A stretch of DNA of 64,000 nucleotides from Ignavibacteriales bacterium (GTDB lineage: Bacteria; Bacteroidota; Ignavibacteria; Ignavibacteriales; Melioribacteraceae): NCBI GenBank assembly GCA_016177735.1, contig JACOUS010000032.1, positions 1 through 64,000 of the forward strand, in the 5' to 3' direction. Positions 1 through 64,000 of this stretch are shown in pieces. The translations under genes were made by a program, and so were the position numbers. The stretch's first letter is position 1, and every line of letters begins with the position of its first letter. The notes under the pieces are model-generated. The model searched no databases and was not told the DNA's origin. It was given only the letters and a program-made list of their open reading frames with translations.

Positions 1-983
1 CCTCTTTGCCAGCCCCATCGACCGAAGAGAGAAACGATTTCTGTTAATTGTTGATCAATAGAAAAACCGAAACCGTAATTATTTTTCGGTCCTATTTGTT
101 CATCCAACAAATCGGAATGATTCTTACTGTTGTGCCATCCGTAAATTCTGTAAACACCTTCGTGTTCTCCGATTGTTGTCAAGTAATCAACTTCGATGAT
201 TGAAAAGAGATCGTCAAAAACTTTGTTCCAATCTGCATCGGCATCGGAAAAACCGAGTCCGATATTTAATGATTGAATTGGATTGAACCACATCATCAAC
301 CCGGCGCTGTTGTTATCCGGGAATTCTATTGCTGAGTTGTTTCTAAATCCCGATGAAATAAATTGTGCGGTCTCATCGTTTGCGATGTTGTTCAAATCGA
401 AGTTTGTAGTCATATCAATTTTGCCGATACGAAAAGTAAAAGCCTCACTGAAAAACTTGTGTTCGTACCACAATTCGGTTACACGGATATTTTCATTATC
501 GTCCGCATCATAATTAAAACCGGAGATTGTTTCGATATCGCCGTCGATGCCGTCGCCTTTGCCGGCTTCGAGATGTGCGAAGGTTGTCCCGTAATCAACA
601 AGCGGAAGGGTAAGTTCAATATCCATCGATGTGGAAGCATCCGATACATTCTGATATCTGTTGATTTTATCTTTTGAACCGACTGCACCTTCAAAAATTC
701 CGGTGATGCCGAAAGCCGCTTCAACTTTTTCGAACAGACCGTTGAAACTTTTTATGTTTTCCATCTCCATTTCTTTTTTGATTAACGTAGAATCTTCTGC
801 TGAATTTTTTTCCGTTTCATTGTTAAATGCCAAAAAAGAAGCAACCGTATCGTGATGAAATTTCTGTTCCGTACTTTTTATTTTATTGTTCGTGGATGAG
901 TTCAACCCTTCTTTGGCAATCAAGGAATTTAATAATGCCATTGCCAAAAAATTAGCGATGATTAATTTGTAAGCTCCTTTCAT
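1..983 (-). CDS. OprB-like carbohydrate-selective porin, partial at window edge
   Basis: The frame is open from ATG at 983 to the left edge, so the C-terminal part is missing. The first ~26 residues are a signal peptide (MKGAYKLIIANFLAMALL...). After a short polar linker the mature part reads as OprB/outer-membrane beta-barrel sequence: a segment 'LPLVDYGTTFAHLEAGKGDG', then 'FRIGKIDMTTNFD' and later 'NYGFGFSIDQQLTE..SLFGRWGWQR', the alternating strands and Gly/Asp turns typical of CHO-selective porins. A GGAG Shine-Dalgarno lies about 10 nt before ATG. It follows the feo genes on the same strand after a structured leader, so it may be co-regulated with iron uptake (inference). The exact substrate cannot be read. 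Confidence 0.7.
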   Translation of the reverse strand, partial: MKGAYKLIIANFLAMALLNSLIAKEGLNSSTNNKIKSTEQKFHHDTVASFLAFNNETEKNSAEDSTLIKKEMEMENIKSFNGLFEKVEAAFGITGIFEGAVGSKDKINRYQNVSDASTSMDIELTLPLVDYGTTFAHLEAGKGDGIDGDIETISGFNYDADDNENIRVTELWYEHKFFSEAFTFRIGKIDMTTNFDLNNIANDETAQFISSGFRNNSAIEFPDNNSAGLMMWFNPIQSLNIGLGFSDADADWNKVFDDLFSIIEVDYLTTIGEHEGVYRIYGWHNSKNHSDLLDEQIGPKNNYGFGFSIDQQLTEIVSLFGRWGWQR

Positions 984-1016
984 TTTTTATTTCTCCAAAT
1001 ATTTAATTAATAAAAA

Positions 1017-1082
1017 AGGCGTAACAATACCGGCAATGAACCGATGATTTTTACGCCTCACTTCTCGACCCCGGGTGCCGAG
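1017..1082 (-). promoter_or_regulatory. Structured leader / attenuator-like hairpins before the porin gene
   Basis: Read on the minus strand, a stem CTCGGC/GGTCGAG (1064-1082) is followed by a second stem, AGGCGTAA pairing with TTACGCCT (1051-1058 with 1017-1024), whose loop contains a further CGG/CCG stem. The second stem runs directly into a T-run at 1012-1017, so it has the form of an intrinsic terminator. The porin ATG is only about 28 nt beyond the T-run, too close for a separate promoter downstream. It therefore looks like an attenuator or a terminator with partial read-through. I do not recognise a known riboswitch class. Confidence 0.5.
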
Positions 1083-1105
1083 CCGTAGGAATTTTTTACT
1101 TTGTG

Positions 1106-1372
1106 CTAAATATTATCTGCGAGCGCTTTTATCATTTTCTTTCTCAAATCTTCAAGCTGTTTCGACTTGAATGCTTTCCTTGATTCTTCGAGAACCGAAA
1201 TAGCATCCAGAAGAATTTCATTCAATTGCCTTTTGTGCGAACATTCGACTGAGCAATTATGCAGAACAACTTTTCCGCTCTCTTCTTTTATCGAATTGAG
1301 CAGAATCTGTTGTTCAGACATTTTGAGATATATTTCCTCGAAATTTTTTACTAATAATTCGTAAGCAGTCAT
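1106..1372 (-). CDS. Small helical protein in feo operon, unknown function
   Basis: An 88-residue charged protein without signal peptide or membrane segment. It is predicted to be mostly helical, from the many Leu/Glu/Lys residues. It carries two cysteines and a histidine in 'LHNCSVECSHKRQ' (about residues 37-49), which could bind a metal. It starts 18 nt after the Cys-rich FeoB companion and lies on the same strand as feoA-feoA-feoB, so it is probably the last or next-to-last gene of that operon. I do not recognise the family; a role in iron uptake is only a neighbourhood inference. Confidence 0.6.
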   Translation of the reverse strand: MTAYELLVKNFEEIYLKMSEQQILLNSIKEESGKVVLHNCSVECSHKRQLNEILLDAISVLEESRKAFKSKQLEDLRKKMIKALADNI

Positions 1373-1390
1373 TGTTAATATTGTTTTGTG

Positions 1391-1552
1391 TTAATCTTTT
1401 TTCTTTTTTGAATCACTGCATGTATCGGAAAGGGGACATTCTTTTCCGCATCCGCATCTTTCACTTTTTCCGGTAAGCGAGCGGTAGATTGTTCTTCCTC
1501 CAAAAAAACATGCACTTCCTATTATTGCAACCAACGCGATTGTTTCGCCCAT
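1391..1552 (-). CDS. FeoB-associated Cys-rich membrane protein (53 aa)
   Basis: The ATG at 1552 opens a 53-codon frame ending in TAA at 1391. It has one N-terminal transmembrane helix (IALVAIIGSACFFGGR), then a basic linker and a C-terminal Cys cluster 'CGCGKECPLSDTC' followed by Lys residues. This is the layout of the FeoB_associated family (small Cys-rich proteins encoded just after feoB). It begins 11 nt after the feoB stop, so it is translated from the same transcript. Family knowledge suggests a helper for Fe(II) transport or a metal-binding partner of FeoB; the precise role is not known. Confidence 0.85.
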   Translation of the reverse strand: MGETIALVAIIGSACFFGGRTIYRSLTGKSERCGCGKECPLSDTCSDSKKKKD

Positions 1553-1563
1553 GATATTCTCCG

Positions 1564-4095
1564 TTAAATTCCGATGTTAAAAAAAAGTCCGGCGCGGTAA
1601 ACGATAGTTGTTAAAATGTATGCGAGCGCAGTCAATCCGCCCAATTGAAACAGCGCCCACTTCCATGAATTGCTTTCACGTTTTGTTACTGCTATTGTTG
1701 CCATACACGGTGCACTGATCAAACAGAAAAGCATGATAACAAAAGCAGTGAGAGGCGAATAACTATCGTGAAGACGCGCGCGTAAATCTTGAGAAGTTTC
1801 ATCCGCTTCGCCAACCGAATAAACAATTCCCATTTGTGCAACGAAAACTTCTTTTGCAGCAAGAGCCCCGATTAATGCCGTTCCGATCTTCCAATCGAAT
1901 CCCATTGGTGAAAGTAACGGTGCAATCACGTGCCCGATTCTACCGGTAATTGAATAAGCAAGCTGCTCGCTTTGTTTTTCTTGCTCGACACTTACAAGTG
2001 TTTCGTTGTACTTTGTTTTTATAACATCGAGGTATTGAACTGTGGCAGAAAAAATTTGCGGACTGTTTTTTTCGATTTCATTCAAAGCAGCGGTGTGTTC
2101 TTCTTCGAGTTTTTGAAATTCCGGCGAACCTTCTTCAATCCCGCTCTCTTCAATTGTTTCATTGAAAGAATTATTTGTCTCGTTGATTTTGTTTTTTGTT
2201 TCGAGAAACAGTGCAAGCGTTTTTCCGCTTTCGGAATTTGTTAATCGTGTAATTGTTGATTGATAATCATTCTCTGCTTTTTCGGAGCCGGCTTCATCTT
2301 CGTAAAAATTTTCTTGTTCGGAATCTTTTTTCAATTCTGCGCGAGCGGCATCAACTAAAATACTTGAATTGTTCTCCGCAGATATTCCAATCGTTTTGCC
2401 AAGTTCATTTATTTCAGAAAAATATGTTTCTTCTGCCGCGGCAGATTCTCCATCGTAATTTTTTTCGAAAACAGATTTTTTCGGAAAGCTCGTCATTGCC
2501 CAAAGTATAATCGAAATGCCGAGAATAATCGTTCCGGCTTTGCGCAAATAGAGCCAGCCCCGTTCCCACATATGAATCATAATCCCTTTGAGCGTTGGAA
2601 TTCTGTACGGCGGCAATTCCATTACGAATGGAACCGGATCGCCTTTTAGAATGGTGCTTCTCAAAAGTTTTGCACCGAAGATTGCAATTACAATTCCGAT
2701 AACATAGATAAGCCACAACATCGGCGCGTGCCATTGTTGTGGAAAGAATGCCGGAATTATCAGCGCATAAATCGGAAGACGTGCGCCGCAGCTCATTAAA
2801 GGAATTACAAGCATTGTTGCCAATCGATCGCGGCGGTTTTCCAAAGTACGTGTTGCCATTATTGCCGGCACCGAACACCCGAAACCGATCAGCATCGGTA
2901 TAAAACTTTTTCCGTGCAGACCGATTTTGTGCATCAACCGGTCCATTATAAATGCGGCGCGTGCCATGTAACCGGAATCTTCGAGTATAGCTATCGAGAG
3001 AAATAACAAAAGTATGTTAGGTAGAAAAACGATAACGCCGCCAACACCGCCGATTATTCCATCAACCAAAAGTGATTTTAACGCGCTCTCAGAACCTTTG
3101 GGCCAGAAAGTTGTAATTGTTTCTCCGAGCCATACAAAAAATTCTTCAATCCATCCCATGAACGGATCGCCGAGCGTGAATGTTAATTGAAAAACGAGAT
3201 ACATCAGCAGTAAAAAAATTGGAAGACCGAAAAAACGGTTGGTTGCAAACGAATCAATTATATCCGAAAGTGTGCGTGATTTTTTTTCGTTTGATTTGAC
3301 CGCTTCGTTACAAACATCTGTTATGAAGTTGTATCGTTTATCTGCAATGATTGCCTGCGGATGTTCGTCGAGTTCTTTCTCGATTCCGCCGCCGCTTGCC
3401 TTTGCTTGTTCGGTAACTTCATGCGAAGAAATTTTTGCCGCGATTTCTTTATCGTCTTCAAGAAGTTTTACTGCAAGCCAGCGCGAATCATATTTACTTG
3501 TTCCGTTCGGATTAATGTCTATCAACGATTGAATTTTTGAAATCTCTGTTTCGATTTCTTTGCCGTAATTGATAATCAACTTTTGTGGCGGGTGATTATT
3601 TTTTGCAGTCGTAACTACAGCATCGAGTAGTTCTTTCATTCCGCCGTTTTTATGACCGACAGTAGGAACAATCGGTGCATTCAACGAGGACGAAAGTTTT
3701 GCAATGTCAAATTCATATCCTCTTGATTTTGCAACATCGCTCATATTAAAAGCAAGCACAAGCGGAACACCAAGTTCCAGCAATTGGAGCGAGAGATATA
3801 AATTTCTTTCGAGGTTGGATGCGTCGATGACGTTAACAACAGCATCCGGTTTGGAATCGATAATAAAATTTCTTGCAATAGCTTCTTCTGCCGAGTACGC
3901 GGTTAAACTATATGTACCGGGAAGATCAATAATTTCTATTTCGGTATCGTTGTGTTTGCAGTTTCCTTCTTTAAGTTCAACAGTAACGCCGGGGTAATTG
4001 CCGACGTGCTGGCGCGCTCCGGTTATATTATTAAATATTGTTGTCTTCCCCGAGTTCGGATTGCCGGCAAGCGCAACAACTATTTTTGATTTCAT
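1564..4095 (-). CDS. feoB: Ferrous iron transporter FeoB
   Basis: An 843-residue Fe(II) permease of the inner membrane. The N-terminal G domain shows G1 GNPNSGKT (11-18), G3 DLPG (57-60) and G4 NMSD (117-120). The membrane part begins near residue 288 and contains the conserved 'GFGCSVPAIM' (~405-414), 'SCGARLPIYAL' (~435-445) and 'CLISAPCMATIAV' core segments. Between residues ~540 and ~715 there is an acidic, Glu/Asn-rich insertion of about 170 residues, replacing the usually short extracytoplasmic loop; it makes the protein longer than the usual ~700-770. It follows two feoA genes with a 24-nt gap and is probably repressed by an iron-responsive regulator at the upstream operator. Confidence 0.97.
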   Translation of the reverse strand: MKSKIVVALAGNPNSGKTTIFNNITGARQHVGNYPGVTVELKEGNCKHNDTEIEIIDLPGTYSLTAYSAEEAIARNFIIDSKPDAVVNVIDASNLERNLYLSLQLLELGVPLVLAFNMSDVAKSRGYEFDIAKLSSSLNAPIVPTVGHKNGGMKELLDAVVTTAKNNHPPQKLIINYGKEIETEISKIQSLIDINPNGTSKYDSRWLAVKLLEDDKEIAAKISSHEVTEQAKASGGGIEKELDEHPQAIIADKRYNFITDVCNEAVKSNEKKSRTLSDIIDSFATNRFFGLPIFLLLMYLVFQLTFTLGDPFMGWIEEFFVWLGETITTFWPKGSESALKSLLVDGIIGGVGGVIVFLPNILLLFLSIAILEDSGYMARAAFIMDRLMHKIGLHGKSFIPMLIGFGCSVPAIMATRTLENRRDRLATMLVIPLMSCGARLPIYALIIPAFFPQQWHAPMLWLIYVIGIVIAIFGAKLLRSTILKGDPVPFVMELPPYRIPTLKGIMIHMWERGWLYLRKAGTIILGISIILWAMTSFPKKSVFEKNYDGESAAAEETYFSEINELGKTIGISAENNSSILVDAARAELKKDSEQENFYEDEAGSEKAENDYQSTITRLTNSESGKTLALFLETKNKINETNNSFNETIEESGIEEGSPEFQKLEEEHTAALNEIEKNSPQIFSATVQYLDVIKTKYNETLVSVEQEKQSEQLAYSITGRIGHVIAPLLSPMGFDWKIGTALIGALAAKEVFVAQMGIVYSVGEADETSQDLRARLHDSYSPLTAFVIMLFCLISAPCMATIAVTKRESNSWKWALFQLGGLTALAYILTTIVYRAGLFFNIGI

Positions 4096-4119
4096 TTTTT
4101 CTCCTTAAGCAACACAGAA

Positions 4120-4341
4120 TTACTTGTGTTCAACAATAATTTTCTCTGCCGTTTGATAATCCAGCATGATTCTACTTCCTTTTATTCCGATGATGAACGG
4201 TCCCGTTGATGAGTTCTGAATTACATCAACCCCGGCTCCGTGAATCAATCCCATATCGGCAAGCCGTTTCCTGAATTCCGTATCGATTTGTATATCTACT
4301 ATAAAAACTTTCTTACCTTGATTTACCTTTGTAAGCGGCAT
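4120..4341 (-). CDS. feoA: FeoA domain protein (second copy)
   Basis: A 73-residue SH3-like FeoA domain protein: 'GKKVFIVDIQIDTEFRKRLADMGLIHGAGVDVIQ' followed by 'GPFIIGIKGSRIMLDYQTAEKIIVE' is the usual FeoA pattern. Small cytoplasmic FeoA proteins are needed for FeoB activity and probably interact with its cytoplasmic part. It sits 12 nt after the first feoA and 24 nt before feoB. The two FeoA proteins differ clearly, so they are an old pair, not a recent duplication. Confidence 0.93.
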   Translation of the reverse strand: MPLTKVNQGKKVFIVDIQIDTEFRKRLADMGLIHGAGVDVIQNSSTGPFIIGIKGSRIMLDYQTAEKIIVEHK

Positions 4342-4353
4342 AATGACTTCCTC

Positions 4354-4599
4354 TCAAAGTTTGCTGGCTATCGGTTCAACATTTATTCCTTCCGCTTCAA
4401 TCTTTCTGAGAGAAAGATGATAACCGCGTACTTTCACTTCAATCGGATCGCCGAGCGGTGCAACTCTTTCTACTTCTATTATTACACCGGGCGTTACTCC
4501 CATTTCAATTATTCTCTTCTTCGTTTCACCCTTCGAAATAATTTTCAGGACTTTTGCACGTTGTCCGGTTTCTAAATTTTTAAGATTTGTTAAGTCCAT
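4354..4599 (-). CDS. feoA: FeoA domain protein (first copy)
   Basis: An 81-residue FeoA domain protein, with 'LETGQRAKVLKIISKGETKKRIIEMGVTPGVIIEVERVAPLGDPIEVKVRGYHLSLRKIEAEGI' as the SH3-like core. It is the first gene of the feoA-feoA-feoB operon. An AGGAG Shine-Dalgarno lies just before the ATG at 4599, and a good promoter with overlapping palindrome is about 50-80 nt upstream. Function as for FeoA: accessory to FeoB-driven Fe(II) uptake. Confidence 0.93.
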   Translation of the reverse strand: MDLTNLKNLETGQRAKVLKIISKGETKKRIIEMGVTPGVIIEVERVAPLGDPIEVKVRGYHLSLRKIEAEGINVEPIASKL

Positions 4600-4648
4600 T
4601 TTGTCTCCTAATTTCAGAATAAAGATATTACTGTCTTTTTCTTATCAA

Positions 4649-4677
4649 AACTTAGTCTAAATAAGAATAAGTGTCAA
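4649..4677 (-). promoter_or_regulatory. Promoter and candidate iron operator of the feo operon
   Basis: On the minus strand TTGACA (4677-4672) is followed by a 17-nt spacer and TAAGTT (4654-4649), a near-consensus sigma70-type promoter. The palindrome TTAGTCTAA (4652-4660) overlaps the -10 end. TTAG..CTAA half-sites resemble those of DtxR/IdeR-type metalloregulators, so iron-dependent repression is plausible but is an inference. Confidence 0.5.
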
Positions 4678-4718
4678 GACTCTCATATCCTTTGTTCGGG
4701 AAAAAATTTTTGTGTGGG

Positions 4719-5609
4719 TTATTTCTTACGAATTTGGACGAAAAACGCACCAATTACAGCTACCAACATTCCGGCTCCTTCTTGAAGGGTAATTGGTTCA
4801 TTCAAAAAAATCCATGCGAGGAGTGCAATTTGAATTAACATTGTGCCGTTGATGATGCTCGATTCCATTGCCGAAAGAGTGCGAAGAGTCATATTCCAAA
4901 GTGTGAATGCGAGTGCGGTATTTACGATTGCAAGCCACAAAAGTAGTAGCGTTGTTTTGAAACTGATGGATGGCAATCCCTGAAAAATAATTCCGGTAAG
5001 TAACATGATAATTGACCCGACACCCATGCTAACTACTGTAACTGTTAAAGGGGAAAACTTGCCGCTTCTGTTAATGCTTCTTCCAAGAATTGCGGAAGAT
5101 GAATTTGCAAATACGCCGATGATCATTACAATAATTCCGAGGAGACGATTTGAGGAAAGATCAACCGGGAAAAAATATGTGAAGATCCCGGTAATAAATA
5201 AAAAAGCGCCACTCCACTGAAGCAAAGTCGGTTTTTCGCCGAGCAGAAAAATTCCGAGTACGGCAACAATCAACGGAGTGAAGTTGAGCAGCAAACTTAC
5301 CGTAACTGCCGGAAGAAGTGATAACCCGAGAAATTGTGTACCTTGTGTAAAAGTATAAAAAAGAAATCCAAGTAGAATAAGTTTTTTCCAATCACTGCTT
5401 TCAATTTTTTTAATCTCGGCAAATCTGTCTTTGATGAAGACGAAAGGAAGCAACGAAAGGAAAGCGATTACGTAACGCAGACCGGCATAAGTTAAAGGGG
5501 GAATTTCATTCAATCCCCATTTGATAATAATGAAAGAAGTTGACCAGAGAAATGTAACGAGCAATGCGGTCAGAATTGCAGATACATGCGAAAGATTTTT
5601 TGAAGAAAT
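4719..5609 (-). CDS. EamA/DMT-family transporter, apparent ATT start
   Basis: A drug/metabolite transporter family membrane protein with two EamA repeats (about ten hydrophobic helices; 'LWSTSFIIIKWGLNEIPPLTYAGLRYVIAF' opens repeat 1). An internal TTG at 5564 would cut into the first helix. The frame stays open upstream, and a strong AAGGAG (5615-5620) lies 5 nt before an ATT codon at 5609-5607, giving ISSKNLSHVSAILTALLV before the helix. There is no ATG or GTG between the Shine-Dalgarno and the TTG. I therefore prefer ATT as the initiator. The Shine-Dalgarno overlaps the stop of the preceding TSUP gene, so the two are translationally linked. The substrate is unknown. Confidence 0.8.
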   Translation of the reverse strand: MSSKNLSHVSAILTALLVTFLWSTSFIIIKWGLNEIPPLTYAGLRYVIAFLSLLPFVFIKDRFAEIKKIESSDWKKLILLGFLFYTFTQGTQFLGLSLLPAVTVSLLLNFTPLIVAVLGIFLLGEKPTLLQWSGAFLFITGIFTYFFPVDLSSNRLLGIIVMIIGVFANSSSAILGRSINRSGKFSPLTVTVVSMGVGSIIMLLTGIIFQGLPSISFKTTLLLLWLAIVNTALAFTLWNMTLRTLSAMESSIINGTMLIQIALLAWIFLNEPITLQEGAGMLVAVIGAFFVQIRKK

Positions 5610-5618
5610 ACGAACTCC

Positions 5619-5981
5619 TTATTTACCGAGTACTAATTTTAATGCATAGAGAAATAGAAACACACCGAAAATTTTTTTCAAAGTTGTGTCGGGCAAACTA
5701 ACGGCAAACAACGATGAGAAATAACTTCCGATTACAAATGTTACGACCATCAAACCGACGGCTTTTAAATTGATGTGACCGGCTTTATAGTAATTCATCA
5801 CGGCTAAAATTCCGATTGGCAGAAGAAGCAAGCCGAGCGATGTGCCTTGCGCGTCTTTTTGTGTGTAACCGAGCAGACCGACAAGCATTGGAATTATTAT
5901 TATTCCTCCGCCGACTCCGAGAATTCCGCTTGCCAATCCGGCGGCGAGTCCGATGAGTAAAAGTATAATTGTATCAGACAT
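5619..5981 (-). CDS. Half-size TSUP (TauE/SafE) membrane protein
   Basis: A 120-residue membrane protein with the N-terminal TauE/SafE signature 'GLAAGLASGILGVGGGIIIIPML', then 'AQGTSLGLLLLPIGILAVMNYYKAG' and a last helix. Usual TSUP proteins have ~250 residues with two such halves; this one has one half and probably acts as a dimer. Family members export sulfite, sulfonates or similar anions; the substrate here is unknown. It lies upstream of the EamA gene and is translationally coupled to it, and 23 nt after the end of the M1 peptidase gene's upstream neighbour region on the same strand. Confidence 0.88.
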   Translation of the reverse strand: MSDTIILLLIGLAAGLASGILGVGGGIIIIPMLVGLLGYTQKDAQGTSLGLLLLPIGILAVMNYYKAGHINLKAVGLMVVTFVIGSYFSSLFAVSLPDTTLKKIFGVFLFLYALKLVLGK

Positions 5982-6004
5982 GTTTTTATTCCTAAACTTT
6001 ATTG

Positions 6005-7645
6005 CTAATTAGTTTTGATATTTATTTGATCCATCAAAATCCATTCATTCGGATCAACAACGAATTCAGCATTTTGCGGCAGTTCGACTTCGGCTTTCCC
6101 ATTATTCATTTCTACGCGCAGAGTGCTGCCAGCTATCTTAACATCAACCGGAAGAATGAACGGAAGATCGTTTTCAGTTTCCCACCACAAAATTATTTTG
6201 TTCTGTTCATGTTTTATATTCAGCACGGGAAGTTTTGCATTGCGTAAATAAACTTCGAAGAACCAATCTAATTTTTTCCCGGAAACATCTTCTGCAATTT
6301 TTATCATCTCATCTGTTGTGGCGAAGCGGCATTGTTTGCCATTAGTTACTTTTTCAAGTTCTTCTGTTGGATAAGCCCATCTACGGAGGACTTTGAAAAA
6401 TATTTCATCGCCGAGATAGTAACGCAAAGTATGAACCATCCATCCGCCTTTGTAATAAACATCGAGCGTGTAAGATTCGCCGGCTGTTTTTTCTTCGCGC
6501 GGTGCAATCGGTGTTTTGTTCGAAAAATGTTTAATGCTTTTTAAGTAAGCGAAATATTTTTCTTTGCCGAACATTTTTTCGAGGTAGAGCGGCTGCATGT
6601 AAGTGCCGAGTCCTTCATGAATCCAGAAATCGCTCCAGTCTTTATTTGTTACGAGGTTACCCCACCACTCGTGAGAAAATTCGTGATGATGCAGCCAGTC
6701 GAACGGAAAATCTTTGTGATTTTTCCAGCCGAATCCGTATGCAATTGCCGTTTGATGTTCCATTCCCAAATGCGGCGCTTCAACGACTGCGTATTTATCC
6801 GCGCGGAACGGGTACGGTCCGATCAATTCTTCCATAACTTTCATGTGGTCAACAAATTGTGTCGAATGCACTTTTGCCTTCTCATAATTTTCGGGAAGAA
6901 CCCAAACAGTGAACGGAAATTTTTCACCGGCAATGCTTGTGTAATCGTACTCGATGTTTTTGTACCCGCCGAGATAGAATGTAATGTTGTAGTTATTTAT
7001 CGGTGTGGAAACAAACCAATTCCAAGTTTGAGTGCCGTTGTTGTTATTAGTTGTGCCGATAAATTTTCCGTTGGAGATACATGTTAAATTTTTTGGAACC
7101 GTGAAATGAATAGAAACTGAATCCGGTTCATCGGAAGGATGATCTTTGCAAGGCAGCCAAATATCCGCGCCGCCGCCCTGACAAGTTACGCTTGCCCACG
7201 GAAGATTATCTTTATTTGTCTTCCAGATAAATCCGTCATCCCACGGCGGATTTTTTGCAGTGCGCGGCATGCCGGCATAAACAATTTTCAGACTGATCAA
7301 ATTTCCTTTTTTAATTTCACCGGGAAAGTTGATCGTAATTTTTCCGTTTGAATGAATGAAGTCAAGTTCGGTTTCATCATCGGTTAACAGTGAAACGGAT
7401 TCAACATTGTAAACGGTATCGAGATCAACAATTATTTTGCTGAAGTCAGTAACCGCTTCAGCGTTCACAATTACAAAGCCGCCGATAACATGTTCGTCGG
7501 TATCAATTGTGAGATTGATATCGTAAAATTTTACATCATAACATGCTTGTTCCCGAAGAAGTTTGCCGCCAGAATCTTGCGAACCGAACTGCCCAATTAA
7601 ATTGATTGAGGTGAGTGCGAATAAAATTAGGATAGATTTTTTCAT
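6005..7645 (-). CDS. Secreted M1-family metallo-aminopeptidase
   Basis: A gluzincin of the M1 family. From the chosen ATG (7645) it has 546 residues: signal peptide (MKKSILILFALTSINLIG), N-terminal beta-saddle domain, exopeptidase-like motif GMEHQ (294-298), zinc motif HEFSH (321-325) and the third ligand Glu344 in 'WIHEGLGTY'. Both zinc-ligand spacing (HEXXH-x18-E) and flanking WWGN match M1 enzymes. A frame-extending ATG at 7744 is unlikely because it lies inside a palindromic repeat and would bury the signal peptide. Expected role: removal of N-terminal residues from peptides outside the cytoplasm. No C-terminal T9SS domain is visible. Confidence 0.93.
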   Translation of the reverse strand: MKKSILILFALTSINLIGQFGSQDSGGKLLREQACYDVKFYDINLTIDTDEHVIGGFVIVNAEAVTDFSKIIVDLDTVYNVESVSLLTDDETELDFIHSNGKITINFPGEIKKGNLISLKIVYAGMPRTAKNPPWDDGFIWKTNKDNLPWASVTCQGGGADIWLPCKDHPSDEPDSVSIHFTVPKNLTCISNGKFIGTTNNNNGTQTWNWFVSTPINNYNITFYLGGYKNIEYDYTSIAGEKFPFTVWVLPENYEKAKVHSTQFVDHMKVMEELIGPYPFRADKYAVVEAPHLGMEHQTAIAYGFGWKNHKDFPFDWLHHHEFSHEWWGNLVTNKDWSDFWIHEGLGTYMQPLYLEKMFGKEKYFAYLKSIKHFSNKTPIAPREEKTAGESYTLDVYYKGGWMVHTLRYYLGDEIFFKVLRRWAYPTEELEKVTNGKQCRFATTDEMIKIAEDVSGKKLDWFFEVYLRNAKLPVLNIKHEQNKIILWWETENDLPFILPVDVKIAGSTLRVEMNNGKAEVELPQNAEFVVDPNEWILMDQINIKTN

Positions 7646-7722
7646 ATAAAGAAAGTTAAAGTGAATGTCGTTCGAAAAATAGAATTCTCTTTGCGAGGAT
7701 TCAACTTTAAAAGCGGGGGATA

Positions 7723-7755
7723 AACCTTGAAGGTTTTTAAACAACCTTCAAGGTT
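7723..7755. terminator. Palindromic repeat, probable terminator
   Basis: AACCTTGAAGGTT (7723-7735) is followed after 7 nt by AACCTTCAAGGTT (7743-7755). Each arm is nearly self-complementary and the two arms pair with each other perfectly. It lies 22 nt after the end of the GYD gene on the minus strand and so is a likely terminator; the sequence also looks like a dispersed intergenic repeat. Confidence 0.6.
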
Positions 7756-7777
7756 GCCGCGAGCCGCAAAAGAAGAA

Positions 7778-8074
7778 TCAAATTTTTTTCGTGAGCTTCA
7801 AAAATTCTTTGTACGGAATTGCTGTCCAGCTTTCCGCATGGAATGCGCCGTTGGAAAGACTAATCATCGAAACTTTTGCGGCTGTCTCTGCATTCGGCGC
7901 TTCGTAAATATCCATAAAATCATACGTGCCGAGCAATGCGTAATGTGAAATAAATTTTACTTCGGGACATTTTTTCCTTACTTGATCGAGCCACGCTCTA
8001 CCGAGTTTGGCGCGCTGTTTCAATTGTTTGGAAACTTCCGGCGAGAGTTTCGTCATCAAAATGTAGGTTTGCAT
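7778..8074 (-). CDS. GYD domain-containing protein
   Basis: A 98-residue cytoplasmic protein of the GYD family (ferredoxin-like alpha+beta fold). It begins 'MQTYILMTKLSPE' and contains 'ALLGTYDFMDIYEAPNAETAAKVSMISLSNGAFHAESWTAIP', where G-T-Y-D is the name-giving motif (usually GxYD). Family members are dimeric and of unknown biochemical function. It is a single gene, separated by a palindrome from the M1 peptidase gene. Confidence 0.88.
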   Translation of the reverse strand: MQTYILMTKLSPEVSKQLKQRAKLGRAWLDQVRKKCPEVKFISHYALLGTYDFMDIYEAPNAETAAKVSMISLSNGAFHAESWTAIPYKEFLKLTKKI

Positions 8075-8351
8075 AAATCACCTCGTAATTGGTTGGTAAA
8101 TTCTTTTTTAGTCGAGGCGGAAAAGTCTGTATGAAATTTAATTTATGAGAACATGAAAAGAAAGAAATTATTTTTGGTGCTGTGCCCTAAGAATTTCAGT
8201 TAACATGAAATAGAGATTGAAATAGAAACATGAATTCGTTAAGTTGAAAACGAGGGAAGAATAAATCGGCTTACTAAAAAGTGGAGACCGAAAACCGCTA
8301 TAAAAAAACGAACATAACCGAAAAGTCAAACAATAGAAGATTGGGAACAAA

Positions 8352-8867
8352 ATGAAAATAAATAAATTACTTTCGCTTTTATTCTTGATTGTCTGCACGA
8401 TAGCGTTTAACTCTTGTGAGAAAAAAAGCTCATCAGATAATGAAAGAGAACTTTCTCTTATTGAAAAAAACAATATCGAAAATGTTAAAAAAGCTTACGA
8501 GCTTTTTTCTTCTCACGATACATTAATGTTCGAATTTTTCGCCGAAGATATAATTGAAAAACAAGAACCTGAACCGATCATCGGGAAAAAAGCTCTCTCG
8601 GAATTTAACAAAGCTTTTTGGAAAGGATTCACTGATGTTCGCGTTGATTTAGACCATATATACGCCGCCGGTGATTATACTTTTTCATCCGGTCATCTTC
8701 GCGGTACAAACGACGGCGAGTTCCCTCCGATGGGGTTATCAAAAACCGGCAAAAAAGTAGATGTTGATTTTGTTGAAACAATAAAGTGGAAGGACGGTAA
8801 AGCCGTACTTTCTGTGCCCATAATGAACGAAGAAAAATTGATGCAGCAACTCGGGCTTGTTCATTAA
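8352..8867 (+). CDS. Lipoprotein with SnoaL/NTF2-like ester-cyclase fold
   Basis: A 171-residue lipoprotein: signal peptide with lipobox ending at Cys (IAFNSCEKKSS), then an NTF2-like domain with 'NVKKAYELFSSHD..MFEFFAEDIIEKQEPEPIIGKKALSEFNKAFWKGFTDVRVDLDHIYAAGDYTFSSGHLRGTNDGEFPPMGLSKTGKKVDVDFVETIKWKDGK' (shown in part). This is the order seen in SnoaL-like 'ester cyclase' proteins. It is probably anchored to the outer membrane, facing the periplasm. The substrate is unknown. It stands alone between the GYD gene and the TfoX pseudogene. Confidence 0.8.
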   Translation: MKINKLLSLLFLIVCTIAFNSCEKKSSSDNERELSLIEKNNIENVKKAYELFSSHDTLMFEFFAEDIIEKQEPEPIIGKKALSEFNKAFWKGFTDVRVDLDHIYAAGDYTFSSGHLRGTNDGEFPPMGLSKTGKKVDVDFVETIKWKDGKAVLSVPIMNEEKLMQQLGLVH

Positions 8868-8933
8868 ACTTGCTGTAAAAAGAGAGACAGAGTTGTTGAA
8901 TTAATTCAAAAAACTTACAGAAAGAAATAACAG

Positions 8934-9276
8934 ATAGCGTACAATGAAAAAATTGCCGAACGAATCAGGCAAGCACTTTCAGGAACAAAAGATCTTGTAG
9001 AGAAAAAAATGTTTGGCGCATCGCTTTTATGATCAACGACAAAATGTGTATAGGCGTTGATAAGGATGATATTATGTTGCGATGCGAACCCGAAGGAACT
9101 GATGAGTTACCCACCAAAAAAGGAGTAAGGCTTTTCGATCTTACCGGAAAACCTATGAAGTGTTGGCTGTTGGTGCATGCTGTAGGAACAAGCAGTAAAA
9201 AGGATTTTGGCTTTTGGGTAAAAACAGCAATTGAGCAAATAAAAAAGCAGCAGCATCTGCAAAGAAAAAAAAGTAG
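8934..9276 (+). pseudogene. TfoX N-terminal domain protein, frameshifted
   Basis: The sequence encodes a recognisable TfoX_N protein only if frames are joined. Frame 1 from 8934 reads IAYNEKIAERIRQALSGTKD...EKKMFGA and then stops at TGA 9030; the family's usual start ATG is here ATA. A missing base near 9018 (GGCGCATC, expected GGCGGCATC) restores '..FMINDKMCIGVDKDDIMLRCEPEGTDEL..KKGVRLFDLTGKPMKCWLLVHAVGTSSKKDFGFWV', present as an open frame from 9029. A second missing A in the poly-A run near 9246 would give the expected Ala/Lys-rich tail ending at TAG 9274. Either a decayed gene or assembly indels; an alternative active product from 9029 (to 9304) is unlikely. Confidence 0.8.
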
Positions 9277-9417
9277 CAATCAGCGGTATATATTCAGCCG
9301 ATAAAAACAACTCCATGCACCTCATGCATTCATCGAAACTTAACAAAAATTTATCATACGACTTTTTGTTTACGTGCCGCAAAGATTTATTTTTCATGCA
9401 AATAATTTGGTTAAAAG

Positions 9418-10014
9418 ATGAAAACGAACAAGAACAATAAATCAACAAAGGGTAAACAATTAAAAAAACTTCCAACAACATTCCATCCGTGGCATCACGT
9501 TAGTTATGGAAACGAAGTACCGAAATTTGTAAACGCAATAATAGAAATTCCGAACGGCTCGAAAGCGAAATATGAACTCGATAAAGAGAGCGGACTGCTG
9601 CGGCTCGATAGAGTATTATTTTCATCGGTTCACTACCCGGCAAATTACGGATTTATTCCGCAGACATTGAGCGACGACGGCGATCCGCTCGATGTACTCG
9701 TCCTCTGCTCGATTGAAGTTGATCCGCTCTGTATCATCGAATCGAAAATTATCGGTTTCATGAGAATGGTTGATGATGACGAAAAAGATGATAAGTTAAT
9801 TGCAATTGCGAAGAATGATATTTCTATGAATTACATTGACGATCTCGAACAACTTCCGCCGCACACAACAGTTCAGCTTCAAAGATTTTTTGAAGATTAT
9901 AAAAAGCTTGAACACAAACATGTTATCGTGGAAAAAATTTACGGCAAGAAAGAAGCCTACGAAATCGTAAACGATTCGATTAAACGTTACAAAAAGGAAT
10001 ACGGCAAAAAATAA
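9418..10014 (+). CDS. ppa: Inorganic pyrophosphatase, family I
   Basis: A 198-residue soluble pyrophosphatase that hydrolyses PPi to two phosphates with Mg2+, in the cytoplasm. The family signature D-x-D-P-x-D-V is seen as DGDPLDVLV (87-95). Upstream are the conserved 'VNAIIEIPNGSKAKYELDKESGLLRLDRVLFSSVHYPANYGFIPQT' elements including the active-site E, K and Y residues. An N-terminal Lys-rich extension of ~20 residues precedes the core. It ends 2 bp from the convergent permease gene. Confidence 0.95.
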   Translation: MKTNKNNKSTKGKQLKKLPTTFHPWHHVSYGNEVPKFVNAIIEIPNGSKAKYELDKESGLLRLDRVLFSSVHYPANYGFIPQTLSDDGDPLDVLVLCSIEVDPLCIIESKIIGFMRMVDDDEKDDKLIAIAKNDISMNYIDDLEQLPPHTTVQLQRFFEDYKKLEHKHVIVEKIYGKKEAYEIVNDSIKRYKKEYGKK

Positions 10015-10016
10015 TT

Positions 10017-11441
10017 TTACGCGTTACCGTTGGAATTTTTCTTGTCATGGTATTTCCAGAAGAAATAAATCGGCAGACCGCTTAGCACAAGTATTAATCC
10101 CATCATCGCGTTTTCTGTATCGGAAACAATTGAGTTGACGAGAAACAAAAACGCAAACAAAACAAAAATTGCCGGAGTGTACGGGTATCCCCAAACTTTA
10201 TAGGGTCGTGCTGCATCGGGCATTTTTTTGCGGAGTATAAAAACGCCGAATGCGCCGAGCATATAGAATAACCACGCGGCAAAAATTACATAATCGGTAA
10301 TTGTATCGAACGAACCGGATAGAACAAGTACACACGACCAAATTCCCTGAACAAGCAAGGAAACGTGCGGTGTGCCGAATCTCGGATGAACTTTTCCCAA
10401 ACTTCCGAAAAATAATTTTGCTTTTGCCATTGCAAACGGAACGCGCGCTGTTGCAAGAATACTTCCGTTGAGTGCACCGAATGTTGAAATGATAACGATA
10501 ATTGAAATTATCGAGCCGCCGTTTGTTCCGAAAATTTTTTCTGCCGCACTTGCTGCAACGAGCGGAGATTTTGTCATCTCGTCAATCGGCAAAACGTAGA
10601 GGTAAGCAATGTTTACAAAGACATAAACACCGATAACGATCAATGTTCCGTAAAGAAGTCCAAGCGGAACATTTCTTTGCGGGTTCTTCACTTCGCCGGA
10701 AACAAAAGTTACGTTGTTCCATGCATCGTATGCCCAGAATGCACCGGCAAATGCAAGTCCAACCATGCTGATAAAATTTGTCATTGTTTGATGAGGTAGA
10801 GAAAATCCGGTATAAATATTTGAAAAACTTCCGCTGCCGAAAAAAAGAAGCAGAGAAGCGATAATTAGTATCGCAAATATTTTTATATATGTAACAATAG
10901 TTTGAACAACGCCGCCGAAAATAACACCGATGTAATTAACTCCGGTTAAAAAGATTGTGCAAAGAATTGCAACGGCTTTTGTACCGAAATCCGCGAACGG
11001 ATGAATATTGCCGGCAAGCGGAATGTAGAATGCAAAATCGGTCCACGCTTTTGATAGTTCGGGATATTTTACAAAGTAGCCGAGGTATTCTGCAAACGCA
11101 TAAGCAATTGCGGCTTGGCTTCCGGTTTGAATAACAGAGAGGATTGACCATCCGTAAAGGTACGCGGTAAAATCTCCGTACATTTTTCTGAAGTAAACAT
11201 ACTGACCTCCGGTCGCATCAATCATGCCGGCAATCTCGGCATTTACAAGTGCGCCGATGAATGTAATTAATCCGGCGGCAATCCAAATTATGATCAGTAA
11301 TTCCGGCGAGCCGAGCTGCCCAGCCATTACGGAAGGTTTGCGAAAAATTCCCGATCCGATCATCGAACCGGCGGCAATCATTACTGCGGCTGTTAAACTT
11401 AATCCGCGTACAAGTTCTGTTTTTTTGTTTGGAGTGGACAT
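10017..11441 (-). CDS. APC-family amino acid permease (LAT-like)
   Basis: A 474-residue integral membrane protein with about twelve hydrophobic helices. The first helix carries the APC substrate-site signature 'AAGSMIGSGIFRKPSVM', followed by 'GQYVYFRKMYGDFTAYLYGW'. The sequence 'FAGAFWAYDAWNNVTFVSGEVKNPQRNVPLG' is the typical L-type amino acid transporter (LAT)/YfnA-like segment. It should import or exchange neutral amino acids across the inner membrane; the substrate cannot be specified. It ends 2 bp from the convergent ppa gene. Upstream are only repeat-like sequences. Confidence 0.92.
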   Translation of the reverse strand: MSTPNKKTELVRGLSLTAAVMIAAGSMIGSGIFRKPSVMAGQLGSPELLIIIWIAAGLITFIGALVNAEIAGMIDATGGQYVYFRKMYGDFTAYLYGWSILSVIQTGSQAAIAYAFAEYLGYFVKYPELSKAWTDFAFYIPLAGNIHPFADFGTKAVAILCTIFLTGVNYIGVIFGGVVQTIVTYIKIFAILIIASLLLFFGSGSFSNIYTGFSLPHQTMTNFISMVGLAFAGAFWAYDAWNNVTFVSGEVKNPQRNVPLGLLYGTLIVIGVYVFVNIAYLYVLPIDEMTKSPLVAASAAEKIFGTNGGSIISIIVIISTFGALNGSILATARVPFAMAKAKLFFGSLGKVHPRFGTPHVSLLVQGIWSCVLVLSGSFDTITDYVIFAAWLFYMLGAFGVFILRKKMPDAARPYKVWGYPYTPAIFVLFAFLFLVNSIVSDTENAMMGLILVLSGLPIYFFWKYHDKKNSNGNA

Positions 11442-11522
11442 CTTTTTCCGGAAAAAGTTGCGGCAAAATAAGGATAGTTAAACAATTCTCAAACCGAATA
11501 CTTGTACGTAGGAGACCCCGGA

Positions 11523-11596
11523 GATTCTTGATACTCGATTCTGGATAAAAGCAAAAAACTCGAAACTCAAAAACTATCAAGCATCCAGAATCCAGA
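11523..11596. repeat. Imperfect inverted word-like repeat in the 11.44-11.78 kb spacer
   Basis: GATTCTTGATACTCGATTCTGGAT (11523-11546, written in part: TTGATACTCGATTCTGGAT) faces ATCAAGCATCCAGAATCCAG (11576-11595). The arms pair imperfectly. Short near-tandem words of the type CTGGAT/CTTGAT make it look like a dispersed intergenic repeat. The rest of the spacer up to 11783 holds no gene that I can see; it must contain the promoter of the Pit transporter. Confidence 0.45.
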
Positions 11597-11783
11597 GACG
11601 TTTTTATGGCGAAGCAACATTTGTTATATTGGTTTTATAGGAATTGTAGTTACTTTGTACTTATTGTTATATCTTCAATTGTTGATATACTTCAGACTTA
11701 CAAAATATTGTTGTCTTCAATTTTTTTTCAGATGTTCATAATCTTTGCTTTATTAAAACAGAGTGATAGCCGGAGATAAGCGC

Positions 11784-14015
11784 GTGGAAACCTATCTTTT
11801 TTTAGTGATTATATTATTTGTGCTCGCTACATCGGATTTGATAGTTGGAGTTGCCAACGATGCAATTAATTTTTTGAATTCGGCATTAGGGTCTAAGGTT
11901 GCACCGCGGCATATAATTTTAATTGTTGCAAGTTTGGGCGTTCTTGTCGGAACACTTTTTTCCAGCGGAATGATGGAAGTAGCCCGCTCCGGTTTTTTTA
12001 AGCCGGAAATGTTCAGACTGCAAGAAGTAATGGTGATTTTTTTGGCGGTTATGTTTACCGATGTTCTGCTTCTCGATTTTTTCAATACATTCGGACTTCC
12101 CACATCAACAACTGTTTCGCTGGTTTCTTCGCTCTTCGGTGGAAGCGTTGTTTTATCTCTCGTAAAAATAAATCAAGCCGGCTTAAATATTGAATCGCTC
12201 GGTAATTACATCAACACCGGCAGAACTTTCGGAATTTTTTCGGCTATTTTAATATCGGTTGTGGTTTCATTTACTGCCGGCTCGATTGTGCAGTATCTAT
12301 CGAGATTAATATTCACTTTTAATTTCGAAAAAACTTTGAAACGTTACGGTGCAATTTGGGGTTCGCTTGCGTTAACTTCAATTACTTATTTTATTTTTAT
12401 CAAAGGTGCAAAAGGAACAACATTCCTCACGCCGGAAATGATTAAATGGATTACCGATCACACAATGATAGTGCTCGGGATAAACATACTCGGCTGGACT
12501 GTAATTTTGCAGTTACTTCTTTGGTTCACAAAAATTAATATTCTCAAACCGATTGTTTTGATCGGAACATTTTCGCTTGCACTTGCATTTGCCGCGAACG
12601 ATCTCGTTAATTTTATCGGTGTGCCGCTTGCCGGATTAAGTTCTTTTCAAATTGCTTCCGGCGGTTCAAATCCTTTGGGCATGACGATGGACGCTTTGAA
12701 CGAACCGGTAAAATCAAATTCGTTTATTTTAATTATTGCCGGGCTCGTTATGGTTGGAACTTTGTGGTTCAATAAAAAAGCACGAACGGTTGCCAAAACG
12801 GAAATCAATCTCGGCAGACAATTTGAGGGCTACGAAAAATTCGATTCATCGGTATTTGCAAGAAGTTTGGTGCGAATTTCAATCAGCATCGGACAATCAA
12901 TAAAAAAAATTCTTCCTGAAAAAGTTTATGATAAATTTCAAAACAGATTTGACCAGCCGCAGATAGATTATTCAAAGCAAGATAAAAAAGAAAGACCGGC
13001 GTTCGACTTTATCCGCGCGACGGTAAACTTAATGGTTGCAAGCAGTTTGATTTCTCTGGGTACAGCGTACAAACTTCCGCTTTCGACAACGTACGTTACT
13101 TTTATGGTAGCGATGTCTTCGTCGTTTTCCGATAAAGCATGGGGAAGAGACAGCGCGGTTTACAGAGTCAGCGGAGTGTTAACTGTTATTGCCGGATGGT
13201 TCTTCACTGCATTCATTGCTTTTGCCAGTTCGAGTATTTTATGTCTGCTGATGTACTTTGGTGGTCTGCCGGTAACAATAGCAATTGTTGCGTTGGCAGT
13301 TTTTTTAATTGTGCGCTCGAATATTCTTCACAAAGCAAAAGAGAAAAAAGCCGCAAAGATGGAAGCGATTGTTGCAGAAGGCAAATCTGTTTTGTTCGAT
13401 TCGCTTGTTGAAGATATGAAATCATTGCTGCTCTCCATTCATGAAATTTATGATGATGTTTACTCCGGCTTGGTTAATGAAAATAGATCCAAATTGAAAA
13501 AAGCATACAAAGAAGCAAAAGAACTTGATGACCACGGTTCGGTGATGATCGGAAAATTGATGCAAGGCACGCAGTATTTTGATGATACCGAATTGAAAGA
13601 GGAATTCACGGTGGGCAAAGCAATATCTTCTGTCCGCGAGTTGTCTTTTTCTTTGATGGAAATATCAAAACTTTCGTTCGATCACGTGGATAATAATCAT
13701 TCCGGTTTGGCAAAAGAACAGAAAGAAGATTTCAAACAACTGAAAGACGATCTTACTTCGCAGCTCGATCTTGTTGCAAAAAAACTTTCGCAAAAAGATT
13801 TTGCAAAGCTTGAAGACTTGCAAGAAAAGGTACACAACCTTAGCAAGTCAATCCGGAAGCTCGATAAAAATCAAATACAGCATATTAAGAAGGGAACTTC
13901 AAAAGCGAGAACCAATCTGCTCTTCTTAAATATCTTGTTTAAATCGGAAAGCATTTCAAACAGTGTTGCGGAATTGCTGAAATTCAACGGCGAACTTCTC
14001 AATTCAAAAAAATAA
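11784..14015 (+). CDS. PiT-family inorganic phosphate transporter with PhoU-like tail
   Basis: A large PHO4/PiT transporter. Repeat 1 begins 'SDLIVGVANDAINFLNSALGSKVAPRHI' and repeat 2 'AFAANDLVNFIGVPLAGLSSF', the two GANDVAN-like signatures of the family. After the last membrane helices (~residue 530) comes a helical cytoplasmic domain of ~200 residues resembling PhoU. I start at GTG 11784 (METYLFLVIILF...), because GGAG at 11772-11775 is spaced correctly; the in-frame GTG at 11763 precedes that site. It should move phosphate with H+ or Na+ at low affinity. It is followed by a repeat pair and the potassium transport genes. Confidence 0.93.
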   Translation: METYLFLVIILFVLATSDLIVGVANDAINFLNSALGSKVAPRHIILIVASLGVLVGTLFSSGMMEVARSGFFKPEMFRLQEVMVIFLAVMFTDVLLLDFFNTFGLPTSTTVSLVSSLFGGSVVLSLVKINQAGLNIESLGNYINTGRTFGIFSAILISVVVSFTAGSIVQYLSRLIFTFNFEKTLKRYGAIWGSLALTSITYFIFIKGAKGTTFLTPEMIKWITDHTMIVLGINILGWTVILQLLLWFTKINILKPIVLIGTFSLALAFAANDLVNFIGVPLAGLSSFQIASGGSNPLGMTMDALNEPVKSNSFILIIAGLVMVGTLWFNKKARTVAKTEINLGRQFEGYEKFDSSVFARSLVRISISIGQSIKKILPEKVYDKFQNRFDQPQIDYSKQDKKERPAFDFIRATVNLMVASSLISLGTAYKLPLSTTYVTFMVAMSSSFSDKAWGRDSAVYRVSGVLTVIAGWFFTAFIAFASSSILCLLMYFGGLPVTIAIVALAVFLIVRSNILHKAKEKKAAKMEAIVAEGKSVLFDSLVEDMKSLLLSIHEIYDDVYSGLVNENRSKLKKAYKEAKELDDHGSVMIGKLMQGTQYFDDTELKEEFTVGKAISSVRELSFSLMEISKLSFDHVDNNHSGLAKEQKEDFKQLKDDLTSQLDLVAKKLSQKDFAKLEDLQEKVHNLSKSIRKLDKNQIQHIKKGTSKARTNLLFLNILFKSESISNSVAELLKFNGELLNSKK

Positions 14016-14149
14016 AAAGTATGGATGGTTTTGTGAATCTGTAAGGATTTTTGCGCTTTGATAAAAATGGAATGATCAACTCAAAAATAACGGTTGCTTT
14101 TTGGTGATTTTCACATCGTGTGCTTATTAAAAAAAAATCTTGTAATCTC

Positions 14150-14329
14150 AACACACCCCTTTCGTTCCCCTCTGGTAGAGGGGAAACTCGTTCGCTTTAT
14201 CACTTTTTTATAATTGAATTTGCTAAACAAATAGTGAATGTTTCTGACAAATCTTTTTTTGCACATAAATCTTTATAATAGCATGGAGTTACTTCCCCTC
14301 TTGAGAGGGGAAACGGAAATGGGTGTGTC
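14150..14329. repeat. Inverted pair of 37-bp hairpin repeats (MITE/BIME-like)
   Basis: Copy 1 (14150-14186) reads AACACACCCCTTTC, GTTCCCCTCT, GG, TAGAGGGGAA. Copy 2 (14293-14329) is its inverse complement with few differences (GACACACCCATTTCC, GTTTCCCCTCT, CA, AGAGGGGAA). Each copy also contains its own CCCCTCT..AGAGGGG stem. The 106 bp between them have no coding capacity. The whole has the form of a small non-autonomous element with inverted ends or a pair of REP-like units. A related single hairpin lies at 32726-32747. Confidence 0.65.
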
Positions 14330-14564
14330 GTCTACTGTATATTTTGCTGCAGTATCTTTTAATAATCTGCCAAAACCGGCATTGATTGTTGATAAGAAAC
14401 TTGATTACCTATTTTTGTCACTTTGTTTTTATATGAGCCAATAAATGAGATGGCATCGTAGTTTATCAAAATAAATTCCAGAATATTTTTATTCTGTAAT
14501 TATTTTCTTTTCACTATTTTTAACACCCGTAAACAGGAATTAAAGACATATAACGGAAACAGAC

Positions 14565-14675
14565 ATGACACAGAATAAAATGAACGATTTTTCTTTTTAC
14601 CTTCTTATGGCAATTTTAGGATCAAGCGTTGTAGCCATTGTGGGTTTTTTGTTGTACTCAATTTTGTTCGGCTGA
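14565..14675 (+). CDS. 36-aa single-helix membrane peptide
   Basis: A short frame from ATG 14565 to TGA 14675: a polar start (MTQNKMNDFSFYLL) followed by one hydrophobic helix (MAILGSSVVAIVGFLLYSIL) and a C-terminal FG. It precedes a second peptide of the same size and two potassium transporters on the same strand. Size and layout recall KdpF-type small subunits, but the sequence is not recognisably KdpF. The Shine-Dalgarno is weak (GGAAAC). The composition argues for a real gene; expression is unproven. Confidence 0.5.
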   Translation: MTQNKMNDFSFYLLMAILGSSVVAIVGFLLYSILFG

Positions 14676-14707
14676 TTGAATTAAAAACAGATTTGAACAA
14701 TTGTAAT

Positions 14708-14818
14708 ATGAAAACCGATAGTTTACTGCTCCGGCATGTATTGAAATTTTTGGAGTCGTTAATAGTCCTTTTGGTAATTACCTGCCTTCTCGCTATTCCG
14801 CACAATTACACCATTTGA
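14708..14818 (+). CDS. Second 36-aa single-helix membrane peptide
   Basis: ATG 14708 to TGA 14818 encodes a basic/polar start (MKTDSLLLRHVLKF) and a hydrophobic helix (LESLIVLLVITCLLAIP), ending HNYTI. It has exactly the same length as the preceding peptide but is not similar in sequence. It lies 43 nt before the KimA-like gene. It may be a small subunit or regulator of the potassium transporters that follow (inference from position only). No clear Shine-Dalgarno is seen. Confidence 0.42.
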   Translation: MKTDSLLLRHVLKFLESLIVLLVITCLLAIPHNYTI

Positions 14819-14861
14819 CTTTTTTCTTTTTTGATTTCTACTAACAATTAAAAGAAACATT

Positions 14862-16868
14862 ATGCAATCGCACGGTTCATTATTAAGTAATTTGAAGAAG
14901 ATTTTTTTAGGAAAGTCAAGAGACCTTCACGACCCTTCATTATTCCAACACGTAACCCTCACTGCATTTTTAGCGTGGGTGGGGCTGGGTGCAGACGGGC
15001 TTTCGTCATCGGCATACGGTCCCGAAGAAGCATTCCTTGCGCTCGGCAGTCATCAATTTTTGAGTGTGTTTGTTGCGCTCGCAACCGGTATAACTGTAAT
15101 TGTTATCAGCTATAGTTATTCGCAGATAATTGAATTGTTTCCATCCGGCGGCGGCGGATATCTTGTTGCAAGCAAACTTCTTTCTCCGAAAGTGGGAATG
15201 GTTTCGGGCTGCGCATTATTAATAGATTACGTTCTCACAATTACAATTTCTGTTGCAAGCGGTGCCGATGCGCTCTTCAGTTTCTTTCCGCAAAGTTTTT
15301 TAGACTACAAACTTTACTTTGCAATTTTCGGCGTGTTCGTTTTAATCGTAATGAATTTGAGAGGTGTTAAAGAATCAGTCGTTCCGCTGGTTCCTCTCTT
15401 TTTAATTTTTATAGCTACTCATGTGTTTATAATTCTTTATGCGCTGATCAGCCATCTTTTTAATTTTTCGGAACTCGCAAGTACAACGATAAATGATATG
15501 AACCGTTCGGCTTCGGAAGTTGGGATTCTTGGAATGCTCTTTATGATTGTTAGAGCATACACAATGGGCGCCGGTACTTTTACCGGTATCGAAGCGGTGA
15601 GCAACGGTGTTCCGATTTTGAGAGAGCCGAAAGTTCACACTGCAAAAAAGACGATGCTTTTTATGGCGGTCTCTTTAACTTTTATGGTGATCGGTCTTTT
15701 ACTTTCTTATTTACTTTTTAATGTTCAACATCAGCCCGGCAAAACTTTGAATGCAGTTCTCTACGGAGTAATTGCAAATGACTGGGGTACGTTCGGAACA
15801 ATATTTTTATTCATCATACTTTTTTCCGAAGCAGTGATTTTATTTGTTGCCGCGCAAGCCGGTTTTATGGATGGACCGCGCGTACTTGCAAACATGGCTG
15901 CCGATAGATGGTTCCCGACACGCTTTTCGATTTTAAGCGATAGACTCGTTACACAAAACGGTGTTTTGTTAATGGGCATTGCCGCACTTGTTACGATGAT
16001 ACTTACAAAAGGTTCTGTGCGGTTACTTGTGGTTCTTTACAGTATCAATGTGTTTGTTACATTTTTTCTTTCACAGCTTGGAATGGTAAAACATTGGTGG
16101 GAAGTGCGCAAGGAAGTGAAAGTTTGGCTCAGAAAACTTCTTATCAACGGAGTCGGTTTGGGATTAACAACGCTGATACTTGTTTCTGTTGTGATCATTA
16201 AATTTTTTGAAGGCGGCTGGATAACATTAATTATTACCGGCAGTTTAATTGCTCTCGCCGTTTTGATTAGAAAACATTATGAAGATGCGCACAAACATTT
16301 GAAAGAATTAGACGACACAATTTTGCCGGCAGTAACAAGCTCAATTGAATTATTGCACGCCTCTTCTACTCCGAACAGCGAAAATTTTAATCCCAACGAT
16401 AAAACAGCTGTGGTTTTTGTAAACGGATTTAACGGGCTCGGTATTCACACACTCCTTTCGGTTATTAAAACTTTTCCGGACACATTTAAGAATTTTGTTT
16501 TTGCACAAGTCGGAGTTGTTGATGCCGGATTTTTCAAAGGCTCGGCTGAACTCGGTGCGCTCGAAACAAAAATTAAAGATGATGTAAATAATTATGTAAA
16601 CTTTCTTGAGAAGAACGGTTACCACGCAAAAGGCTATTACTCAATTGATACCGAAGTTGTGGATGGAAGCGTAAATTTATCCGAGTTAATTATGAAAAAT
16701 TATCCGAATGTTGTTTTCTTCGGCGGTCAGCTTGTTTTCGACCGGGAAACTTTCTTTACTAAACTTCTTCACAACCAGATAGTTTTTGCTGTGCAGAGAA
16801 GACTATATCATAAAGGTTATCCATTTGTTATTTTACCGATAAGAATAAACCTGAATGAAATAGAATAA
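14862..16868 (+). CDS. KimA-like KUP-superfamily (APC) potassium transporter
   Basis: A 668-residue membrane protein. The N-terminal membrane part (helices from ~residue 30 to 470) carries 'LGADGLSSSAYGPEEAFLALG', 'YSQIIELFPSGGGGYLVASKLL' and 'LLIDYVLTITISVASGADALFSFFP', which resemble the B. subtilis potassium importer KimA (YdaO) and related APC permeases. The last ~170 residues form a soluble alpha/beta domain (from 'AVVFVNGFNGLGIHTLLSVI'). Neighbouring Kup, 10 nt downstream, supports a role in potassium uptake, though an amino-acid permease role cannot be excluded. In Firmicutes this family is controlled by c-di-AMP; no c-di-AMP riboswitch was recognised upstream. Confidence 0.82.
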   Translation: MQSHGSLLSNLKKIFLGKSRDLHDPSLFQHVTLTAFLAWVGLGADGLSSSAYGPEEAFLALGSHQFLSVFVALATGITVIVISYSYSQIIELFPSGGGGYLVASKLLSPKVGMVSGCALLIDYVLTITISVASGADALFSFFPQSFLDYKLYFAIFGVFVLIVMNLRGVKESVVPLVPLFLIFIATHVFIILYALISHLFNFSELASTTINDMNRSASEVGILGMLFMIVRAYTMGAGTFTGIEAVSNGVPILREPKVHTAKKTMLFMAVSLTFMVIGLLLSYLLFNVQHQPGKTLNAVLYGVIANDWGTFGTIFLFIILFSEAVILFVAAQAGFMDGPRVLANMAADRWFPTRFSILSDRLVTQNGVLLMGIAALVTMILTKGSVRLLVVLYSINVFVTFFLSQLGMVKHWWEVRKEVKVWLRKLLINGVGLGLTTLILVSVVIIKFFEGGWITLIITGSLIALAVLIRKHYEDAHKHLKELDDTILPAVTSSIELLHASSTPNSENFNPNDKTAVVFVNGFNGLGIHTLLSVIKTFPDTFKNFVFAQVGVVDAGFFKGSAELGALETKIKDDVNNYVNFLEKNGYHAKGYYSIDTEVVDGSVNLSELIMKNYPNVVFFGGQLVFDRETFFTKLLHNQIVFAVQRRLYHKGYPFVILPIRINLNEIE

Positions 16869-16878
16869 ATCTACCAAT

Positions 16879-18711
16879 TTGGAAAAAGAGAAAGACAAAA
16901 AACCTTTCCTTGATATTCTCAAAGCAATGGGACTTGTTTTCGGCGATATCGGAACAAGTCCTATTTACACGCTTACCGTAATATTTTTCCTCACGCCGCC
17001 AACGCCTGAAAATGTACTCGGAATTTTATCGCTCGTTTTTTGGACCTTAATTGTACTCGTTACTTTGGAGTACACGTTTCTCGCAATGAGTTTGAGTTCC
17101 AAAGGTGAAGGCGGAACAATTGTGCTCAAGGAAATTCTTTCCAGTTTGATCAAATCGGGAAGATCAATCGGCTTTGTTACATTTCTCGGTTACATTGGTG
17201 TTTCACTTTTAATGGGCGATGGAGTTATCACTCCGGCTATCAGTATTCTTTCCGCTGTGGAAGGTCTGGAATTAATTCCGGGTCTTGGGCACATAAGTCT
17301 AAATACTATTTTAATAATCACAATCGTAATAACAATTTTACTTTTTGCTGTACAGTTCAAAGGAACAGATAAAGTTGCATCTTCATTCGGACCGATAATG
17401 GTTATCTGGTTTCTCGCATTATTTATAAGCGGAACAGTTTCCGTAATTCAAACACCGAAAGTATTTGCGGCGTTCAGCCCGCATTATGCAATTGAGTTTT
17501 TTATCAACAACGGATTATCAGGATTGTTCGTTCTTTCGGAAGTAATTTTGTGTGCAACCGGCGGCGAAGCAATTTATGCGGATATGGGTCACCTCGGCAG
17601 AAACCCGATTCGGCGCGCGTGGTATTTTGTTTTTGCTGCTCTCGTGATGAATTATTTTGGGCAAGGCGCATTTGTTATGCGTGCCGGCGAAGCGCATGAT
17701 GAACAAGTAAATATTTTGTTCTCGATGATTAAATCACAAGCGGAGTTTTTGTACATCCCGTTTTTGATTTTAACATTACTGGCAACCATCATCGCATCGC
17801 AAGCGATGATCAGCGCTGTCTTCTCGCTTGTTTATCAGGGAATCAGAACATATATCTTTCCTCTGATGAGAGTGAAGTACACGTCGAGTCATTTAAAATC
17901 GCAGATATACATCGGCGCTGTAAATTGGGGATTGCTGCTCTCGGTTATTTTTATGATTCTTTTATTCAAAGAATCTAAAAATCTTGCCGCCGCATACGGC
18001 TTGGCTGTAACTGCAACAATGACTATCAGTACATTTTTTATGATCTGGATTTTCCGCAAACATTCCGATAGAATAAAAATTGCAATCGCGGTGATTGTAT
18101 TTATTGCAAATATATTTTTTCTTGCCGCTGTCTTTACAAAAATTCCGCACGGCGGGTACTGGTCAATTATCATTGCGCTCATTCCGTTCTTCACAATAAA
18201 GATTTGGACGAACGGAAATAAAGCGGTACACCGCTCGTTCAGGTCGCTGCCGATTGACGTTTATCTCGAAAGTTTCAACCAGATGTATGAAACCGGAAAA
18301 TTTCTGCCGGGCAACGCACTTTTTTTTGCAAAAAATCTTCACATGATTCCGCCGTACATGGTTCACTGCACAATCAGAGGAAATATCATTTACGAACACA
18401 ATTTTTTGGTATCGGTTGCAACAATGGATAAACCGTTCGGTGTGCAGAAACTTTTTGTACCGGAAATTACAGACGGATTATCGGGACTCGAAATTCAAGC
18501 CGGCTACATGGAGCGGCTCGATATCCCGAAAATTTTACGAGAAGTAGATATCGATCCCAAAGTAATGTTTTACGGTGTTGATGATATTCACACAAAAAAA
18601 CCTTCGCTAAAACTTTTCTCGTTTATTAAAAGAGTTTCGTCAAACTTTGTTCAATTTCTCGAACTGCCGTACCAAAAGTTGCACGGAGTTGTAACCAAGA
18701 TAGAGATATAA
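16879..18711 (+). CDS. kup: KUP-family potassium transporter
   Basis: A 610-residue Kup/Trk-D protein for K+ uptake with protons. The family's N-terminal signature 'AMGLVFGDIGTSPIYTL' is present, followed by 'LSSKGEGGTIVLKEIL', 'YIGVSLLMGDGVITPAISILSAVEGLE' and 'GGEAIYADMGHLGRNPIRRAWY'. About twelve helices span residues 15-430, then a ~170-residue cytoplasmic tail. The start is TTG at 16879, 10 nt after the preceding stop; no ATG occurs before the first helix, so TTG is the best choice. It is in one operon with the KimA-like gene. Confidence 0.95.
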   Translation: MEKEKDKKPFLDILKAMGLVFGDIGTSPIYTLTVIFFLTPPTPENVLGILSLVFWTLIVLVTLEYTFLAMSLSSKGEGGTIVLKEILSSLIKSGRSIGFVTFLGYIGVSLLMGDGVITPAISILSAVEGLELIPGLGHISLNTILIITIVITILLFAVQFKGTDKVASSFGPIMVIWFLALFISGTVSVIQTPKVFAAFSPHYAIEFFINNGLSGLFVLSEVILCATGGEAIYADMGHLGRNPIRRAWYFVFAALVMNYFGQGAFVMRAGEAHDEQVNILFSMIKSQAEFLYIPFLILTLLATIIASQAMISAVFSLVYQGIRTYIFPLMRVKYTSSHLKSQIYIGAVNWGLLLSVIFMILLFKESKNLAAAYGLAVTATMTISTFFMIWIFRKHSDRIKIAIAVIVFIANIFFLAAVFTKIPHGGYWSIIIALIPFFTIKIWTNGNKAVHRSFRSLPIDVYLESFNQMYETGKFLPGNALFFAKNLHMIPPYMVHCTIRGNIIYEHNFLVSVATMDKPFGVQKLFVPEITDGLSGLEIQAGYMERLDIPKILREVDIDPKVMFYGVDDIHTKKPSLKLFSFIKRVSSNFVQFLELPYQKLHGVVTKIEI

Positions 18712-18931
18712 TACGCAATTGAACTTCACGTAATTTTGTCGTAAGATTCATTCGTTCCTTTGCATGTCCCCTTCAATCGAGGTGAAGCAATGGCTTGGCA
18801 GTCCAGCGAAAATAGAATCGGGCAGCACTCAAAAAATTTCCCGCCGTTTAATCTCACGCAATCAATTTGTGCCGCAATGTTTGTTGTTCGAGCAAGAAAA
18901 TATTTTCTATTAATAATAGATCGGGAATGTT

Positions 18932-19384
18932 ATGAATCGGAAAATATTTTTTACCGTATTTTATTTTCTGCTGATACTTAGCGCCGGACAAGCTCAGCAG
19001 ATAAAATATTGCGAAATGATCGGCAAGACAGTTAATGATGTTATAAAAGTTTACGGCAAACCGGCACACCAGGATTTCAACTCGGCTTCAATGAAATGTC
19101 TCTTTTACCAAACCAAAGGAGGGCGTTCAGCATTTATTGCCGATGAAAAAGGGGTCTATCAAATTCAAGTTGATCTGTTGTTCGGTTCGGAACGCGAGGC
19201 TGAAAAATCGATTAATAATTTTTTGAACGGCTGCAGTCAGCAGGCTTATAAAATAGATACGCTGAACACGGGCAATTACAAAATACTTTCTCCGGGTGTG
19301 AAGATGGAATTAACTCTCTTCGAGAACACCTTCACAAAAAAATTTGAGATAAAGTTTATTGCCAACCGTTCGGAGAATAAATAA
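18932..19384 (+). CDS. Secreted hypothetical protein
   Basis: A 150-residue protein with a clear signal peptide (MNRKIFFTVFYFLLILSAGQAQ) and a small periplasmic or secreted domain that begins 'IKYCEMIGKTVNDVIKVYGKP', a SmpA/OmlA-like opening in which a 'G.....V...GKP' pattern is common. Two cysteines in the mature N-terminal half (CEMIG, MKCLFY) and one later (GCSQQ). I do not recognise the family. It lies alone downstream of the potassium genes, with a hairpin terminator just after its stop. Confidence 0.7.
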   Translation: MNRKIFFTVFYFLLILSAGQAQQIKYCEMIGKTVNDVIKVYGKPAHQDFNSASMKCLFYQTKGGRSAFIADEKGVYQIQVDLLFGSEREAEKSINNFLNGCSQQAYKIDTLNTGNYKILSPGVKMELTLFENTFTKKFEIKFIANRSENK

Positions 19385-19398
19385 AAAATTTTATACTG

Positions 19399-19423
19399 TA
19401 GCGCAGATTTTTAATCTGCGCTA
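19399..19423. terminator. Hairpin terminator, repeat-family member
   Basis: TAGCGCAGATT, loop TTT, AATCTGCGCTA: 11-bp perfect arms between two convergent genes (stop at 19384 on plus, stop at 19446 on minus). Nearly the same hairpin occurs at 42772-42794, so it is both a likely bidirectional terminator and a dispersed repeat. Confidence 0.75.
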
Positions 19424-19445
19424 AGTTAATGAACAAAAAGTGAGA

Positions 19446-20879
19446 TCAATATTTAATCGCCAGCAGATGCGGGCGTTCGTTGTGTACTTTTAAGATAAAC
19501 TCGCCGAACAGAGTATTAGCCCATGCAAACCAATCGCGTGTGTATTTGCTTGCATCGTCTTTGTCGAATGCTTCGTGCATAAATCCCGTTCCGGCGTGCG
19601 AGCGTTTTAAAATTGCGATACACTCTTTAATTTCATTTTCATCATTACTTGTTATTCCGCGCATTATAACCGAGAGGTGCCAGATCATTCCGATTCCCAT
19701 GTGAGGTCCGCCGATTCCTTTTCCGGCTTTCCCTTCGAAGTAATACGGATTGTATCCGCTGAACAAAAATTTACGTGTGTCATTGTATAAAGGATCATCT
19801 GATTTCATCGCACCGAGATACGGTAATGCAAGCAAGCTCGGCACGTTTGCATCATCCATAAAAAGTCTGTTGCCGAAGCCGTCAACTTCGTATGCGAGCA
19901 TTTTCCCGAAATGAGGATGCGGAACAACAGCATATTGTTTCAACGCTTCTTCAACTTCGTGAGCAAGAGATGCACATTCACCGGCAAAATCTTTATCGTT
20001 AATAACGTTTCCGAAGATTTCATTTAACTGCCGCAATGAAACAACAGCAAAATAATTTGACGGAATCAAAAAAGAAAACATTGTTGCGTCGTCACTCGGT
20101 CTGAAGATCGAGCAAATCAATCCGACCGGTTTAACCGGGTTGCCGTAACCGGTGAGCATAACCGTATCCGACGCGCGGTCTGTAACGCGCATAAAATAAT
20201 ACGGACCGCTGTTCTCTTTTCTCTGCTGCTCGCGGAAAGTTTTTAAAACAAGCCGCATTGCATTTTGCCATTGAGCATCAAAGATTGATTTATCGCCGGT
20301 TGTTTTCCAAAAATTGTATGCGAGTCTGATTGGATAACAGAGCGAATCTATTTCCCATTTGCGTTCGTGCAATTCCGGTTTCATTTCCGTGATATCTGTC
20401 TTCCACTGGCTTTCACCGGGTCCGTCGTTAAACGCGTTTGCATACGGATCAATTAATATACATTTGCTTTGCCGGTTGATAACGCCGGCGATCAAATCTT
20501 TCAATTCTTTGTCATCGCGTGTTAACGGAAGATAGGGCCAGACTTGCGCGGTTGAATCTCTCAGCCACATTGCATGAATATCGCCGGTGATTACAAATGT
20601 ATCCGGCTTGCCGTCAATTATTCTATGTGTTACGGTTGTGTCGAGTGTGTTCGGAAAACAATTCTCGAAAAGCCATGCAAGTTCTTCATCTTTGATTTCT
20701 TTTTTCATTTCGGAAATTTTTGCTTCAACAGCTTTGCTGATAAATTTCCGCTTCGATAGTTCGGGACGTTTTGTTTCAAATGGATTTGCTGCAAAAGATT
20801 TTCCAAATGAATTATTCGCTAATGTAAGTCCCGCGAGTGCGAGTCCGCTTGTTTTGATAAAATCTCTTCGTGAAGGCAT
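19446..20879 (-). CDS. GH125 exo-alpha-1,6-mannosidase, Tat-exported
   Basis: A 477-residue glycoside hydrolase of family 125 (formerly DUF1237), metal-independent exo-alpha-1,6-mannosidases of (alpha/alpha)6 fold. Characteristic segments: 'LFENCFPNTLDTTV', 'VITGDIHAMWLRDSTAQVWPYL', 'ANAFNDGPGESQWKTDITEMKPELHERKWEIDSLCYPIRLAY' and 'GPHMGIGMIWHLSVIMRGITS'. The N-terminus MPSRRDFIKTSGLALAGL has a twin-arginine motif, so it is exported folded. Together with the downstream GH20 enzyme (180 bp upstream in the genome's minus-strand order) it suggests N-glycan or mannan breakdown. Confidence 0.93.
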   Translation of the reverse strand: MPSRRDFIKTSGLALAGLTLANNSFGKSFAANPFETKRPELSKRKFISKAVEAKISEMKKEIKDEELAWLFENCFPNTLDTTVTHRIIDGKPDTFVITGDIHAMWLRDSTAQVWPYLPLTRDDKELKDLIAGVINRQSKCILIDPYANAFNDGPGESQWKTDITEMKPELHERKWEIDSLCYPIRLAYNFWKTTGDKSIFDAQWQNAMRLVLKTFREQQRKENSGPYYFMRVTDRASDTVMLTGYGNPVKPVGLICSIFRPSDDATMFSFLIPSNYFAVVSLRQLNEIFGNVINDKDFAGECASLAHEVEEALKQYAVVPHPHFGKMLAYEVDGFGNRLFMDDANVPSLLALPYLGAMKSDDPLYNDTRKFLFSGYNPYYFEGKAGKGIGGPHMGIGMIWHLSVIMRGITSNDENEIKECIAILKRSHAGTGFMHEAFDKDDASKYTRDWFAWANTLFGEFILKVHNERPHLLAIKY

Positions 20880-20931
20880 GTCATTTCCTTTTGTATAAAA
20901 ATGAATTCAAAAATTAATGGAACGCGGATAA

Positions 20932-21024
20932 CCCGCCAACAAACGGCGGGCAAGCTCTGATTAAGCGGATTATCGCGGATTTTATCAGTGAGAATCCGGT
21001 TCATCTGTGTAATCCGTGGTCTAT
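20932..21024. repeat. Dispersed hairpin repeats between GH20 and GH125 genes
   Basis: CCCGCCAACAAACGGCGGG (20932-20950) forms a 6-bp GC stem with a 7-nt loop; the same 19 bases recur at 52982-53000. It is followed by word-like repeats (GCGGATTATCGCGGATT) and at 21002-21024 by TCTGTGTAATCCGTGGTCTA, which resembles the hairpin arm at 55251-55273. No gene lies in this 180-bp spacer. Confidence 0.6.
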
Positions 21025-21060
21025 TACAAAGTTATCCTGAGCGCTCTGTAAAATGTGTTT

Positions 21061-23292
21061 TTAATAGTTATCAAAAAATAATTTGTTTGCCGGAATTTGT
21101 TTTTTGTTAATGCCGGGTCCTTCGTATTCAACTTTCAAATCTTGTCCGCCGCCTCTTTCAAAGTAAAAAATTTTGAAAGGATATCTTCCGCTGTCGAGAT
21201 AAACTTTGCCGGACTTTTCTGTTGCGGCATGTGTGCCGTCATGATTGACTACAATTTTATTATCGATGTACAAATTCGCCCCGTCATCGGAAGCAACATA
21301 AAAAGTATATTCGCCGTCATCTTCAATTTCGATGAAGCCGTAAAGATCGAGCCCGAAATTATCATCTGCGTGTTTAACTTCCCCCAAAGATATTTTATGA
21401 ACCCTTCCTTTTGTTTCGGGGCGCAGTTCCCAAAAGTTTGGAATGCTGTCCCACTCGCCGGTAAAATATTTGTAGTACAATCCGTTCTCAGTTGTATCAA
21501 TTAAAGTAATCGCAATTGATGAAGTTGTGCTTGTTCTTCCATTTGCTAAAAAAGTTTTCGCTTTCAGCAATTCGTCTTCCGAAAATAAAAGCGGCTTTGT
21601 GTAAAGTGTAGAATTAACAGTCGGTTCACTGCCATCGAGCGTATAAAATATTTTGGAATTTTTTACCGGGCTGTTTAATGCAATCTCTTCGCTGTCCGTA
21701 ATTAAATATTCTCCGCTTTCGGCAAACGGAGTCGGAATTCTAAAATTAAAATTTTTGCTTGCAAGCAGATCATATTGATGTGTCATTCGTTGAACAAAAT
21801 CATTTATGTTACGCGATTCTTTTGGCGACCAAACTACTTCGCTCAAAGCACACATGCGTGGCAGAAGCATATACTCAACATGATTTGTAGTTTCAATGTA
21901 TTCCGTCCACATGTTTGCTTGTGCACCCATAATATATTTTGCTTCCTCATTGTTTAAAACATCCGGCACCGGCTCGTATGAATAAACTTTTTCAAGAGTA
22001 GTGTAACCGCCGATTGCTTTCGGTTCACCGCTCAATGCCTGATAATGATCGAAGTAGCAATGAGTGCCGGGAGACATAACAACATTGTGGTGCATTTTTG
22101 CCGCGGCAATTCCGCCTTCGGTTCCGCGCCAGCTCATTACAGCAGCATTCGGTGCGAGTCCGCCTTCAAGTATTTCATCCCAGCCGATTATCTTTTTCCC
22201 TTTTGAGTTAATAAAATTTTCAATCCGTTGAATAAAATAACTCTGTAGTTCGTGTTCGTCTTTTAGGTTTTCGTTTTGAATTCTTGCCTGACACTTTTCA
22301 CAATTCTCCCATCGCGTTTTCGGCACTTCGTCTCCGCCGATGTGAATATATTCACTCGGAAAAAGATCCATCACTTCCGTTAAAACATTTTGCAGAAATT
22401 CAAAAGTGTTGTCGTTGCCGGCGCAGTAAACATCTTCGATAACGCCCCAAAGATTTCCAACTTCAAAAGGTCCGCCGGTGCATGAAAGTTCCGGATAAGC
22501 TGCGAGTGCTGCAAGCGAGTGACCCGGCATTTCAATTTCGGGAACAACTGTTATGTATTTTTCTTTTGCGTATCCAACAATTTCACGAACCTGATCTTGT
22601 GTGTAAAATCCACCGTACAATTTCCCGTCGGCTTCTTTCCGCCAGGCGCCAACTTCGGTCAGCTTTGGATATTTTTTTATTTCGATTCTCCACCCCTGAT
22701 CTTCGGTTAAGTGCCAATGGAAAGTATTCATTTTATACATTGCAAGAACATCGATATATTTTTTTACGAACTCGACCGGGAAGAAATGACGGCACACATC
22801 GAGATGGACGCCGCGCCATTTGAAACGCGGAGAGTCTTTTATTTCAAGGCACGGTACGGTTAATTCATTTTTTAATTCAACCGGGAAAAGCTGAAACAAA
22901 GTTTGCAGCGCATAAAAAATTCCGGCACCGGTGTTGGACTTAATTGTAATTGCATCCGGTTTGATTGATAAGTAATATTCTTCCGTGTTTTGAATTGCGG
23001 GATCGATTATTATTCTAACGCTATTTTTGGGGTCGCCCTCGGCAGAATTTGTTATCTGAATTTGCAAACCGGATAAATTTTTGATAGTACCGGCAAGCAA
23101 ATTTGCGAGTTTGACCGTCTCATCGTTTTGTTCGATCAAAATTTTTGTTCCGCCGTCAAACGCGAATGCCCCTTTTGTCAATTCAAGTTTTGCCGGTTGC
23201 GGCACTATCGAAATTTTTTCAAAGTTTTGCGCAGACAGCGGTACCGAAAATAGAAGTACCAATAAAAAATATGCTGGGAGATTACGTTTCAT
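21061..23292 (-). CDS. GH20 beta-N-acetylhexosaminidase with C-terminal PA14 domain
   Basis: A secreted enzyme that removes terminal GlcNAc/GalNAc. From ATG 23292 it has 743 residues: signal peptide (MKRNLPAYFLLVLLFSVPLS), GH20b domain, GH20 catalytic barrel with 'FKWRGVHLDVCRHFFPVEF', 'HWHLTEDQGWRIEI' and the catalytic pair Asp-Glu in HIGGDE (about residues 321-322), then a chitobiase C-terminal-like segment ('FYTLDGSEPTVNSTLYTKPL') and a PA14 domain ('YTFYVASDDGANLYIDNKIVVNHDG') likely to bind carbohydrate. A frame extension to 23340 is possible but would place 16 polar residues before the signal peptide. It neighbours the GH125 gene on the same strand. Confidence 0.95.
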   Translation of the reverse strand: MKRNLPAYFLLVLLFSVPLSAQNFEKISIVPQPAKLELTKGAFAFDGGTKILIEQNDETVKLANLLAGTIKNLSGLQIQITNSAEGDPKNSVRIIIDPAIQNTEEYYLSIKPDAITIKSNTGAGIFYALQTLFQLFPVELKNELTVPCLEIKDSPRFKWRGVHLDVCRHFFPVEFVKKYIDVLAMYKMNTFHWHLTEDQGWRIEIKKYPKLTEVGAWRKEADGKLYGGFYTQDQVREIVGYAKEKYITVVPEIEMPGHSLAALAAYPELSCTGGPFEVGNLWGVIEDVYCAGNDNTFEFLQNVLTEVMDLFPSEYIHIGGDEVPKTRWENCEKCQARIQNENLKDEHELQSYFIQRIENFINSKGKKIIGWDEILEGGLAPNAAVMSWRGTEGGIAAAKMHHNVVMSPGTHCYFDHYQALSGEPKAIGGYTTLEKVYSYEPVPDVLNNEEAKYIMGAQANMWTEYIETTNHVEYMLLPRMCALSEVVWSPKESRNINDFVQRMTHQYDLLASKNFNFRIPTPFAESGEYLITDSEEIALNSPVKNSKIFYTLDGSEPTVNSTLYTKPLLFSEDELLKAKTFLANGRTSTTSSIAITLIDTTENGLYYKYFTGEWDSIPNFWELRPETKGRVHKISLGEVKHADDNFGLDLYGFIEIEDDGEYTFYVASDDGANLYIDNKIVVNHDGTHAATEKSGKVYLDSGRYPFKIFYFERGGGQDLKVEYEGPGINKKQIPANKLFFDNY

Positions 23293-23373
23293 TTTATGAA
23301 CCCGTTTTTGTGTTTTCATCTTTGCATCAAATGATGCCAATTTGTTTTTTATTTATTCTGTTCAGATTCAGAA

Positions 23374-23820
23374 TCACAATAATCCGAATTGTTTTAAATG
23401 GTGCGTGAAATGTTTATCGTGAAATGTGTCCCATTCTTCTTTATTCAAATCTCCGAAGGTAGCGTTTGTTAAAATTGCCTCCGGGTTTTCAACATAGAAA
23501 GTTTCGTAATCATCTATTTCGTTTTTCAATACTGTTATTGCCTCTTCGAGCGATGAATATTCAAGCGGCAGAAGTTTATCTCCGATAATCGGGTTGATAA
23601 AATTTTGAGGAAGATGTCTGCTGCTTTGGAGAAATCTTTTTAATGTAGGAATTTTTTCTGGCGGATTAAAACATTCCGCTTTAATTTTTCCGTTGCCCAT
23701 TTTAACGGCAAGAATTAGATGTTCAATCATGTGCCGGGGAGTCATTTTTCCCCACAACGGTTTTGTATCTTCGGTTAAGTTTTGAACGTAGGATAAAAAT
23801 TCTATTACCGGTTTCCCCAT
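23374..23820 (-). CDS. DinB-superfamily-like protein (DUF1569 type)
   Basis: A ~148-residue four-helix protein from ATG 23820 (MGKPVIEFLSYVQNL...), chosen because GAGAGG lies 8 nt upstream; an in-frame ATG at 23880 lacks such a site. 'LWGKMTPRHMIEHLILAVKMG' holds the first His pair and 'DTFHDKHFTHHLKQFGLL' the C-terminal His cluster, the arrangement of the DinB/DUF1569 metal site. Enzymatic role unknown; related proteins are thiol-dependent transferases or hydrolases. It is upstream of the GH20 gene on the same strand, 81 bp away, but probably unrelated in function. Confidence 0.65.
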   Translation of the reverse strand: MGKPVIEFLSYVQNLTEDTKPLWGKMTPRHMIEHLILAVKMGNGKIKAECFNPPEKIPTLKRFLQSSRHLPQNFINPIIGDKLLPLEYSSLEEAITVLKNEIDDYETFYVENPEAILTNATFGDLNKEEWDTFHDKHFTHHLKQFGLL

Positions 23821-23928
23821 TGTACCCCTCTCAAAAATGTTGTAAGAAAATCTGGCATTACGCTTCAGCGGTATTCCCAATAGATAACCATCTAAAAAAT
23901 AATCAAAGAAAAATTTCCTAACTGCACA

Positions 23929-24006
23929 CTAAATAATAGATATTATTTAGAAAAAAATCTTGAAGTAAAATAATATTATTAATATCATGAAGTATGTTAA
24001 TATCAT
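23929..24006. promoter_or_regulatory. Palindrome and direct repeats before the pilin-sigma operon
   Basis: CTAAATAATA-GA-TATTATTTAG (23929-23950) is a perfect 10-bp inverted repeat. TTAATATCAT occurs twice (23979-23988 and 23997-24006), with an 18-bp period, i.e. nearly two helical turns. They lie between divergent genes and 55-130 bp before the pilin-like gene, so they are candidate binding sites for a regulator. No regulator is assigned. Confidence 0.4.
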
Positions 24007-24060
24007 TTTTCGGTTCTTTCCGGCTTCAATAACATATTATTAACAAAAACGGATTAAGCT

Positions 24061-24444
24061 ATGGGAATGCAGCAATTATTATTGATTACCGTTGGAGTAA
24101 TAATAGTTGCCTTGATGATATTCACCGGAATTAACTTGATGAGAAGTTACTTCGAAACGGCAAACCGCGATCAGCTAATCAGCACACTTTACGATCTGGG
24201 AGTACTGGCGCAGCAGCATTACAAAAAGCCAACTGTTCAGGGCGGAGGCGGAAGCAGATACACAGGCTGGACAATTCCGCGTCAGCTACGAAACACGCAA
24301 GCCGGTACAATCAGAGCTACAGTTAGACCAACCAGAATAGATTTTACAGCAACGGGTAAAGAAATCGGGCGCAACAATAGAACGGTTGTCCGTATTACTT
24401 CTCGGGTGAATAACAACGGAATCAGAATAACAATTACTAATTGA
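24061..24444 (+). CDS. Pilin-like membrane-anchored protein
   Basis: A 127-residue protein with one N-terminal hydrophobic helix (LLLITVGVIIVALMIFTGINL, residues ~6-26), then an amphipathic stretch 'FETANRDQLISTLYDLGVLAQQHYKKP' and a small Gly/Arg/Thr-rich domain. The layout (long N-terminal helix continuing into an amphipathic helix, small C-terminal beta domain) recalls type IV pilins and pseudopilins, but no prepilin peptidase site is present (starts MGMQQ). It stands 7 nt before the ECF sigma gene, so they may form an operon. Function unknown. Confidence 0.65.
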   Translation: MGMQQLLLITVGVIIVALMIFTGINLMRSYFETANRDQLISTLYDLGVLAQQHYKKPTVQGGGGSRYTGWTIPRQLRNTQAGTIRATVRPTRIDFTATGKEIGRNNRTVVRITSRVNNNGIRITITN

Positions 24445-24451
24445 GTAAAAC

Positions 24452-24961
24452 TTGTCAGCCGAAAACACCCAATACGTAAATTATCTTATCGAGCTTTCCC
24501 AATCAGGGAGAAAGAATGCTTACTTTGATTTGTGCAGTATAATTTTACGGAGCGTCTTTACTCTGGTTTTTAGGATTGTTAAAGATTACCGGCTAAGTAA
24601 AAAAATCACGCTTGCCGCTTTTGTACTTGGATGGGACAATATTAAAAAATATAACAAAGAAACCTCTTTCGTAATTTGGCTTAAAGATTTTGCTGTTAGA
24701 TATTCCATGAAGGAATTAGAAAAAGGAACGCCGGGCATTTCAAATAATCAGCAGTCAAAAGAGATCAATTACACTCTCACGGAATTAGAAGAACATATTT
24801 TTTCTCTGCCGAATGAAGAAAGATTAATATTTGTTCTTCATGATATGGAAGGATATAGTTACAAAGAGATAGAGAGTTTTATTCCGGATCTTTCGATAGA
24901 TGAAATAAAATCCAAATTAATTGCTACCCGCGGATATTTAATGAGCAAACTCGACCTATGA
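24452..24961 (+). CDS. ECF-type RNA polymerase sigma factor (divergent)
   Basis: A 169-residue sigma70-family protein of ECF type. The region-2-like part (residues ~20-85) is degenerate; the region-4-like helix-turn-helix is clearer: 'LEEHIFSLPNEERLIFVLHDMEGYSYKEIESFIPDLSIDEIKSKLIATRGYLMSKL'. The start is TTG at 24452. The stop overlaps the ATG of the anti-sigma gene (ATGA at 24958-24961), the usual arrangement for a sigma/anti-sigma pair. It probably directs transcription of a small regulon, perhaps including the pilin-like gene (inference). Confidence 0.8.
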   Translation: MSAENTQYVNYLIELSQSGRKNAYFDLCSIILRSVFTLVFRIVKDYRLSKKITLAAFVLGWDNIKKYNKETSFVIWLKDFAVRYSMKELEKGTPGISNNQQSKEINYTLTELEEHIFSLPNEERLIFVLHDMEGYSYKEIESFIPDLSIDEIKSKLIATRGYLMSKLDL

Positions 24962-26178
24962 CTTGTGAAGAAGTAAAATTCAGTTTACATGATTATGTTG
25001 ACGAACTTCTTGACGAGAAAACAAGAAAAGAAGTTGAAGTCCATTTGAGAACATGTCCCGAATGTATTTTCTCTTTTAAAAAGCTGAAAAATTTTTTTGA
25101 TATTTTACAAAAAATACCTCACCCGGCAGAACCACCCGAAGAGATAATCGCTAACCTTTCAGGCGAACTTCTCAAACGAACTGTTTCGGAAGTTTCCGAA
25201 GAGAAAGAAAAACCAAAAATTAATCTCAGAAGAATAAAGAGAGAACAAAAGAAACAAGAAAAAGAACTAAGAATTTCCCGCGGAGCCGGAAGAAAAAGTT
25301 TGATAACGCGTTCCGTAGCAGAAACCAAATTAAAACACAGTTATATTTTAAGCGGCAGACTCGAAGTCCGCAAAACAATTTTGACTTTACTGCCCCTCGT
25401 TATAATTGCAGTCTGTTACTATATATATGATTTTACAAAAATGAATTCCCCGTGGAAAGTTAGAACTTTGTTAGGTTCCGTTTTTATTAACGGAAGAATT
25501 GATGAACTTGGCAGATGGGATGAGGGCACAAGTCTTTTTCTTCAACAGTATTCAAAAGCTGTGGTAAGTATTCCAAGCACCGGCAGAATGGAAGTAAACG
25601 AAAATTCTTTATTGATTTTGGAAAAAGCTAAAAAAGGCGACAATGCTATTGTGATGAAAAGAGGAAAAATCCAGATCGAGAACACAGAGCAGATGCCGGA
25701 TTTAGCAATTCAAATAAAAAATTACCGAATACACGACCACGGCGGCGCAGTAACTTTAACTGTTGATGATGCTGAAAATATTTTGATATCGGTTGAACTT
25801 GGTTACGTAGAAATAAAAGGGGAAGGAAGAATTTTATTTGTGGATGAAGGATACAATTGCGAATTGCGAACCGGCAGTTTCACCGGAACACCTTACCGCT
25901 CAGAGGCACCCGATACACTCAAACAGCTGATCCAGCTTATTGATTATCAAAACGGCGGTGATGCGGCTATTCAAAAAGTCATTGACTTAGCAAGCGATAG
26001 CGATATATTAACATTACTTGCGCTCATTCCGAAAGCATCCGGAACTTACAGAGCGGCACTCTACGATAAAATTTCGAAAACTTTTCCGCCGCCCGGTACA
26101 ATTACCAAAGAGGGGATAATAAATCTTGATCAATACATGTTTGAAGACTGGTGGTACGAAATTGAATGGCAGTTGTGA
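24958..26178 (+). CDS. Anti-sigma factor with zinc finger and FecR-like domain
   Basis: A 406-residue membrane anti-sigma factor. The N-terminus is a ZAS/zf-HC2 domain: 'MTCEEVKFSLHDYVDELLDEKTRKEVEVHLRTCPEC', with the H-x3-C-x2-C motif at HLRTCPEC (29-36). A basic linker (100-135) follows, then one transmembrane helix (ILTLLPLVIIAVCYYIYDF, ~140-158) and an extracytoplasmic FecR-like domain ('SVFINGRIDELGRWDEGTSLFL..SIPSTGRMEVNENSLLIL'). It should hold the ECF sigma factor until a periplasmic signal arrives. Its start overlaps the sigma gene by 4 bp. No TonB-dependent receptor is adjacent, unlike classic FecIR loci. Confidence 0.88.
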   Translation: MTCEEVKFSLHDYVDELLDEKTRKEVEVHLRTCPECIFSFKKLKNFFDILQKIPHPAEPPEEIIANLSGELLKRTVSEVSEEKEKPKINLRRIKREQKKQEKELRISRGAGRKSLITRSVAETKLKHSYILSGRLEVRKTILTLLPLVIIAVCYYIYDFTKMNSPWKVRTLLGSVFINGRIDELGRWDEGTSLFLQQYSKAVVSIPSTGRMEVNENSLLILEKAKKGDNAIVMKRGKIQIENTEQMPDLAIQIKNYRIHDHGGAVTLTVDDAENILISVELGYVEIKGEGRILFVDEGYNCELRTGSFTGTPYRSEAPDTLKQLIQLIDYQNGGDAAIQKVIDLASDSDILTLLALIPKASGTYRAALYDKISKTFPPPGTITKEGIINLDQYMFEDWWYEIEWQL

Positions 26179-26189
26179 TTCAATTTCTC

Positions 26190-26681
26190 TTAATCATAAC
26201 TGAAAATCGGCACACTGAACGAACGATAAATTTTCCATCCGAGATTTTTTACTTTCTTCAAAACTCTAATAGATCTTTCCGAATAACGCGGCGACATTTT
26301 ATTTTCAATAGGGTCGGGCATCATGAATGAACCGCTTGTGATTACGTAACCAAGTTCGTTCTGAACAAATAATTCTTCTATTTTGAAATCCCATTGTCCA
26401 TCGGGATATTGTTTTCTAAAATGATAAAGTTCGCTTTCGAGCGCTTGAATTCCTACAACATCTTCGGAATCGGCGGCAACACCTTTGTATTCGGGATGGA
26501 AAAATGAAACGGCTGTTTCAATGTCGTTATCGTTGTAAGATTTGTAATACATATCAATCACTGTGCGGACTTCGTTCTCTTCGAATGATTTTGAAATTCT
26601 CTTTTCGTTTTCGGGTACTTCTTTTGTACAAGCTGAAATGAATAATAAGGCTGCAAGCAACAAAAAAACTTTTTTTATCAT
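26190..26681 (-). CDS. NTF2-like lipoprotein
   Basis: A 163-residue lipoprotein (MIKKVFLLLAALLFISAC with lipobox ISAC at Cys18) and an NTF2/SnoaL-like domain: 'EVRTVIDMYYKSYNDNDIETAVSFFHPEYKGVAADSEDVVGIQALESELYHFRKQYPDGQWDFKIEELFVQNELGYVITSGSFMM' (in part). Such folds occur in ketosteroid-isomerase-like proteins; a substrate is not deducible. It is convergent with the anti-sigma gene, 11 bp away, and is a single gene. Confidence 0.8.
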   Translation of the reverse strand: MIKKVFLLLAALLFISACTKEVPENEKRISKSFEENEVRTVIDMYYKSYNDNDIETAVSFFHPEYKGVAADSEDVVGIQALESELYHFRKQYPDGQWDFKIEELFVQNELGYVITSGSFMMPDPIENKMSPRYSERSIRVLKKVKNLGWKIYRSFSVPIFSYD

Positions 26682-26801
26682 GATGAAAAATCCTTATATG
26701 CGCTGGTGCAATTATAAGAAATTGGAAGGAATATAGTTAATGCTTGTTCCAAAAGTGCGGCAATAAAATAATTTTTTGCTGAAGGTGAGACTTCCTAAAA
26801 A

Positions 26802-27023
26802 TTACATGACGGGTTTAAACGCGAAATCACTTCTCCCGTTTTCAAATTTATTGAATAGTGTGTCGTTGACTTTCGATAGGATCATCAAAAACACGAAAGC
26901 AAAAATTCCGAAAACAAAACCGAGTACAAACCAATTTTTTGTGTTTCTATTTTTTGCCGAAGCTTTGACCGAACAGAGCGAGCCGAACAGAATTCCGTAA
27001 ATTGCAAACCACAAGCCAAACAT
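26802..27023 (-). CDS. Small two-helix membrane protein
   Basis: A 73-residue protein with two hydrophobic helices (FGLWFAIYGILFGSLCS and WFVLGFVFGIFAFVFLMIL) joined by a basic loop KASAKNRNTKN, then a polar tail. A good Shine-Dalgarno GGAGG sits 6 nt before the ATG at 27023. The pattern is common in small inner-membrane proteins of unknown function. A structured element lies ~190 bp upstream. Confidence 0.65.
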   Translation of the reverse strand: MFGLWFAIYGILFGSLCSVKASAKNRNTKNWFVLGFVFGIFAFVFLMILSKVNDTLFNKFENGRSDFAFKPVM

Positions 27024-27208
27024 GATACCTCCAAAATTTCGTTGGTTAATAATAACGTTATTGCCGAACAGATGGATTACCTAACTGTTAACTGATTGCT
27101 AAGAAATTGTTAATTGCCGGCTGAACCAATTGAGATTTTGAAGAGAATTCGAAAGGTGTGATTAAATTTTGGGATTTCATTTTTGAACAAGTGTTGCGAT
27201 TATTCTGG

Positions 27209-27309
27209 TGTCACTGCGGGATTCTCTTTGTGAGAACCGGGGCGAGTTAATTAACTAGAAAGGGTTAGTAGCTCTCTGCCCCCGGTGGGAGTCGGGGGCG
27301 GCAGTGACA
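27209..27309. ncRNA. Structured element with competing stems: RNA or MITE
   Basis: A 101-nt element closed by TGTCACTGC (27209-27217) pairing with GCAGTGACA (27301-27309). Inside are a stem GG-TTCTC/GAGAA-CC (27219-27238), a small ACTA/TAGT stem (27254-27269) and a strong GCCCCCG/CGGGGGC hairpin (27278-27284 with 27293-27299). GGGGC at 27239-27243 can pair with GCCCC at 27278-27282 instead, so two mutually exclusive folds exist. The GC content is much above its surroundings. No frame is coding. It may be an RNA gene, a cis-regulatory RNA or a mobile inverted-repeat element; the strand is unknown. Confidence 0.4.
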
Positions 27310-27424
27310 TGTTACATCGTGTGAAATGGGAAAAGTAAATGTAATTCTCGAAATAGTGTTGTTGATCAATATCGTTTATAATTCCTCCACAAGTCCTGAA
27401 TTCCATTTACAGTTTTCCATACGA

Positions 27425-27892
27425 TTAGTAGCTCAATCCATATAAGTAGAGAACCGTAATTAATTTTATAATCATCGCAGCTTCTCGCGGTATTCCTAAT
27501 AATTCATCTATTCCTTTTACTCTATCCCACCACCGCTCGTTGTATTCTTTTGCGAGAATATCTCTGAAAACATTTTTATTCTTTTTGTATGCCAATAACT
27601 GTTCTTGATCTAATCCGCTTGCCTTTTCGTCCTCACTGAAATATTCGGGCGAAGTGAGATCAAATTTATAGTGCGAAAAAGATTTGCTGTCGTTGTAAAG
27701 AAGAGCCTTCAACTCGTATTTCAATTTGAGGGAAGGGAATTCCTGTATCTTTTTCTTTGATGTATCTTCAAGCTGAATCGATTTTGCGGTATCGGTAAAA
27801 TTTTTTTGAAAGGATGGCTTCGAAACGGAATCATTAATTTGAGAATATGCGGCGGCAGCCGAAAATATTATGATGATTAAGATGAGTTTCAT
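27425..27892 (-). CDS. Secreted hypothetical protein
   Basis: A 155-residue protein with signal peptide (MKLILIIIIFSAAAAYS) followed by a polar, Lys/Ser-rich stretch and a helical C-terminal part 'NVFRDILAKEYNERWWDRVKGIDELLGIPREAAMIIKLITVLYLYGLSY' (in part). The hydrophobic last 20 residues could associate with a membrane. I do not recognise a family. It is divergent from the HEXXH protein gene 127 bp away. Confidence 0.6.
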   Translation of the reverse strand: MKLILIIIIFSAAAAYSQINDSVSKPSFQKNFTDTAKSIQLEDTSKKKIQEFPSLKLKYELKALLYNDSKSFSHYKFDLTSPEYFSEDEKASGLDQEQLLAYKKNKNVFRDILAKEYNERWWDRVKGIDELLGIPREAAMIIKLITVLYLYGLSY

Positions 27893-28019
27893 TTTAGAAA
27901 ATTTATGATAGAGATTTAACTCTGTGTTGTATTATTTGTTCCTCCGATGTTTTAACAATTTTTAACATGGCGGTAAAATTTAATCTGGTTAAGTTCCTCT
28001 CACAAAAATTGGGGAACAA

Positions 28020-29321
28020 GTGAAGCAGTTAAAATTAATTGCCGCGTTTTTATTTCTTATCTTTTTTATTTACCAAAAGAACACAGCACAATCAATAGAT
28101 TTTACACAAGCGCAAAAATATTTTGACGATATCAAAACATATCTCGTAAATAACGGGAATGACTTTTGGGGTGTTAGTTTGTACGGACCGATCATGCTTG
28201 TCGATTCTTCAACAAAAGAAATTGTTACGAATGAAGCCGACCCCGAAGGAGTGTTAAAACAATCAGGGAATGTTTATTACGGCAAACTCGATGCGAAAGA
28301 TATAATTGCCAACACGGCTTACAATAAATTCGGCAAGCAATGGACGATGATTATGCTGCCGCTCGATGAAGATATAAATGCAAGAAGGGTGTTGTTGATT
28401 CATGAAATGTTCCACCGGATACAAGATGATTTAAAACTTACTGCCGAAGGTGAGATAAATAATCATCTCGATAAAAAAGAGGCACGAATACTTCTCCGGC
28501 TCGAACTTGAGGCGTTGAACCGTGCACTTCAAAACAAGAAAGAAAATTTTATAAAAGATATTGAAAGCGCACTCATCTTTCGTGAATTGCGCAGAAAGAA
28601 ATTTCCCGAAGGAATTAAATCCGAAAGCGCTCTTGAAATTCACGAAGGAATTCCCGAATACACCGGAGTAAAACTCGGCATCGAGAATGAAAACGTGAGA
28701 AATGAATTTGCTGCAAAAATAATTGCGATGATTGAAAAGATTCCTTCGTTTGTTAGATCATTCGCGTACTTCACCGGTCCATTGTACGGATTGCTTTTAG
28801 ACCGCTCAAAAACAGAGTGGCGAAAAAAAATAAATTCCGGTTCCGACTTGGGAAGTTTCGCCGCCGCTGCATTCAATATTAAAATTCCCGTCCATCTTGA
28901 AAATGAATACGAAAAAAGATTAGCAGAATATAACGGCAGTTCAATAATAAATTTTGAGAATGAAAGAGAAAGTGAGCGGCTGCGCACGATTGCAATGTAC
29001 AAATCCAAATTTATGGAAGGTGCAGTTCTTATTCTAAATTTTGTTTCGATGAAAATACAATTCGATCCGCGCAATCTTGTATCGTTGGAAAATTTCGGCA
29101 CTGTCTATCCCACGCTCAAAATAATTGATGAGTGGGGAACAATTGAAACGGAGAAAGGTGCCTTGATTGATCCGAACTGGAGTAAAGTTATTGTTGCTTT
29201 GCCCTTCGAAGAAAAAGATGGAAATTATTCCGGCGACGGGTGGAAGCTTCAATTAAACAGTGGATGGAAAGTTATCAAAACCCCCGGCAGTGAAAATTAT
29301 TTCGTAGTAAAATCTAATTAG
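28020..29321 (+). CDS. Secreted HEXXH-motif protein, putative metallopeptidase
   Basis: A 433-residue protein with signal peptide (MKQLKLIAAFLFLIFFIYQK, first residue from GTG at 28020; GGGGA lies 5 nt upstream). The motif HEMFH (128-132) in 'RRVLLIHEMFHRIQDDL' is a zincin zinc site; glutamates downstream in 'LLRLELEALNRAL' (~residues 160-172) could give the third ligand. The rest is mixed alpha/beta with no domain that I recognise. The product is probably periplasmic or outer-membrane associated. Catalytic activity is an inference from the motif and export. It is convergent with the tricorn-like gene across a hairpin repeat. Confidence 0.7.
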   Translation: MKQLKLIAAFLFLIFFIYQKNTAQSIDFTQAQKYFDDIKTYLVNNGNDFWGVSLYGPIMLVDSSTKEIVTNEADPEGVLKQSGNVYYGKLDAKDIIANTAYNKFGKQWTMIMLPLDEDINARRVLLIHEMFHRIQDDLKLTAEGEINNHLDKKEARILLRLELEALNRALQNKKENFIKDIESALIFRELRRKKFPEGIKSESALEIHEGIPEYTGVKLGIENENVRNEFAAKIIAMIEKIPSFVRSFAYFTGPLYGLLLDRSKTEWRKKINSGSDLGSFAAAAFNIKIPVHLENEYEKRLAEYNGSSIINFENERESERLRTIAMYKSKFMEGAVLILNFVSMKIQFDPRNLVSLENFGTVYPTLKIIDEWGTIETEKGALIDPNWSKVIVALPFEEKDGNYSGDGWKLQLNSGWKVIKTPGSENYFVVKSN

Positions 29322-29332
29322 AAAAGATCTTA

Positions 29333-29391
29333 CTCTGTGTCTCCGCGCCTCTGCGGTGAAATATAAACCGCAGAGACACAGAGGCGCAGAG
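29333..29391. repeat. Imperfect inverted repeat of CAGAGACAC words, likely terminator
   Basis: CTCTGTGTCTCCGCGCCTCT (from 29333) followed by GCGGT, a short spacer GAAATATAA, and ACCGCAGAGACACAGAGGCG ending CAGAG at 29391. The two halves pair imperfectly in a long stem. It fills the space between two convergent stops (29321 and 29396), so it probably ends both transcripts. The same word family is a well-known type of dispersed intergenic sequence in many bacteria. Confidence 0.7.
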
Positions 29392-29395
29392 AAAA

Positions 29396-32300
29396 CTACT
29401 TAGCTGAATCAATTTCTTTTAGCAGTTCATCAACAGCAGTTTTTAATTGCTCATCTTCGCCTTTTGCAAGCCAGTCGGGTTGATTGTAAACAATTATATC
29501 GGGCACTGCCGGACCGAGTTCTTGATTCTTATCAGTAGTTTTTGTGAACCATCCTCTCATCGGAAGACGAACGAACGAACCGTCAATTAATCCGCGTCCA
29601 CCGGTTGAAATAACAGAACCGTTAGTCGGCACACCGACGAGCTTGCCGATGCCGAGAGATTTATATGCGTGTGAAAAAATTTCTGCATTTGAGTAACTGC
29701 CTTCATTGCAAAGAGCGATAGACGGTTTTGTCCACGCCGCGAAAACAAGCCGTTCGCCAATCGGGTAATAACTGCGGAAGTTTTTCTTGTCGCGTTCAAG
29801 ATTATCACTTGCACCGCGTGGAATTGTGTATGCGTGCTGCTTGTAATTCAAAACGGTCATTAAATAATCTGTTGTAGAACCGCCGCCGTTGTAGCGTACA
29901 TCAACTACCAAACCTTCTTTGCCGTAGCCGGCTGCAGTCAACTCACGTTCAAAAACTTCGAAGCTCGGAAAATCCATTCCCTGAATATGAATATATCCGA
30001 GCTTTCCGTTCGAATATTTTTCGACAAGTTGTTTTCTTTGTTCTACCCACTCTTTGTATAAAAGCTGATTTTGGTTTTGCACCGGACGAATTGCAACTTC
30101 ACGCTCTTTGCCGTTTTTATCTTTTACATTCAATAAAATTCTTTCATCGGCTTTTGTGTTTAACATTTCATAAAAATTTTCTTTGTCATTGAACGGAACG
30201 CCGTCAACAGCAGTAATTAAATCATCCGCGAAAAGTTTGCTTGCGGCTTTATCCGCCGGCGATTCCGGAACTACTCTGTTTACTTTCATTCCTTCTTTTG
30301 TAGGAATCAATTCGGCACCGAGCAGACCGGTTGCATCTTTTTGAGTTTCGCCGCGCTCCTGATTATACAAACCCATATGGCTTGCGTTCAATTCGCCGAG
30401 CATAAAATTGAACATGTCTCTAAAATCATTATTGGTGGATGCATTGACGCAAAGTTCTTTGTATTTATCGTGGAGATCATTCCAATTTTTTCCGTGGAAC
30501 TGCGGATCGTAAAACCAATCTCTGATAGCGCGCCATGCTTCTTCAAAAATTTGGGAACGCTCAGCGGGGTAATCAATTTTTATTTTTACAGAATACGGAA
30601 GCGCTTCCGATTTATCTCCTTTGATTTCGTTTCTGTTCAACGAACCGCCGGTTTTGAAGTAGTAGATATATTTTCCTTCTTTATCAATTGAAACACCGGC
30701 TGGATTCGATCCGCCCTTCGTAATTTCTTTCAGATCTTTTCCGTCCCATTTGATGCTGTAAAGATCGCGTCCTTTTGCAGTGCTGCTTTGAGCAGTGTAA
30801 TAGAATGTTTCGCCGTCTTTTGAAATAATTAAATCGGCTTCATTGCCGGGAAAGTTTGTTACCTGAACGATGCGTACATAAATATTTTCGAAATCGATTT
30901 GGATCGGTTTAGTTTTTGTGCTGTCTTTTTTATCGCCTTTATCTTTCGGCTTATCATCTTTTTTTTCCGAAGCCGGTTCTTTGTCTTCCCAATCTTGTTT
31001 TGTTTTTTCCCAATCATCTTTTTTCAGCCAGACAAACCAGAGATCGCTTGTGCGGTTGTTGCGTGCGGAAATGAATCCAAGTTTCGAACCGTCCTCGCTC
31101 CAAAACGGATTTGAGTCTTCGCGCGGATGCATACTTACGTTTACCGCTTTACCTGAGTTATCCGCCGCATGAATAAATACTTCCGTGTTGAAATAAAGAT
31201 CATCGCAAGCATATGCAAGCCATTTGTTATCGGGACTCCATTTTATTCCCGAAGGTTCAGCCCATCCGCTCTGCAAAATTTTTTCGCTGCTTAATTTTCC
31301 GTCGGCGGAAATTTCTGTAGTGACCAAATCTTTTTTATCGCCGCCGCGGATATATGCAATCTTTTTCCCGTCGTTCGAAACAACCGGATTCGATTCGTCT
31401 TCGTCTGTATCGGTGATTCTGATGATTTCGTGTTTGAGCGATTTGAAAATGTTGTGCTCGGCTTTGTCTGCCGAGCGCACGAGATACAACTCGAAATTGT
31501 TGTCGCTGCGGTCCGAAGTAAAAATAATTGTTGTATCGCTGAGCCAAACAGCGCTCATATCTCTGAAAGGTGAATCGGATAAATTCACGCTTCTGCTTTT
31601 TTCCTTGTCTGCTTCTTTGACGAACAATTCTCCGCGCACGACAAATGCAATTAATTTTCCGTTAGGTGATACCGAATATTCGCTTGCATTGTTTGTCATC
31701 GTTTTGAACTCGATCGGATCGAAGCGTTCATCTGCATTTATTTTTATCTCCACTTTGTGCGGATCGATCTTCGCGGTTTTTGATATGTAAATATTTTTAT
31801 CTCTTTCGAAGACTAAAGCAGATGCGTCGCTCGATAATCCGAAATATCTGATCGAATAATCTTTGTAATTTGTCAATTGTTCCGGCTTGCCGGTTGGTTT
31901 GCCGTTTTCGTCAATTGTGATTTTGTAAATATTGTAATTGCCTGTGTTCGAACTCAAAAAATAAATTGTTCTGTTCCCGTCCCATTGCGGATAAATATCA
32001 TTCGTATCAAAATCGGTGAGCTTCAAAAATTTTTTTGTTTTGTTATCGTAAAGCCAGATATCTCTGTTTGAAGGACCGCGGTATTCTTCTCGGAAAACCG
32101 GGTTAATATCGCCGCGCACGAATGCAAGAAATCTTCCGTCGGGTGAAAGTGCCGGGTCGAATCCCACGGCATCGAGAATTCTTTTTTCGGTTCCGCCGTT
32201 TGAAGAAATTGAATAAACTTCCGACGGTCGTTCGATCAAATTAAATTCTCTGTTTGTTGAAAAAAGAATATCGCCGTCTGCAGTCCAGCTTGAAATATTA

Positions 32301-32632
32301 TCGGCGGCGGAATGAAATGTGAGGCGTTTCGGCAACCCGCCTTCGGAGGACATAACACACAAATCGTTGTTGCCGTAACGTGCACCGCTGAATGCAATTT
32401 TTTTTCCATCCGGACTGAATTTCGGAAAGACTTCATAAGCCTCGTGCACTGTTAGCCGCGAAGCCGTTCCGCCGGATGATGGAACGGTCCAAATATCGCC
32501 TTGAAATGAAAAAGCAATTTTAGTACCGTCGTTATTGAGTGACGGGTAGCGGAGAAGCTGTGAATTATTTTGTGTGTGAATTGTTGTGAAAGAAATAATT
32601 AGTAACGAGAAACAAAAGAATATTTTTTTCAT
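29396..32632 (-). CDS. Tricorn-like S41 protease with TolB-type propeller
   Basis: A 1078-residue secreted protein: signal peptide (MKKIFFCFSLLIISFTTIHT); repeated WD40/TolB-like propeller blades with 'SPDGKKIAFSG', 'SPDGRFLAFVRG', 'SPNGKLIAFVV' and 'SEDGSKLGFISA' to about residue 560; a charged Lys/Asp linker (~570-600); a second propeller-like part; a PDZ domain (~770-850, 'GLLGAELIPTKEGMKVNRVVPESPADKAAS'); and an S41 catalytic core with the candidate nucleophile in 'NEGSYSNAEIF' (Ser ~979-981) and 'RYNGGGSTTDYLM'. This is the domain order of tricorn core proteases, which cut peptides into short pieces. Here it is exported, not cytosolic. Paired with the M1 aminopeptidase it could serve peptide use. 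Confidence 0.92.
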   Translation of the reverse strand: MKKIFFCFSLLIISFTTIHTQNNSQLLRYPSLNNDGTKIAFSFQGDIWTVPSSGGTASRLTVHEAYEVFPKFSPDGKKIAFSGARYGNNDLCVMSSEGGLPKRLTFHSAADNISSWTADGDILFSTNREFNLIERPSEVYSISSNGGTEKRILDAVGFDPALSPDGRFLAFVRGDINPVFREEYRGPSNRDIWLYDNKTKKFLKLTDFDTNDIYPQWDGNRTIYFLSSNTGNYNIYKITIDENGKPTGKPEQLTNYKDYSIRYFGLSSDASALVFERDKNIYISKTAKIDPHKVEIKINADERFDPIEFKTMTNNASEYSVSPNGKLIAFVVRGELFVKEADKEKSRSVNLSDSPFRDMSAVWLSDTTIIFTSDRSDNNFELYLVRSADKAEHNIFKSLKHEIIRITDTDEDESNPVVSNDGKKIAYIRGGDKKDLVTTEISADGKLSSEKILQSGWAEPSGIKWSPDNKWLAYACDDLYFNTEVFIHAADNSGKAVNVSMHPREDSNPFWSEDGSKLGFISARNNRTSDLWFVWLKKDDWEKTKQDWEDKEPASEKKDDKPKDKGDKKDSTKTKPIQIDFENIYVRIVQVTNFPGNEADLIISKDGETFYYTAQSSTAKGRDLYSIKWDGKDLKEITKGGSNPAGVSIDKEGKYIYYFKTGGSLNRNEIKGDKSEALPYSVKIKIDYPAERSQIFEEAWRAIRDWFYDPQFHGKNWNDLHDKYKELCVNASTNNDFRDMFNFMLGELNASHMGLYNQERGETQKDATGLLGAELIPTKEGMKVNRVVPESPADKAASKLFADDLITAVDGVPFNDKENFYEMLNTKADERILLNVKDKNGKEREVAIRPVQNQNQLLYKEWVEQRKQLVEKYSNGKLGYIHIQGMDFPSFEVFERELTAAGYGKEGLVVDVRYNGGGSTTDYLMTVLNYKQHAYTIPRGASDNLERDKKNFRSYYPIGERLVFAAWTKPSIALCNEGSYSNAEIFSHAYKSLGIGKLVGVPTNGSVISTGGRGLIDGSFVRLPMRGWFTKTTDKNQELGPAVPDIIVYNQPDWLAKGEDEQLKTAVDELLKEIDSAK

Positions 32633-32725
32633 TAATACCCCCTTCGTTTTTGAAGTGGAACAAAAATAGAACTAATGTGATAAAGACTCAAAAGCATAAG
32701 TGGGTAGTTTTTGAATGCGAAGCTA

Positions 32726-32747
32726 TTTCCTCTCTAGAGAGGGGAAA
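32726..32747. repeat. Hairpin repeat, third member of the CCCCTCT family
   Basis: TTTCCTCTCTAGAGAGGGG followed by AAA forms a near-perfect palindrome (CCTCTCTAGAGAGG). It resembles the stems at 14150-14186 and 14293-14329. It lies between the tricorn-like start and the gatD stop, both on the minus strand, so it may end the gatED transcript. Confidence 0.55.
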
Positions 32748-32785
32748 GTTTCTCTATTTTTAATTCTGACTTCTGATTTCTGTTT

Positions 32786-34171
32786 CTACTTAACGTACTT
32801 GGAAATAAACTCTTCAACTTCCGGCAAGCCGCCTTGGTAAATTAGATATCCGTTGCTCGGTTCGCGTTCGGTAATTTCTCCGGCAATTGGTGTGAGCATA
32901 ATTTCTTTCACCTTTGCGGGATCGTTTGTTTGTCCCAATGCCCAGCACAATTTCATGTATGCGGCTTCGGGTAACATGTTAGCCGCCGGCACAACGCCAA
33001 GTTCCATCATATCGCGACCGGTATCGTAAACATACATTTGCACAAAACCCCAAAGAGTCTGCACTGTCATGTAAACTGCAATTCCTTTTTCATGTGCACG
33101 TTTCAACGATGGATAAAGCGGTTTGTTCACATGTCCCAAACCCGTACCGGCAATAACAATTCCTTTGTAACCGTTGTCAATCAACGAATCGATTATATCG
33201 GGTTTCATGTTCGGGTAGTAATAAACGATGCTTACTTTTTCTTCGAACGAAGTGTTGATTATGACATTGCGGTCTTTGCGCCGCTGCTTGTAATCATGCC
33301 GCAGAGGAATAATTTCATCGCGGCTCACTTTTGCAATTGGAATATCGCCGATAGTTCTGAAAGTAGAACGGTAACTCGAATGCATTTTTCGCACTCGTGT
33401 TCCTCTGTGAAGCAATCCGTAATAATCCGAAGTAGGACCGAACATGCAGACCATCACTTCGGCAATATTACTTTCCGCAGCTGTTTTTACTGCGTGCATT
33501 AAATTTAGTGCGGCATCGGATGAAGGTCTGTCGCTCGAACGCTGCGAACCAACCATTACAATCGGCACCGGAGAATTTTGAACCATGAAAGAAAGTATTG
33601 CCGCAGTGTGATGCATTGTATCTGTGCCGTGCCCGATTACAATTCCATCAACTCCTTTTTCAATTTCTCTTCCGATTGCCTGTGCGGTTCCGATCCATTG
33701 TTCGGGTCCCATGTTTTCGCTGAAGACGCCGTAAAGTTTTTCCGTTTCGAGATTGCAGTAGTGTGCAAGTTCGGGAACTGAACTGTAAAGCTCACCGGGA
33801 GAAAATGCCGGAATAACAGCGCCGGTTCTGTAATCCAAACGGCTTGCAATTGTTCCGCCGGTGCAGAGTAATTTTACTTTTGGTTTGTTCGGACTCGTGG
33901 GAAATTCTTTTTCGGGAATTTTGTAGTGCGCTTCTTTGCGTCCTTCAATTTTGATATCGAGAACTTTATCTGCCGCAATTCCAATGTTGTAACCAACACG
34001 AAGTTTGATGACGATGTGAAATGAGTCGGCAGTTTCAGAGCGCGGTAAAATTATTCCTTTATAATTGCAGTTTGCAGTGATTATTTCCGCATCGCTCCAA
34101 ACTTGCGCATTAAAATTTTTTAGAACCGATAATGCTTTGCCTCTGTAACCTTTGTAGTTATTGTCATTCAT
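32786..34171 (-). CDS. gatD: Glutamyl-tRNA(Gln) amidotransferase subunit D (archaeal type)
   Basis: The glutaminase subunit of GatDE: it releases ammonia from Gln (or Asn) for amidation of Glu-tRNA(Gln) by GatE. After an N-terminal barrel domain (from ATG 34171, MNDNNYKGYRGKALSVL..) comes an asparaginase-like domain with catalytic threonines in 'CTGGTIASRLDYRTG' and 'GHGTDTMHHTAA', the Asp next to the second Thr, and a Lys in 'GTRVRKMHSS', the T-T-D-K set of GatD. Unlike plain asparaginases it has the extra N-terminal domain and lies next to gatE. An upstream ATG at 34246 is rejected: it would translate a tandem intergenic repeat (HKVHKVHKENRKERKEK). 90 bp after gatE. Confidence 0.93.
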   Translation of the reverse strand: MNDNNYKGYRGKALSVLKNFNAQVWSDAEIITANCNYKGIILPRSETADSFHIVIKLRVGYNIGIAADKVLDIKIEGRKEAHYKIPEKEFPTSPNKPKVKLLCTGGTIASRLDYRTGAVIPAFSPGELYSSVPELAHYCNLETEKLYGVFSENMGPEQWIGTAQAIGREIEKGVDGIVIGHGTDTMHHTAAILSFMVQNSPVPIVMVGSQRSSDRPSSDAALNLMHAVKTAAESNIAEVMVCMFGPTSDYYGLLHRGTRVRKMHSSYRSTFRTIGDIPIAKVSRDEIIPLRHDYKQRRKDRNVIINTSFEEKVSIVYYYPNMKPDIIDSLIDNGYKGIVIAGTGLGHVNKPLYPSLKRAHEKGIAVYMTVQTLWGFVQMYVYDTGRDMMELGVVPAANMLPEAAYMKLCWALGQTNDPAKVKEIMLTPIAGEITEREPSNGYLIYQGGLPEVEEFISKYVK

Positions 34172-34179
34172 AATTTTCT

Positions 34180-34227
34180 CTTTGCGTTCTTTGCGATTTT
34201 CTTTGTGCACTTTGTGCACTTTGTGCG
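34180..34227. repeat. Tandem TTTGTGCAC / TTTGCG words in the gatE-gatD spacer
   Basis: Three near-identical 9-mers (CTTTGTGCA) at 34201-34227 next to two CTTTGCG words at 34180-34195. They create a misleading open frame upstream of gatD. This is a common class of intergenic word repeat. Confidence 0.6.
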
Positions 34228-34261
34228 AAATGTTTTTCCCATGCAAAATTCACCAAGTCCG

Positions 34262-36172
34262 CTAAATATGATTTAAGATTTTTTCGCTTACAATTTTTCC
34301 TTCTACATTTATTCTTACTTTGTTCATTACCAAGCCCATCAAAACTTTGGCGGTATTTTCTTCGTCAAACAATTTTATCGATTTCATTTCTTCTTTTACT
34401 GCCGAAATTGTTTCGTCGATTTCTTTTGTTGTAACCGGTTTGGGTAAAAGTTCGGAATAGAATTTCCCTTTTACTATTGATTTCCGTACTGCAACTAAAA
34501 TTCCGTGCCGTGAAAGTAATCCGTCTTTGTACGCTTTGAAAATTTCTCTCATCATTTCTTCGTTAATAAGAGCTACATCAACACCGTTTCTCTTCAGTCT
34601 TTTTGGGTATTGAATCAATGCAACTGCCGCAAGCGTCGGATTGATTTTCCATTCATTCACAACGTACTTAAAAAGTTTTGCGAATTTCGAAATAGAGAGT
34701 TCACGAATCGTATCTTGTGGAATGGCAAGCTGATTGTACCAATCTTCACGTTCCCAAAATTTTTCCGGCAGATTAACTTGTAATTTTTCCAATCGTTCGC
34801 TCGTAATTCTTGTCGGCGGCAAATCGGTATCGGGATACATTCTATCGGGTCCGGGCAGAATTCTTTCGAAGCCGTTTGTACCGTCGCGCAAAGCTTGCCG
34901 TGTTTCGGACGGAACGCCAATCGCTGCTTCTTTTGCACGAATAATAATTTCTTTCACGGCAGTATCGGTATCGATTTCATTTCCCCAAACTATAACCATC
35001 GAGTCGTCGTCTGTTGCGCCGGCGGCTCTTTTTATATTCAGCCATTCAGCCGATGTTAAATTTTCTCCGCGGCTGTCCGAGTGAATTATATTCGGAATGT
35101 TTGTTAGGCATGCAATTACACGAACACGGTCCGAAATTTCTTTTGAGAAATAAGTGTCAGTTTGTGTCTGCCAGTGAAGCAATCCGGCGAAGCCGCTAAG
35201 TACAACGCACTTAACGGATAAACCTTGTTCGATTGCACTGCGCACCGGCTGGTAGTAAACTTTTTTTACGAGACGTGTAATGTCTTCCCATTTCGCAGAG
35301 AAAGAATCTTTTGTAATTTTTCTTTTATGAAGTTCATCACGCAGACGCAAAAGATTCCATTGGCGCATCGCTTCGTTGTAAGTGAGTAGAGGAATTCTTC
35401 CGATTTTTGGAACACCTTTTATTTCGATTCGCGTTCCTCCGTCCACACTTACGTTTACATCTTCACGTGCAGAACCGATTCCGCGCCGCATTTTATTTGT
35501 ACTGCGGACAAGATTAGCACACATCTCCGCAACTTCGGCAGCTTCGAACGGAGTTTTCATATTCGGTCCGGTTACGGTTTCAATCAGCGGCATACCGAGC
35601 CGGTCGGCAAGATAAATGCGCGAGTGTCCCGAATCGGAAACTTCGCGGCACGAATCTTCTTCGATAGACATCTGCACAATATCGATCTGCCTGTTCTTAA
35701 ACGGAATTTTTCCATTGAGTGCAAAAATTGCCGTGCGCTGAAATCCGGTTGGAATACTGCCGTCCAAATATTGTTTGCGTACGATGTGGAGTTCATCAAC
35801 GATTGAGCAGTCAAACAACATTCCGCATCCAAGTGCAATATCGAGCGCTTCTTCGTTTATTAAAAAAGGCGGAGTGTCGTCCATTTCGTAAGTACAAATC
35901 GTATCGCGGTTGATTCTGTAAGTGATATCTTTTTTCGTTTTGAATTCCATCAATGCAGTACCGTCATATTCACCGAGTTCGGAAAGGGTAGGACGCATGT
36001 GCCGCAAAATTTCGGCATCGTATTTTTCGCTGTACATTCCAGCCGGGCAGCGGCAGAAAAGTTTTTTTGATGTTAATAATTGCTGATGAATTTCGAGTCC
36101 GGATTTGAAGCCGACAGTTTCGTAATCTTTGCCGGTCATTTCTTCAAATGATTTAAAAATGAATTCTTTCAT
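34262..36172 (-). CDS. gatE: Glutamyl-tRNA(Gln) amidotransferase subunit E (archaeal type)
   Basis: A 636-residue GatE: it phosphorylates and amidates Glu on misacylated tRNA(Gln), giving Gln-tRNA(Gln) in the cytoplasm. It begins 'KDYETVGFKSGLEIHQQLLTSKKLFCRCPAGMYSEKYDAEILRHMRPTLSELGEYDGTALMEF' (in part); GLEIHQQL and the Cys pair CRCP belong to the GatB/GatE kinase-amidase core. The insert typical of GatE, absent in GatB, occupies the middle of the protein (from about residue 285, with 'GFAGLLHWQTQTDTYFSKEISDRVRVI' and 'MYPDTDLPP'), and the C-terminal YqeY-like tail ends 'TAKVLMGLVMNKVRINVEGKIVSEKIL'. The family is regarded as archaeal, so presence in this bacterium suggests transfer. First gene of a gatE-gatD operon. 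Confidence 0.95.
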   Translation of the reverse strand: MKEFIFKSFEEMTGKDYETVGFKSGLEIHQQLLTSKKLFCRCPAGMYSEKYDAEILRHMRPTLSELGEYDGTALMEFKTKKDITYRINRDTICTYEMDDTPPFLINEEALDIALGCGMLFDCSIVDELHIVRKQYLDGSIPTGFQRTAIFALNGKIPFKNRQIDIVQMSIEEDSCREVSDSGHSRIYLADRLGMPLIETVTGPNMKTPFEAAEVAEMCANLVRSTNKMRRGIGSAREDVNVSVDGGTRIEIKGVPKIGRIPLLTYNEAMRQWNLLRLRDELHKRKITKDSFSAKWEDITRLVKKVYYQPVRSAIEQGLSVKCVVLSGFAGLLHWQTQTDTYFSKEISDRVRVIACLTNIPNIIHSDSRGENLTSAEWLNIKRAAGATDDDSMVIVWGNEIDTDTAVKEIIIRAKEAAIGVPSETRQALRDGTNGFERILPGPDRMYPDTDLPPTRITSERLEKLQVNLPEKFWEREDWYNQLAIPQDTIRELSISKFAKLFKYVVNEWKINPTLAAVALIQYPKRLKRNGVDVALINEEMMREIFKAYKDGLLSRHGILVAVRKSIVKGKFYSELLPKPVTTKEIDETISAVKEEMKSIKLFDEENTAKVLMGLVMNKVRINVEGKIVSEKILNHI

Positions 36173-36486
36173 GATTTGTCTCTGTGAGATAAATGAGGCA
36201 GTGAAGAGAGCTTGCAGATTTTTGGTGTCATCTACAAATAAAATTTTTTTGTGTATGAAAACTTAGAGAGAGGCTGCTAAAGAAGCAAACTCAAAAAACG
36301 AGTGAAGAATGTAGAGCGAAGAGTGTAGAGTTATATGTTTTGTGCGTTGTTCGTAAATATGATGACGAATCGAACTGCCGTTTTTAACAAATACTTATAT
36401 AATACCTCACCTATCGATTTTCCATTCCATTTGTTCGTTCCGAAAGAATAGATATGTTTCCTTTAGGAACAATTAGCGAGAAGTTA
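36173..36486. other. Intergenic region without recognised features
   Basis: 314 bp between phoH-like and gatE, both on the minus strand. It includes near-repeats GAGTGAAGAATGTAGAG and GCGAAGAGTGTAGAG (about 36300-36330), again of the word-like intergenic kind. It must hold the gatE promoter; no clear TTGACA/TATAAT pair was found. Confidence 0.5.
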
Positions 36487-37827
36487 TTACAATAAATTAC
36501 TTGCCAGCTCAGCCAGCACGGAGCGTTCGCCTTTTTCAAGATTAATATGCGCGTAAAGTTTTTGTCCTTTGAAGTGTTCGATCAAATATGAAAGTCCGTT
36601 TGATTGCGAATCCAAATAAGGATGATCTATTTGGTAAATATCGCCGGCTAAAACAATTTTTGCGCCTTCGCCGGCACGTGTAATGATTGTTTTTATTTCG
36701 TGCGGAGTAAGATTCTGTGCTTCGTCAACAATAAAATAAATTCTCTGCAGACTTCTTCCGCGAATGTAGCTCAGCGGTTCGATCACAAGCTTTTCTTCTT
36801 TAATCATTGTGTTGATGAGCTGATAATTTTTATCCGTCTCAGGAAATTGATCTTGAATAACTTTTAGGTTATCCCACAAAGGCTGCATGTACGGTGCGAG
36901 TTTGCTTTCAACATCGCCGGGCAGATATCCGATATCTTTATTGCTGAGCGGAACAACCGGTCGCGCGATATAAATTTGTCTGTAAGATTTTCTTGTATGA
37001 AGTGCACACGCAAGTGCAAGCAAAGTTTTTCCGGTACCGGCTTTGCCCGTCATTGAAACGAGAGGGATGTCGCAGTTTACCAAAGCATCAACAGCAAAAG
37101 TCTGTTCCGCGTTACGCGGTTTGATTCCGTATACAACTTGTTTATCGATGCGCTTGAATTTTTCCATTTCCTGATCGAGATGGGCGAGTGCAGATCTGCT
37201 CGAATTGCGGAGGATAAAAAACTTATTTGGAACGAGTTCCTCTTTTAATTTTTTTGCCGCCTTTTTTGCCGAGACTTCAAAAGGAGAACTGTATAATTCT
37301 TGAAGAATATTGTCGTCGAAATTTTCTGCAATAGCTTTACCGCTGTAAAGTTCTTCAACATTTGTAACGCGGTCGGTTGTGTAATCTTCAGCCGGAATTC
37401 CGAGCGCCTTTGCTTTCATTCTCAAATTAACATCTTTACTCACAAGAATAATTTTTACTTTGCTTTTTGCTGCCTTCGATGCTTCAAAGGCAGCACTCAA
37501 AACTCTGTGATCAACATTATCTTCGCGGAAGACATCGTGGATTTCTTTTGCCAATCCTTTAGTGATAACAATTCTAACTTTTCCTTTTCCGCGCCCGAGC
37601 GGAACGCCGCCGTTAAAAATTTCATTGCCGGTAATCGAATCGAGTGTGCGTGCAAACTCGCGCGCGTTTAAATTTATTACCTGATTACCGCGTTTGAAAT
37701 GATCGAGCTCTTCAATTACGGAAAGAGGTATAATTATGTTGTTTTCCTCGAAGTGATTTATACAAGTCGGGTCGTGAAGAATTACGTTTGTATCAAGAAC
37801 GAACGTCTTTGGCTGGGATTTTTTCAT
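36487..37827 (-). CDS. PIN-PhoH fusion protein (PhoH2-like)
   Basis: A 446-residue protein with an N-terminal PIN ribonuclease domain: 'FVLDTNVILHD' (Asp12), 'VIEELDHFKRG' (Glu39/40), 'DNVDHRVLSAAF' (Asp103/106) and Asp132 form the acidic metal site. The C-terminal PhoH domain has Walker A GKAGTGKT (261-268), then 'IARPVVPLSNKDIGYLPGDVESKLAPYMQPLWDNL' and Walker B-like 'FIVDEAQNLTPHEIK'. PhoH2 proteins are ATP-dependent RNA helicases/ribonucleases, sometimes encoded with an antitoxin-like gene; none is visible here. Transcribed alone; its upstream region carries the terminator of the preceding gene. Confidence 0.95.
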   Translation of the reverse strand: MKKSQPKTFVLDTNVILHDPTCINHFEENNIIIPLSVIEELDHFKRGNQVINLNAREFARTLDSITGNEIFNGGVPLGRGKGKVRIVITKGLAKEIHDVFREDNVDHRVLSAAFEASKAAKSKVKIILVSKDVNLRMKAKALGIPAEDYTTDRVTNVEELYSGKAIAENFDDNILQELYSSPFEVSAKKAAKKLKEELVPNKFFILRNSSRSALAHLDQEMEKFKRIDKQVVYGIKPRNAEQTFAVDALVNCDIPLVSMTGKAGTGKTLLALACALHTRKSYRQIYIARPVVPLSNKDIGYLPGDVESKLAPYMQPLWDNLKVIQDQFPETDKNYQLINTMIKEEKLVIEPLSYIRGRSLQRIYFIVDEAQNLTPHEIKTIITRAGEGAKIVLAGDIYQIDHPYLDSQSNGLSYLIEHFKGQKLYAHINLEKGERSVLAELASNLL

Positions 37828-37932
37828 AAAGAACTTTCGCGCAATTTCGTTATTGGGATTAAATGAATTTCATTCCGAACTTAATAAAAAAAACAATTAA
37901 GCTGAATAGCTAACACGGCTTGACAAAAAATT

Positions 37933-37961
37933 AAAAAGCGGAGTCTGCCGCTCCGCTTTTT
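37933..37961 (-). terminator. Intrinsic terminator
   Basis: AAAAAGCGGAG, loop TCTGCCG, CTCCGCTTTTT: 11-bp arms and a T-tract on both strands. It lies 23 bp after the stop of the 37985-38368 gene on the minus strand and is a textbook-shaped terminator. Confidence 0.85.
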
Positions 37962-37984
37962 GTACTATAAGAATTTGGCGAAAA

Positions 37985-38368
37985 TTATTTGTTCATTTTT
38001 TTGTGGAACTCTTCAATCTGTTCCGGCGTAAATACGGCAAGTTTGTAAACATGGGCTTGTGGTTTTACTTTTTCGGGAAGTTTATTTAGAACGCCTTCTT
38101 CGCTTGCACCTTCCGTAATAAAATAGCCGGTGTGATTGCCAGACATGCATGCCCATTCAATCTTTGATAAAAGTTTTGCGTCTTTGGCTTTGATTTCATC
38201 GAGTGCCGAGAGACATTCTTCCGGTGTATGTTTGAACTCGATCAAATATTTCGCTTTCATCGGCTTTGCATCAACTTTGGATTTATAAGTGTCTTGAGCA
38301 TAAATCAAACCGGTGCTCAGAAAAGTAATCACGATCAATAAGGATACAATTTTCAGAGCTATTTTCAT
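37985..38368 (-). CDS. Secreted hypothetical protein
   Basis: A 127-residue protein with signal peptide (MKIALKIVSLLIVITFLSTGLIYAQ) and a small alpha/beta domain 'YLIEFKHTPEECLSALDEIKAKDAKLLSKIEWACMSGNHTGYFITEGASEEGVLNKLPEKVKPQAHVYKLAVFTPEQIEEFHKKM' (in part). The pattern resembles small YCII/DUF3303-like domains (a repeated strand-helix-strand with a central Gly-x-Tyr), but I do not assign it. Two cysteines (EECL, WACM) may form a disulfide. A single gene with its own terminator. Confidence 0.7.
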   Translation of the reverse strand: MKIALKIVSLLIVITFLSTGLIYAQDTYKSKVDAKPMKAKYLIEFKHTPEECLSALDEIKAKDAKLLSKIEWACMSGNHTGYFITEGASEEGVLNKLPEKVKPQAHVYKLAVFTPEQIEEFHKKMNK

Positions 38369-38813
38369 TTCTATTCTCCTATTAAAATTTTTTCAAATGA
38401 TTTTAAGCAGATTGAAAAACAGAAAAAGAGTTTGTCCGGCTAACGGCTCCGAACGCGGAAAGAATATTGGAGTAATTGAATTCATCTTTCTTTATAGATA
38501 AAAATGCTGCCCTCCTTTCTTATCTATGCCGCTGGATAATTATAAAATATCCGTTAATCAGACGGTTTTATTAATAAAATCTCTTAAATGAATTAGAACT
38601 ACTTTTGTTTTTCCCGGGATTATTTTTGAGCATTATTAATAACAAAATTAACGGAGTTAGAGTTTCAAAGTGATATAACTTTGATGCCGTAAAAATTTTT
38701 CCTCATTTTGAATCCAATCCTTATTTTACCGGTAAGATTTGAGCGTTTGTTTTTCCACAGATAGAAAAAATTTTATTTTGCGACCAGCACTCCAAACAAA
38801 AGGAGAAACATAA
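38369..38813. other. Intergenic region with a short inverted repeat
   Basis: 445 bp between divergent genes. The only structure that stands out is TCAAAGT (38665-38671) / ACTTTGA (38678-38684) with a 6-nt loop, about 130 bp before the dehydrogenase start, a possible operator for the co-transcribed WYL regulator. AGGAG at ~38801 is the Shine-Dalgarno of the dehydrogenase. No small gene was recognised. Confidence 0.4.
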
Positions 38814-40178
38814 ATGCCGATACAAACAATTAATCCGGCAACGGGGAAAGTAGAAAAGACATTTAAGGAAATTTCGCTTGATGAAATTTATGACACGGCA
38901 GAAAAAGCAGACGCCACATTCAGAACTTGGAAGGAAATTTCATTCGTAGAACGAAGCCGTTTGATGAAAAACGCCGCAAATATCTTACGAGAAAAGAAAA
39001 ACGAATACGGAAAAATTTTGACGCTCGAAATGGGGAAGCCGATAACACAGGCAATTGCGGAAGTTGAAAAGTGCGCGTGGGTCTGCGAGTATTATGCAGA
39101 AAATGCCGAAAGAATTTTAGCAGAAGAAATTGTACAGACAGACGCATCACAAAGTTATGTTCGATTTGATCCGGTTGGAATAGTGCTTGCAGTTATGCCG
39201 TGGAATTTTCCATTTTGGCAAGTGTTCCGTTTTGCTGCGCCGGCATTGATGGCGGGCAATGTGGGTTTGTTAAAACATGCATCGAATGTTCAGATGAGTG
39301 CGCTCGCAATTGAAGAGATATTTCTTAAAGCTGGTTTCCCGAAAAATGTTTTTAAAACATTATTGATCGGATCATCGGCAGTTGAATGTGTTATCAATCA
39401 TCCGAAAGTAAAAGCTGTTACGTTAACCGGAAGCGAACCGGCTGGTAAAAAAATTGCCGAAGCTTGCGGAAAAGTTTTGAAGAAAACCGTGATGGAGCTT
39501 GGCGGCAGCGATCCTTTTATTGTACTTGAAGAGGCAGATATTGAGGCTGCTGCAAAAACTGCAGTGACTGCACGCCTGATAAACAACGGGCAAAGCTGCA
39601 TTGCAGCAAAGCGCTTTATAGTTGTTGAAAAAATTTATGATCAGTTCGAAAAGAAATTTGTTGAGTTGATGAACAAAGTGGTAATCGGCGACCCGATGGA
39701 TCAACAAACCGAACTTGGACCAATTGCGCGCGAAGATCTTTTGCTTGAACTCGATCAGCAGGTAAAACAATCCGTTGCAAAAGGTGCGCAAATTTTATGC
39801 GGAGGAAACAGATTGAACCGCGAAGGTTTTTATTATGCACCGACAATTCTTGCAAATCTTAAAAAAGGAATGCCCGCTTACGATGACGAAATTTTTGGTC
39901 CGGTTGCTTCGCTGATAAAAGTTAAAGAGGAATCGGAAGCAATTACTGTTGCAAACGATTCTTTATTTGGTCTTGGCGCTTCGTTGTGGACGAACGATAT
40001 CGAAAAAGCAAAACAGCTTGCAAGTAAAATTGAGAGCGGCTCGGTTTTCATTAACGGAATGGTAAAGTCAGATCCGCGTCTTCCGTTCGGCGGAATAAAA
40101 AATTCCGGCTACGGACGCGAACTTTCTCATTACGGAATTAAAGAGTTTGTTAATATCAAAACTGTGTGGATAAAATAG
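38814..40178 (+). CDS. NAD(P)-dependent succinate-semialdehyde dehydrogenase family protein
   Basis: A 454-residue aldehyde dehydrogenase. The oxyanion Asn131 lies in '[13 protein letters not shown]', the general base Glu228 in '[18 protein letters not shown]' and the nucleophile Cys262 in '[14 protein letters not shown]'. The short length and '[24 protein letters not shown]' pattern match the SSADH (GabD/Sad-like) branch that oxidises succinate semialdehyde; other aldehydes are possible. A good Shine-Dalgarno (AGGAG) precedes the ATG. The 3' end overlaps the WYL regulator gene by 13 bp, so both are one operon. Confidence 0.9.
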
Positions 40179-41122
40179 AATTGAATAGAACAGACCGCTT
40201 GCTTGCAATAGTACTGGAACTGCAGAGCAGAGGAAAACTCCGCGCGGAAGACCTTGCCAAAATTTTTGGCGTCACTAAACGAACAATCTACCGCGATATT
40301 CTTGCGTTGTGCGGCGCCGGCGTTGCAATCGATTCGATCCCCGGCAAAGGTTATTCAATTTTGGATGGATATTTTTTGCCGCCGCTTTCTTTTACGCAAG
40401 ATGAAGCAACAATGCTGATTCTTGGCAGTGATTTTGTTGCGCAGAATTTTGATTCACAATATTGCAACGCGGCATTTTCAGCAAGCAAAAAAATTGAAGC
40501 AGTTCTTTCGAAACAATTGAAGCATGAAGTAGAATATTTGAAAAAAAGCATCCGCTTTGTTTCGATGACGCAAAACAATAATGAAGAATTGATGAATGTC
40601 CTTCGATTAATCCGGCGCGCAATAATTGAAAAGAAAGTGATAAAGTTCCGTTACTACAAACGAACATTGGAAAAATCCGAACCGACCGAACGCGAAGTGA
40701 ATCCTCTCGCGCTTGTTCATCTCGGCGGTAATTGGCTTATTGCCGGCTACTGTCATTTGCGTAAAGAGATTAGATCGTTCCGGTTAAATCGAATGGAATC
40801 ACTTGCCGTTACAGATAAAATTTTTATTCGACCGCCGGATTTTAGAATGGAACAATTGGAAGAAGACGATTCGCCTAAAATTCAGGTTAAGGTTTTTGCA
40901 GATAAAAGTATTATCAGATGGATTAATGAGTTCAAGCCATATCGTTTTGTAAATCAGCAGAAAAATAAGAATGGTTTTGTGCTCACTTTCGAAGTTGATA
41001 ATGAATCACAAATATTTCCGTGGATATTAAGCTGGGGAAGTAAAATAAAAATTTTGTCTCCGCACTCACTCAAACAACTTCACAAACAAGAAGCAGAAAA
41101 GTTGTTAAAAGAATACAAGTAA
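40166..41122 (+). CDS. WYL-domain transcriptional regulator (YafY-like)
   Basis: A 318-residue regulator with N-terminal DeoR-type HTH ('LLAIVLELQSRGKLRAEDLAKIFGVTKRTIYRDILALCGAGVAI') and C-terminal WYL ligand-binding domain ('KKVIKFRYYKRTLEKSEPTEREVNPLALVHLGGNWLIAGYCHLRKEIRSFRLNRM', in part). The GTG at 40166 lies inside the dehydrogenase gene; TTG at 40181 (LNRTDRLLAIV..) is an alternative that matches family starts better. It may control its own operon in response to a nucleotide or other small ligand. Confidence 0.9.
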   Translation: MDKIELNRTDRLLAIVLELQSRGKLRAEDLAKIFGVTKRTIYRDILALCGAGVAIDSIPGKGYSILDGYFLPPLSFTQDEATMLILGSDFVAQNFDSQYCNAAFSASKKIEAVLSKQLKHEVEYLKKSIRFVSMTQNNNEELMNVLRLIRRAIIEKKVIKFRYYKRTLEKSEPTEREVNPLALVHLGGNWLIAGYCHLRKEIRSFRLNRMESLAVTDKIFIRPPDFRMEQLEEDDSPKIQVKVFADKSIIRWINEFKPYRFVNQQKNKNGFVLTFEVDNESQIFPWILSWGSKIKILSPHSLKQLHKQEAEKLLKEYK

Positions 41123-41222
41123 AGCTTTAAAACCGTTCAAATTTTCCTTCGTAAAAAAAATAGTGCAATTCACTGCTGACATAAGGTTGTCACATGTGCC
41201 TTTTATATTTGTTGGTGACATT

Positions 41223-41609
41223 ATGAAAAAACAACAAAGCGTTGAAGAATACCTCGAACAATTTCCGCAGCACATCCGCGAATGTGCGGAAGAATTGCGT
41301 TCGCTCATCGGCGAAGTTATTCCCGAATATGAAGAAAGAGTTTATCCCGGCTGGAAATTGATCGGCTACCGCGCAAAGAAAGGAGACAAAAGTTTCTACT
41401 TCGCCTTTATTTATCCGGCTGAAGATAAAGTTGTGCTCGGATTTGAATACGGAATTTTTTTGAATGACCCGAACAATTTATTAACAGGCAACGGAAACCA
41501 AGTAAGACAAATTACCTTTCATAAAAAAAGTGAAATAAACAAAAAGCAGATTGCGCCTTTAATTTGGGAAGCGGCAATGATTGCAATTGAAGGATTATCT
41601 AAAAAATAA
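41223..41609 (+). CDS. DUF1801 domain protein
   Basis: A 128-residue protein from ATG 41223 (MKKQQSVEEYLEQFPQHIRE..). 'ECAEELRSLIGEVIPEYEERVYPGWKLIGYR' is the typical DUF1801/YdhG-like opening, where W-x-x-x-G-Y precedes the central strands; then 'FYFAFIYPAEDKVVLGFEYGIFL'. Cytoplasmic, function unknown. An ATG at 41163 would add 20 residues without a Shine-Dalgarno. It is followed after 11 nt by the DinB gene. Confidence 0.85.
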   Translation: MKKQQSVEEYLEQFPQHIRECAEELRSLIGEVIPEYEERVYPGWKLIGYRAKKGDKSFYFAFIYPAEDKVVLGFEYGIFLNDPNNLLTGNGNQVRQITFHKKSEINKKQIAPLIWEAAMIAIEGLSKK

Positions 41610-41620
41610 AGAGGAAGAAA

Positions 41621-42151
41621 ATGAAAACACCTTCGGAAAATTTTTCTAAATTTGAATCCCTTGTTCAAATCTGGCAGAATGAAATCAACAAATACACGGA
41701 AGAACAATTTCTTCGTAAGCCGCATGATGATGAATGGTCAATCGGACAAGTTTATATGCATCTTTATCAATCTGCAAAATTTCTTCACATAAAACAGATT
41801 GAGCAATGTGTATCGAGGCAAGGGGCAACGATTAACGGAAAGAAGGCAAAGAAAGGAAAAGTTGTTTTCACATTGGGAATGTTTTTGCCTATACGGGTAA
41901 AAGTTCCGCCTTCGCCGCAGTACACGCCGGCTCAACCGAAAAACAAAGAAGAGGTTTCGGAAAAATTGAATCAGATAATTATCGAGATGAAAAATATTTT
42001 GCAGACCGTTGAACAATCACTTCTCGAAAGCAAAACACCGCATCCGGCTTTCGGTTATTTGAATGCACGCGAGTGGTATCAAATAATTCCAATGCACTTT
42101 CATCATCACTTGCGCCAAAAATCACGACTTGATAAATTTCTTGGAGTATAA
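41621..42151 (+). CDS. DinB-family protein
   Basis: A 176-residue four-helix protein of the DinB superfamily. 'DDEWSIGQVYMHLYQSAKFLHI' provides the first metal His and 'IPMHFHHHLRQKSRLDKFLGV' the C-terminal His pair. These proteins often act as thiol-dependent transferases (bacillithiol or similar); the function here is unknown. It is in a close run with DUF1801 upstream and tag 2 bp downstream, so they probably share one transcript. Confidence 0.88.
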   Translation: MKTPSENFSKFESLVQIWQNEINKYTEEQFLRKPHDDEWSIGQVYMHLYQSAKFLHIKQIEQCVSRQGATINGKKAKKGKVVFTLGMFLPIRVKVPPSPQYTPAQPKNKEEVSEKLNQIIIEMKNILQTVEQSLLESKTPHPAFGYLNAREWYQIIPMHFHHHLRQKSRLDKFLGV

Positions 42152-42153
42152 AA

Positions 42154-42714
42154 ATGAAAACACGATGCCAGTGGACGAGCAGCGATCCGCTCTATCAAAA
42201 ATATCATGATGAAGAATGGGGAACGCCGGTTCATGATGACCGCAAACTTTTTGAGATGCTGATTCTCGAAGGCGCACAAGCCGGTTTAAGCTGGATTACA
42301 ATCCTCCGCAAACGAGAAAACTATCTCAAAGCATTTGATAATTTTGATGCCAAAAAAATTGCAAAGTACGATTCGAAAAAAGTTACACAACTTTTACGGA
42401 ATGAAGAGATTATCAGAAACAAACTGAAAATTAATGCGGCAATTCAAAACGCAAAACTTTTTCTTGAAGTGCAGAAGGAGTTCGGTTCGTTCGATAAATA
42501 TATCTGGCAATTTACCGGCGGAAAACCGATCAAGAATAAATGGAAAACAATAAAAGAGGTTCCGCCAAAGACAATAGAATCCGATGCGATGAGTAAAGAT
42601 TTAAAGAAGCGCGGATTCAAATTTGCCGGCTCAACAATCTGCTATGCCTACATGCAAGCTGTTGGAATGGTGAATGATCACACTGTCGATTGTTTCCGGC
42701 ATAACAGCCGTTGA
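42154..42714 (+). CDS. tag: DNA-3-methyladenine glycosylase I
   Basis: A 186-residue Tag enzyme that removes 3-methyladenine from alkylated DNA. The zinc ligands Cys5, His18, His176 and Cys180 are all present (CQW; YHDEEWG; DHTVDCF), and Glu39 in 'LFEMLILEGAQAGLSW' matches the catalytic Glu38 of E. coli Tag. Length is normal. It ends a group (DUF1801-DinB-tag) that may be linked to alkylation repair; the DinB link is only by neighbourhood. Confidence 0.96.
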   Translation: MKTRCQWTSSDPLYQKYHDEEWGTPVHDDRKLFEMLILEGAQAGLSWITILRKRENYLKAFDNFDAKKIAKYDSKKVTQLLRNEEIIRNKLKINAAIQNAKLFLEVQKEFGSFDKYIWQFTGGKPIKNKWKTIKEVPPKTIESDAMSKDLKKRGFKFAGSTICYAYMQAVGMVNDHTVDCFRHNSR

Positions 42715-42771
42715 ATATTACGTGTATAATTTTTCCTAAATTTTTAGATGTGCTGACTACTAGTAAAAAAA

Positions 42772-42794
42772 AGCGCAGATTTAAAATCTGCGCT
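42772..42794. terminator. Hairpin terminator, second copy of the AGCGCAGATT repeat
   Basis: AGCGCAGATT, TAA, AATCTGCGCT, preceded by an A-run and followed by T-rich sequence: works in both directions for tag (stop 42714) and the ammonium transporter (minus, stop 42803). Almost identical to 19399-19423. Confidence 0.8.
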
Positions 42795-42802
42795 CCATTT
42801 TT

Positions 42803-44023
42803 TTATTCTTGTTCGTAAGCAATCTCTCCGTGCAGCGAACTATCCAAACCGGCTTCTTCTTCAGCTTTTGTTACTTTTACCGGTGTAATCAAATTAATTG
42901 CTTTCAGCATGACAAAGGTAAATAGGAAACAGTAGGCGCTGACAGCTAATACCGAGATCAATTGTTTCATAAAAAATTCAGAAGAGCCGCCAATAAAAAG
43001 TCCTTCTACTTGTACCATCGGATTAACGGCTTTTGATGCAAACAATCCGAGCATAATTATTCCGATTGTTCCGCCGACACCGTGAACGCCCCAAACATCG
43101 AGTGCGTCATCCCACTTCAATTTATTTTTCATGGCAACTGCAAAGTAGCAAACAATTCCAGAAACGATTCCGATAATTACTGCATGACCGATTGTTACAA
43201 AGCCGGCTGCCGGAGTAATTGTTGCCAGTCCGGCAACTGAACCGGTGAGCAAACCGACTAACTTTGGTTTTTTCTCGAGTATCCAAGCCAAAACAAGCCA
43301 CGTAATTGCGGCGAAAGAAGCAGCAACATCGGTATTCAAAAATGCCGTGACGGTAATTGGATCAACCATCAATTCGCTTCCGGCATTAAATCCGTACCAT
43401 CCGAACCAAAGTAATCCGGTTCCTAATGCAACAAGAGGAATGCTGTGCGGACCTCTTTCAAATGAATTTCTTCTGCCGACATAAAAAACTGAAGCGAGTG
43501 CCGCCATTCCGGCACTTGCATGAACAACAATTCCGCCGGCAAAATCCAACACACCCCATTTAGCAAGAAGACCGCCGCCCCAAACCATGTGAACAAGCGG
43601 AAAGTAAACACAGATAAGCCACAATGTTAAAAACAAAAGATATGCGGGGAAGCGTACTCTGTTTGCAAATGCGCCGGTGATTAATGCCGGTGTAATAATT
43701 GCAAACATCATTTGGTATGCAACAAAAACATACAGTGGAATAACATTGTTGCCGGCGTAAACAGTATTTAAATCTGTTCCGGCTAAAAACGCCATATTAA
43801 GATTTCCGATTACTCCACCTTCGCCGCCGCTGAAACAGAGTGAATAACCGAATGCGAACCAAAGAACGGTAGTCCATCCGAGAGAAACGAAACTTTGAAT
43901 CATAATAGCCAATACATTTTTTCTTCCAACAAGTCCGCCGTAAAAGAATGCGAGTCCGGGTGTCATCAACATTACAAGGCTGGTTGCAACCAGCATAAAT
44001 CCGGTACTTCCGGTATCGAACAT
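42803..44023 (-). CDS. amt: Ammonium transporter
   Basis: A 406-residue Amt/Rh-family protein with eleven hydrophobic helices that conducts NH3/NH4+ into the cell. It starts 'MFDTGSTGFMLVATSLVMLMTPGLAFFYGGLVGRKN', then 'GGIVVHASAGMAALASVFYVGRR' (first pore His) and 'WGVHGVGGTIGIIMLGLFAS' (second pore His region). It lies 27 nt after an outer-membrane protein gene on the same strand. No GlnB/GlnK gene is adjacent, unlike most amt loci. Confidence 0.96.
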   Translation of the reverse strand: MFDTGSTGFMLVATSLVMLMTPGLAFFYGGLVGRKNVLAIMIQSFVSLGWTTVLWFAFGYSLCFSGGEGGVIGNLNMAFLAGTDLNTVYAGNNVIPLYVFVAYQMMFAIITPALITGAFANRVRFPAYLLFLTLWLICVYFPLVHMVWGGGLLAKWGVLDFAGGIVVHASAGMAALASVFYVGRRNSFERGPHSIPLVALGTGLLWFGWYGFNAGSELMVDPITVTAFLNTDVAASFAAITWLVLAWILEKKPKLVGLLTGSVAGLATITPAAGFVTIGHAVIIGIVSGIVCYFAVAMKNKLKWDDALDVWGVHGVGGTIGIIMLGLFASKAVNPMVQVEGLFIGGSSEFFMKQLISVLAVSAYCFLFTFVMLKAINLITPVKVTKAEEEAGLDSSLHGEIAYEQE

Positions 44024-44050
44024 AATTACCTCGATTAATTATTGATGTTG

Positions 44051-44800
44051 TTAAATGCTGATTCCGAAAATCAAATACGAGATTTCAGCTTTTGGATTAA
44101 GTATGTAACTGCAATAAACCGGCAGAGAAAAACTTTCCGATATTTTTATTTGCTTTGATGCTTTAATGCCGGCGTTGATCAAATTAAATTTGTCCGTTCC
44201 GTAATAAAGCGGTGTGTCTTCGCTGCCAATTGCGGCACCGGCAAAAATCGAAAGACCGAAATCATCAACTGCAGTTGCGTATTCTGCCTGAAGGTAAACA
44301 TTGTTCCCTTTGTCGTTGTAAACATTCATGTATCCGCTCAATGTTAAAGGAAATGATTCCGCTCCGGCAATGGAAATTCCGGCTTCAACAGTGTGGGCAC
44401 CGGGACCGTTTTTGTTGTCGTAATTATGAAAGTTGCCGATTCGTATTCCGCCGTTCGGATAATAATAATCTGTTACAATTGCAGTAATGTTAGCGAAGTT
44501 TTCAATCGGAAGAGTGTAACTTATCCATGCGTCAATTTCATGGCTTGTAGAATGAAGTTCGTCTGTAGTATTTGTGTGCGAAAGTCCGTACGAACCCCAA
44601 AAGCCGAGTTGCAGATTGGAAAATTTAAAAGTGATTGCCGGTTGAATATTCGGCTGATCGTTGATGTTCAAACCTCTCCATACGTATCTGCTGACCAAAT
44701 CTGCATTTGCACTCAAAGATAATTTCTGCGCATGTGAAAAATTGAAGGTGAGAAGCATTAGTCCGATGATTAGACTGTAATAGTAGTTTTTTCCTTTCAT
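44051..44800 (-). CDS. TorF-like outer-membrane beta-barrel protein
   Basis: A 249-residue protein from ATG 44800: signal peptide (MKGKNYYYSLIIGLMLLTFNFSHAQ), then alternating beta strands 'LSANADLVSRYVWRGLNINDQPNIQPAITFKF' and 'LQLGFWGSYGLSHTN', which resemble the TorF/gcw_chp family of putative porins (their start 'SRYVWRG' is typical), and ends in beta strands terminating 'YLIFGISI'. An in-frame ATG at 44884 is not used: it gives a Phe-rich leader without function. It precedes amt in the same operon, so it may provide a channel for ammonium or co-nutrients (inference). Confidence 0.72.
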   Translation of the reverse strand: MKGKNYYYSLIIGLMLLTFNFSHAQKLSLSANADLVSRYVWRGLNINDQPNIQPAITFKFSNLQLGFWGSYGLSHTNTTDELHSTSHEIDAWISYTLPIENFANITAIVTDYYYPNGGIRIGNFHNYDNKNGPGAHTVEAGISIAGAESFPLTLSGYMNVYNDKGNNVYLQAEYATAVDDFGLSIFAGAAIGSEDTPLYYGTDKFNLINAGIKASKQIKISESFSLPVYCSYILNPKAEISYLIFGISI

Positions 44801-45048
44801 AAATAGATCCCTTAAATAGTTGAAGAACCTTTTGATTTTATCGTGAAAAAATTCACACACAAAATTTTGAAATAAACCAAACATGAAATAATATTATGCA
44901 ACGAGCGTAACGGATTTGTCGCAGACGTTTGAATTTTCAAAACGGACAAAACGACTTAATTGAAAAATCACTCACGGTATGAAAAGAAAATGTGAATGGA
45001 TATCTCGAAAATGTTTTCTAAGTTTTGTTACTTGAAAAGAGTGATTTA

Positions 45049-45813
45049 TTGAAAAGGGTGCTGGTAGTTGGAAACAAAAGCGAAAATCTTAAAAAGGTTG
45101 AATCGCTGCTTACGCAAACCGATTTTGAAATCTATTACTCGCACGATAAAAAAGACGGTTTGGAAATTGCCGTACGATATATCCCCGATTTAATTCTCTT
45201 CGATTTTACAAACGGCGAAACCGATTTACATCTCATCAAAAAAATTTGCAGTAATGAATCAACGTCCTCGCTTCCCCTGATTGTTATCTCAAATAATTTT
45301 TCTTTTGAACAACAAAGATCTGTTATGGAACTCGGTGCGGACGACTATATTCCGTTAACTTTTTTGGAAAGCAGTCTGCCCGGTTCTGTTCTAAAACGAT
45401 TTGAAAAATTAACGAGAATGAAAACGCATATAAATAAAGAAATAAATTCATTCGAAGAATTTGGCGGTGAGCAGAAAAGAAACGATCACATACTTGTTAA
45501 GATCGGAAACAAATTGAAGCTCGTTAAATTTTCGGATATTGTCTGCGTTACGGCGCTGAAGGAATACAGCAAAATTGTTACGAAGGACAATTGCAAGATT
45601 ATCGTGAGAAAATCATTAAGAAATTGGATAAAGGTATTGCCGGCGAAATCATTCCTCCGAATACACCGCGCTACAATTATTAATCTTGATTACATAGAAA
45701 GAATTGTAAAAGCCAATGAGAGAACCTACACCGTTCACTTAAAAAATATCGAAGAAGATTTTTCTTTCAGCTACAGATATGCAAATATCATGCGGCATAC
45801 TTTCCCTACATGA
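45049..45813 (+). CDS. Response regulator with degenerate receiver and LytTR DNA-binding domain
   Basis: A ~254-residue regulator. From TTG 45049 it starts 'MKRVLVVGNKSENLKKV'; a TTG at 45025 would add 8 residues. The receiver keeps the phospho-acceptor region 'PDLILFDFTNG', and 'LIVISNN' and 'GADDYIPLTF', but the acidic pair at the end of strand 1 is replaced by Gly-Asn (VGNKSE) and the conserved Lys of the last strand is absent. The C-terminal LytTR domain is clear: 'LVKIGNKLKLVKFSDIVCVTALKEYSKIVTKDNCKIIVRKSLRNWIKVLPAKSFLRIHRATIINLDYIERI' (in part). No histidine kinase is next to it. It is divergent from the amt operon. Confidence 0.88.
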   Translation: MKRVLVVGNKSENLKKVESLLTQTDFEIYYSHDKKDGLEIAVRYIPDLILFDFTNGETDLHLIKKICSNESTSSLPLIVISNNFSFEQQRSVMELGADDYIPLTFLESSLPGSVLKRFEKLTRMKTHINKEINSFEEFGGEQKRNDHILVKIGNKLKLVKFSDIVCVTALKEYSKIVTKDNCKIIVRKSLRNWIKVLPAKSFLRIHRATIINLDYIERIVKANERTYTVHLKNIEEDFSFSYRYANIMRHTFPT

Positions 45814-45900
45814 GATATCACGTCTTCCGCCCCTATCACACGAAGCAGTTTATGGGAATAAGGTAATTAAAATAGTTGTCCTTCGGAAAATATTGCGTAT

Positions 45901-45925
45901 TTTGCGTTACGCAAATTACGTAACG
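45901..45925 (+). promoter_or_regulatory. Overlapping palindromes just before the ATPase gene
   Basis: TTTGCGTTACGCAAA (45901-45915) is a palindrome, and CGTTACG (45905-45911) pairs with CGTAACG (45919-45925) in a second, overlapping one. They end 6 nt before the ATG, where no Shine-Dalgarno is present. The site is probably an operator at the start of transcription. Confidence 0.5.
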
Positions 45926-45931
45926 TAAAAT

Positions 45932-47053
45932 ATGAAACTGAATAATCCATTTATTATATCGGGCTATGTTTTGCCCGAATATTTTTGTGACCGCGAGGAG
46001 GAAACAAAAAAAGTAATCAATGCATTAAAAAACGGCAGAAACATTACTCTTTTTTCAATAAGGCGTCTCGGTAAAACCGGTTTGATCGAACATGTCTTTA
46101 ATGAATTAAAGAGCGATAAAAATTTTATATGTTTTTATCTCGATATTCTTCCCACATCCAATCTTAATGACTTTATTAATGTGTTTGCTTCTTCATTATT
46201 TGGAAAGCTCGAATCGGGTTCGAGTAAATTTCTCAAAAAACTTCAGGAAATGTTTTTGAGTTTGCGTCCCGTGATTTCATACGATCAATTAACTGGAAAT
46301 CCTAATATCCAGTTTAATTTGCAATCTGCGGAAGAAACTAATAAATCCCTCGAAAAAATATTTGCTTATTTGAACCAGAACGAAAAGAAAATCGTAATCG
46401 CCATTGATGAGTTTCAACAAATAACAAATTATCCTGAAAAAAATGTTGAAGCTGTTTTGCGAGCTAACATTCAGCATTCGACAAAAATCAATTTTATTTT
46501 TTCGGGCAGTCAGAAGCATATTCTTCTTTCAATTTTTAGCGACTATGGAAAACCTTTTTATCAAGGCGCGGAGTTGATGCATCTTGAGCGGATAAACAAG
46601 CAGTCGTATTCGGATTTCATAAAAAAGAAATTTGCATCGGGGAAGAAAAAAATTAGCGGCGAAGCAATTGAACTAATACTCAATATCTGCCGCTCACATA
46701 CATTTTATGTACAATATCTGTGTAACAGAATATTTTCATTGAGGGACAATGTTGTTGATGTATCTATTGTAAAAGAAACGATGCAAAGCATATTAATGGA
46801 AAACGAAGTCGTGTATATTAACTATAGAAATCTTTTGACGGGTTATCAATGGAGTGTGCTGAAAGCAATTGCGAAGGAAGGGAATGCAAAATTGTTGACT
46901 TCAAAAGATTTCATCAAAAAGCATAATCTCGGCACGCCAAGTTCCGTTCACACAGCCGTAAATGCTCTGCTGAATAAAGAAATGATATACAGAGAAGCTG
47001 ATGATTACTTAGTGTATGATGTATTTCTTGAACGCTGGCTTGAGAAACTATAA
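45932..47053 (+). CDS. Archaeal-type AAA ATPase (ATPase_2 family)
   Basis: A 373-residue STAND/AAA-like ATPase. 'REEETKKVINALKNGRNITLFSIRRLGKTGLIEHVF' contains a P-loop (residues ~42-49) whose first residue is Ser where Gly is usual; 'KKIVIAIDEFQQITNYPEKNVEAVLR' is the Walker B strand, and 'FIFSGSQKHILLSIF' the sensor 1 region. The C-terminus has a winged-helix part ('GYQWSVLKAIAKEGNAKLLTSKDFIKKHNLGTPSSVHTAVNALL'). The family is common in archaea and scattered in bacteria, of unknown role, often in genomic islands. A single gene with an unusual palindrome upstream. Confidence 0.88.
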   Translation: MKLNNPFIISGYVLPEYFCDREEETKKVINALKNGRNITLFSIRRLGKTGLIEHVFNELKSDKNFICFYLDILPTSNLNDFINVFASSLFGKLESGSSKFLKKLQEMFLSLRPVISYDQLTGNPNIQFNLQSAEETNKSLEKIFAYLNQNEKKIVIAIDEFQQITNYPEKNVEAVLRANIQHSTKINFIFSGSQKHILLSIFSDYGKPFYQGAELMHLERINKQSYSDFIKKKFASGKKKISGEAIELILNICRSHTFYVQYLCNRIFSLRDNVVDVSIVKETMQSILMENEVVYINYRNLLTGYQWSVLKAIAKEGNAKLLTSKDFIKKHNLGTPSSVHTAVNALLNKEMIYREADDYLVYDVFLERWLEKL

Positions 47054-47110
47054 AGAAATTACGCGAGACGTTCACAAATTATTTTTGAAACAACCTCTGC
47101 AACTTTATTT

Positions 47111-49747
47111 TTATTGGATAACTACCTTCTCTATAAAATCCAATGCTTCACCAATCTTAGAAACATCTTTTCCTCCGGCAGTTGCAAGATGAGAACGACC
47201 ACCGCCGCTGCCGCCTACTATTAGTGCGACTTGCTTAACAATATTTCCGGCAAGAATTTTTTTCTCTTTGATCAAATCATCGGAAACAACCGCAACAATT
47301 CCAACTTTGCCTTCTATTTCGGAAATTAAAACGCCAACGCCGCTCTTCATTTTTTCGCGCAGTTCATCGCCCATCGATTTCAATTCGTCCATGTTCGAAG
47401 CCGGCACTCTGCCCTTAAAAATTTTTATTCCGTTTACTTCCGTTGAAGAAGAAACTATCGCATCAATTCCGCCGAGTTTCTCTTTCAATTTTAAATCGGC
47501 AAGTTCTTTCTCAAGTTTCTTCTTTTCATCAAGTATTTCGTTAACTCTGCGTTCTGCATTCTGCACTTTGTTCTCTTGTTCTTTGATATATTTTTCAACG
47601 CCGGCACCGGTAACCGCTTCAATTCTCCGTACTCCGCTTGCAATGGAAGATTCCGAAACAATTTTGAACAAGCCGATCTGCGAAGAATTTTTTACATGTG
47701 TGCCGCCGCAAAATTCCATTGTGAAATCACCGAACTGAACAACATTAACTTTGTCGCCGTATTTATCGCCGAAGAACATCAGCGCGCCCATTTTTTTTGC
47801 CGATTCAAACGGAGTATCGCGGCGATGTGTCAACGGAATATTCTCGCGCAGTTTTTCATTCACGAGCGATTCGATTGCATCGAGTTCGCTCTCTTTCACT
47901 TTTTCGAAATGAGTGAAATCGAAACGGAGGCGGTCGGGACCAACATACGAACCGGACTGCTGAACATGTGTGCCGAGAATTTCGCGAAGTGCTTTGTGTA
48001 GAAAATGTGTGACGGAATGATTCCGCATAATATCCCAGCGTCTGTTCTCGTTAACTTGTGCTGTAACCTTCATCCCAGCTTCGAGTTTTATGCTCGCATC
48101 ATTTTCCAAAATGTGTACGACTTGATTGTTAATCTTTGTGAGATCGATTACGCGTAAATGTGTATCGCCGATAAAAATAGAACCGGTGTCGTCAACCTGT
48201 CCGCCGGATTCAACATAGAAAGGAGTTTTATCGAGAACAACTAATAGTTTATTGCCGTCTTCTTTGGTTTCGATAATTTCTGCATCAGTTAATAGTTCGT
48301 CATATCCAGTAAATACTGTGGGATGAATAACAGTCAATGTAGCACTTGCATTAAATGATGCTCTTATGCTCGTAGAAACATTTAAAGTCCTTCCCTTTCT
48401 TCCTCTTTCTCTCTGTTCATTCATCAATTCGTTGAAACGAGCTTCATCAATTGTAAATCCTTGTTCGCGAGCCATTACCGCAGTTAAATCTACCGGGAAG
48501 CCGTAAGTATCGTATAATTTAAAAACATCATCTCCGGAAATTACTTTTTCGTTTTGTGTATTTAATTTTTTTACAAGCTGATCGAACAGCTCGATTCCGC
48601 GGTCGAGCGTTGCATTAAAACTTTCCTCTTCCGCTTTTATAATTTTTTCAATCTGTGTTTGATTCGATTTTATTTCCGGAAAAACTTGCGAGAAGTTTTC
48701 GACAACAACAGAAATCGATTTGTAGAGAAATGGCTCTTTCAAGTTTAGTTTGCGTGCGTAACGAGCGGCGCGGCGCAATAATCTTCGCAAAACGTAACTG
48801 CGTCCTTCATTGCCGGGAGTAGCACCGTCTGCAATTGCAAATGTAAGCGTTCGGATATGATCTGCAATTACACGCATTGCAATGTTTGTCTGCCCGGTTG
48901 GTGAATTGTCATCTGCCGGAAGTTTGTAATCGTATTTAATGTTGGAAAGTTTTTCAATCGCATTAATGATTGGTGTAAAAACATCCGTATCGTAATTGGA
49001 GTTTTTCTTCTGCAGTACAGCACACACACGTTCGAAACCCATCCCGGTATCTACATGTTTTGCCGGAAGGTCGTGAAGTTTTCCGTTTTCATCGCGGTTG
49101 TATTGAATGAAAACAAGATTCCAAATTTCGATGCACTTCGGATCGCCGGCGTTCACATATTTTGGATTGTCGTAATCATCGCTCAAGTTGATATGAATTT
49201 CAGAACACGGACCGCACGGACCGGTTTCGCCCATTTCCCAAAAATTATCTTTCTCGTCGAAGCGCAAAATGTGATCGTGTTTAATATCGGTTTCATTTTC
49301 CCAATAATTTATTGCTTCATCATCGGTGCGGTAAACAGTTGCCCACAATCTTTCTTTCGGAAGTTTCCAAACTTCTGTTAATAATTCCCACGCCCATTTG
49401 ATTGCTTCTTTTTTGTAATAGCCTGTCCCGATGCCGTCTTTTGAATCGGGATCGCCGAAACTCCAATTGCCGAGCATTTCAAAAAATGTGTGGTGGTAAG
49501 TATCGTGCCCTACTTCTTCGAGGTCGTTGTGTTTGCCGGAAACGCGGATACATTTTTGTGTGTCGGCGGCGCGTTTGTAATCGCGCGAGCCGGTTCCGAG
49601 AAAAACATCTTTGAATTGATTCATGCCGGCATTTGTAAAAAGCAATGTCGGGTCTCCGTGCGGAACAACCGGCGCGCTTGGTACGATTCTGTGACCTTTG
49701 CTGTTAAAGAAATCGAGGAACTGTTGTCTTATTTCTGTTGATGTCAT
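47111..49747 (-). CDS. alaS: Alanyl-tRNA synthetase
   Basis: An 878-residue AlaRS. The class II core begins 'IRQQFLDFFNSKGHRIVPSAPVVPHGDPTLLFTNAGMNQFKDVFLG'; motif 3 is near 'RAARYARKL'. The editing domain has the metal motif 'HSVTHFLHKALRE' and 'CGGTHVKNSSQIG'. The C-terminal C-Ala domain ends 'GGSGGGRSHLATAGGKD'. Length and domain order are complete. It is convergent with the ATPase gene (57 bp apart) and divergent from the sigma gene. Confidence 0.98.
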   Translation of the reverse strand: MTSTEIRQQFLDFFNSKGHRIVPSAPVVPHGDPTLLFTNAGMNQFKDVFLGTGSRDYKRAADTQKCIRVSGKHNDLEEVGHDTYHHTFFEMLGNWSFGDPDSKDGIGTGYYKKEAIKWAWELLTEVWKLPKERLWATVYRTDDEAINYWENETDIKHDHILRFDEKDNFWEMGETGPCGPCSEIHINLSDDYDNPKYVNAGDPKCIEIWNLVFIQYNRDENGKLHDLPAKHVDTGMGFERVCAVLQKKNSNYDTDVFTPIINAIEKLSNIKYDYKLPADDNSPTGQTNIAMRVIADHIRTLTFAIADGATPGNEGRSYVLRRLLRRAARYARKLNLKEPFLYKSISVVVENFSQVFPEIKSNQTQIEKIIKAEEESFNATLDRGIELFDQLVKKLNTQNEKVISGDDVFKLYDTYGFPVDLTAVMAREQGFTIDEARFNELMNEQRERGRKGRTLNVSTSIRASFNASATLTVIHPTVFTGYDELLTDAEIIETKEDGNKLLVVLDKTPFYVESGGQVDDTGSIFIGDTHLRVIDLTKINNQVVHILENDASIKLEAGMKVTAQVNENRRWDIMRNHSVTHFLHKALREILGTHVQQSGSYVGPDRLRFDFTHFEKVKESELDAIESLVNEKLRENIPLTHRRDTPFESAKKMGALMFFGDKYGDKVNVVQFGDFTMEFCGGTHVKNSSQIGLFKIVSESSIASGVRRIEAVTGAGVEKYIKEQENKVQNAERRVNEILDEKKKLEKELADLKLKEKLGGIDAIVSSSTEVNGIKIFKGRVPASNMDELKSMGDELREKMKSGVGVLISEIEGKVGIVAVVSDDLIKEKKILAGNIVKQVALIVGGSGGGRSHLATAGGKDVSKIGEALDFIEKVVIQ

Positions 49748-49936
49748 TTTCGATAAAATTTTTTCATAAAGTGCGACAAATATAATAAAAATAGCTTTCA
49801 GCTCGGAATGTCAAAAAACGAGCTGACGGAAAAGAAACGAGTTGAAGAATAGACAAGCTAAATATTATGATATGTTGTAAATTTGTTTTACTAATTATAC
49901 CTTTGATTGTAATCGTAAAACTATCTACGAGGGGAT

Positions 49937-50515
49937 TTGAGCAAGTTCGCCGAATTAACAGATTTGGAATTGATGCACGAGATATCGAGGTTCGAATCGA
50001 GAGCTTTGGAAGAATTGTACGATAGGTACTCGCCTCTCCTTTACACAGTCATTAAAAAAATCGCACCCGATCCGGCAAACGCGGAACAAATTCTTGTAGA
50101 AGTATTCATTATTATTTGGCGGAAGATAGGCAAGTTTCATTTTGCAAACGGAAATGTTTTTAGCTGGCTTATTACTTTGGCAAGGAACAAAGCTGTTGAT
50201 ATGCTTCGCCGCGAAAGAGCCGCCGGTACTACTTCACAATTTTATGACGATGATTACGAAGATTATTTTATCATCCCGACTTTCACGGGCGATATGGACA
50301 GTCTTGATTTTAATACTGCCGTAAGCTTGAAACCGAAAATTGAAAAGGCACTCTCAAAATTAACCGATACGCAAAAATATGTTTTGCACCTTGCATATTA
50401 TGAAGGTTACTCGGTTGATGAAATTGCAGATAAACTTAACGTCCCGATTGAAACAGTCCGCAGTAAAGTAATGACTGCATTACTTAGTTTAAGAGATTTT
50501 ATGGTGAAGGAGTAG
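49937..50515 (+). CDS. ECF sigma factor (RpoE-like), partner of RskA-like anti-sigma
   Basis: A 192-residue sigma70-family ECF factor. Region 2 'FESRALEELYDRYSPLLYTVIKKIAPDPANAEQILVEVFIIIWRKIGKF' and 'NVFSWLITLARNKAVDMLRRERA' are well formed. Region 4 'ALSKLTDTQKYVLHLAYYEGYSVDEIADKLNVPIETVRSKVMTALLSLRDFM' has a clear HTH. The start is TTG at 49937 after GAGGGG. It is 4 bp upstream of its anti-sigma gene. Confidence 0.95.
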   Translation: MSKFAELTDLELMHEISRFESRALEELYDRYSPLLYTVIKKIAPDPANAEQILVEVFIIIWRKIGKFHFANGNVFSWLITLARNKAVDMLRRERAAGTTSQFYDDDYEDYFIIPTFTGDMDSLDFNTAVSLKPKIEKALSKLTDTQKYVLHLAYYEGYSVDEIADKLNVPIETVRSKVMTALLSLRDFMVKE

Positions 50516-50519
50516 AGAA

Positions 50520-51611
50520 ATGTCGGATAATGCATTGCGGGAAATGATTGCGGCTTTTGCCGCCGGATGTATGGATAAAGAAAATTTTGTGCAGTTCAAA
50601 GATTATCTCACAGCCGGAGGTGAACTACCGGAGAGAGAACTCGGCGAACTTCAGAATATTGTTTCGATGATTCCGATTATTCTTGATATGGAAAAACCCG
50701 ACCCGGCTTTAAAAGACAGCGTGGCAAAAAAACTTATCGGTCTGCAAGAAGAAATTAAAACAAAAATTCGTGAATCGAGAACAAGAACGGTTGTACTGAA
50801 CGCTCCGCCGCCGGCAAAGAAGACCGGAACAAAAACTTTCATGGAAACAATTGCCGGAACAAAAACTTCTGTTCGTAAACCGACTTTTACAAACGGCGAT
50901 AATTCAAAAACAACAGCGGAGAGAACAACAGTAGTTGAACGCGAAGAATTAACAACTGCTCAAACCGGTACTGTTCAGATGCCTTCCGCAAGAGTTACCG
51001 GTCAGCCGAAGTCTCTTTTTCTCAGCCAGCCGCCTCAACAGCAGACACCGCCTCAGCCGCAAGAAAAAATTTCTTCGGGAATTGCCGGATGGCTCGCGAT
51101 TATTCTTGTTATAGTTCTTTGCACTCTGCTCGGTTATTATACTTACACTTCGATAAGTGAATTGAACAGCCAGATCGATGAGATGAAACATGATATCACT
51201 TCTCTGCGAAGCGAGCTTGCCTCCGCAAATAATTTTATGAGCAGTTACATCTCGTTGATAGAATTTTTTAATTACAAAGACGTGAGCGTTGCAAATCTTT
51301 CCTCAGCCGGTCCGGATAAGAAAGGAAGCGCGAGAATCTTTTTGGCATTCGATCAAAAAGAAGGATTGGTACAGTTTAAAAACACGATTCTGCTGCAGCC
51401 GAATCAAGGTTTTCAAATCTGGGTCGTAAGCAAGAATCAGGCATATTCAATTGGGGTTTACACTCCGAACGGCGGCGAGTATTTCAAACTAACTACGTTT
51501 CCGTTTCTGCCGAGGGAAGCGATTGATCTGATAAAAATTACTATTGAATCAAATACCGGTTCGCCGACTCCGTCCGTGCAAACTTATCTTCAAGGAACGG
51601 TCGGGAAATAA
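50520..51611 (+). CDS. RskA-type anti-sigma factor
   Basis: A 363-residue protein that should hold the adjacent sigma factor at the membrane. The N-terminus (residues ~1-90) resembles a sigma-binding domain: 'LREMIAAFAAGCMDKENFVQFKDYLTAGGELPERELGELQNIVSMIPIIL'. A Thr/Pro-rich linker (~95-190) precedes one helix (IAGWLAIILVIVLCTLLGYYTY, ~193-214), a short coiled coil and the C-terminal RskA domain ('ARIFLAFDQKEGLVQFKNTILLQPNQGFQIWVVSKN..SIGVYTPNGGEYFKL'). No zinc-finger Cys pair is present at the N-terminus. Confidence 0.88.
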   Translation: MSDNALREMIAAFAAGCMDKENFVQFKDYLTAGGELPERELGELQNIVSMIPIILDMEKPDPALKDSVAKKLIGLQEEIKTKIRESRTRTVVLNAPPPAKKTGTKTFMETIAGTKTSVRKPTFTNGDNSKTTAERTTVVEREELTTAQTGTVQMPSARVTGQPKSLFLSQPPQQQTPPQPQEKISSGIAGWLAIILVIVLCTLLGYYTYTSISELNSQIDEMKHDITSLRSELASANNFMSSYISLIEFFNYKDVSVANLSSAGPDKKGSARIFLAFDQKEGLVQFKNTILLQPNQGFQIWVVSKNQAYSIGVYTPNGGEYFKLTTFPFLPREAIDLIKITIESNTGSPTPSVQTYLQGTVGK

Positions 51612-52121
51612 TCAACCTCTTTTTCTATTCCAGAAAATATTTAATCCCCACAGAATTAAAACCACGGGCCAAAAATCTTCCGCTGTATCTGCAAGTCTGT
51701 TTGCAAAATTTATTATTCCGAGATTTCTAAAAAGAGTAACCGATAAATAACCGGCGGTCATTAAAACTGCCGACGCATATAAAAAGATTTTCTGTTTTGT
51801 GTCTTCGATAAAAAGTATCATAAAAGTTGAACCGCCGATAAACAGAATGGAAGTGAAGATCAATCCTCTCGAATTAATCAATTCAAAATTTTCTTTGATG
51901 AGAAAAATAATTCCGATCATAAATAGAATTGAAGCTGTTAGGAGGCGGATTCTATTTTTTTCGTTTAATGAAAAATAAACTGCCGGCAGACTGTAAATTA
52001 TTAGTGCCGCAGCCGCAGTAAAACTTTCCGAAACGGAAATTATTGAAAAGTAACCGAGCAAAGAGAGCACGCCGAAAAGTATAAGCGCAAGTGCAGTTGT
52101 TATTTTATAGTTTCTGTTCAT
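51612..52121 (-). CDS. Multi-helix membrane protein next to PspC gene
   Basis: A 169-residue protein with five to six hydrophobic helices and short loops ('ITTALALILFGVLSLLGYF', 'AAALIIYSLPAVYFSL', 'LLTASILFMIGIIFLI'...), ending 'DTAEDFWPVVLILWGLNIFWNRKRG', a pattern common to LiaI/LiaF-like and DUF5668 membrane proteins found near PspC. It overlaps the PspC gene by 17 bp, so they are translated together; a role in envelope stress response is likely by association. It ends 1 bp from the convergent anti-sigma gene. Confidence 0.7.
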   Translation of the reverse strand: MNRNYKITTALALILFGVLSLLGYFSIISVSESFTAAAALIIYSLPAVYFSLNEKNRIRLLTASILFMIGIIFLIKENFELINSRGLIFTSILFIGGSTFMILFIEDTKQKIFLYASAVLMTAGYLSVTLFRNLGIINFANRLADTAEDFWPVVLILWGLNIFWNRKRG

Positions 52122-52803
52122 CGGCTTCTTTTAATCCGGATTGAGTAAAAAGTGCAAGTAAAATGTAAGCGATAGAAAAAATTCCAAGTGTGAGAAATAG
52201 AGCAAATAGAAAAACAATTCTGACAGTCGTTGAATCAACCCCGGTATATTTTGCCAAGCCGCCGCAAACGCCAAACAGTTTTTTATCATCGGCGGACCGT
52301 AAAAAATTTTCGGGATAAACTGCCGGTTCGGATTTAACAATCTCTTTTTTTGAAAATAATTTTATGCCGAATGCGAAGAAAGCGAGCGGAACAATAAATG
52401 AATTTGGAAGAACGAATAATCTTCCCGAAGAAAAAAATCCGAGTGACGAAAAACCGGAATAAATTCCGGCAGTAATCATCATTCCCCCAATCACGGTTTT
52501 GAAGTTTACTTTCTTTTGTTTGAGCAATTCCTCATCGGTTAATTGTTTCGGTGAAACTTCTAAGGGCAGTAACGCGGCGGTAATTAAATATGCGGCAACG
52601 CTCCATCCGCCCAAAAGTAAGCCGAGCATAAATATTAATCTGACAACGGAAGGGTCTGCATCAAAATATTTTGCGATGCCCGAACAAACACCGGCAATAA
52701 TCACATCGCTGCCGGAGCGTTCTAATTTTTTTACCGGCGGTAATGAATTACCGTGCTGGTATTGCGATTCATCAAAAATGTTCGGGAAATTATTTTCGTC
52801 CAT
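52105..52803 (-). CDS. Double PspC-domain membrane protein
   Basis: A 232-residue protein with two PspC domains in tandem. Repeat 1: 'LERSGSDVIIAGVCSGIAKYFDADPSVVRLIFMLGLLLGGWSVAAYLITAALLP'. Repeat 2: 'ADDKKLFGVCGGLAKYTGVDSTTVRIVFLFALFLTLGIFSIAYILLALF'. Between them is a further hydrophobic pair. PspC proteins are membrane sensors of envelope stress. It overlaps the downstream membrane-protein gene, and the neighbouring ECF sigma/anti-sigma pair strengthens an envelope-stress theme (inference). Confidence 0.93.
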   Translation of the reverse strand: MDENNFPNIFDESQYQHGNSLPPVKKLERSGSDVIIAGVCSGIAKYFDADPSVVRLIFMLGLLLGGWSVAAYLITAALLPLEVSPKQLTDEELLKQKKVNFKTVIGGMMITAGIYSGFSSLGFFSSGRLFVLPNSFIVPLAFFAFGIKLFSKKEIVKSEPAVYPENFLRSADDKKLFGVCGGLAKYTGVDSTTVRIVFLFALFLTLGIFSIAYILLALFTQSGLKEADEQKL

Positions 52804-53120
52804 GTGCAGAGATGTTTAAAATCGGTTGTTTAATTTATCGAAACGTGTGAGTTAATTTATCCTTGTGAGCTGTTAACATAAATCGCAACATGTTATTTCT
52901 TGAATCGAATATAAAAATTAGTTGAGAGAGATAAAAGAAAGCATCAACAAGTCACAAACGAATCAATTTTATTTGCTCATGCCCGCCAACAAACGGCGGG
53001 TAAACTCTTGTTCATAATCTTGATCTGCTTTTAAAAAGAGAAGAATTCTTTTGTCTAAAATTTCATGCAAAAGTTATCGTGAATATTTTATATTTCTTCT
53101 CAAAAAAAGCTTGAGACGAA
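52804..53120. other. Intergenic region with CCCGCC hairpin repeat
   Basis: 317 bp between divergent genes. CCCGCCAACAAACGGCGGG (52982-53000) is the same 19-mer as at 20932-20950. The remainder is AT-rich and shows no gene; a promoter for the DUF2905 gene should lie in its right half. Confidence 0.55.
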
Positions 53121-53342
53121 ATGGGTGAGTTTCATCAACTCGGAAGATTTTTAATCATTGCCGGATTACTGATTGTTGTTGTGGGCGCTGTAATTATGCT
53201 GTGGGATAAAATTCCTTTCCTCGGAAAACTACCGGGCGATATAATTATCAAACGGAAAAACTTCACTTTCTATTTTCCGATAGTTACTTCAATTCTACTC
53301 AGCATAATTATTTCGCTGATACTTTATCTGCTTAAAAAGTGA
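53121..53342 (+). CDS. DUF2905 membrane protein
   Basis: A 73-residue protein with two helices: 'LGRFLIIAGLLIVVVGAVIML' then the conserved 'WDKIPFLGKLPGDIIIKRKNFTFYFPIVTSILLSIIISLIL'. The 'G.LPGDI...R....FYFP..TS...S' pattern is that of DUF2905, a small conserved membrane protein of unknown function, elsewhere often near ruvB/queA. Here it is 37 nt before the purine permease gene. Confidence 0.9.
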   Translation: MGEFHQLGRFLIIAGLLIVVVGAVIMLWDKIPFLGKLPGDIIIKRKNFTFYFPIVTSILLSIIISLILYLLKK

Positions 53343-53379
53343 GCGGCAAAAATTTTCCCAAAACATTTTAGAGGGTAAC

Positions 53380-54681
53380 ATGTTGAAAAGATATTTCAAT
53401 CTCGACGGGCTTGGAACAAATATCAAACAAGAAATAATCGGCGGTGCGACAACTTTCGTAACGATGGCTTACATAATAATTGTTAACCCGAAAATTTTGG
53501 AAGCCGCCGGAATGCCGTTCGGTGCGGCAATGACCGCAACAATAATGAGCGCGTTTTTCGGTACGTTGATTATGGGAGTTTATGCAAAACGTCCTTTTGC
53601 AATTGCACCGTACATGGGCGAAAATGCTTTTGTTGCTTACACGGTTGTTAACGTGCTCGGCTACAGCTGGCAGACCGCGCTCGGCGCAATTTTTATCGGC
53701 GGAGTTTTGTTTACGCTTCTCACAATTTTTAAGATACGGAGCTGGCTTGCAAATGCGCTTCCCGAAAGTTTGAAAATTGCTTTCGCCGCCGGCATCGGTT
53801 TGTTCTTAACATTTATCGGGTTGAATGAAGCCGGCATCGTAAAACTTGGTGTGCCCGGCGCGCCGGTGCATGTCGGAAATCTGAAAGACCCTTCCGTACT
53901 TCTCGGAATTTTTTCTTTCCTTTTGATCGGCGTGTTGATGATTAAAAAAATCAACGGATCGATTTTGATCGGGATAGTTGTAACGGCATTGCTCGGTTTT
54001 CTTTTTAAAGTTACGCCGCTTCCCGCTCAATGGATTAGTCTGCCGCCTGATGTGAGTCCGGTATTTTTGCAATTGGATATCCGCGGCGCGTTGAGCTGGG
54101 GATTTTTTGCAGTGATACTTGTTGTGTTTGTAATGGATTTTGTTGACACGATGGGAACACTTCTCGGATTGGGTTACAAAGCAAACATGCTTGATGCCGA
54201 TGGGAATCTTCCCGAAATAGAAAAACCAATGTTGTGCGATGCAATTGCAACAACTGCCGGTGCATTATTCGGAACAACTACAAGCGGAGCGTACATTGAA
54301 TCTGCCGCCGGAATTCAAGCCGGGGGAAAATCGGGATTGACTTCGGTTGTTACTGCATTTTTATTTTTGACAGCGCTCTTTTTTGCGCCGGTCTTTTCCG
54401 CAATACCTTCTTACGCGTACGGCTCGGCATTAATTGTTGTCGGTCTGCTGATGATCAGTCCGGTCTCGCATCTAAAATTTGATAACATGGCGGAAACAAT
54501 TCCCGTGTTTGTAACAATTACGCTGATGAGTTTTACTTACAATCTCGGCATCGGCATGACAGCCGGATTTGTACTCTACCCGTTGACAATGTTTGTAGAT
54601 AAAAAAATAAAACAAGTTACACCCGGCATGTGGGTTCTCTTCTGCTTCTCGATTTTGTTTTATGTTTTTTATCCGTATTAA
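53380..54681 (+). CDS. NCS2-family xanthine/hypoxanthine-guanine permease (AzgA/PbuG-like)
   Basis: A 433-residue membrane protein with about 12-14 hydrophobic segments. It begins 'GTNIKQEIIGGATTFVTMAYIIIVNPKIL' and has 'PYMGENAFVAYTVV' and 'VMDFVDTMGTLLGLG', with 'GTTTSGAYIESAAGIQAGGKSGLTSVVTAFLF', typical of AzgA/PbuG permeases for adenine, guanine or hypoxanthine uptake with protons. The substrate is family-based only. It may share a transcript with DUF2905. Confidence 0.94.
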   Translation: MLKRYFNLDGLGTNIKQEIIGGATTFVTMAYIIIVNPKILEAAGMPFGAAMTATIMSAFFGTLIMGVYAKRPFAIAPYMGENAFVAYTVVNVLGYSWQTALGAIFIGGVLFTLLTIFKIRSWLANALPESLKIAFAAGIGLFLTFIGLNEAGIVKLGVPGAPVHVGNLKDPSVLLGIFSFLLIGVLMIKKINGSILIGIVVTALLGFLFKVTPLPAQWISLPPDVSPVFLQLDIRGALSWGFFAVILVVFVMDFVDTMGTLLGLGYKANMLDADGNLPEIEKPMLCDAIATTAGALFGTTTSGAYIESAAGIQAGGKSGLTSVVTAFLFLTALFFAPVFSAIPSYAYGSALIVVGLLMISPVSHLKFDNMAETIPVFVTITLMSFTYNLGIGMTAGFVLYPLTMFVDKKIKQVTPGMWVLFCFSILFYVFYPY

Positions 54682-54781
54682 AAACTTTGATTTGATAAAA
54701 AGTTGAATCGCATCTCAAAATATTTCATCATATGTTTTGAAAAAATTTTTACTAATGAATAAAAATTACTACGGAGTTTAA

Positions 54782-55213
54782 ATGGCTGTTAAAAAGGCGC
54801 TCGTAAAACAGATTCAAGGTGTAACATTTATGGGCAAAACCGATTCGAATCACTGGGTAGCGATGGACGGACCGGAAGAATTCGGCGGAAGTGATGCCGG
54901 CACGCGTCCGAAAGAACTATTACTGCTCGCACTCGGCGGTTGTACGGGAAGTGATGTTGCAGTGATTCTCAAAAAGAAAAAAATTGCACTCGATAATTTT
55001 GAAATGAATATCTCTGCGGAAGTTCAGGAAACTCATCCGCAAGTTTATACAAAGATTCATCTCGAATATGTTTTTTACGGAAAGAATATCCCGGTTGATG
55101 CGGTTGAAAGGGCAATTGAGTTATCTCAAAAAACTTATTGCAGTGTAACAGCGATGCTTCAAAAAGCAGTTGAGATTACTCACTCGTATAGAATTGAAGA
55201 AACAAAAAACTGA
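54782..55213 (+). CDS. OsmC-family protein
   Basis: A 143-residue OsmC/Ohr-fold protein. The two redox cysteines are present: 'LLALGGCTGSDVAVILKKKK' (Cys ~60) and 'QKTYCSVTAML' (Cys ~120). Family members reduce organic hydroperoxides using thiols, in the cytoplasm. Length fits the short OsmC branch. Its hairpin terminator follows. A MarR and pirin gene with redox themes lie 0.6-1.1 kb downstream, on the same strand but separated by an opposing gene. Confidence 0.92.
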   Translation: MAVKKALVKQIQGVTFMGKTDSNHWVAMDGPEEFGGSDAGTRPKELLLLALGGCTGSDVAVILKKKKIALDNFEMNISAEVQETHPQVYTKIHLEYVFYGKNIPVDAVERAIELSQKTYCSVTAMLQKAVEITHSYRIEETKN

Positions 55214-55227
55214 AAGACAAATTTTTA

Positions 55228-55272
55228 TAGACTGCTGATAACACGGATTAAATCTGTGCCATCAGCGGTCTA
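55228..55272. terminator. Long imperfect hairpin between convergent genes
   Basis: TAGAC-TGCTGAT-AA-CACGGATT and its partner AATCTGTG-CC-ATCAGCG-GTCTA form a long stem with small internal loops. It is centred between the osmC stop (55213) and the DUF2203 stop (55293, minus). The right arm matches the word family at 21002-21024. Confidence 0.65.
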
Positions 55273-55292
55273 TTTCTTCTTTGAATGTTCCG

Positions 55293-55673
55293 TTACAAAT
55301 ATTCTTCCGGTATCGGTTTGCGTCCGACGTACCCTTCTTCAATTCCGTGATAAAATTTTACCGAATCTTCATCACTTCGCCAGCAGAGTAAAACTTCTTC
55401 ACCTTCAATCATTGCCGGAAAGTCAACAAGCCCGATCTGGAAATTCCAATCTTTGTACGAACAGCCGATTTCTTCAAGCTCTCTCATGTAATAATTCAAC
55501 TGCGCGTTGTATTGTTCTATCTCTTTATTCCCATCGATATTCCCGCCGAGAGATTCCGCAATTGTGCGTATCTGGAATACAGTATCCAAAATATCTTTAA
55601 CAATTTTTTTTACGAGCGGCAAAGTTTTGTTCGCCTCTTCCGGCGTAAAATATTTTAAATCGGTCTGCGGCAT
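55293..55673 (-). CDS. DUF2203 protein
   Basis: A 126-residue cytoplasmic protein: 'FTPEEANKTLPLVKKIVKDIL', a helical middle, and 'YKDWNFQIGLVDFPAMIEGEEVLLCWRSDEDSVKFYHGIEEGYVGRKPIP', the characteristic end of DUF2203 (division initiation-like protein of unknown function). Complete length for the family. It is divergent from the MarR gene. Confidence 0.93.
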   Translation of the reverse strand: MPQTDLKYFTPEEANKTLPLVKKIVKDILDTVFQIRTIAESLGGNIDGNKEIEQYNAQLNYYMRELEEIGCSYKDWNFQIGLVDFPAMIEGEEVLLCWRSDEDSVKFYHGIEEGYVGRKPIPEEYL

Positions 55674-55742
55674 TTGAGCACCTCTCTAATTAAACAGAAT
55701 ATTAGTCGTTCACAGTTTCAAATGAATTATACAAAAACCGAA

Positions 55743-55793
55743 TTGACAACTCAAATTTAAAATTCTATTTTAGTTAGTAATATTTTAATTAGT
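55743..55793 (+). promoter_or_regulatory. Promoter and candidate operator of the MarR gene
   Basis: TTGACA (55743-55748), 17-nt spacer, TATTTT (55766-55771): a good sigma70-like promoter. Three TTAGT words (55770-55774, 55774-55778, 55789-55793) cover the start-site region and reach the first codon. Such repeats at the start site suggest autorepression. Confidence 0.5.
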
Positions 55794-56253
55794 GACAGTG
55801 TTGAAGACTACAAAGAAGTACGGCAAAAAAATCGATCTCGCGCTCACAACTTGGGTGAAACTTGCGCGTGCATTTTCGTTGTTATACAAAAAGTCTGTTG
55901 AAGATATTAGAAGATACGGATTGACACAGCCGCAGTTTGCGGTTATCGAAGTCCTCGGGCATTTGGGTCCGCTGAAAGTGGGCGAGATATGCAATAAAAT
56001 GCTCGTTACCGGCGGCAATATGACTTTGGTTCTGGATAACATCGAAAAACTCGGTTACATCGAAAGAGTGCACAGCAAAGAAGATAGACGTGCAATTCTT
56101 GTTCAACTTACGGAGAATGGGCAAAATATTTTTGACAGCGTTTTTCATCAACATGCCGAACAGATAACAAAACACATTTCTGCTCTTTCTGCAGATGAAC
56201 AAAAAAAATTAGGCGACTTGCTGAAAAAATTGGGATTGTCTCTTCGCGATTAA
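55792..56253 (+). CDS. MarR-family transcriptional regulator
   Basis: A 153-residue winged-helix regulator. 'QPQFAVIEVLGHLGPLKVGEICNKMLVTGGNMTLVLDNIEKLGYIERVHSKEDRRAILVQLTENGQNIFDSVF' (in part) is the complete MarR wHTH with the wing 'HSKEDRRA'. Start candidates are GTG 55792, GTG 55798 or TTG 55801; no Shine-Dalgarno helps to choose. One cysteine (GEIC) lies in the HTH. It is followed by pirin 66 bp later, which carries related operator-like repeats, so it probably controls itself and pirin, perhaps in response to oxidants or quinones (inference). Confidence 0.92.
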   Translation: MTVLKTTKKYGKKIDLALTTWVKLARAFSLLYKKSVEDIRRYGLTQPQFAVIEVLGHLGPLKVGEICNKMLVTGGNMTLVLDNIEKLGYIERVHSKEDRRAILVQLTENGQNIFDSVFHQHAEQITKHISALSADEQKKLGDLLKKLGLSLRD

Positions 56254-56273
56254 AAAAATTTTACAATTATATT

Positions 56274-56300
56274 ACGAGTTCGTGATATAATAATTCGTGA
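56274..56300 (+). promoter_or_regulatory. Promoter with TTCGTGA direct repeats before pirin
   Basis: A consensus -10 TATAAT (56286-56291) is flanked by TTCGTGA at 56279-56285 and 56294-56300, a 15-bp period, with ACGA-GT-TCGT (56274-56283) adding an inverted site. The -35 is weak. The layout suggests repressor binding at the -10, likely by the adjacent MarR protein. Confidence 0.45.
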
Positions 56301-56319
56301 CAAATTGAAAGGATAAAAA

Positions 56320-57027
56320 ATGATTAACATAAAAAAGAGTTCCGAACGCGGACATACGGAAACGTACTGGCTCGACAGCTATCACAGTTTTTCATTCGGA
56401 GAATATTATGATCCGGCTAATATTCATTTCGGTCCGCTCCGTGTTTTGAACGATGATACGGTAAAACCCGGCGCCGGATTTCCAACTCATCCTCACCGCG
56501 ATATGGAAATTGTTACAATTGTTTTCGAAGGAACGATTGCTCACAAAGACAGCACCGGCGGCGAAGGCACAATTACCGTGGATGAAGTTCAGCGGATGAC
56601 TGCCGGCAAAGGTATTCTTCATTCGGAATACAACGCTTCCGATTCGGAAATGTTAAAACTTTTTCAGATATGGTTTGTTCCGAAAGAACAGGGATTAAAA
56701 CCTTCTTACGAACAGAAAAAATTTTCTGCCGGATCAAAAAGAAATAAATTCTTAAAAGTAGTGAGCGGCAAAAAAGAAGAGGGAATCATTTTTATAAATC
56801 AAGACGCGGAAATTTTTCTTTCTAATCTTGATAAAGGAAATGAAATCAAATATGAAATAAATAACGGGCGCGGCGTTTATCTTCAAATTGCCGAAGGCAA
56901 AATAAATGTGAATGATGTTTCTTTGCAAAGCGGCGACGCAGTAGAAATTACAGACGAAAAAGAGATTTCTATTTCCGCGGAAGAAAATTCTCAAATGGTT
57001 CTATTTGATATGGCGATGAATAGGTAG
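56320..57027 (+). CDS. Pirin family protein (quercetinase-like cupin)
   Basis: A 235-residue bicupin. The N-terminal metal-binding motif 'GFPTHPHRDMEIVTIVFEGTIAHKDSTGGEGTITVDEVQRMTAGKGILHSEYN' holds the three His and one Glu ligands of pirins. The C-terminal cupin is shorter ('GRGVYLQIAEGKINVNDVSLQSGDAVEITDEKEISI'). Some pirins are quercetin dioxygenases; others act as redox-sensing regulators. AAAGGA is the Shine-Dalgarno. It follows a MarR gene and has its own promoter. Confidence 0.93.
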   Translation: MINIKKSSERGHTETYWLDSYHSFSFGEYYDPANIHFGPLRVLNDDTVKPGAGFPTHPHRDMEIVTIVFEGTIAHKDSTGGEGTITVDEVQRMTAGKGILHSEYNASDSEMLKLFQIWFVPKEQGLKPSYEQKKFSAGSKRNKFLKVVSGKKEEGIIFINQDAEIFLSNLDKGNEIKYEINNGRGVYLQIAEGKINVNDVSLQSGDAVEITDEKEISISAEENSQMVLFDMAMNR

Positions 57028-57100
57028 AGCAATCAAATTGTCTTTCGGATAAATCATTTATATTTTTAACCACAACGTCATTTTAAAGTATGGGGGTTTT

Positions 57101-58984
57101 ATGAAAAGATTTCCGATCCTGATAAATGTTTTTTTGTTTGCAGTTTTTTGCATCCCAAATCTTTCCGCATCAAACAACAATTTTTCTTTTAAGCCGGATA
57201 AGCCGCAAGTCGGAAAACAAATAACAATTCGGTACGATGCAAAAGGAACGCAGCTTGAATCGGCAAGTTCCGTAAAAATTATTGTGCACGAGTACTCAAA
57301 CGTTCTTGATAGAACAGAAGAGTATGAATTAAAAAAGGACGGAGATTCCTGGAGCGGAAATTTTTCGACATCCGATACTGCAAAAGGAGTTTTGATTCGC
57401 TTTAAAGACGGAGAAGTTTTCGATGATAACGATAAGAAACTTTATTTAATCAATCTTTATGATAAAGAAGGTAAACTGCTTGCCGGTTCTGTTGGCGGTG
57501 CTGCATCAGCTTACTCTTCATGGATACAATTTTTTGATATCGATCCCGATTATGCAACGGCGTACAAATTATTCCAGCAAGAATTTGAAGCGCATCCCGA
57601 AAAGAAAAAAGATTTTATTGGATATTATTTACGCACCGTCAGAAATGTATTGAAAGAAAATACCGATGAAGTTATTATGAAAGAAATAGATCAGCTTGCC
57701 GCTGCAAATTCAGGAAGCGAAGATGATTACATGTTGATCATTAATTTGTACCGCGGTAATAGAATTGTGGATAAATCGTTCCAACTCGAAAATGAGTACA
57801 AACAAAAATTTCCTTCCGGCAAATACATACCGACATTCAAAATGAATGAATACCGGATGAACAAAGAATCGGCAAAGAAAATTGAATTCTTGCAAAACTT
57901 CGAAGCAGCTTATCCGGGGAATCAATTCATTGATTACATGTACAACGATATAATTACGCTGCTTGCTAAAGAGGGAAAGACTAAAGAGGCTGTTGAATTT
58001 CTGGGCAAGTATAAAAATGCAGCGAGCAATGTGTATAATTCTCTCGCGTGGAATTTATATGAAAAAGATATGGAATTAAATTTAGCCGACAGTCTCGCAA
58101 AAGTCGGTGTTGATATTGCAAACGAAGAATTAAAAAATCCGAAAGGAAAACGATCTCCGCTTGCAACCGCAGAAGAGTGGAAAGAGCAGAGAGAAGAAAT
58201 GCTTTCTATTTTGCTCGATACTTACGGTGCGATTCTCATCAAACAAAACAAAGCCGGCGAAGCAGAAAAAATTTTGGAAGAAGCCGTTACACTTGGTAAA
58301 AGAGAAGAAGCTGAAACCAACGAAAGATATGCAGCGTTGTTAATCACGCTCGGTAAGTATTCGTCTGCACAAAAAGAATTGGAACAGTACACTTCTTCGG
58401 GTTTTGCAACTGCAAGTATGAAAGAGATGTTGAAAGAAGCGTTTGTAAAAAATAACGGTTCGGAAGAAAAATTTGATTCGTACTATGCGAAGTTTGAAGA
58501 AGCCGGCAAACGGCACCTGATGAACGAACTTAAAAAACAATTAATAAATGAACCGGCGCCGCAATTTTCTCTTTTTGATCTCGAAGGCAGACAAGTATCG
58601 CTTGCCGATTTTAAAGGTCAAACAGTTGTTGTAGATTTTTGGGCAACATGGTGCGGTCCGTGCATTACTTCTTTCCCCGGCATGAAAAAAGCAGTTGAAA
58701 AATTGGAACAAACCGGCAAAGCAAAATTTCTTTTTGTGAACGCGTGGGAAAATGTTGAAAACAAAAAGCAGAACGCCGAAGATTTTATCAAAAAGAATAA
58801 TTATCAGTTCCATGTTCTGCTCGATGAAAAAAATGAAGTGATTACAAGTTTCAAAGTTTCCGGCATCCCAACAAAATTTATCATTGATAAAAACGGAAAC
58901 ATCCGTTTTAAAAGTGTCGGCTTCAGCGGCAGCACAGAAGCACTGGCAGAAGAAATCGGATTGATGATTGAGATGATTCAGTAA
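57101..58984 (+). CDS. TlpA-like thioredoxin with TPR-type N-terminal part
   Basis: A 627-residue secreted protein: signal peptide (MKRFPILINVFLFAVFCIPN), an Ig-like domain ('FKPDKPQVGKQITIRYDAKGT..LESASSVKIIVHEYS'), a long helical TPR-like stretch (~residues 140-475) and a C-terminal TlpA/ResA thioredoxin domain with the active site CGPC (518-521 in WATWCGPC) and cis-Pro GIPT (~588-591). It should act as a thiol-disulfide reductant on the outside of the cytoplasmic membrane. A GGGGG tract lies just before the ATG. This long form with a propeptide of TPRs is typical of Bacteroidetes-type relatives. Confidence 0.92.
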   Translation: MKRFPILINVFLFAVFCIPNLSASNNNFSFKPDKPQVGKQITIRYDAKGTQLESASSVKIIVHEYSNVLDRTEEYELKKDGDSWSGNFSTSDTAKGVLIRFKDGEVFDDNDKKLYLINLYDKEGKLLAGSVGGAASAYSSWIQFFDIDPDYATAYKLFQQEFEAHPEKKKDFIGYYLRTVRNVLKENTDEVIMKEIDQLAAANSGSEDDYMLIINLYRGNRIVDKSFQLENEYKQKFPSGKYIPTFKMNEYRMNKESAKKIEFLQNFEAAYPGNQFIDYMYNDIITLLAKEGKTKEAVEFLGKYKNAASNVYNSLAWNLYEKDMELNLADSLAKVGVDIANEELKNPKGKRSPLATAEEWKEQREEMLSILLDTYGAILIKQNKAGEAEKILEEAVTLGKREEAETNERYAALLITLGKYSSAQKELEQYTSSGFATASMKEMLKEAFVKNNGSEEKFDSYYAKFEEAGKRHLMNELKKQLINEPAPQFSLFDLEGRQVSLADFKGQTVVVDFWATWCGPCITSFPGMKKAVEKLEQTGKAKFLFVNAWENVENKKQNAEDFIKKNNYQFHVLLDEKNEVITSFKVSGIPTKFIIDKNGNIRFKSVGFSGSTEALAEEIGLMIEMIQ

Positions 58985-58989
58985 AAAAA

Positions 58990-59086
58990 GTGACAAAGTA
59001 ACTGAGTGCCTGAGTAACAGAGTGGCAAAGTCACGAAGTAAAAGCGCAGCAAAGATTTAAACTTTGGCACTCAGGCACTTTGTTAC
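58990..59086. repeat. Inverted word-like repeat, probable terminator
   Basis: GTGACAAAGTAACTGAGTGC, CTGAGTAACAGAGTGGCAAAGT (58990-59031) faces ACTTTGGCACTCAGGCACTT, TGTTAC (59061-59086). The halves pair imperfectly. It follows the thioredoxin gene and is of the same word-like class as 29333-29391. Confidence 0.55.
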
Positions 59087-59170
59087 CCCCACCAGTTTTC
59101 CAGCCGTATTTACAATCAAATCCATAAATGCTAATTTGGCGTAACATTTTTTAGAATATATGGAGATTTC

Positions 59171-60406
59171 ATGGCTGTAATACGACCATTCAAAGCTTTT
59201 CGTCCGCATGAGAGATCGGCACATTTAGTAGCAAGCGTTCCTTACGATGTTGTAAACAAAGAAGAAGCGGCAGAACTTGCAAAAGGAAATCCGCTTAGCT
59301 TTCTTCGCGTTACCCGTTCGGAAATTGAATTGAAGCATGATGTTAATGCGTATTCTTCAGAAGTTTATCAAAAAGCAAAATCAAATTTTGAAAGATTGAA
59401 AGAAGAAGCCCCGCTGATTCAAGAAAACGAACAGAAACTTTACATATATAAACTTACGATGGGGAGTCATTCTCAAACCGGAATTGCCGCAACATTTTCC
59501 GTTGAAGATTATGATAACGATGTTATAAAAAAACATGAGAAGACGCGCAAAGTAAAAGAGGATGACAGAACAAATCATATTATTACAACAGAAGCACAAA
59601 CCGGTCCGGTATTCTTAACCTATAAAGGTGCAGCGGAAGTTGATAGAGTTGTAAATGAGGCGGTGAAAAAAAATTCTCCCGTTTATGATTTTACTGCGGC
59701 TGACGGAATCAAACATCAAGTTTGGATTATGCCGGTGGAAGTTGCAAATGTGGTTGTTGATGAAATTGCCAAAGTAAAAAATCTTTACATTGCCGATGGA
59801 CATCACAGAGCGGCAAGTGCAAGCCGTGCACAGAAAGTTAAAAAAGAACTCAACCAGAATCACAGCGGCACAGAAGAATATAATTATTTCCTTGCCGTGC
59901 TCTTCCCGGCAGACCAATTAAGAATTATGCCGTACAACCGTGTTGTTCATGATTTGCACGGAGACGATAGAGATAAGTTCATTGAAAAAATAAAAAGTAA
60001 TTTTACAATTGAAGAAACAACTTCATCAAAACCTTCGTCAAAGAAAATTTTTGGAATGTACATTGATAAAAAATGGTATCAGCTCAAACCGAACGGAAAT
60101 GTTAAACCGGGAACTACTGTTGGTGAAAATCTTGATGTAAGTATTCTTCAGAATTATTTATTGCATCCGGTACTCGGAATTGAAGATCCGCGCACGGATA
60201 ACAGAATCGATTTCATCGGCGGAATACGCGGGACAGAAGAACTGGAAAAATTAGTTGACAGTGGAAAAGCCGCAGTTGCGTTTTCGATGTACCCGGTAAC
60301 ACTTGATGATCTCATTAACATTTCGGATGCCGGAGAAATTATGCCGCCGAAATCTACATGGTTCGAACCGAAACTTCGGGATGGATTACTCGTTCATACC
60401 CTTTAA
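59171..60406 (+). CDS. DUF1015 family protein
   Basis: A 411-residue cytoplasmic protein: 'MAVIRPFKAFRPHERSAHLVASVPYDVVNKEEAAELAKGNPLSFLRVTRSEIEL' is the DUF1015 start, with 'KHEKTRKVKEDDRTNHIITTEAQTGPVFLTYK' and 'LYIADGHHRAASASRAQKVKKELN' as further family motifs (ADGHHR). It resembles a uncharacterised kinase or phosphatase; the biochemical role is not established. DUF1015 often neighbours serC/serA in this phylum, as here (serC follows), which suggests a link to serine metabolism. Confidence 0.95.
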   Translation: MAVIRPFKAFRPHERSAHLVASVPYDVVNKEEAAELAKGNPLSFLRVTRSEIELKHDVNAYSSEVYQKAKSNFERLKEEAPLIQENEQKLYIYKLTMGSHSQTGIAATFSVEDYDNDVIKKHEKTRKVKEDDRTNHIITTEAQTGPVFLTYKGAAEVDRVVNEAVKKNSPVYDFTAADGIKHQVWIMPVEVANVVVDEIAKVKNLYIADGHHRAASASRAQKVKKELNQNHSGTEEYNYFLAVLFPADQLRIMPYNRVVHDLHGDDRDKFIEKIKSNFTIEETTSSKPSSKKIFGMYIDKKWYQLKPNGNVKPGTTVGENLDVSILQNYLLHPVLGIEDPRTDNRIDFIGGIRGTEELEKLVDSGKAAVAFSMYPVTLDDLINISDAGEIMPPKSTWFEPKLRDGLLVHTL

Positions 60407-60674
60407 TTCTGAGGAATCCCGATGAAATCGAGAAGACGAAGAATCTCCTCTACTTAAACAAGTAAGAGATTTATCTCAGTGTAAATGGTATGAACATGTT
60501 CGCAAGAAAATAAAAAAGAATTGTCGAGAACTTGCGTCAGCAAGCAAGTCGGATTTGATCAGTTGGTTATTTTTTATGAAGTGTGTTGAGGGAATAAAGC
60601 TATATTTTTTGAAACGGCTTCGAAGAGAAATCTCTAACGCAATGAGTATGGGATTCTTCGTTTCACTCAGAATT
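60405..60674. repeat. Spacer bounded by inverted repeats between DUF1015 and serC
   Basis: AATTCTGAG (60405-60413) and ACGAAGAATC (60436-60445) recur inverted as GATTCTTCGT (60652-60661) and CTCAGAATT (60666-60674). Inside the left end AATCTCCTCTACTT/AAGTAAGAGATT makes a hairpin (60442-60470). The middle has no gene; the promoter of serC should lie at its right end. It may be a small element with inverted ends. Confidence 0.5.
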
Positions 60675-60704
60675 AAAAAACCAAAATAAACGGAGAAAGG
60701 AAAA

Positions 60705-61790
60705 ATGGAAAAACGAATTTATAATTTAAGCGCTGGTCCGGCGATATTACCCGAAGAAGTTTTGCTCGATGCTCAGAAAGATTTGTATTCCTACAAGGGA
60801 AGTGGAATGAGCGTGATGGAAATGAGCCACCGCGGAAAAATTTTTGACGGGATTATTAAAGATGCAGATGCAGACTTGCGCAAACTTTTGAGCATCGGCG
60901 ATGATTATGCCGTGTTGTTTTTACAAGGCGGTGCAACTTTGCAATTCTCAATGGTTCCGCTCAACTTGATGCCGCCGAAAAATAAAGCAGATTACATAGT
61001 TACCGGCTCGTGGGCAAAAAAATCTGTTAAAGAAGCAAAGAGAGTCGGCGCCGTAAATATTGCGGCAACAACAGAGAGTGAAAGCTTTGTACGCATTCCG
61101 AAACAATCGGAATTAAAACTCGATCCGGATGCATCGTATGTTCACTTCACTTCCAACAATACAATTTACGGAACAGAGTGGCGCAGCGAACCCGAAGTTG
61201 GAAATGTTCCGCTTATATGTGATGCTTCCTCGGATTTTCTTCACAAGAAACTTGATATCGACAAGTACGGATTGATCTACGCCGGTGCGCAGAAAAATAT
61301 CGGTCCGGCTGGAGTTACGGTTGTGATTATCAGAAAAGATCTTTTGGAAAGAAGCACCGATTCGCTTCATACATACATGAACTACAAAATTCACGCAGAG
61401 AACGATTCGATGTACAACACGCCTACAACATTCGGCATTTACATTGCCGGATTAGTTTTCAAGTGGTTGTTAAATATGGGCGGGCTCGATGAAATGTACA
61501 AGCGCAATTTGGATAAAGCTAAAGTTTTGTACGATGCTATCGATGCAAGCGGCGGCTACTACAAAGGAACTACTGTCGTAGAAGACCGTTCATTGATGAA
61601 CGTAACTTATCGTCTGCCGAACGAAGAACTCGAAAAGAAATTTATTGACGAAGCAAAGAAAAAAGGATTTGACGGATTGAAAGGACACAGATCGGTCGGC
61701 GGAATACGTGCATCAATCTACAACGCTTTCCCGAAAAAAGGAGTCGAAGATTTGGTAGCATTCATGGAAGATTTTAAGAAGAATAATTGA
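60705..61790 (+). CDS. serC: Phosphoserine aminotransferase
   Basis: A 361-residue PLP enzyme that converts 3-phosphohydroxypyruvate and glutamate to phosphoserine (serine pathway), and may act in pyridoxine synthesis. It starts 'YNLSAGPAILPEEVLLDAQKDL', and the PLP lysine is Lys197 in 'LIYAGAQKNIGPAGVTVVIIRKDLL'. Other motifs: 'FLQGGATLQFSMVPLNL', 'HFTSNNTIYGTEW' and C-terminal 'KGFDGLKGHRSVGGIRASIYNAFPKKGVEDLVAFM'. A strong GGAGAAAGG Shine-Dalgarno precedes the ATG. The lipoprotein gene begins 1 nt after its stop. Confidence 0.97.
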   Translation: MEKRIYNLSAGPAILPEEVLLDAQKDLYSYKGSGMSVMEMSHRGKIFDGIIKDADADLRKLLSIGDDYAVLFLQGGATLQFSMVPLNLMPPKNKADYIVTGSWAKKSVKEAKRVGAVNIAATTESESFVRIPKQSELKLDPDASYVHFTSNNTIYGTEWRSEPEVGNVPLICDASSDFLHKKLDIDKYGLIYAGAQKNIGPAGVTVVIIRKDLLERSTDSLHTYMNYKIHAENDSMYNTPTTFGIYIAGLVFKWLLNMGGLDEMYKRNLDKAKVLYDAIDASGGYYKGTTVVEDRSLMNVTYRLPNEELEKKFIDEAKKKGFDGLKGHRSVGGIRASIYNAFPKKGVEDLVAFMEDFKKNN

Positions 61791-61791
61791 T

Positions 61792-62241
61792 ATGAGATTT
61801 ATAAATCGGAATTCTAGTAGGGGTCGAATATATTCGACCCTTTTTTTAATTGTAATTTTTTTCGCGGCTTGTTCAAACGACGAAGAGAAACTCGAACTCT
61901 TTTCTGCGGAAGCGTTTGCATATTCAATCAACCCGGGCTGGGAATTAAATGCAACATGCCGCGTTAAAGGTTTTGTACAGAATGAGAGCGGCGAAATCTA
62001 TTCCGTAAAACTTTCTTATACAGTTGATTTAAAAACTCCCGAAGGAAAACTTCTCGAAGGAATCGGTGACGGATTGATTGACGAAAAATCAAAAGAGAAA
62101 TTCGCCGATCTGCCCATCGAAACTCAAGCTGAACTCGATTCAGCATATCTGCCCGGCAAGTACAAAATCATTTTCAATGTAACAGATGATTTTTCGCAGA
62201 AGAAAATCTCGATTGAGAAAGAATTTGAATTGAGTGAATAA
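61792..62241 (+). CDS. Lipoprotein directly after serC
   Basis: A 149-residue lipoprotein: MRFINRNSSRGRIYSTLFLI followed by VIFFAACS, with the lipobox Cys at residue 27, then a beta-rich domain ('AYSINPGWELNATCRVKGFVQNESGEIYSVKLSYTVDLKTPEGKLLEGIGDG', in part), likely on the periplasmic side of the outer membrane. The family is unknown. The codons for residues 10-19 form a perfect palindrome with a following T-run (see the terminator at 61821). The ATG is 1 nt after the serC stop, with no space for its own Shine-Dalgarno, so translation should be coupled to serC. Confidence 0.7.
   Translation: MRFINRNSSRGRIYSTLFLIVIFFAACSNDEEKLELFSAEAFAYSINPGWELNATCRVKGFVQNESGEIYSVKLSYTVDLKTPEGKLLEGIGDGLIDEKSKEKFADLPIETQAELDSAYLPGKYKIIFNVTDDFSQKKISIEKEFELSE
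61821..61847 (+). terminator. Terminator-like palindrome within the lipoprotein signal-peptide codons
   Basis: GGGTCGAATATATTCGACCC (61821-61840) is a perfect 20-bp palindrome followed by seven T. This is the shape of an intrinsic terminator for serC, 31 bp past the serC stop, yet it lies inside the lipoprotein frame. It may act as an attenuator letting only some transcripts reach the lipoprotein. Confidence 0.65.
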
Positions 62242-62264
62242 ATTCTAAAAACACACCTTGAATT

Positions 62265-62292
62265 GTAAAGACGGGATATATCCCGTCTTTAC
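62265..62292. terminator. Perfect 28-bp palindrome, terminator/dispersed repeat
   Basis: GTAAAGACGGGATA pairs fully with TATCCCGTCTTTAC: 14-bp arms, no loop. It lies between the lipoprotein stop (62241) and the T9SS protein stop (62320, minus), so it can end both. Palindromes of the type GTA.AGACG...CGTCT.TAC are a widely scattered class of intergenic repeat. Confidence 0.75.
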
Positions 62293-62319
62293 GGTTGCGT
62301 AATAAAAATTACCGGTGGC

Positions 62320-64000
62320 TCATTTAAGTAAAACCATTTTTTTTACAGACTGATAAGAACCAACAGTTAGAGTGTAGAAATACACTCCGGATGATAGTTG
62401 TAAGTTGTTGGTAGAAAGTTGAACAGAATAGTGTCCGGATTGTTTGTACTCATTTATAAGAGTTGTTACTTCTCTTCCTAGAATGTCAAAGACCTTCAAG
62501 CCTACAAACGCGAAATTAGGAACTAGAAACTCAATTGTTGTTGATGGATTAAACGGGTTCGGATAATTCTGTTCCAAAGAAAAAGATTGCGGCAATGAAT
62601 TTTCTTGTTCAACATCTGTAACAGTTCCTTCGTAAAATACCAATCCAACTCCGGGCGAATACATTTGTCCGGTTGCCAGCACAACACTTGTATTATTTCC
62701 ATTGATGAATGCAAACTGCCCGCCCTGATTTTGCGGCAGCATGTAAATTCTTGTTCCTTCTTTTGTGTAAAGTTCGTTAAACAAAAGTAAATAGTTGTTG
62801 TCTTTCGAAAAGTATCCGGCTTTAGTACCTTTAACTCTCCATGATGGCTTGCCGGTCGTAACATCAAAAACCCAAACGCCCCCGAATGCAGAAGCGGCAA
62901 TTTGTTTGCCGTCGCGAGAAAATTCAAGCCACTGTCCAATTACACCCGGATCAAAATCCCAAACTTTTGAGCCGTTGCTTGTGTTGATTACGGTTGTCTC
63001 GCCGCTTTTTACCATCGATGCGATCAAGCTTTCATCGGGTGATAATTGCAATCCGTAATGAAGAGGCCACGAATAAATGTAAGATTTCCAAACTACCGAG
63101 CCGTCTGCAGTGTTAACTTTATAAAGCCACGGATCGCTTCCGATGTAAACGTAATTATCATCGGAGGAGAACCTGACATTTCTAACTTGTCCGGCAGCGA
63201 ATTTAGTCCACAATAAATTTCCGGTTTGTAAATCAAGAAGATAAAAATCTCCCTCGCCGCTGCCGAGACCGATATACTTATTTGTGTTCGAGATTCTTAT
63301 TTCGTTGCTGTTGTGCCCGATAAAAAATGAACCGGTTGGAAAGTTTTGTATGTCGAAATTTTTTTCCCACACTACTGCTGGCGAAGAAGTTTCGAGCAAA
63401 ATAATTTTAGGTTGGGTGATATGCTTCTGTGCATAAGCTGCGAAATTACCGTCACGGCTGATTGAAATTCCCCACGATTCGTAACCCATCGGGTGTTCCC
63501 AAATTTTTGTGCCGTCCGGTTTGTAAAGAAATAATTTGCTCTCAGTTCTCAAATTTTCGTTGTACCAAATTTCCATTCCTTGCGTCAGAAGAATTTTGCT
63601 TTCATCATCCGAAACAGCGCCTTGCCAAAATCCGAAATCGGAATTGATCGAAGCCTTGGTTTGAAAATTTACGCTGTAAAATTTTGCACGCGTTAAAACT
63701 ATCTGGTATTGCCCGGCTTGGTCCAAATCGACAAACTGATATGCATCGTTGTAACCGTCTTTACTTGCTTTAATCATCCATTTGGTATTGTACGGAACAG
63801 AATAACTGAACTCGCCGTTGTTATTTGTTCCGTTGGGCAGACTGAAATCTGAACCGGTATCGAGATTCATCTGAACATTCGGAATCGGGCTGCCGTTTTC
63901 ATCTACCACTTTTCCACGAACAGAGTACGAGCCTGAAATATTATTTTTATCAATTACGGTAATTGAATACGCTGCTGTTGCGGAAATTGAATCTGCATTA
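62320..64000 (-). CDS. T9SS-exported beta-propeller protein, N-terminus beyond window
   Basis: The frame is open through the right edge; a GTG at 63909 is internal, since coding continues upstream (NADSISATAAYSITVIDKNN..). Visible domains: an end of an Ig-like domain, a carboxypeptidase-regulatory-like domain ('YSVRGKVVDENGSPIPNVQMNLDT'), a PQQ/WD-like propeller with repeated 'SPDESLIASMVKSGETTVINTSNGSKVWDF', and a C-terminal type A sorting domain ('NYPNPFNPSTTIEFLVPN' .. 'VKVFDILGREV'-type, ending 'SVKKMVLLK'). The sorting domain sends the protein through the type IX secretion system to the surface. Substrate unknown. Confidence 0.92.
   Translation of the reverse strand, partial: NADSISATAAYSITVIDKNNISGSYSVRGKVVDENGSPIPNVQMNLDTGSDFSLPNGTNNNGEFSYSVPYNTKWMIKASKDGYNDAYQFVDLDQAGQYQIVLTRAKFYSVNFQTKASINSDFGFWQGAVSDDESKILLTQGMEIWYNENLRTESKLFLYKPDGTKIWEHPMGYESWGISISRDGNFAAYAQKHITQPKIILLETSSPAVVWEKNFDIQNFPTGSFFIGHNSNEIRISNTNKYIGLGSGEGDFYLLDLQTGNLLWTKFAAGQVRNVRFSSDDNYVYIGSDPWLYKVNTADGSVVWKSYIYSWPLHYGLQLSPDESLIASMVKSGETTVINTSNGSKVWDFDPGVIGQWLEFSRDGKQIAASAFGGVWVFDVTTGKPSWRVKGTKAGYFSKDNNYLLLFNELYTKEGTRIYMLPQNQGGQFAFINGNNTSVVLATGQMYSPGVGLVFYEGTVTDVEQENSLPQSFSLEQNYPNPFNPSTTIEFLVPNFAFVGLKVFDILGREVTTLINEYKQSGHYSVQLSTNNLQLSSGVYFYTLTVGSYQSVKKMVLLK

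Follow-up and report, generated by a model that had tools for sequence, protein, structure and literature searches.

The window, a stretch of 64,000 nucleotides from a bacterium of the Melioribacteraceae (class Ignavibacteria), encodes on its reverse strand, side by side, proteins with the domains, family scores and motifs of the two subunits of the GatDE amidotransferase:

34262..36172, reverse strand: gatE, subunit E of the bacterial branch, 636 aa (PRK04028, TIGR00134, fold match 2d6f_D)
34928..35302, reverse strand: AspRS-like insert of GatE, residues ~291-415 (matches to AspRS chains; boundaries set by us and approximate)
34265..34492, reverse strand: YqeY-like tail of GatE, residues ~561-636 (conserved fold, low sequence conservation in bacteria)
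32786..34171, reverse strand: gatD, asparaginase-like subunit D, 461 aa, likely start ATG at 34171 (PRK04183)
32789..32854, reverse strand: C-terminal extension of GatD, residues 440-461, NGYLIxQGGxPEVEEFISKY..., a signature of the bacterial branch

The longest gatD open reading frame occupies 32786-34246 (reverse strand) and starts with TTG at 34246; the ATG at 34171 is the likely start, since lengths of 460-468 aa are found in 17 of the 19 further GatD ORFs in the alignment and the 25 extra codons span a short repeat. Is this GatDE proper, or GatB with a stray asparaginase beside it? Against curated NCBIfam equivalog thresholds GatE scores 540.3 bits with PRK04028 (cut-off 456) and 475 bits with TIGR00134 (cut-off 319.55), and GatD 518 bits with PRK04183 (cut-off 310) and 516.8 bits with TIGR02153 (cut-off 324), while with the best GatB model GatE reaches 137.7 bits against a cut-off of 338, and it is under all the GatB cut-offs. 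The Pfam domains found are GatD_N, the N- and C-terminal asparaginase domains, GatB_N and GatB_Yqey. (Among 14 control genomes, four archaea included, there are four TIGR00134 hits over the cut-off, a count given without the names of the genomes that score.) The sequence-only reading had taken the pair for GatDE proper, with a GatE-specific insert and T-T-D-K type catalytic motifs in GatD, and was right in each respect: residues 288-427 of the GatE model resemble AspRS chains (Z 10.9-13.6), and the GatD motifs are present together with GatD_N. At the level of sequence the pair is confirmed as intact GatE plus GatD with catalytic motifs retained.

Its best matches in sequence and fold are the archaeal GatDE enzymes (2D6F, 1ZQ1), with which it shares the two subunits, the order of domains, the AspRS-like insert, the GatD_N and asparaginase core, and the catalytic residues. 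For the GatE model the closest fold is 2d6f_D, from the M. thermautotrophicus GatDE-tRNA complex (Z 24.4, rmsd 5.0, 452 residues), and 1zq1_C, GatE of P. abyssi, gives Z 22.1 and rmsd 4.4 over 433 residues; the stretch 470-636 of the model resembles the N-terminal part of GlnRS from human (Z 9.5) and yeast (Z 7.8). Confidence is low (pLDDT <50) at GatE residues 39-102, 128-147, 174-192 and 430-451, and in the GatD model, of mean pLDDT 71.5, at residues 429-461, which include the extension, so that its docking site is not readable. The differences from archaeal GatDE are the bacterial host, the GatD extension, the presence of GlnRS and a U1-A72 pair in the host's tRNAGln. In bacterial GatCAB, GatB shares with GatE the catalytic cradle and the helical/YqeY C-terminus, and the same Glu-tRNAGln chemistry is performed with another kind of glutaminase subunit plus a third component; GatB lacks the AspRS-like insert, and GatE falls under the GatB cut-offs. 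Type I L-asparaginases resemble the core of GatD, which differs from them in having GatD_N, in adjoining GatE and in exceeding the GatD equivalog cut-offs. Among 113 aligned GatD rows TGGTIAS is found in 111, HGTD[TVI] in 111 and RKMH in 109, the remainder being gaps or X; the role given to each residue of the T-T-D-K set is our assumption. In GatE, 84 positions are the same in 97% or more of the bacterial rows and in each of the three archaea compared, among them E27, H29, E171, E172 and E198, which we take to be the metal/activation site.

How widespread is such a pair among bacteria? A draw of 296 genomes from the phylum gave 21 with GatE over its cut-off, all of them within the 73 of the window's class. 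Scanning a collection of named genomes with the GatE alignment gave at least 588 stretches confirmed as relatives (588 of 590 matched), two patterns having been used so that a single locus may count twice. Among the best 80 of these loci every title is bacterial, and they come from Ignavibacteria/Melioribacteraceae, Kapabacteria, Aminicenantes plus Acidobacteria, Phycisphaerae/Planctomycetota, Latescibacterota, KSB1, Calditrichaceae (Calditrichota), Neomarinimicrobiota and Cloacimonetes. Nearly all relatives are metagenome-assembled genomes (MAGs); two genomes of the window's family share their exact GatE sequence with named Melioribacteraceae MAGs, and in Neomarinimicrobiota 25 of 199 genomes have GatE over the cut-off. 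GatD was found in 113 of 126 stretches searched (no GatD in 13, a cut one in 13), in most loci directly after gatE. Plasmids yielded one full-length GatE, from the haloarchaeon Natrinema, the other 19 plasmid records covering no more than 42% of the query and being gatB where annotated; viral contigs yielded no relative.

A tree of GatE and GatD with archaeal sequences had been proposed as a check, and trees of GatE were built. With 6 of 10 GatB sequences included, 125 bacterial GatE (128 stretches less L215-L217, left out as short) stand apart from three archaeal ones, all euryarchaeal, the bacterial branch having an SH-aLRT of 81. In a 50-row tree rooted on four GatB, with 43 of the 125 bacterial rows hand-picked, support is 78/60 for the bacterial side and 100/99 for the archaeal side. 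The bacterial rows lie on one side, by way of a weak branch and with three archaea, and the program warned of long branches, those of the archaea and of GatB, coming together. Signatures independent of the trees were found in both subunits. At 44 GatE positions 97% or more of the bacterial rows agree on a residue that none of the three archaea has, and of 100 GatD whose 3' end is complete, 97 have the C-terminal motif, with close variants in the other three (a stricter count, 33 of 125, used a pattern too narrow to be meaningful); alignments with archaeal GatD (2d6f, 1zq1) end before the extension, 7-8 residues short of the chain ends. As judged from these sequences, bacterial GatDE appears to be a distinct multi-phylum branch with a weakly supported bacterial root. 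Since the pair belongs to a branch spanning several bacterial phyla, recent transfer from archaea is unlikely and the picture of a peculiar transfer into one bacterium finds no support. With three archaeal sequences and a weak root, the branch may be ancient, as a sister of the archaeal one, or may stem from one old transfer.

For the host genome (3.87 Mb) the listed figures are 99.99% completeness and 0.03% contamination. The gene upstream of gatE, with PIN and PhoH domains, holds the same place in 10 related loci, and with the assembly figures this makes contamination no fair explanation; on those figures, the shared gene and the 80 listed bacterial relatives, recent archaeal contamination was rejected. 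The search for gatA, gatB and glnS that had been suggested finds all three: GatA (612 bits) and GatB (615.5 bits) are encoded away from gatDE, GlnRS scores 752.5 bits and AsnRS 505.3 bits, and besides GlnRS there is one GluRS-like match, with relatives in the PDB. The host thus holds the main parts for direct and for GatCAB-type formation of Gln-tRNA, besides GatDE. It had been left open whether GatDE replaced GatCAB or coexists with it; it coexists with GatA and GatB, and with GlnRS also encoded, replacement of either route by GatDE in this host is rejected. ARAGORN, applied to tRNA stretches, identifies tRNAGln(CUG) and tRNAGln(UUG), both of bacterial type, with U1-A72 as read from sequence, and the A1-U72 pair that archaeal GatDE reads, according to PMC9499178, is absent. 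This weakens any claim of archaeal-like substrate reading. A1-U72 belongs to the substrate in archaea and does not define the GatDE protein family.

How GatDE stands to the two other routes can be followed beyond the host. Within the class (73 genomes) GlnRS exceeds its cut-off in 19 of the 21 with GatE and in 24 of the 52 without (Fisher p 0.0005, kinship ignored); one of the GatE-bearing genomes without GlnRS, G247, also has no more than a fragment of GluRS, and its GlnRS may have been lost in assembly. GatB fails to reach its cut-off in 5 of the 21 and in 2 of the 52 (p 0.018), as if GatDE can assume a task of GatCAB, and each of the 73 has at least one of GlnRS and GatB over cut-off. In this host GatDE has neither taken the place of GatCAB nor become the sole route. 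Among 50 named genomes with GatDE, picked by us for spread from the best 80 loci, GlnRS is over cut-off in 38 and GatB in 19. For Neomarinimicrobiota, 60 genomes were picked from the draw, and those with GlnRS over cut-off are 21 of the 27 that bear GatE (25 over cut-off plus two partial), 14 of the 20 without a match to the GatE model and 1 of the 13 with GatB-like matches only; G397, G408, G424 and G432, which are without GlnRS over cut-off, were left out of the GatB-model search. GlnRS thus tracks the absence of GatCAB as much as it tracks GatDE, and since 14 of the 20 genomes without GatE or GatB matches carry GlnRS, the link between GlnRS and GatDE may reflect shared ancestry.

In archaeal GatDE, GatD hydrolyses Asn or Gln, and GatE activates the glutamyl gamma-carboxyl and amidates it. 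By analogy bacterial GatD would free ammonia from Asn or Gln and the ammonia would pass to GatE, which would activate the gamma-carboxyl of a glutamyl residue and then amidate it. The likeliest substrate would be Glu-tRNAGln, read without use of an A1-U72 pair, and the enzyme would give the cell, alongside GlnRS, a second or corrective way of making Gln-tRNAGln by mending tRNAGln that was wrongly charged with glutamate. That the bacterial clade, with its intact amidotransferase core, acts as such a second or corrective Glu-tRNAGln amidotransferase is the reading toward which, on balance, we lean; the loss of GatB in some GatE-bearing genomes and the presence of glnS in the gatDE flank of 2 of the 126 stretches fit it. 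The function given here to bacterial GatDE is inferred.

There is a serious contender, less probable than a corrective route, according to which the GatDE chemistry was kept and turned to another acceptor, be it another glutamyl- or aspartyl-tRNA or a non-tRNA glutamyl group, and the enzyme would hence persist beside GlnRS and GatCAB; the host indeed already has GlnRS, AsnRS, GatA and GatB. One argument for it is how constraint is spread over GatE. Across 16 class genomes with both GatE and GatB (120 non-independent pairs, with domain limits set by us) mean identity in the cradle is 0.785 for GatE and 0.703 for GatB, GatE being higher in 105 of 120 pairs, while in the tail it is 0.302 against 0.516 for the YqeY domain of GatB, GatE being lower in all 120. 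Archaeal GatE pairs with cradle identity of 0.57-0.59 retain 0.36-0.42 in the tail, while bacterial pairs with cradle identity of 0.68-0.80 average about 0.25 there; for the window's GatE, identity to the three archaeal ones is 40-43% (cradle) and 18-21% (tail). The catalytic part of bacterial GatE is, on these alignments, tightly held and what would be its D-loop reader loosely held. In GatDE as in GatCAB the tail domain and a small D-loop help tell tRNAGln from tRNAGlu (PMC4810234), and a loose tail is a poor fit with a D-loop-reading enzyme. Together with U1-A72 tRNAGln and the new, nearly invariant GatD end it gives room for another substrate, and the 44 positions held in bacteria and absent from the three archaea point the same way. 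Against this, the tail and helical domains of GatE keep their length and fold, 84 positions are shared with all three archaea, and no conserved neighbour indicates another pathway. One might go further, and doubtfully at that, to propose a deep bacterial GatDE branch that was freed from reading the tRNAGln D-loop, applies the same ammonia-channelling machinery to another glutamyl acceptor and is marked by the GatD C-terminus; if so, GlnRS and GatCAB are joined in these cells by a third system with a function of its own.

Could GatDE instead be the sole or main route to Gln-tRNA in some bacteria, with GlnRS or GatCAB accessory? This is improbable, and interest in it centers on the 7 of the 50 named genomes with neither GlnRS nor GatB over cut-off (G302, G306, G307, G310, G333, G338 and G345). 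In G333 GlnRS, and in G345 GatB, is in pieces on separate contigs. G302, G306, G307 and G310 show no GluRS-type match either; they may be incomplete MAGs, although G004, a class genome listed as 100% complete, is likewise matchless with this model, so that the missing match does not prove incompleteness. In G338, a Neomarinimicrobiota MAG (locus L181), GatE is present with GluRS-type matches and neither GlnRS nor GatB reaches its cut-off. The class offers 0 of 73 genomes lacking both, and among the 73 class and 50 named genomes none clearly depends on GatDE as its sole route. Less probable still is a relic or redundant pair left by a past transfer and now without a role: its patchiness (21 of 73 class genomes drawn) suits this, but both subunits are open and adjacent in several phyla, the catalytic motifs are retained, the cradle is under strong constraint, and even G078, flagged for a TAA inside the match, has an ORF of 635 aa, with a run of X.

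The presence of GatDE in bacteria departs from two reviews. In PMC9499178 GatDE is described as now found in archaea only, every archaeal species being without GlnRS, and PMC8007984 gives archaea as its only place. The setting described, an archaeon without GlnRS, is not that of the window, and a multi-phylum bacterial GatDE, mostly beside GlnRS, contradicts the former statement and may contradict the latter. Among 28 papers containing the word GatDE, drawn for the most part from outside the subscription literature, no title is on bacterial GatDE. Databases using these NCBIfam models probably already name such proteins GatD and GatE, so what would be new is the written account and not the annotation. 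The finding is relevant to the question whether both domains inherited GatDE from their ancestor, and provides a natural test of why a cell keeps an indirect route beside a direct one.

Arg358 of GluRS was considered as a mark of a discriminating enzyme and dropped, the residue being Arg in 60 of 60 aligned sequences (19 from genomes with GatE, 20 from genomes with GatB and neither GlnRS nor GatE, 20 with GlnRS and no GatE, and the host), even where GlnRS is lacking; according to PMC3927822, substitution of the residue in H. pylori GluRS1 is likewise without such effect.

A conserved operon or set of pathway neighbours was dismissed: besides gatE-gatD no neighbour cluster is shared by more than 14 of the 101 loci. 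The nearby tricorn-like protease, which the sequence-only reading had assigned to a family first known from archaea, is no conserved partner, its cluster being within the flanks of 6 of the 101, the window included. The PIN-PhoH gene and a neighbouring gene, which we take to encode an aldehyde dehydrogenase, are common mainly to close relatives.

A second, divergent sub-branch of GatE was recovered in the GatE trees, comprising 16 rows (loci L200-L214 and L085) on a long stem with support of 100, its hosts being Neomarinimicrobiota together with one genome of the window's order.

In two loci, L084 and L147, gatDE is adjoined by glnS, the gene for the direct route to Gln-tRNA. The GlnRS-like match in the Phycisphaerales genome G330, which bears GatE locus L170, spans only 97 positions (428-524), and a GluRS-type match is also present there. 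This chromosome-level record has both GatB and GatE. Two GatE (C142 and C148) are over the cut-off in genome G431, and two GlnRS (C141 and C108) in genome G427.

Among 60 GluRS aligned for the position of Thermus thermophilus Arg358, Arg occupies that position in every one of the 20 GlnRS-lacking genomes as well, so in the window's class the residue there is no marker of discriminating GluRS.

Near gatDE the window itself has:
34180-34240, in the stretch separating gatE from gatD, a short direct repeat built of cacaaagtg units
29396-32632, an S41 protease of Tricorn-like type that carries PD40, PDZ and Tricorn_C1 domains

The GatE stretch of a haloarchaeal (Natrinema) plasmid record, L190:6001-7853, contains a frameshift, and no gene is listed across it.
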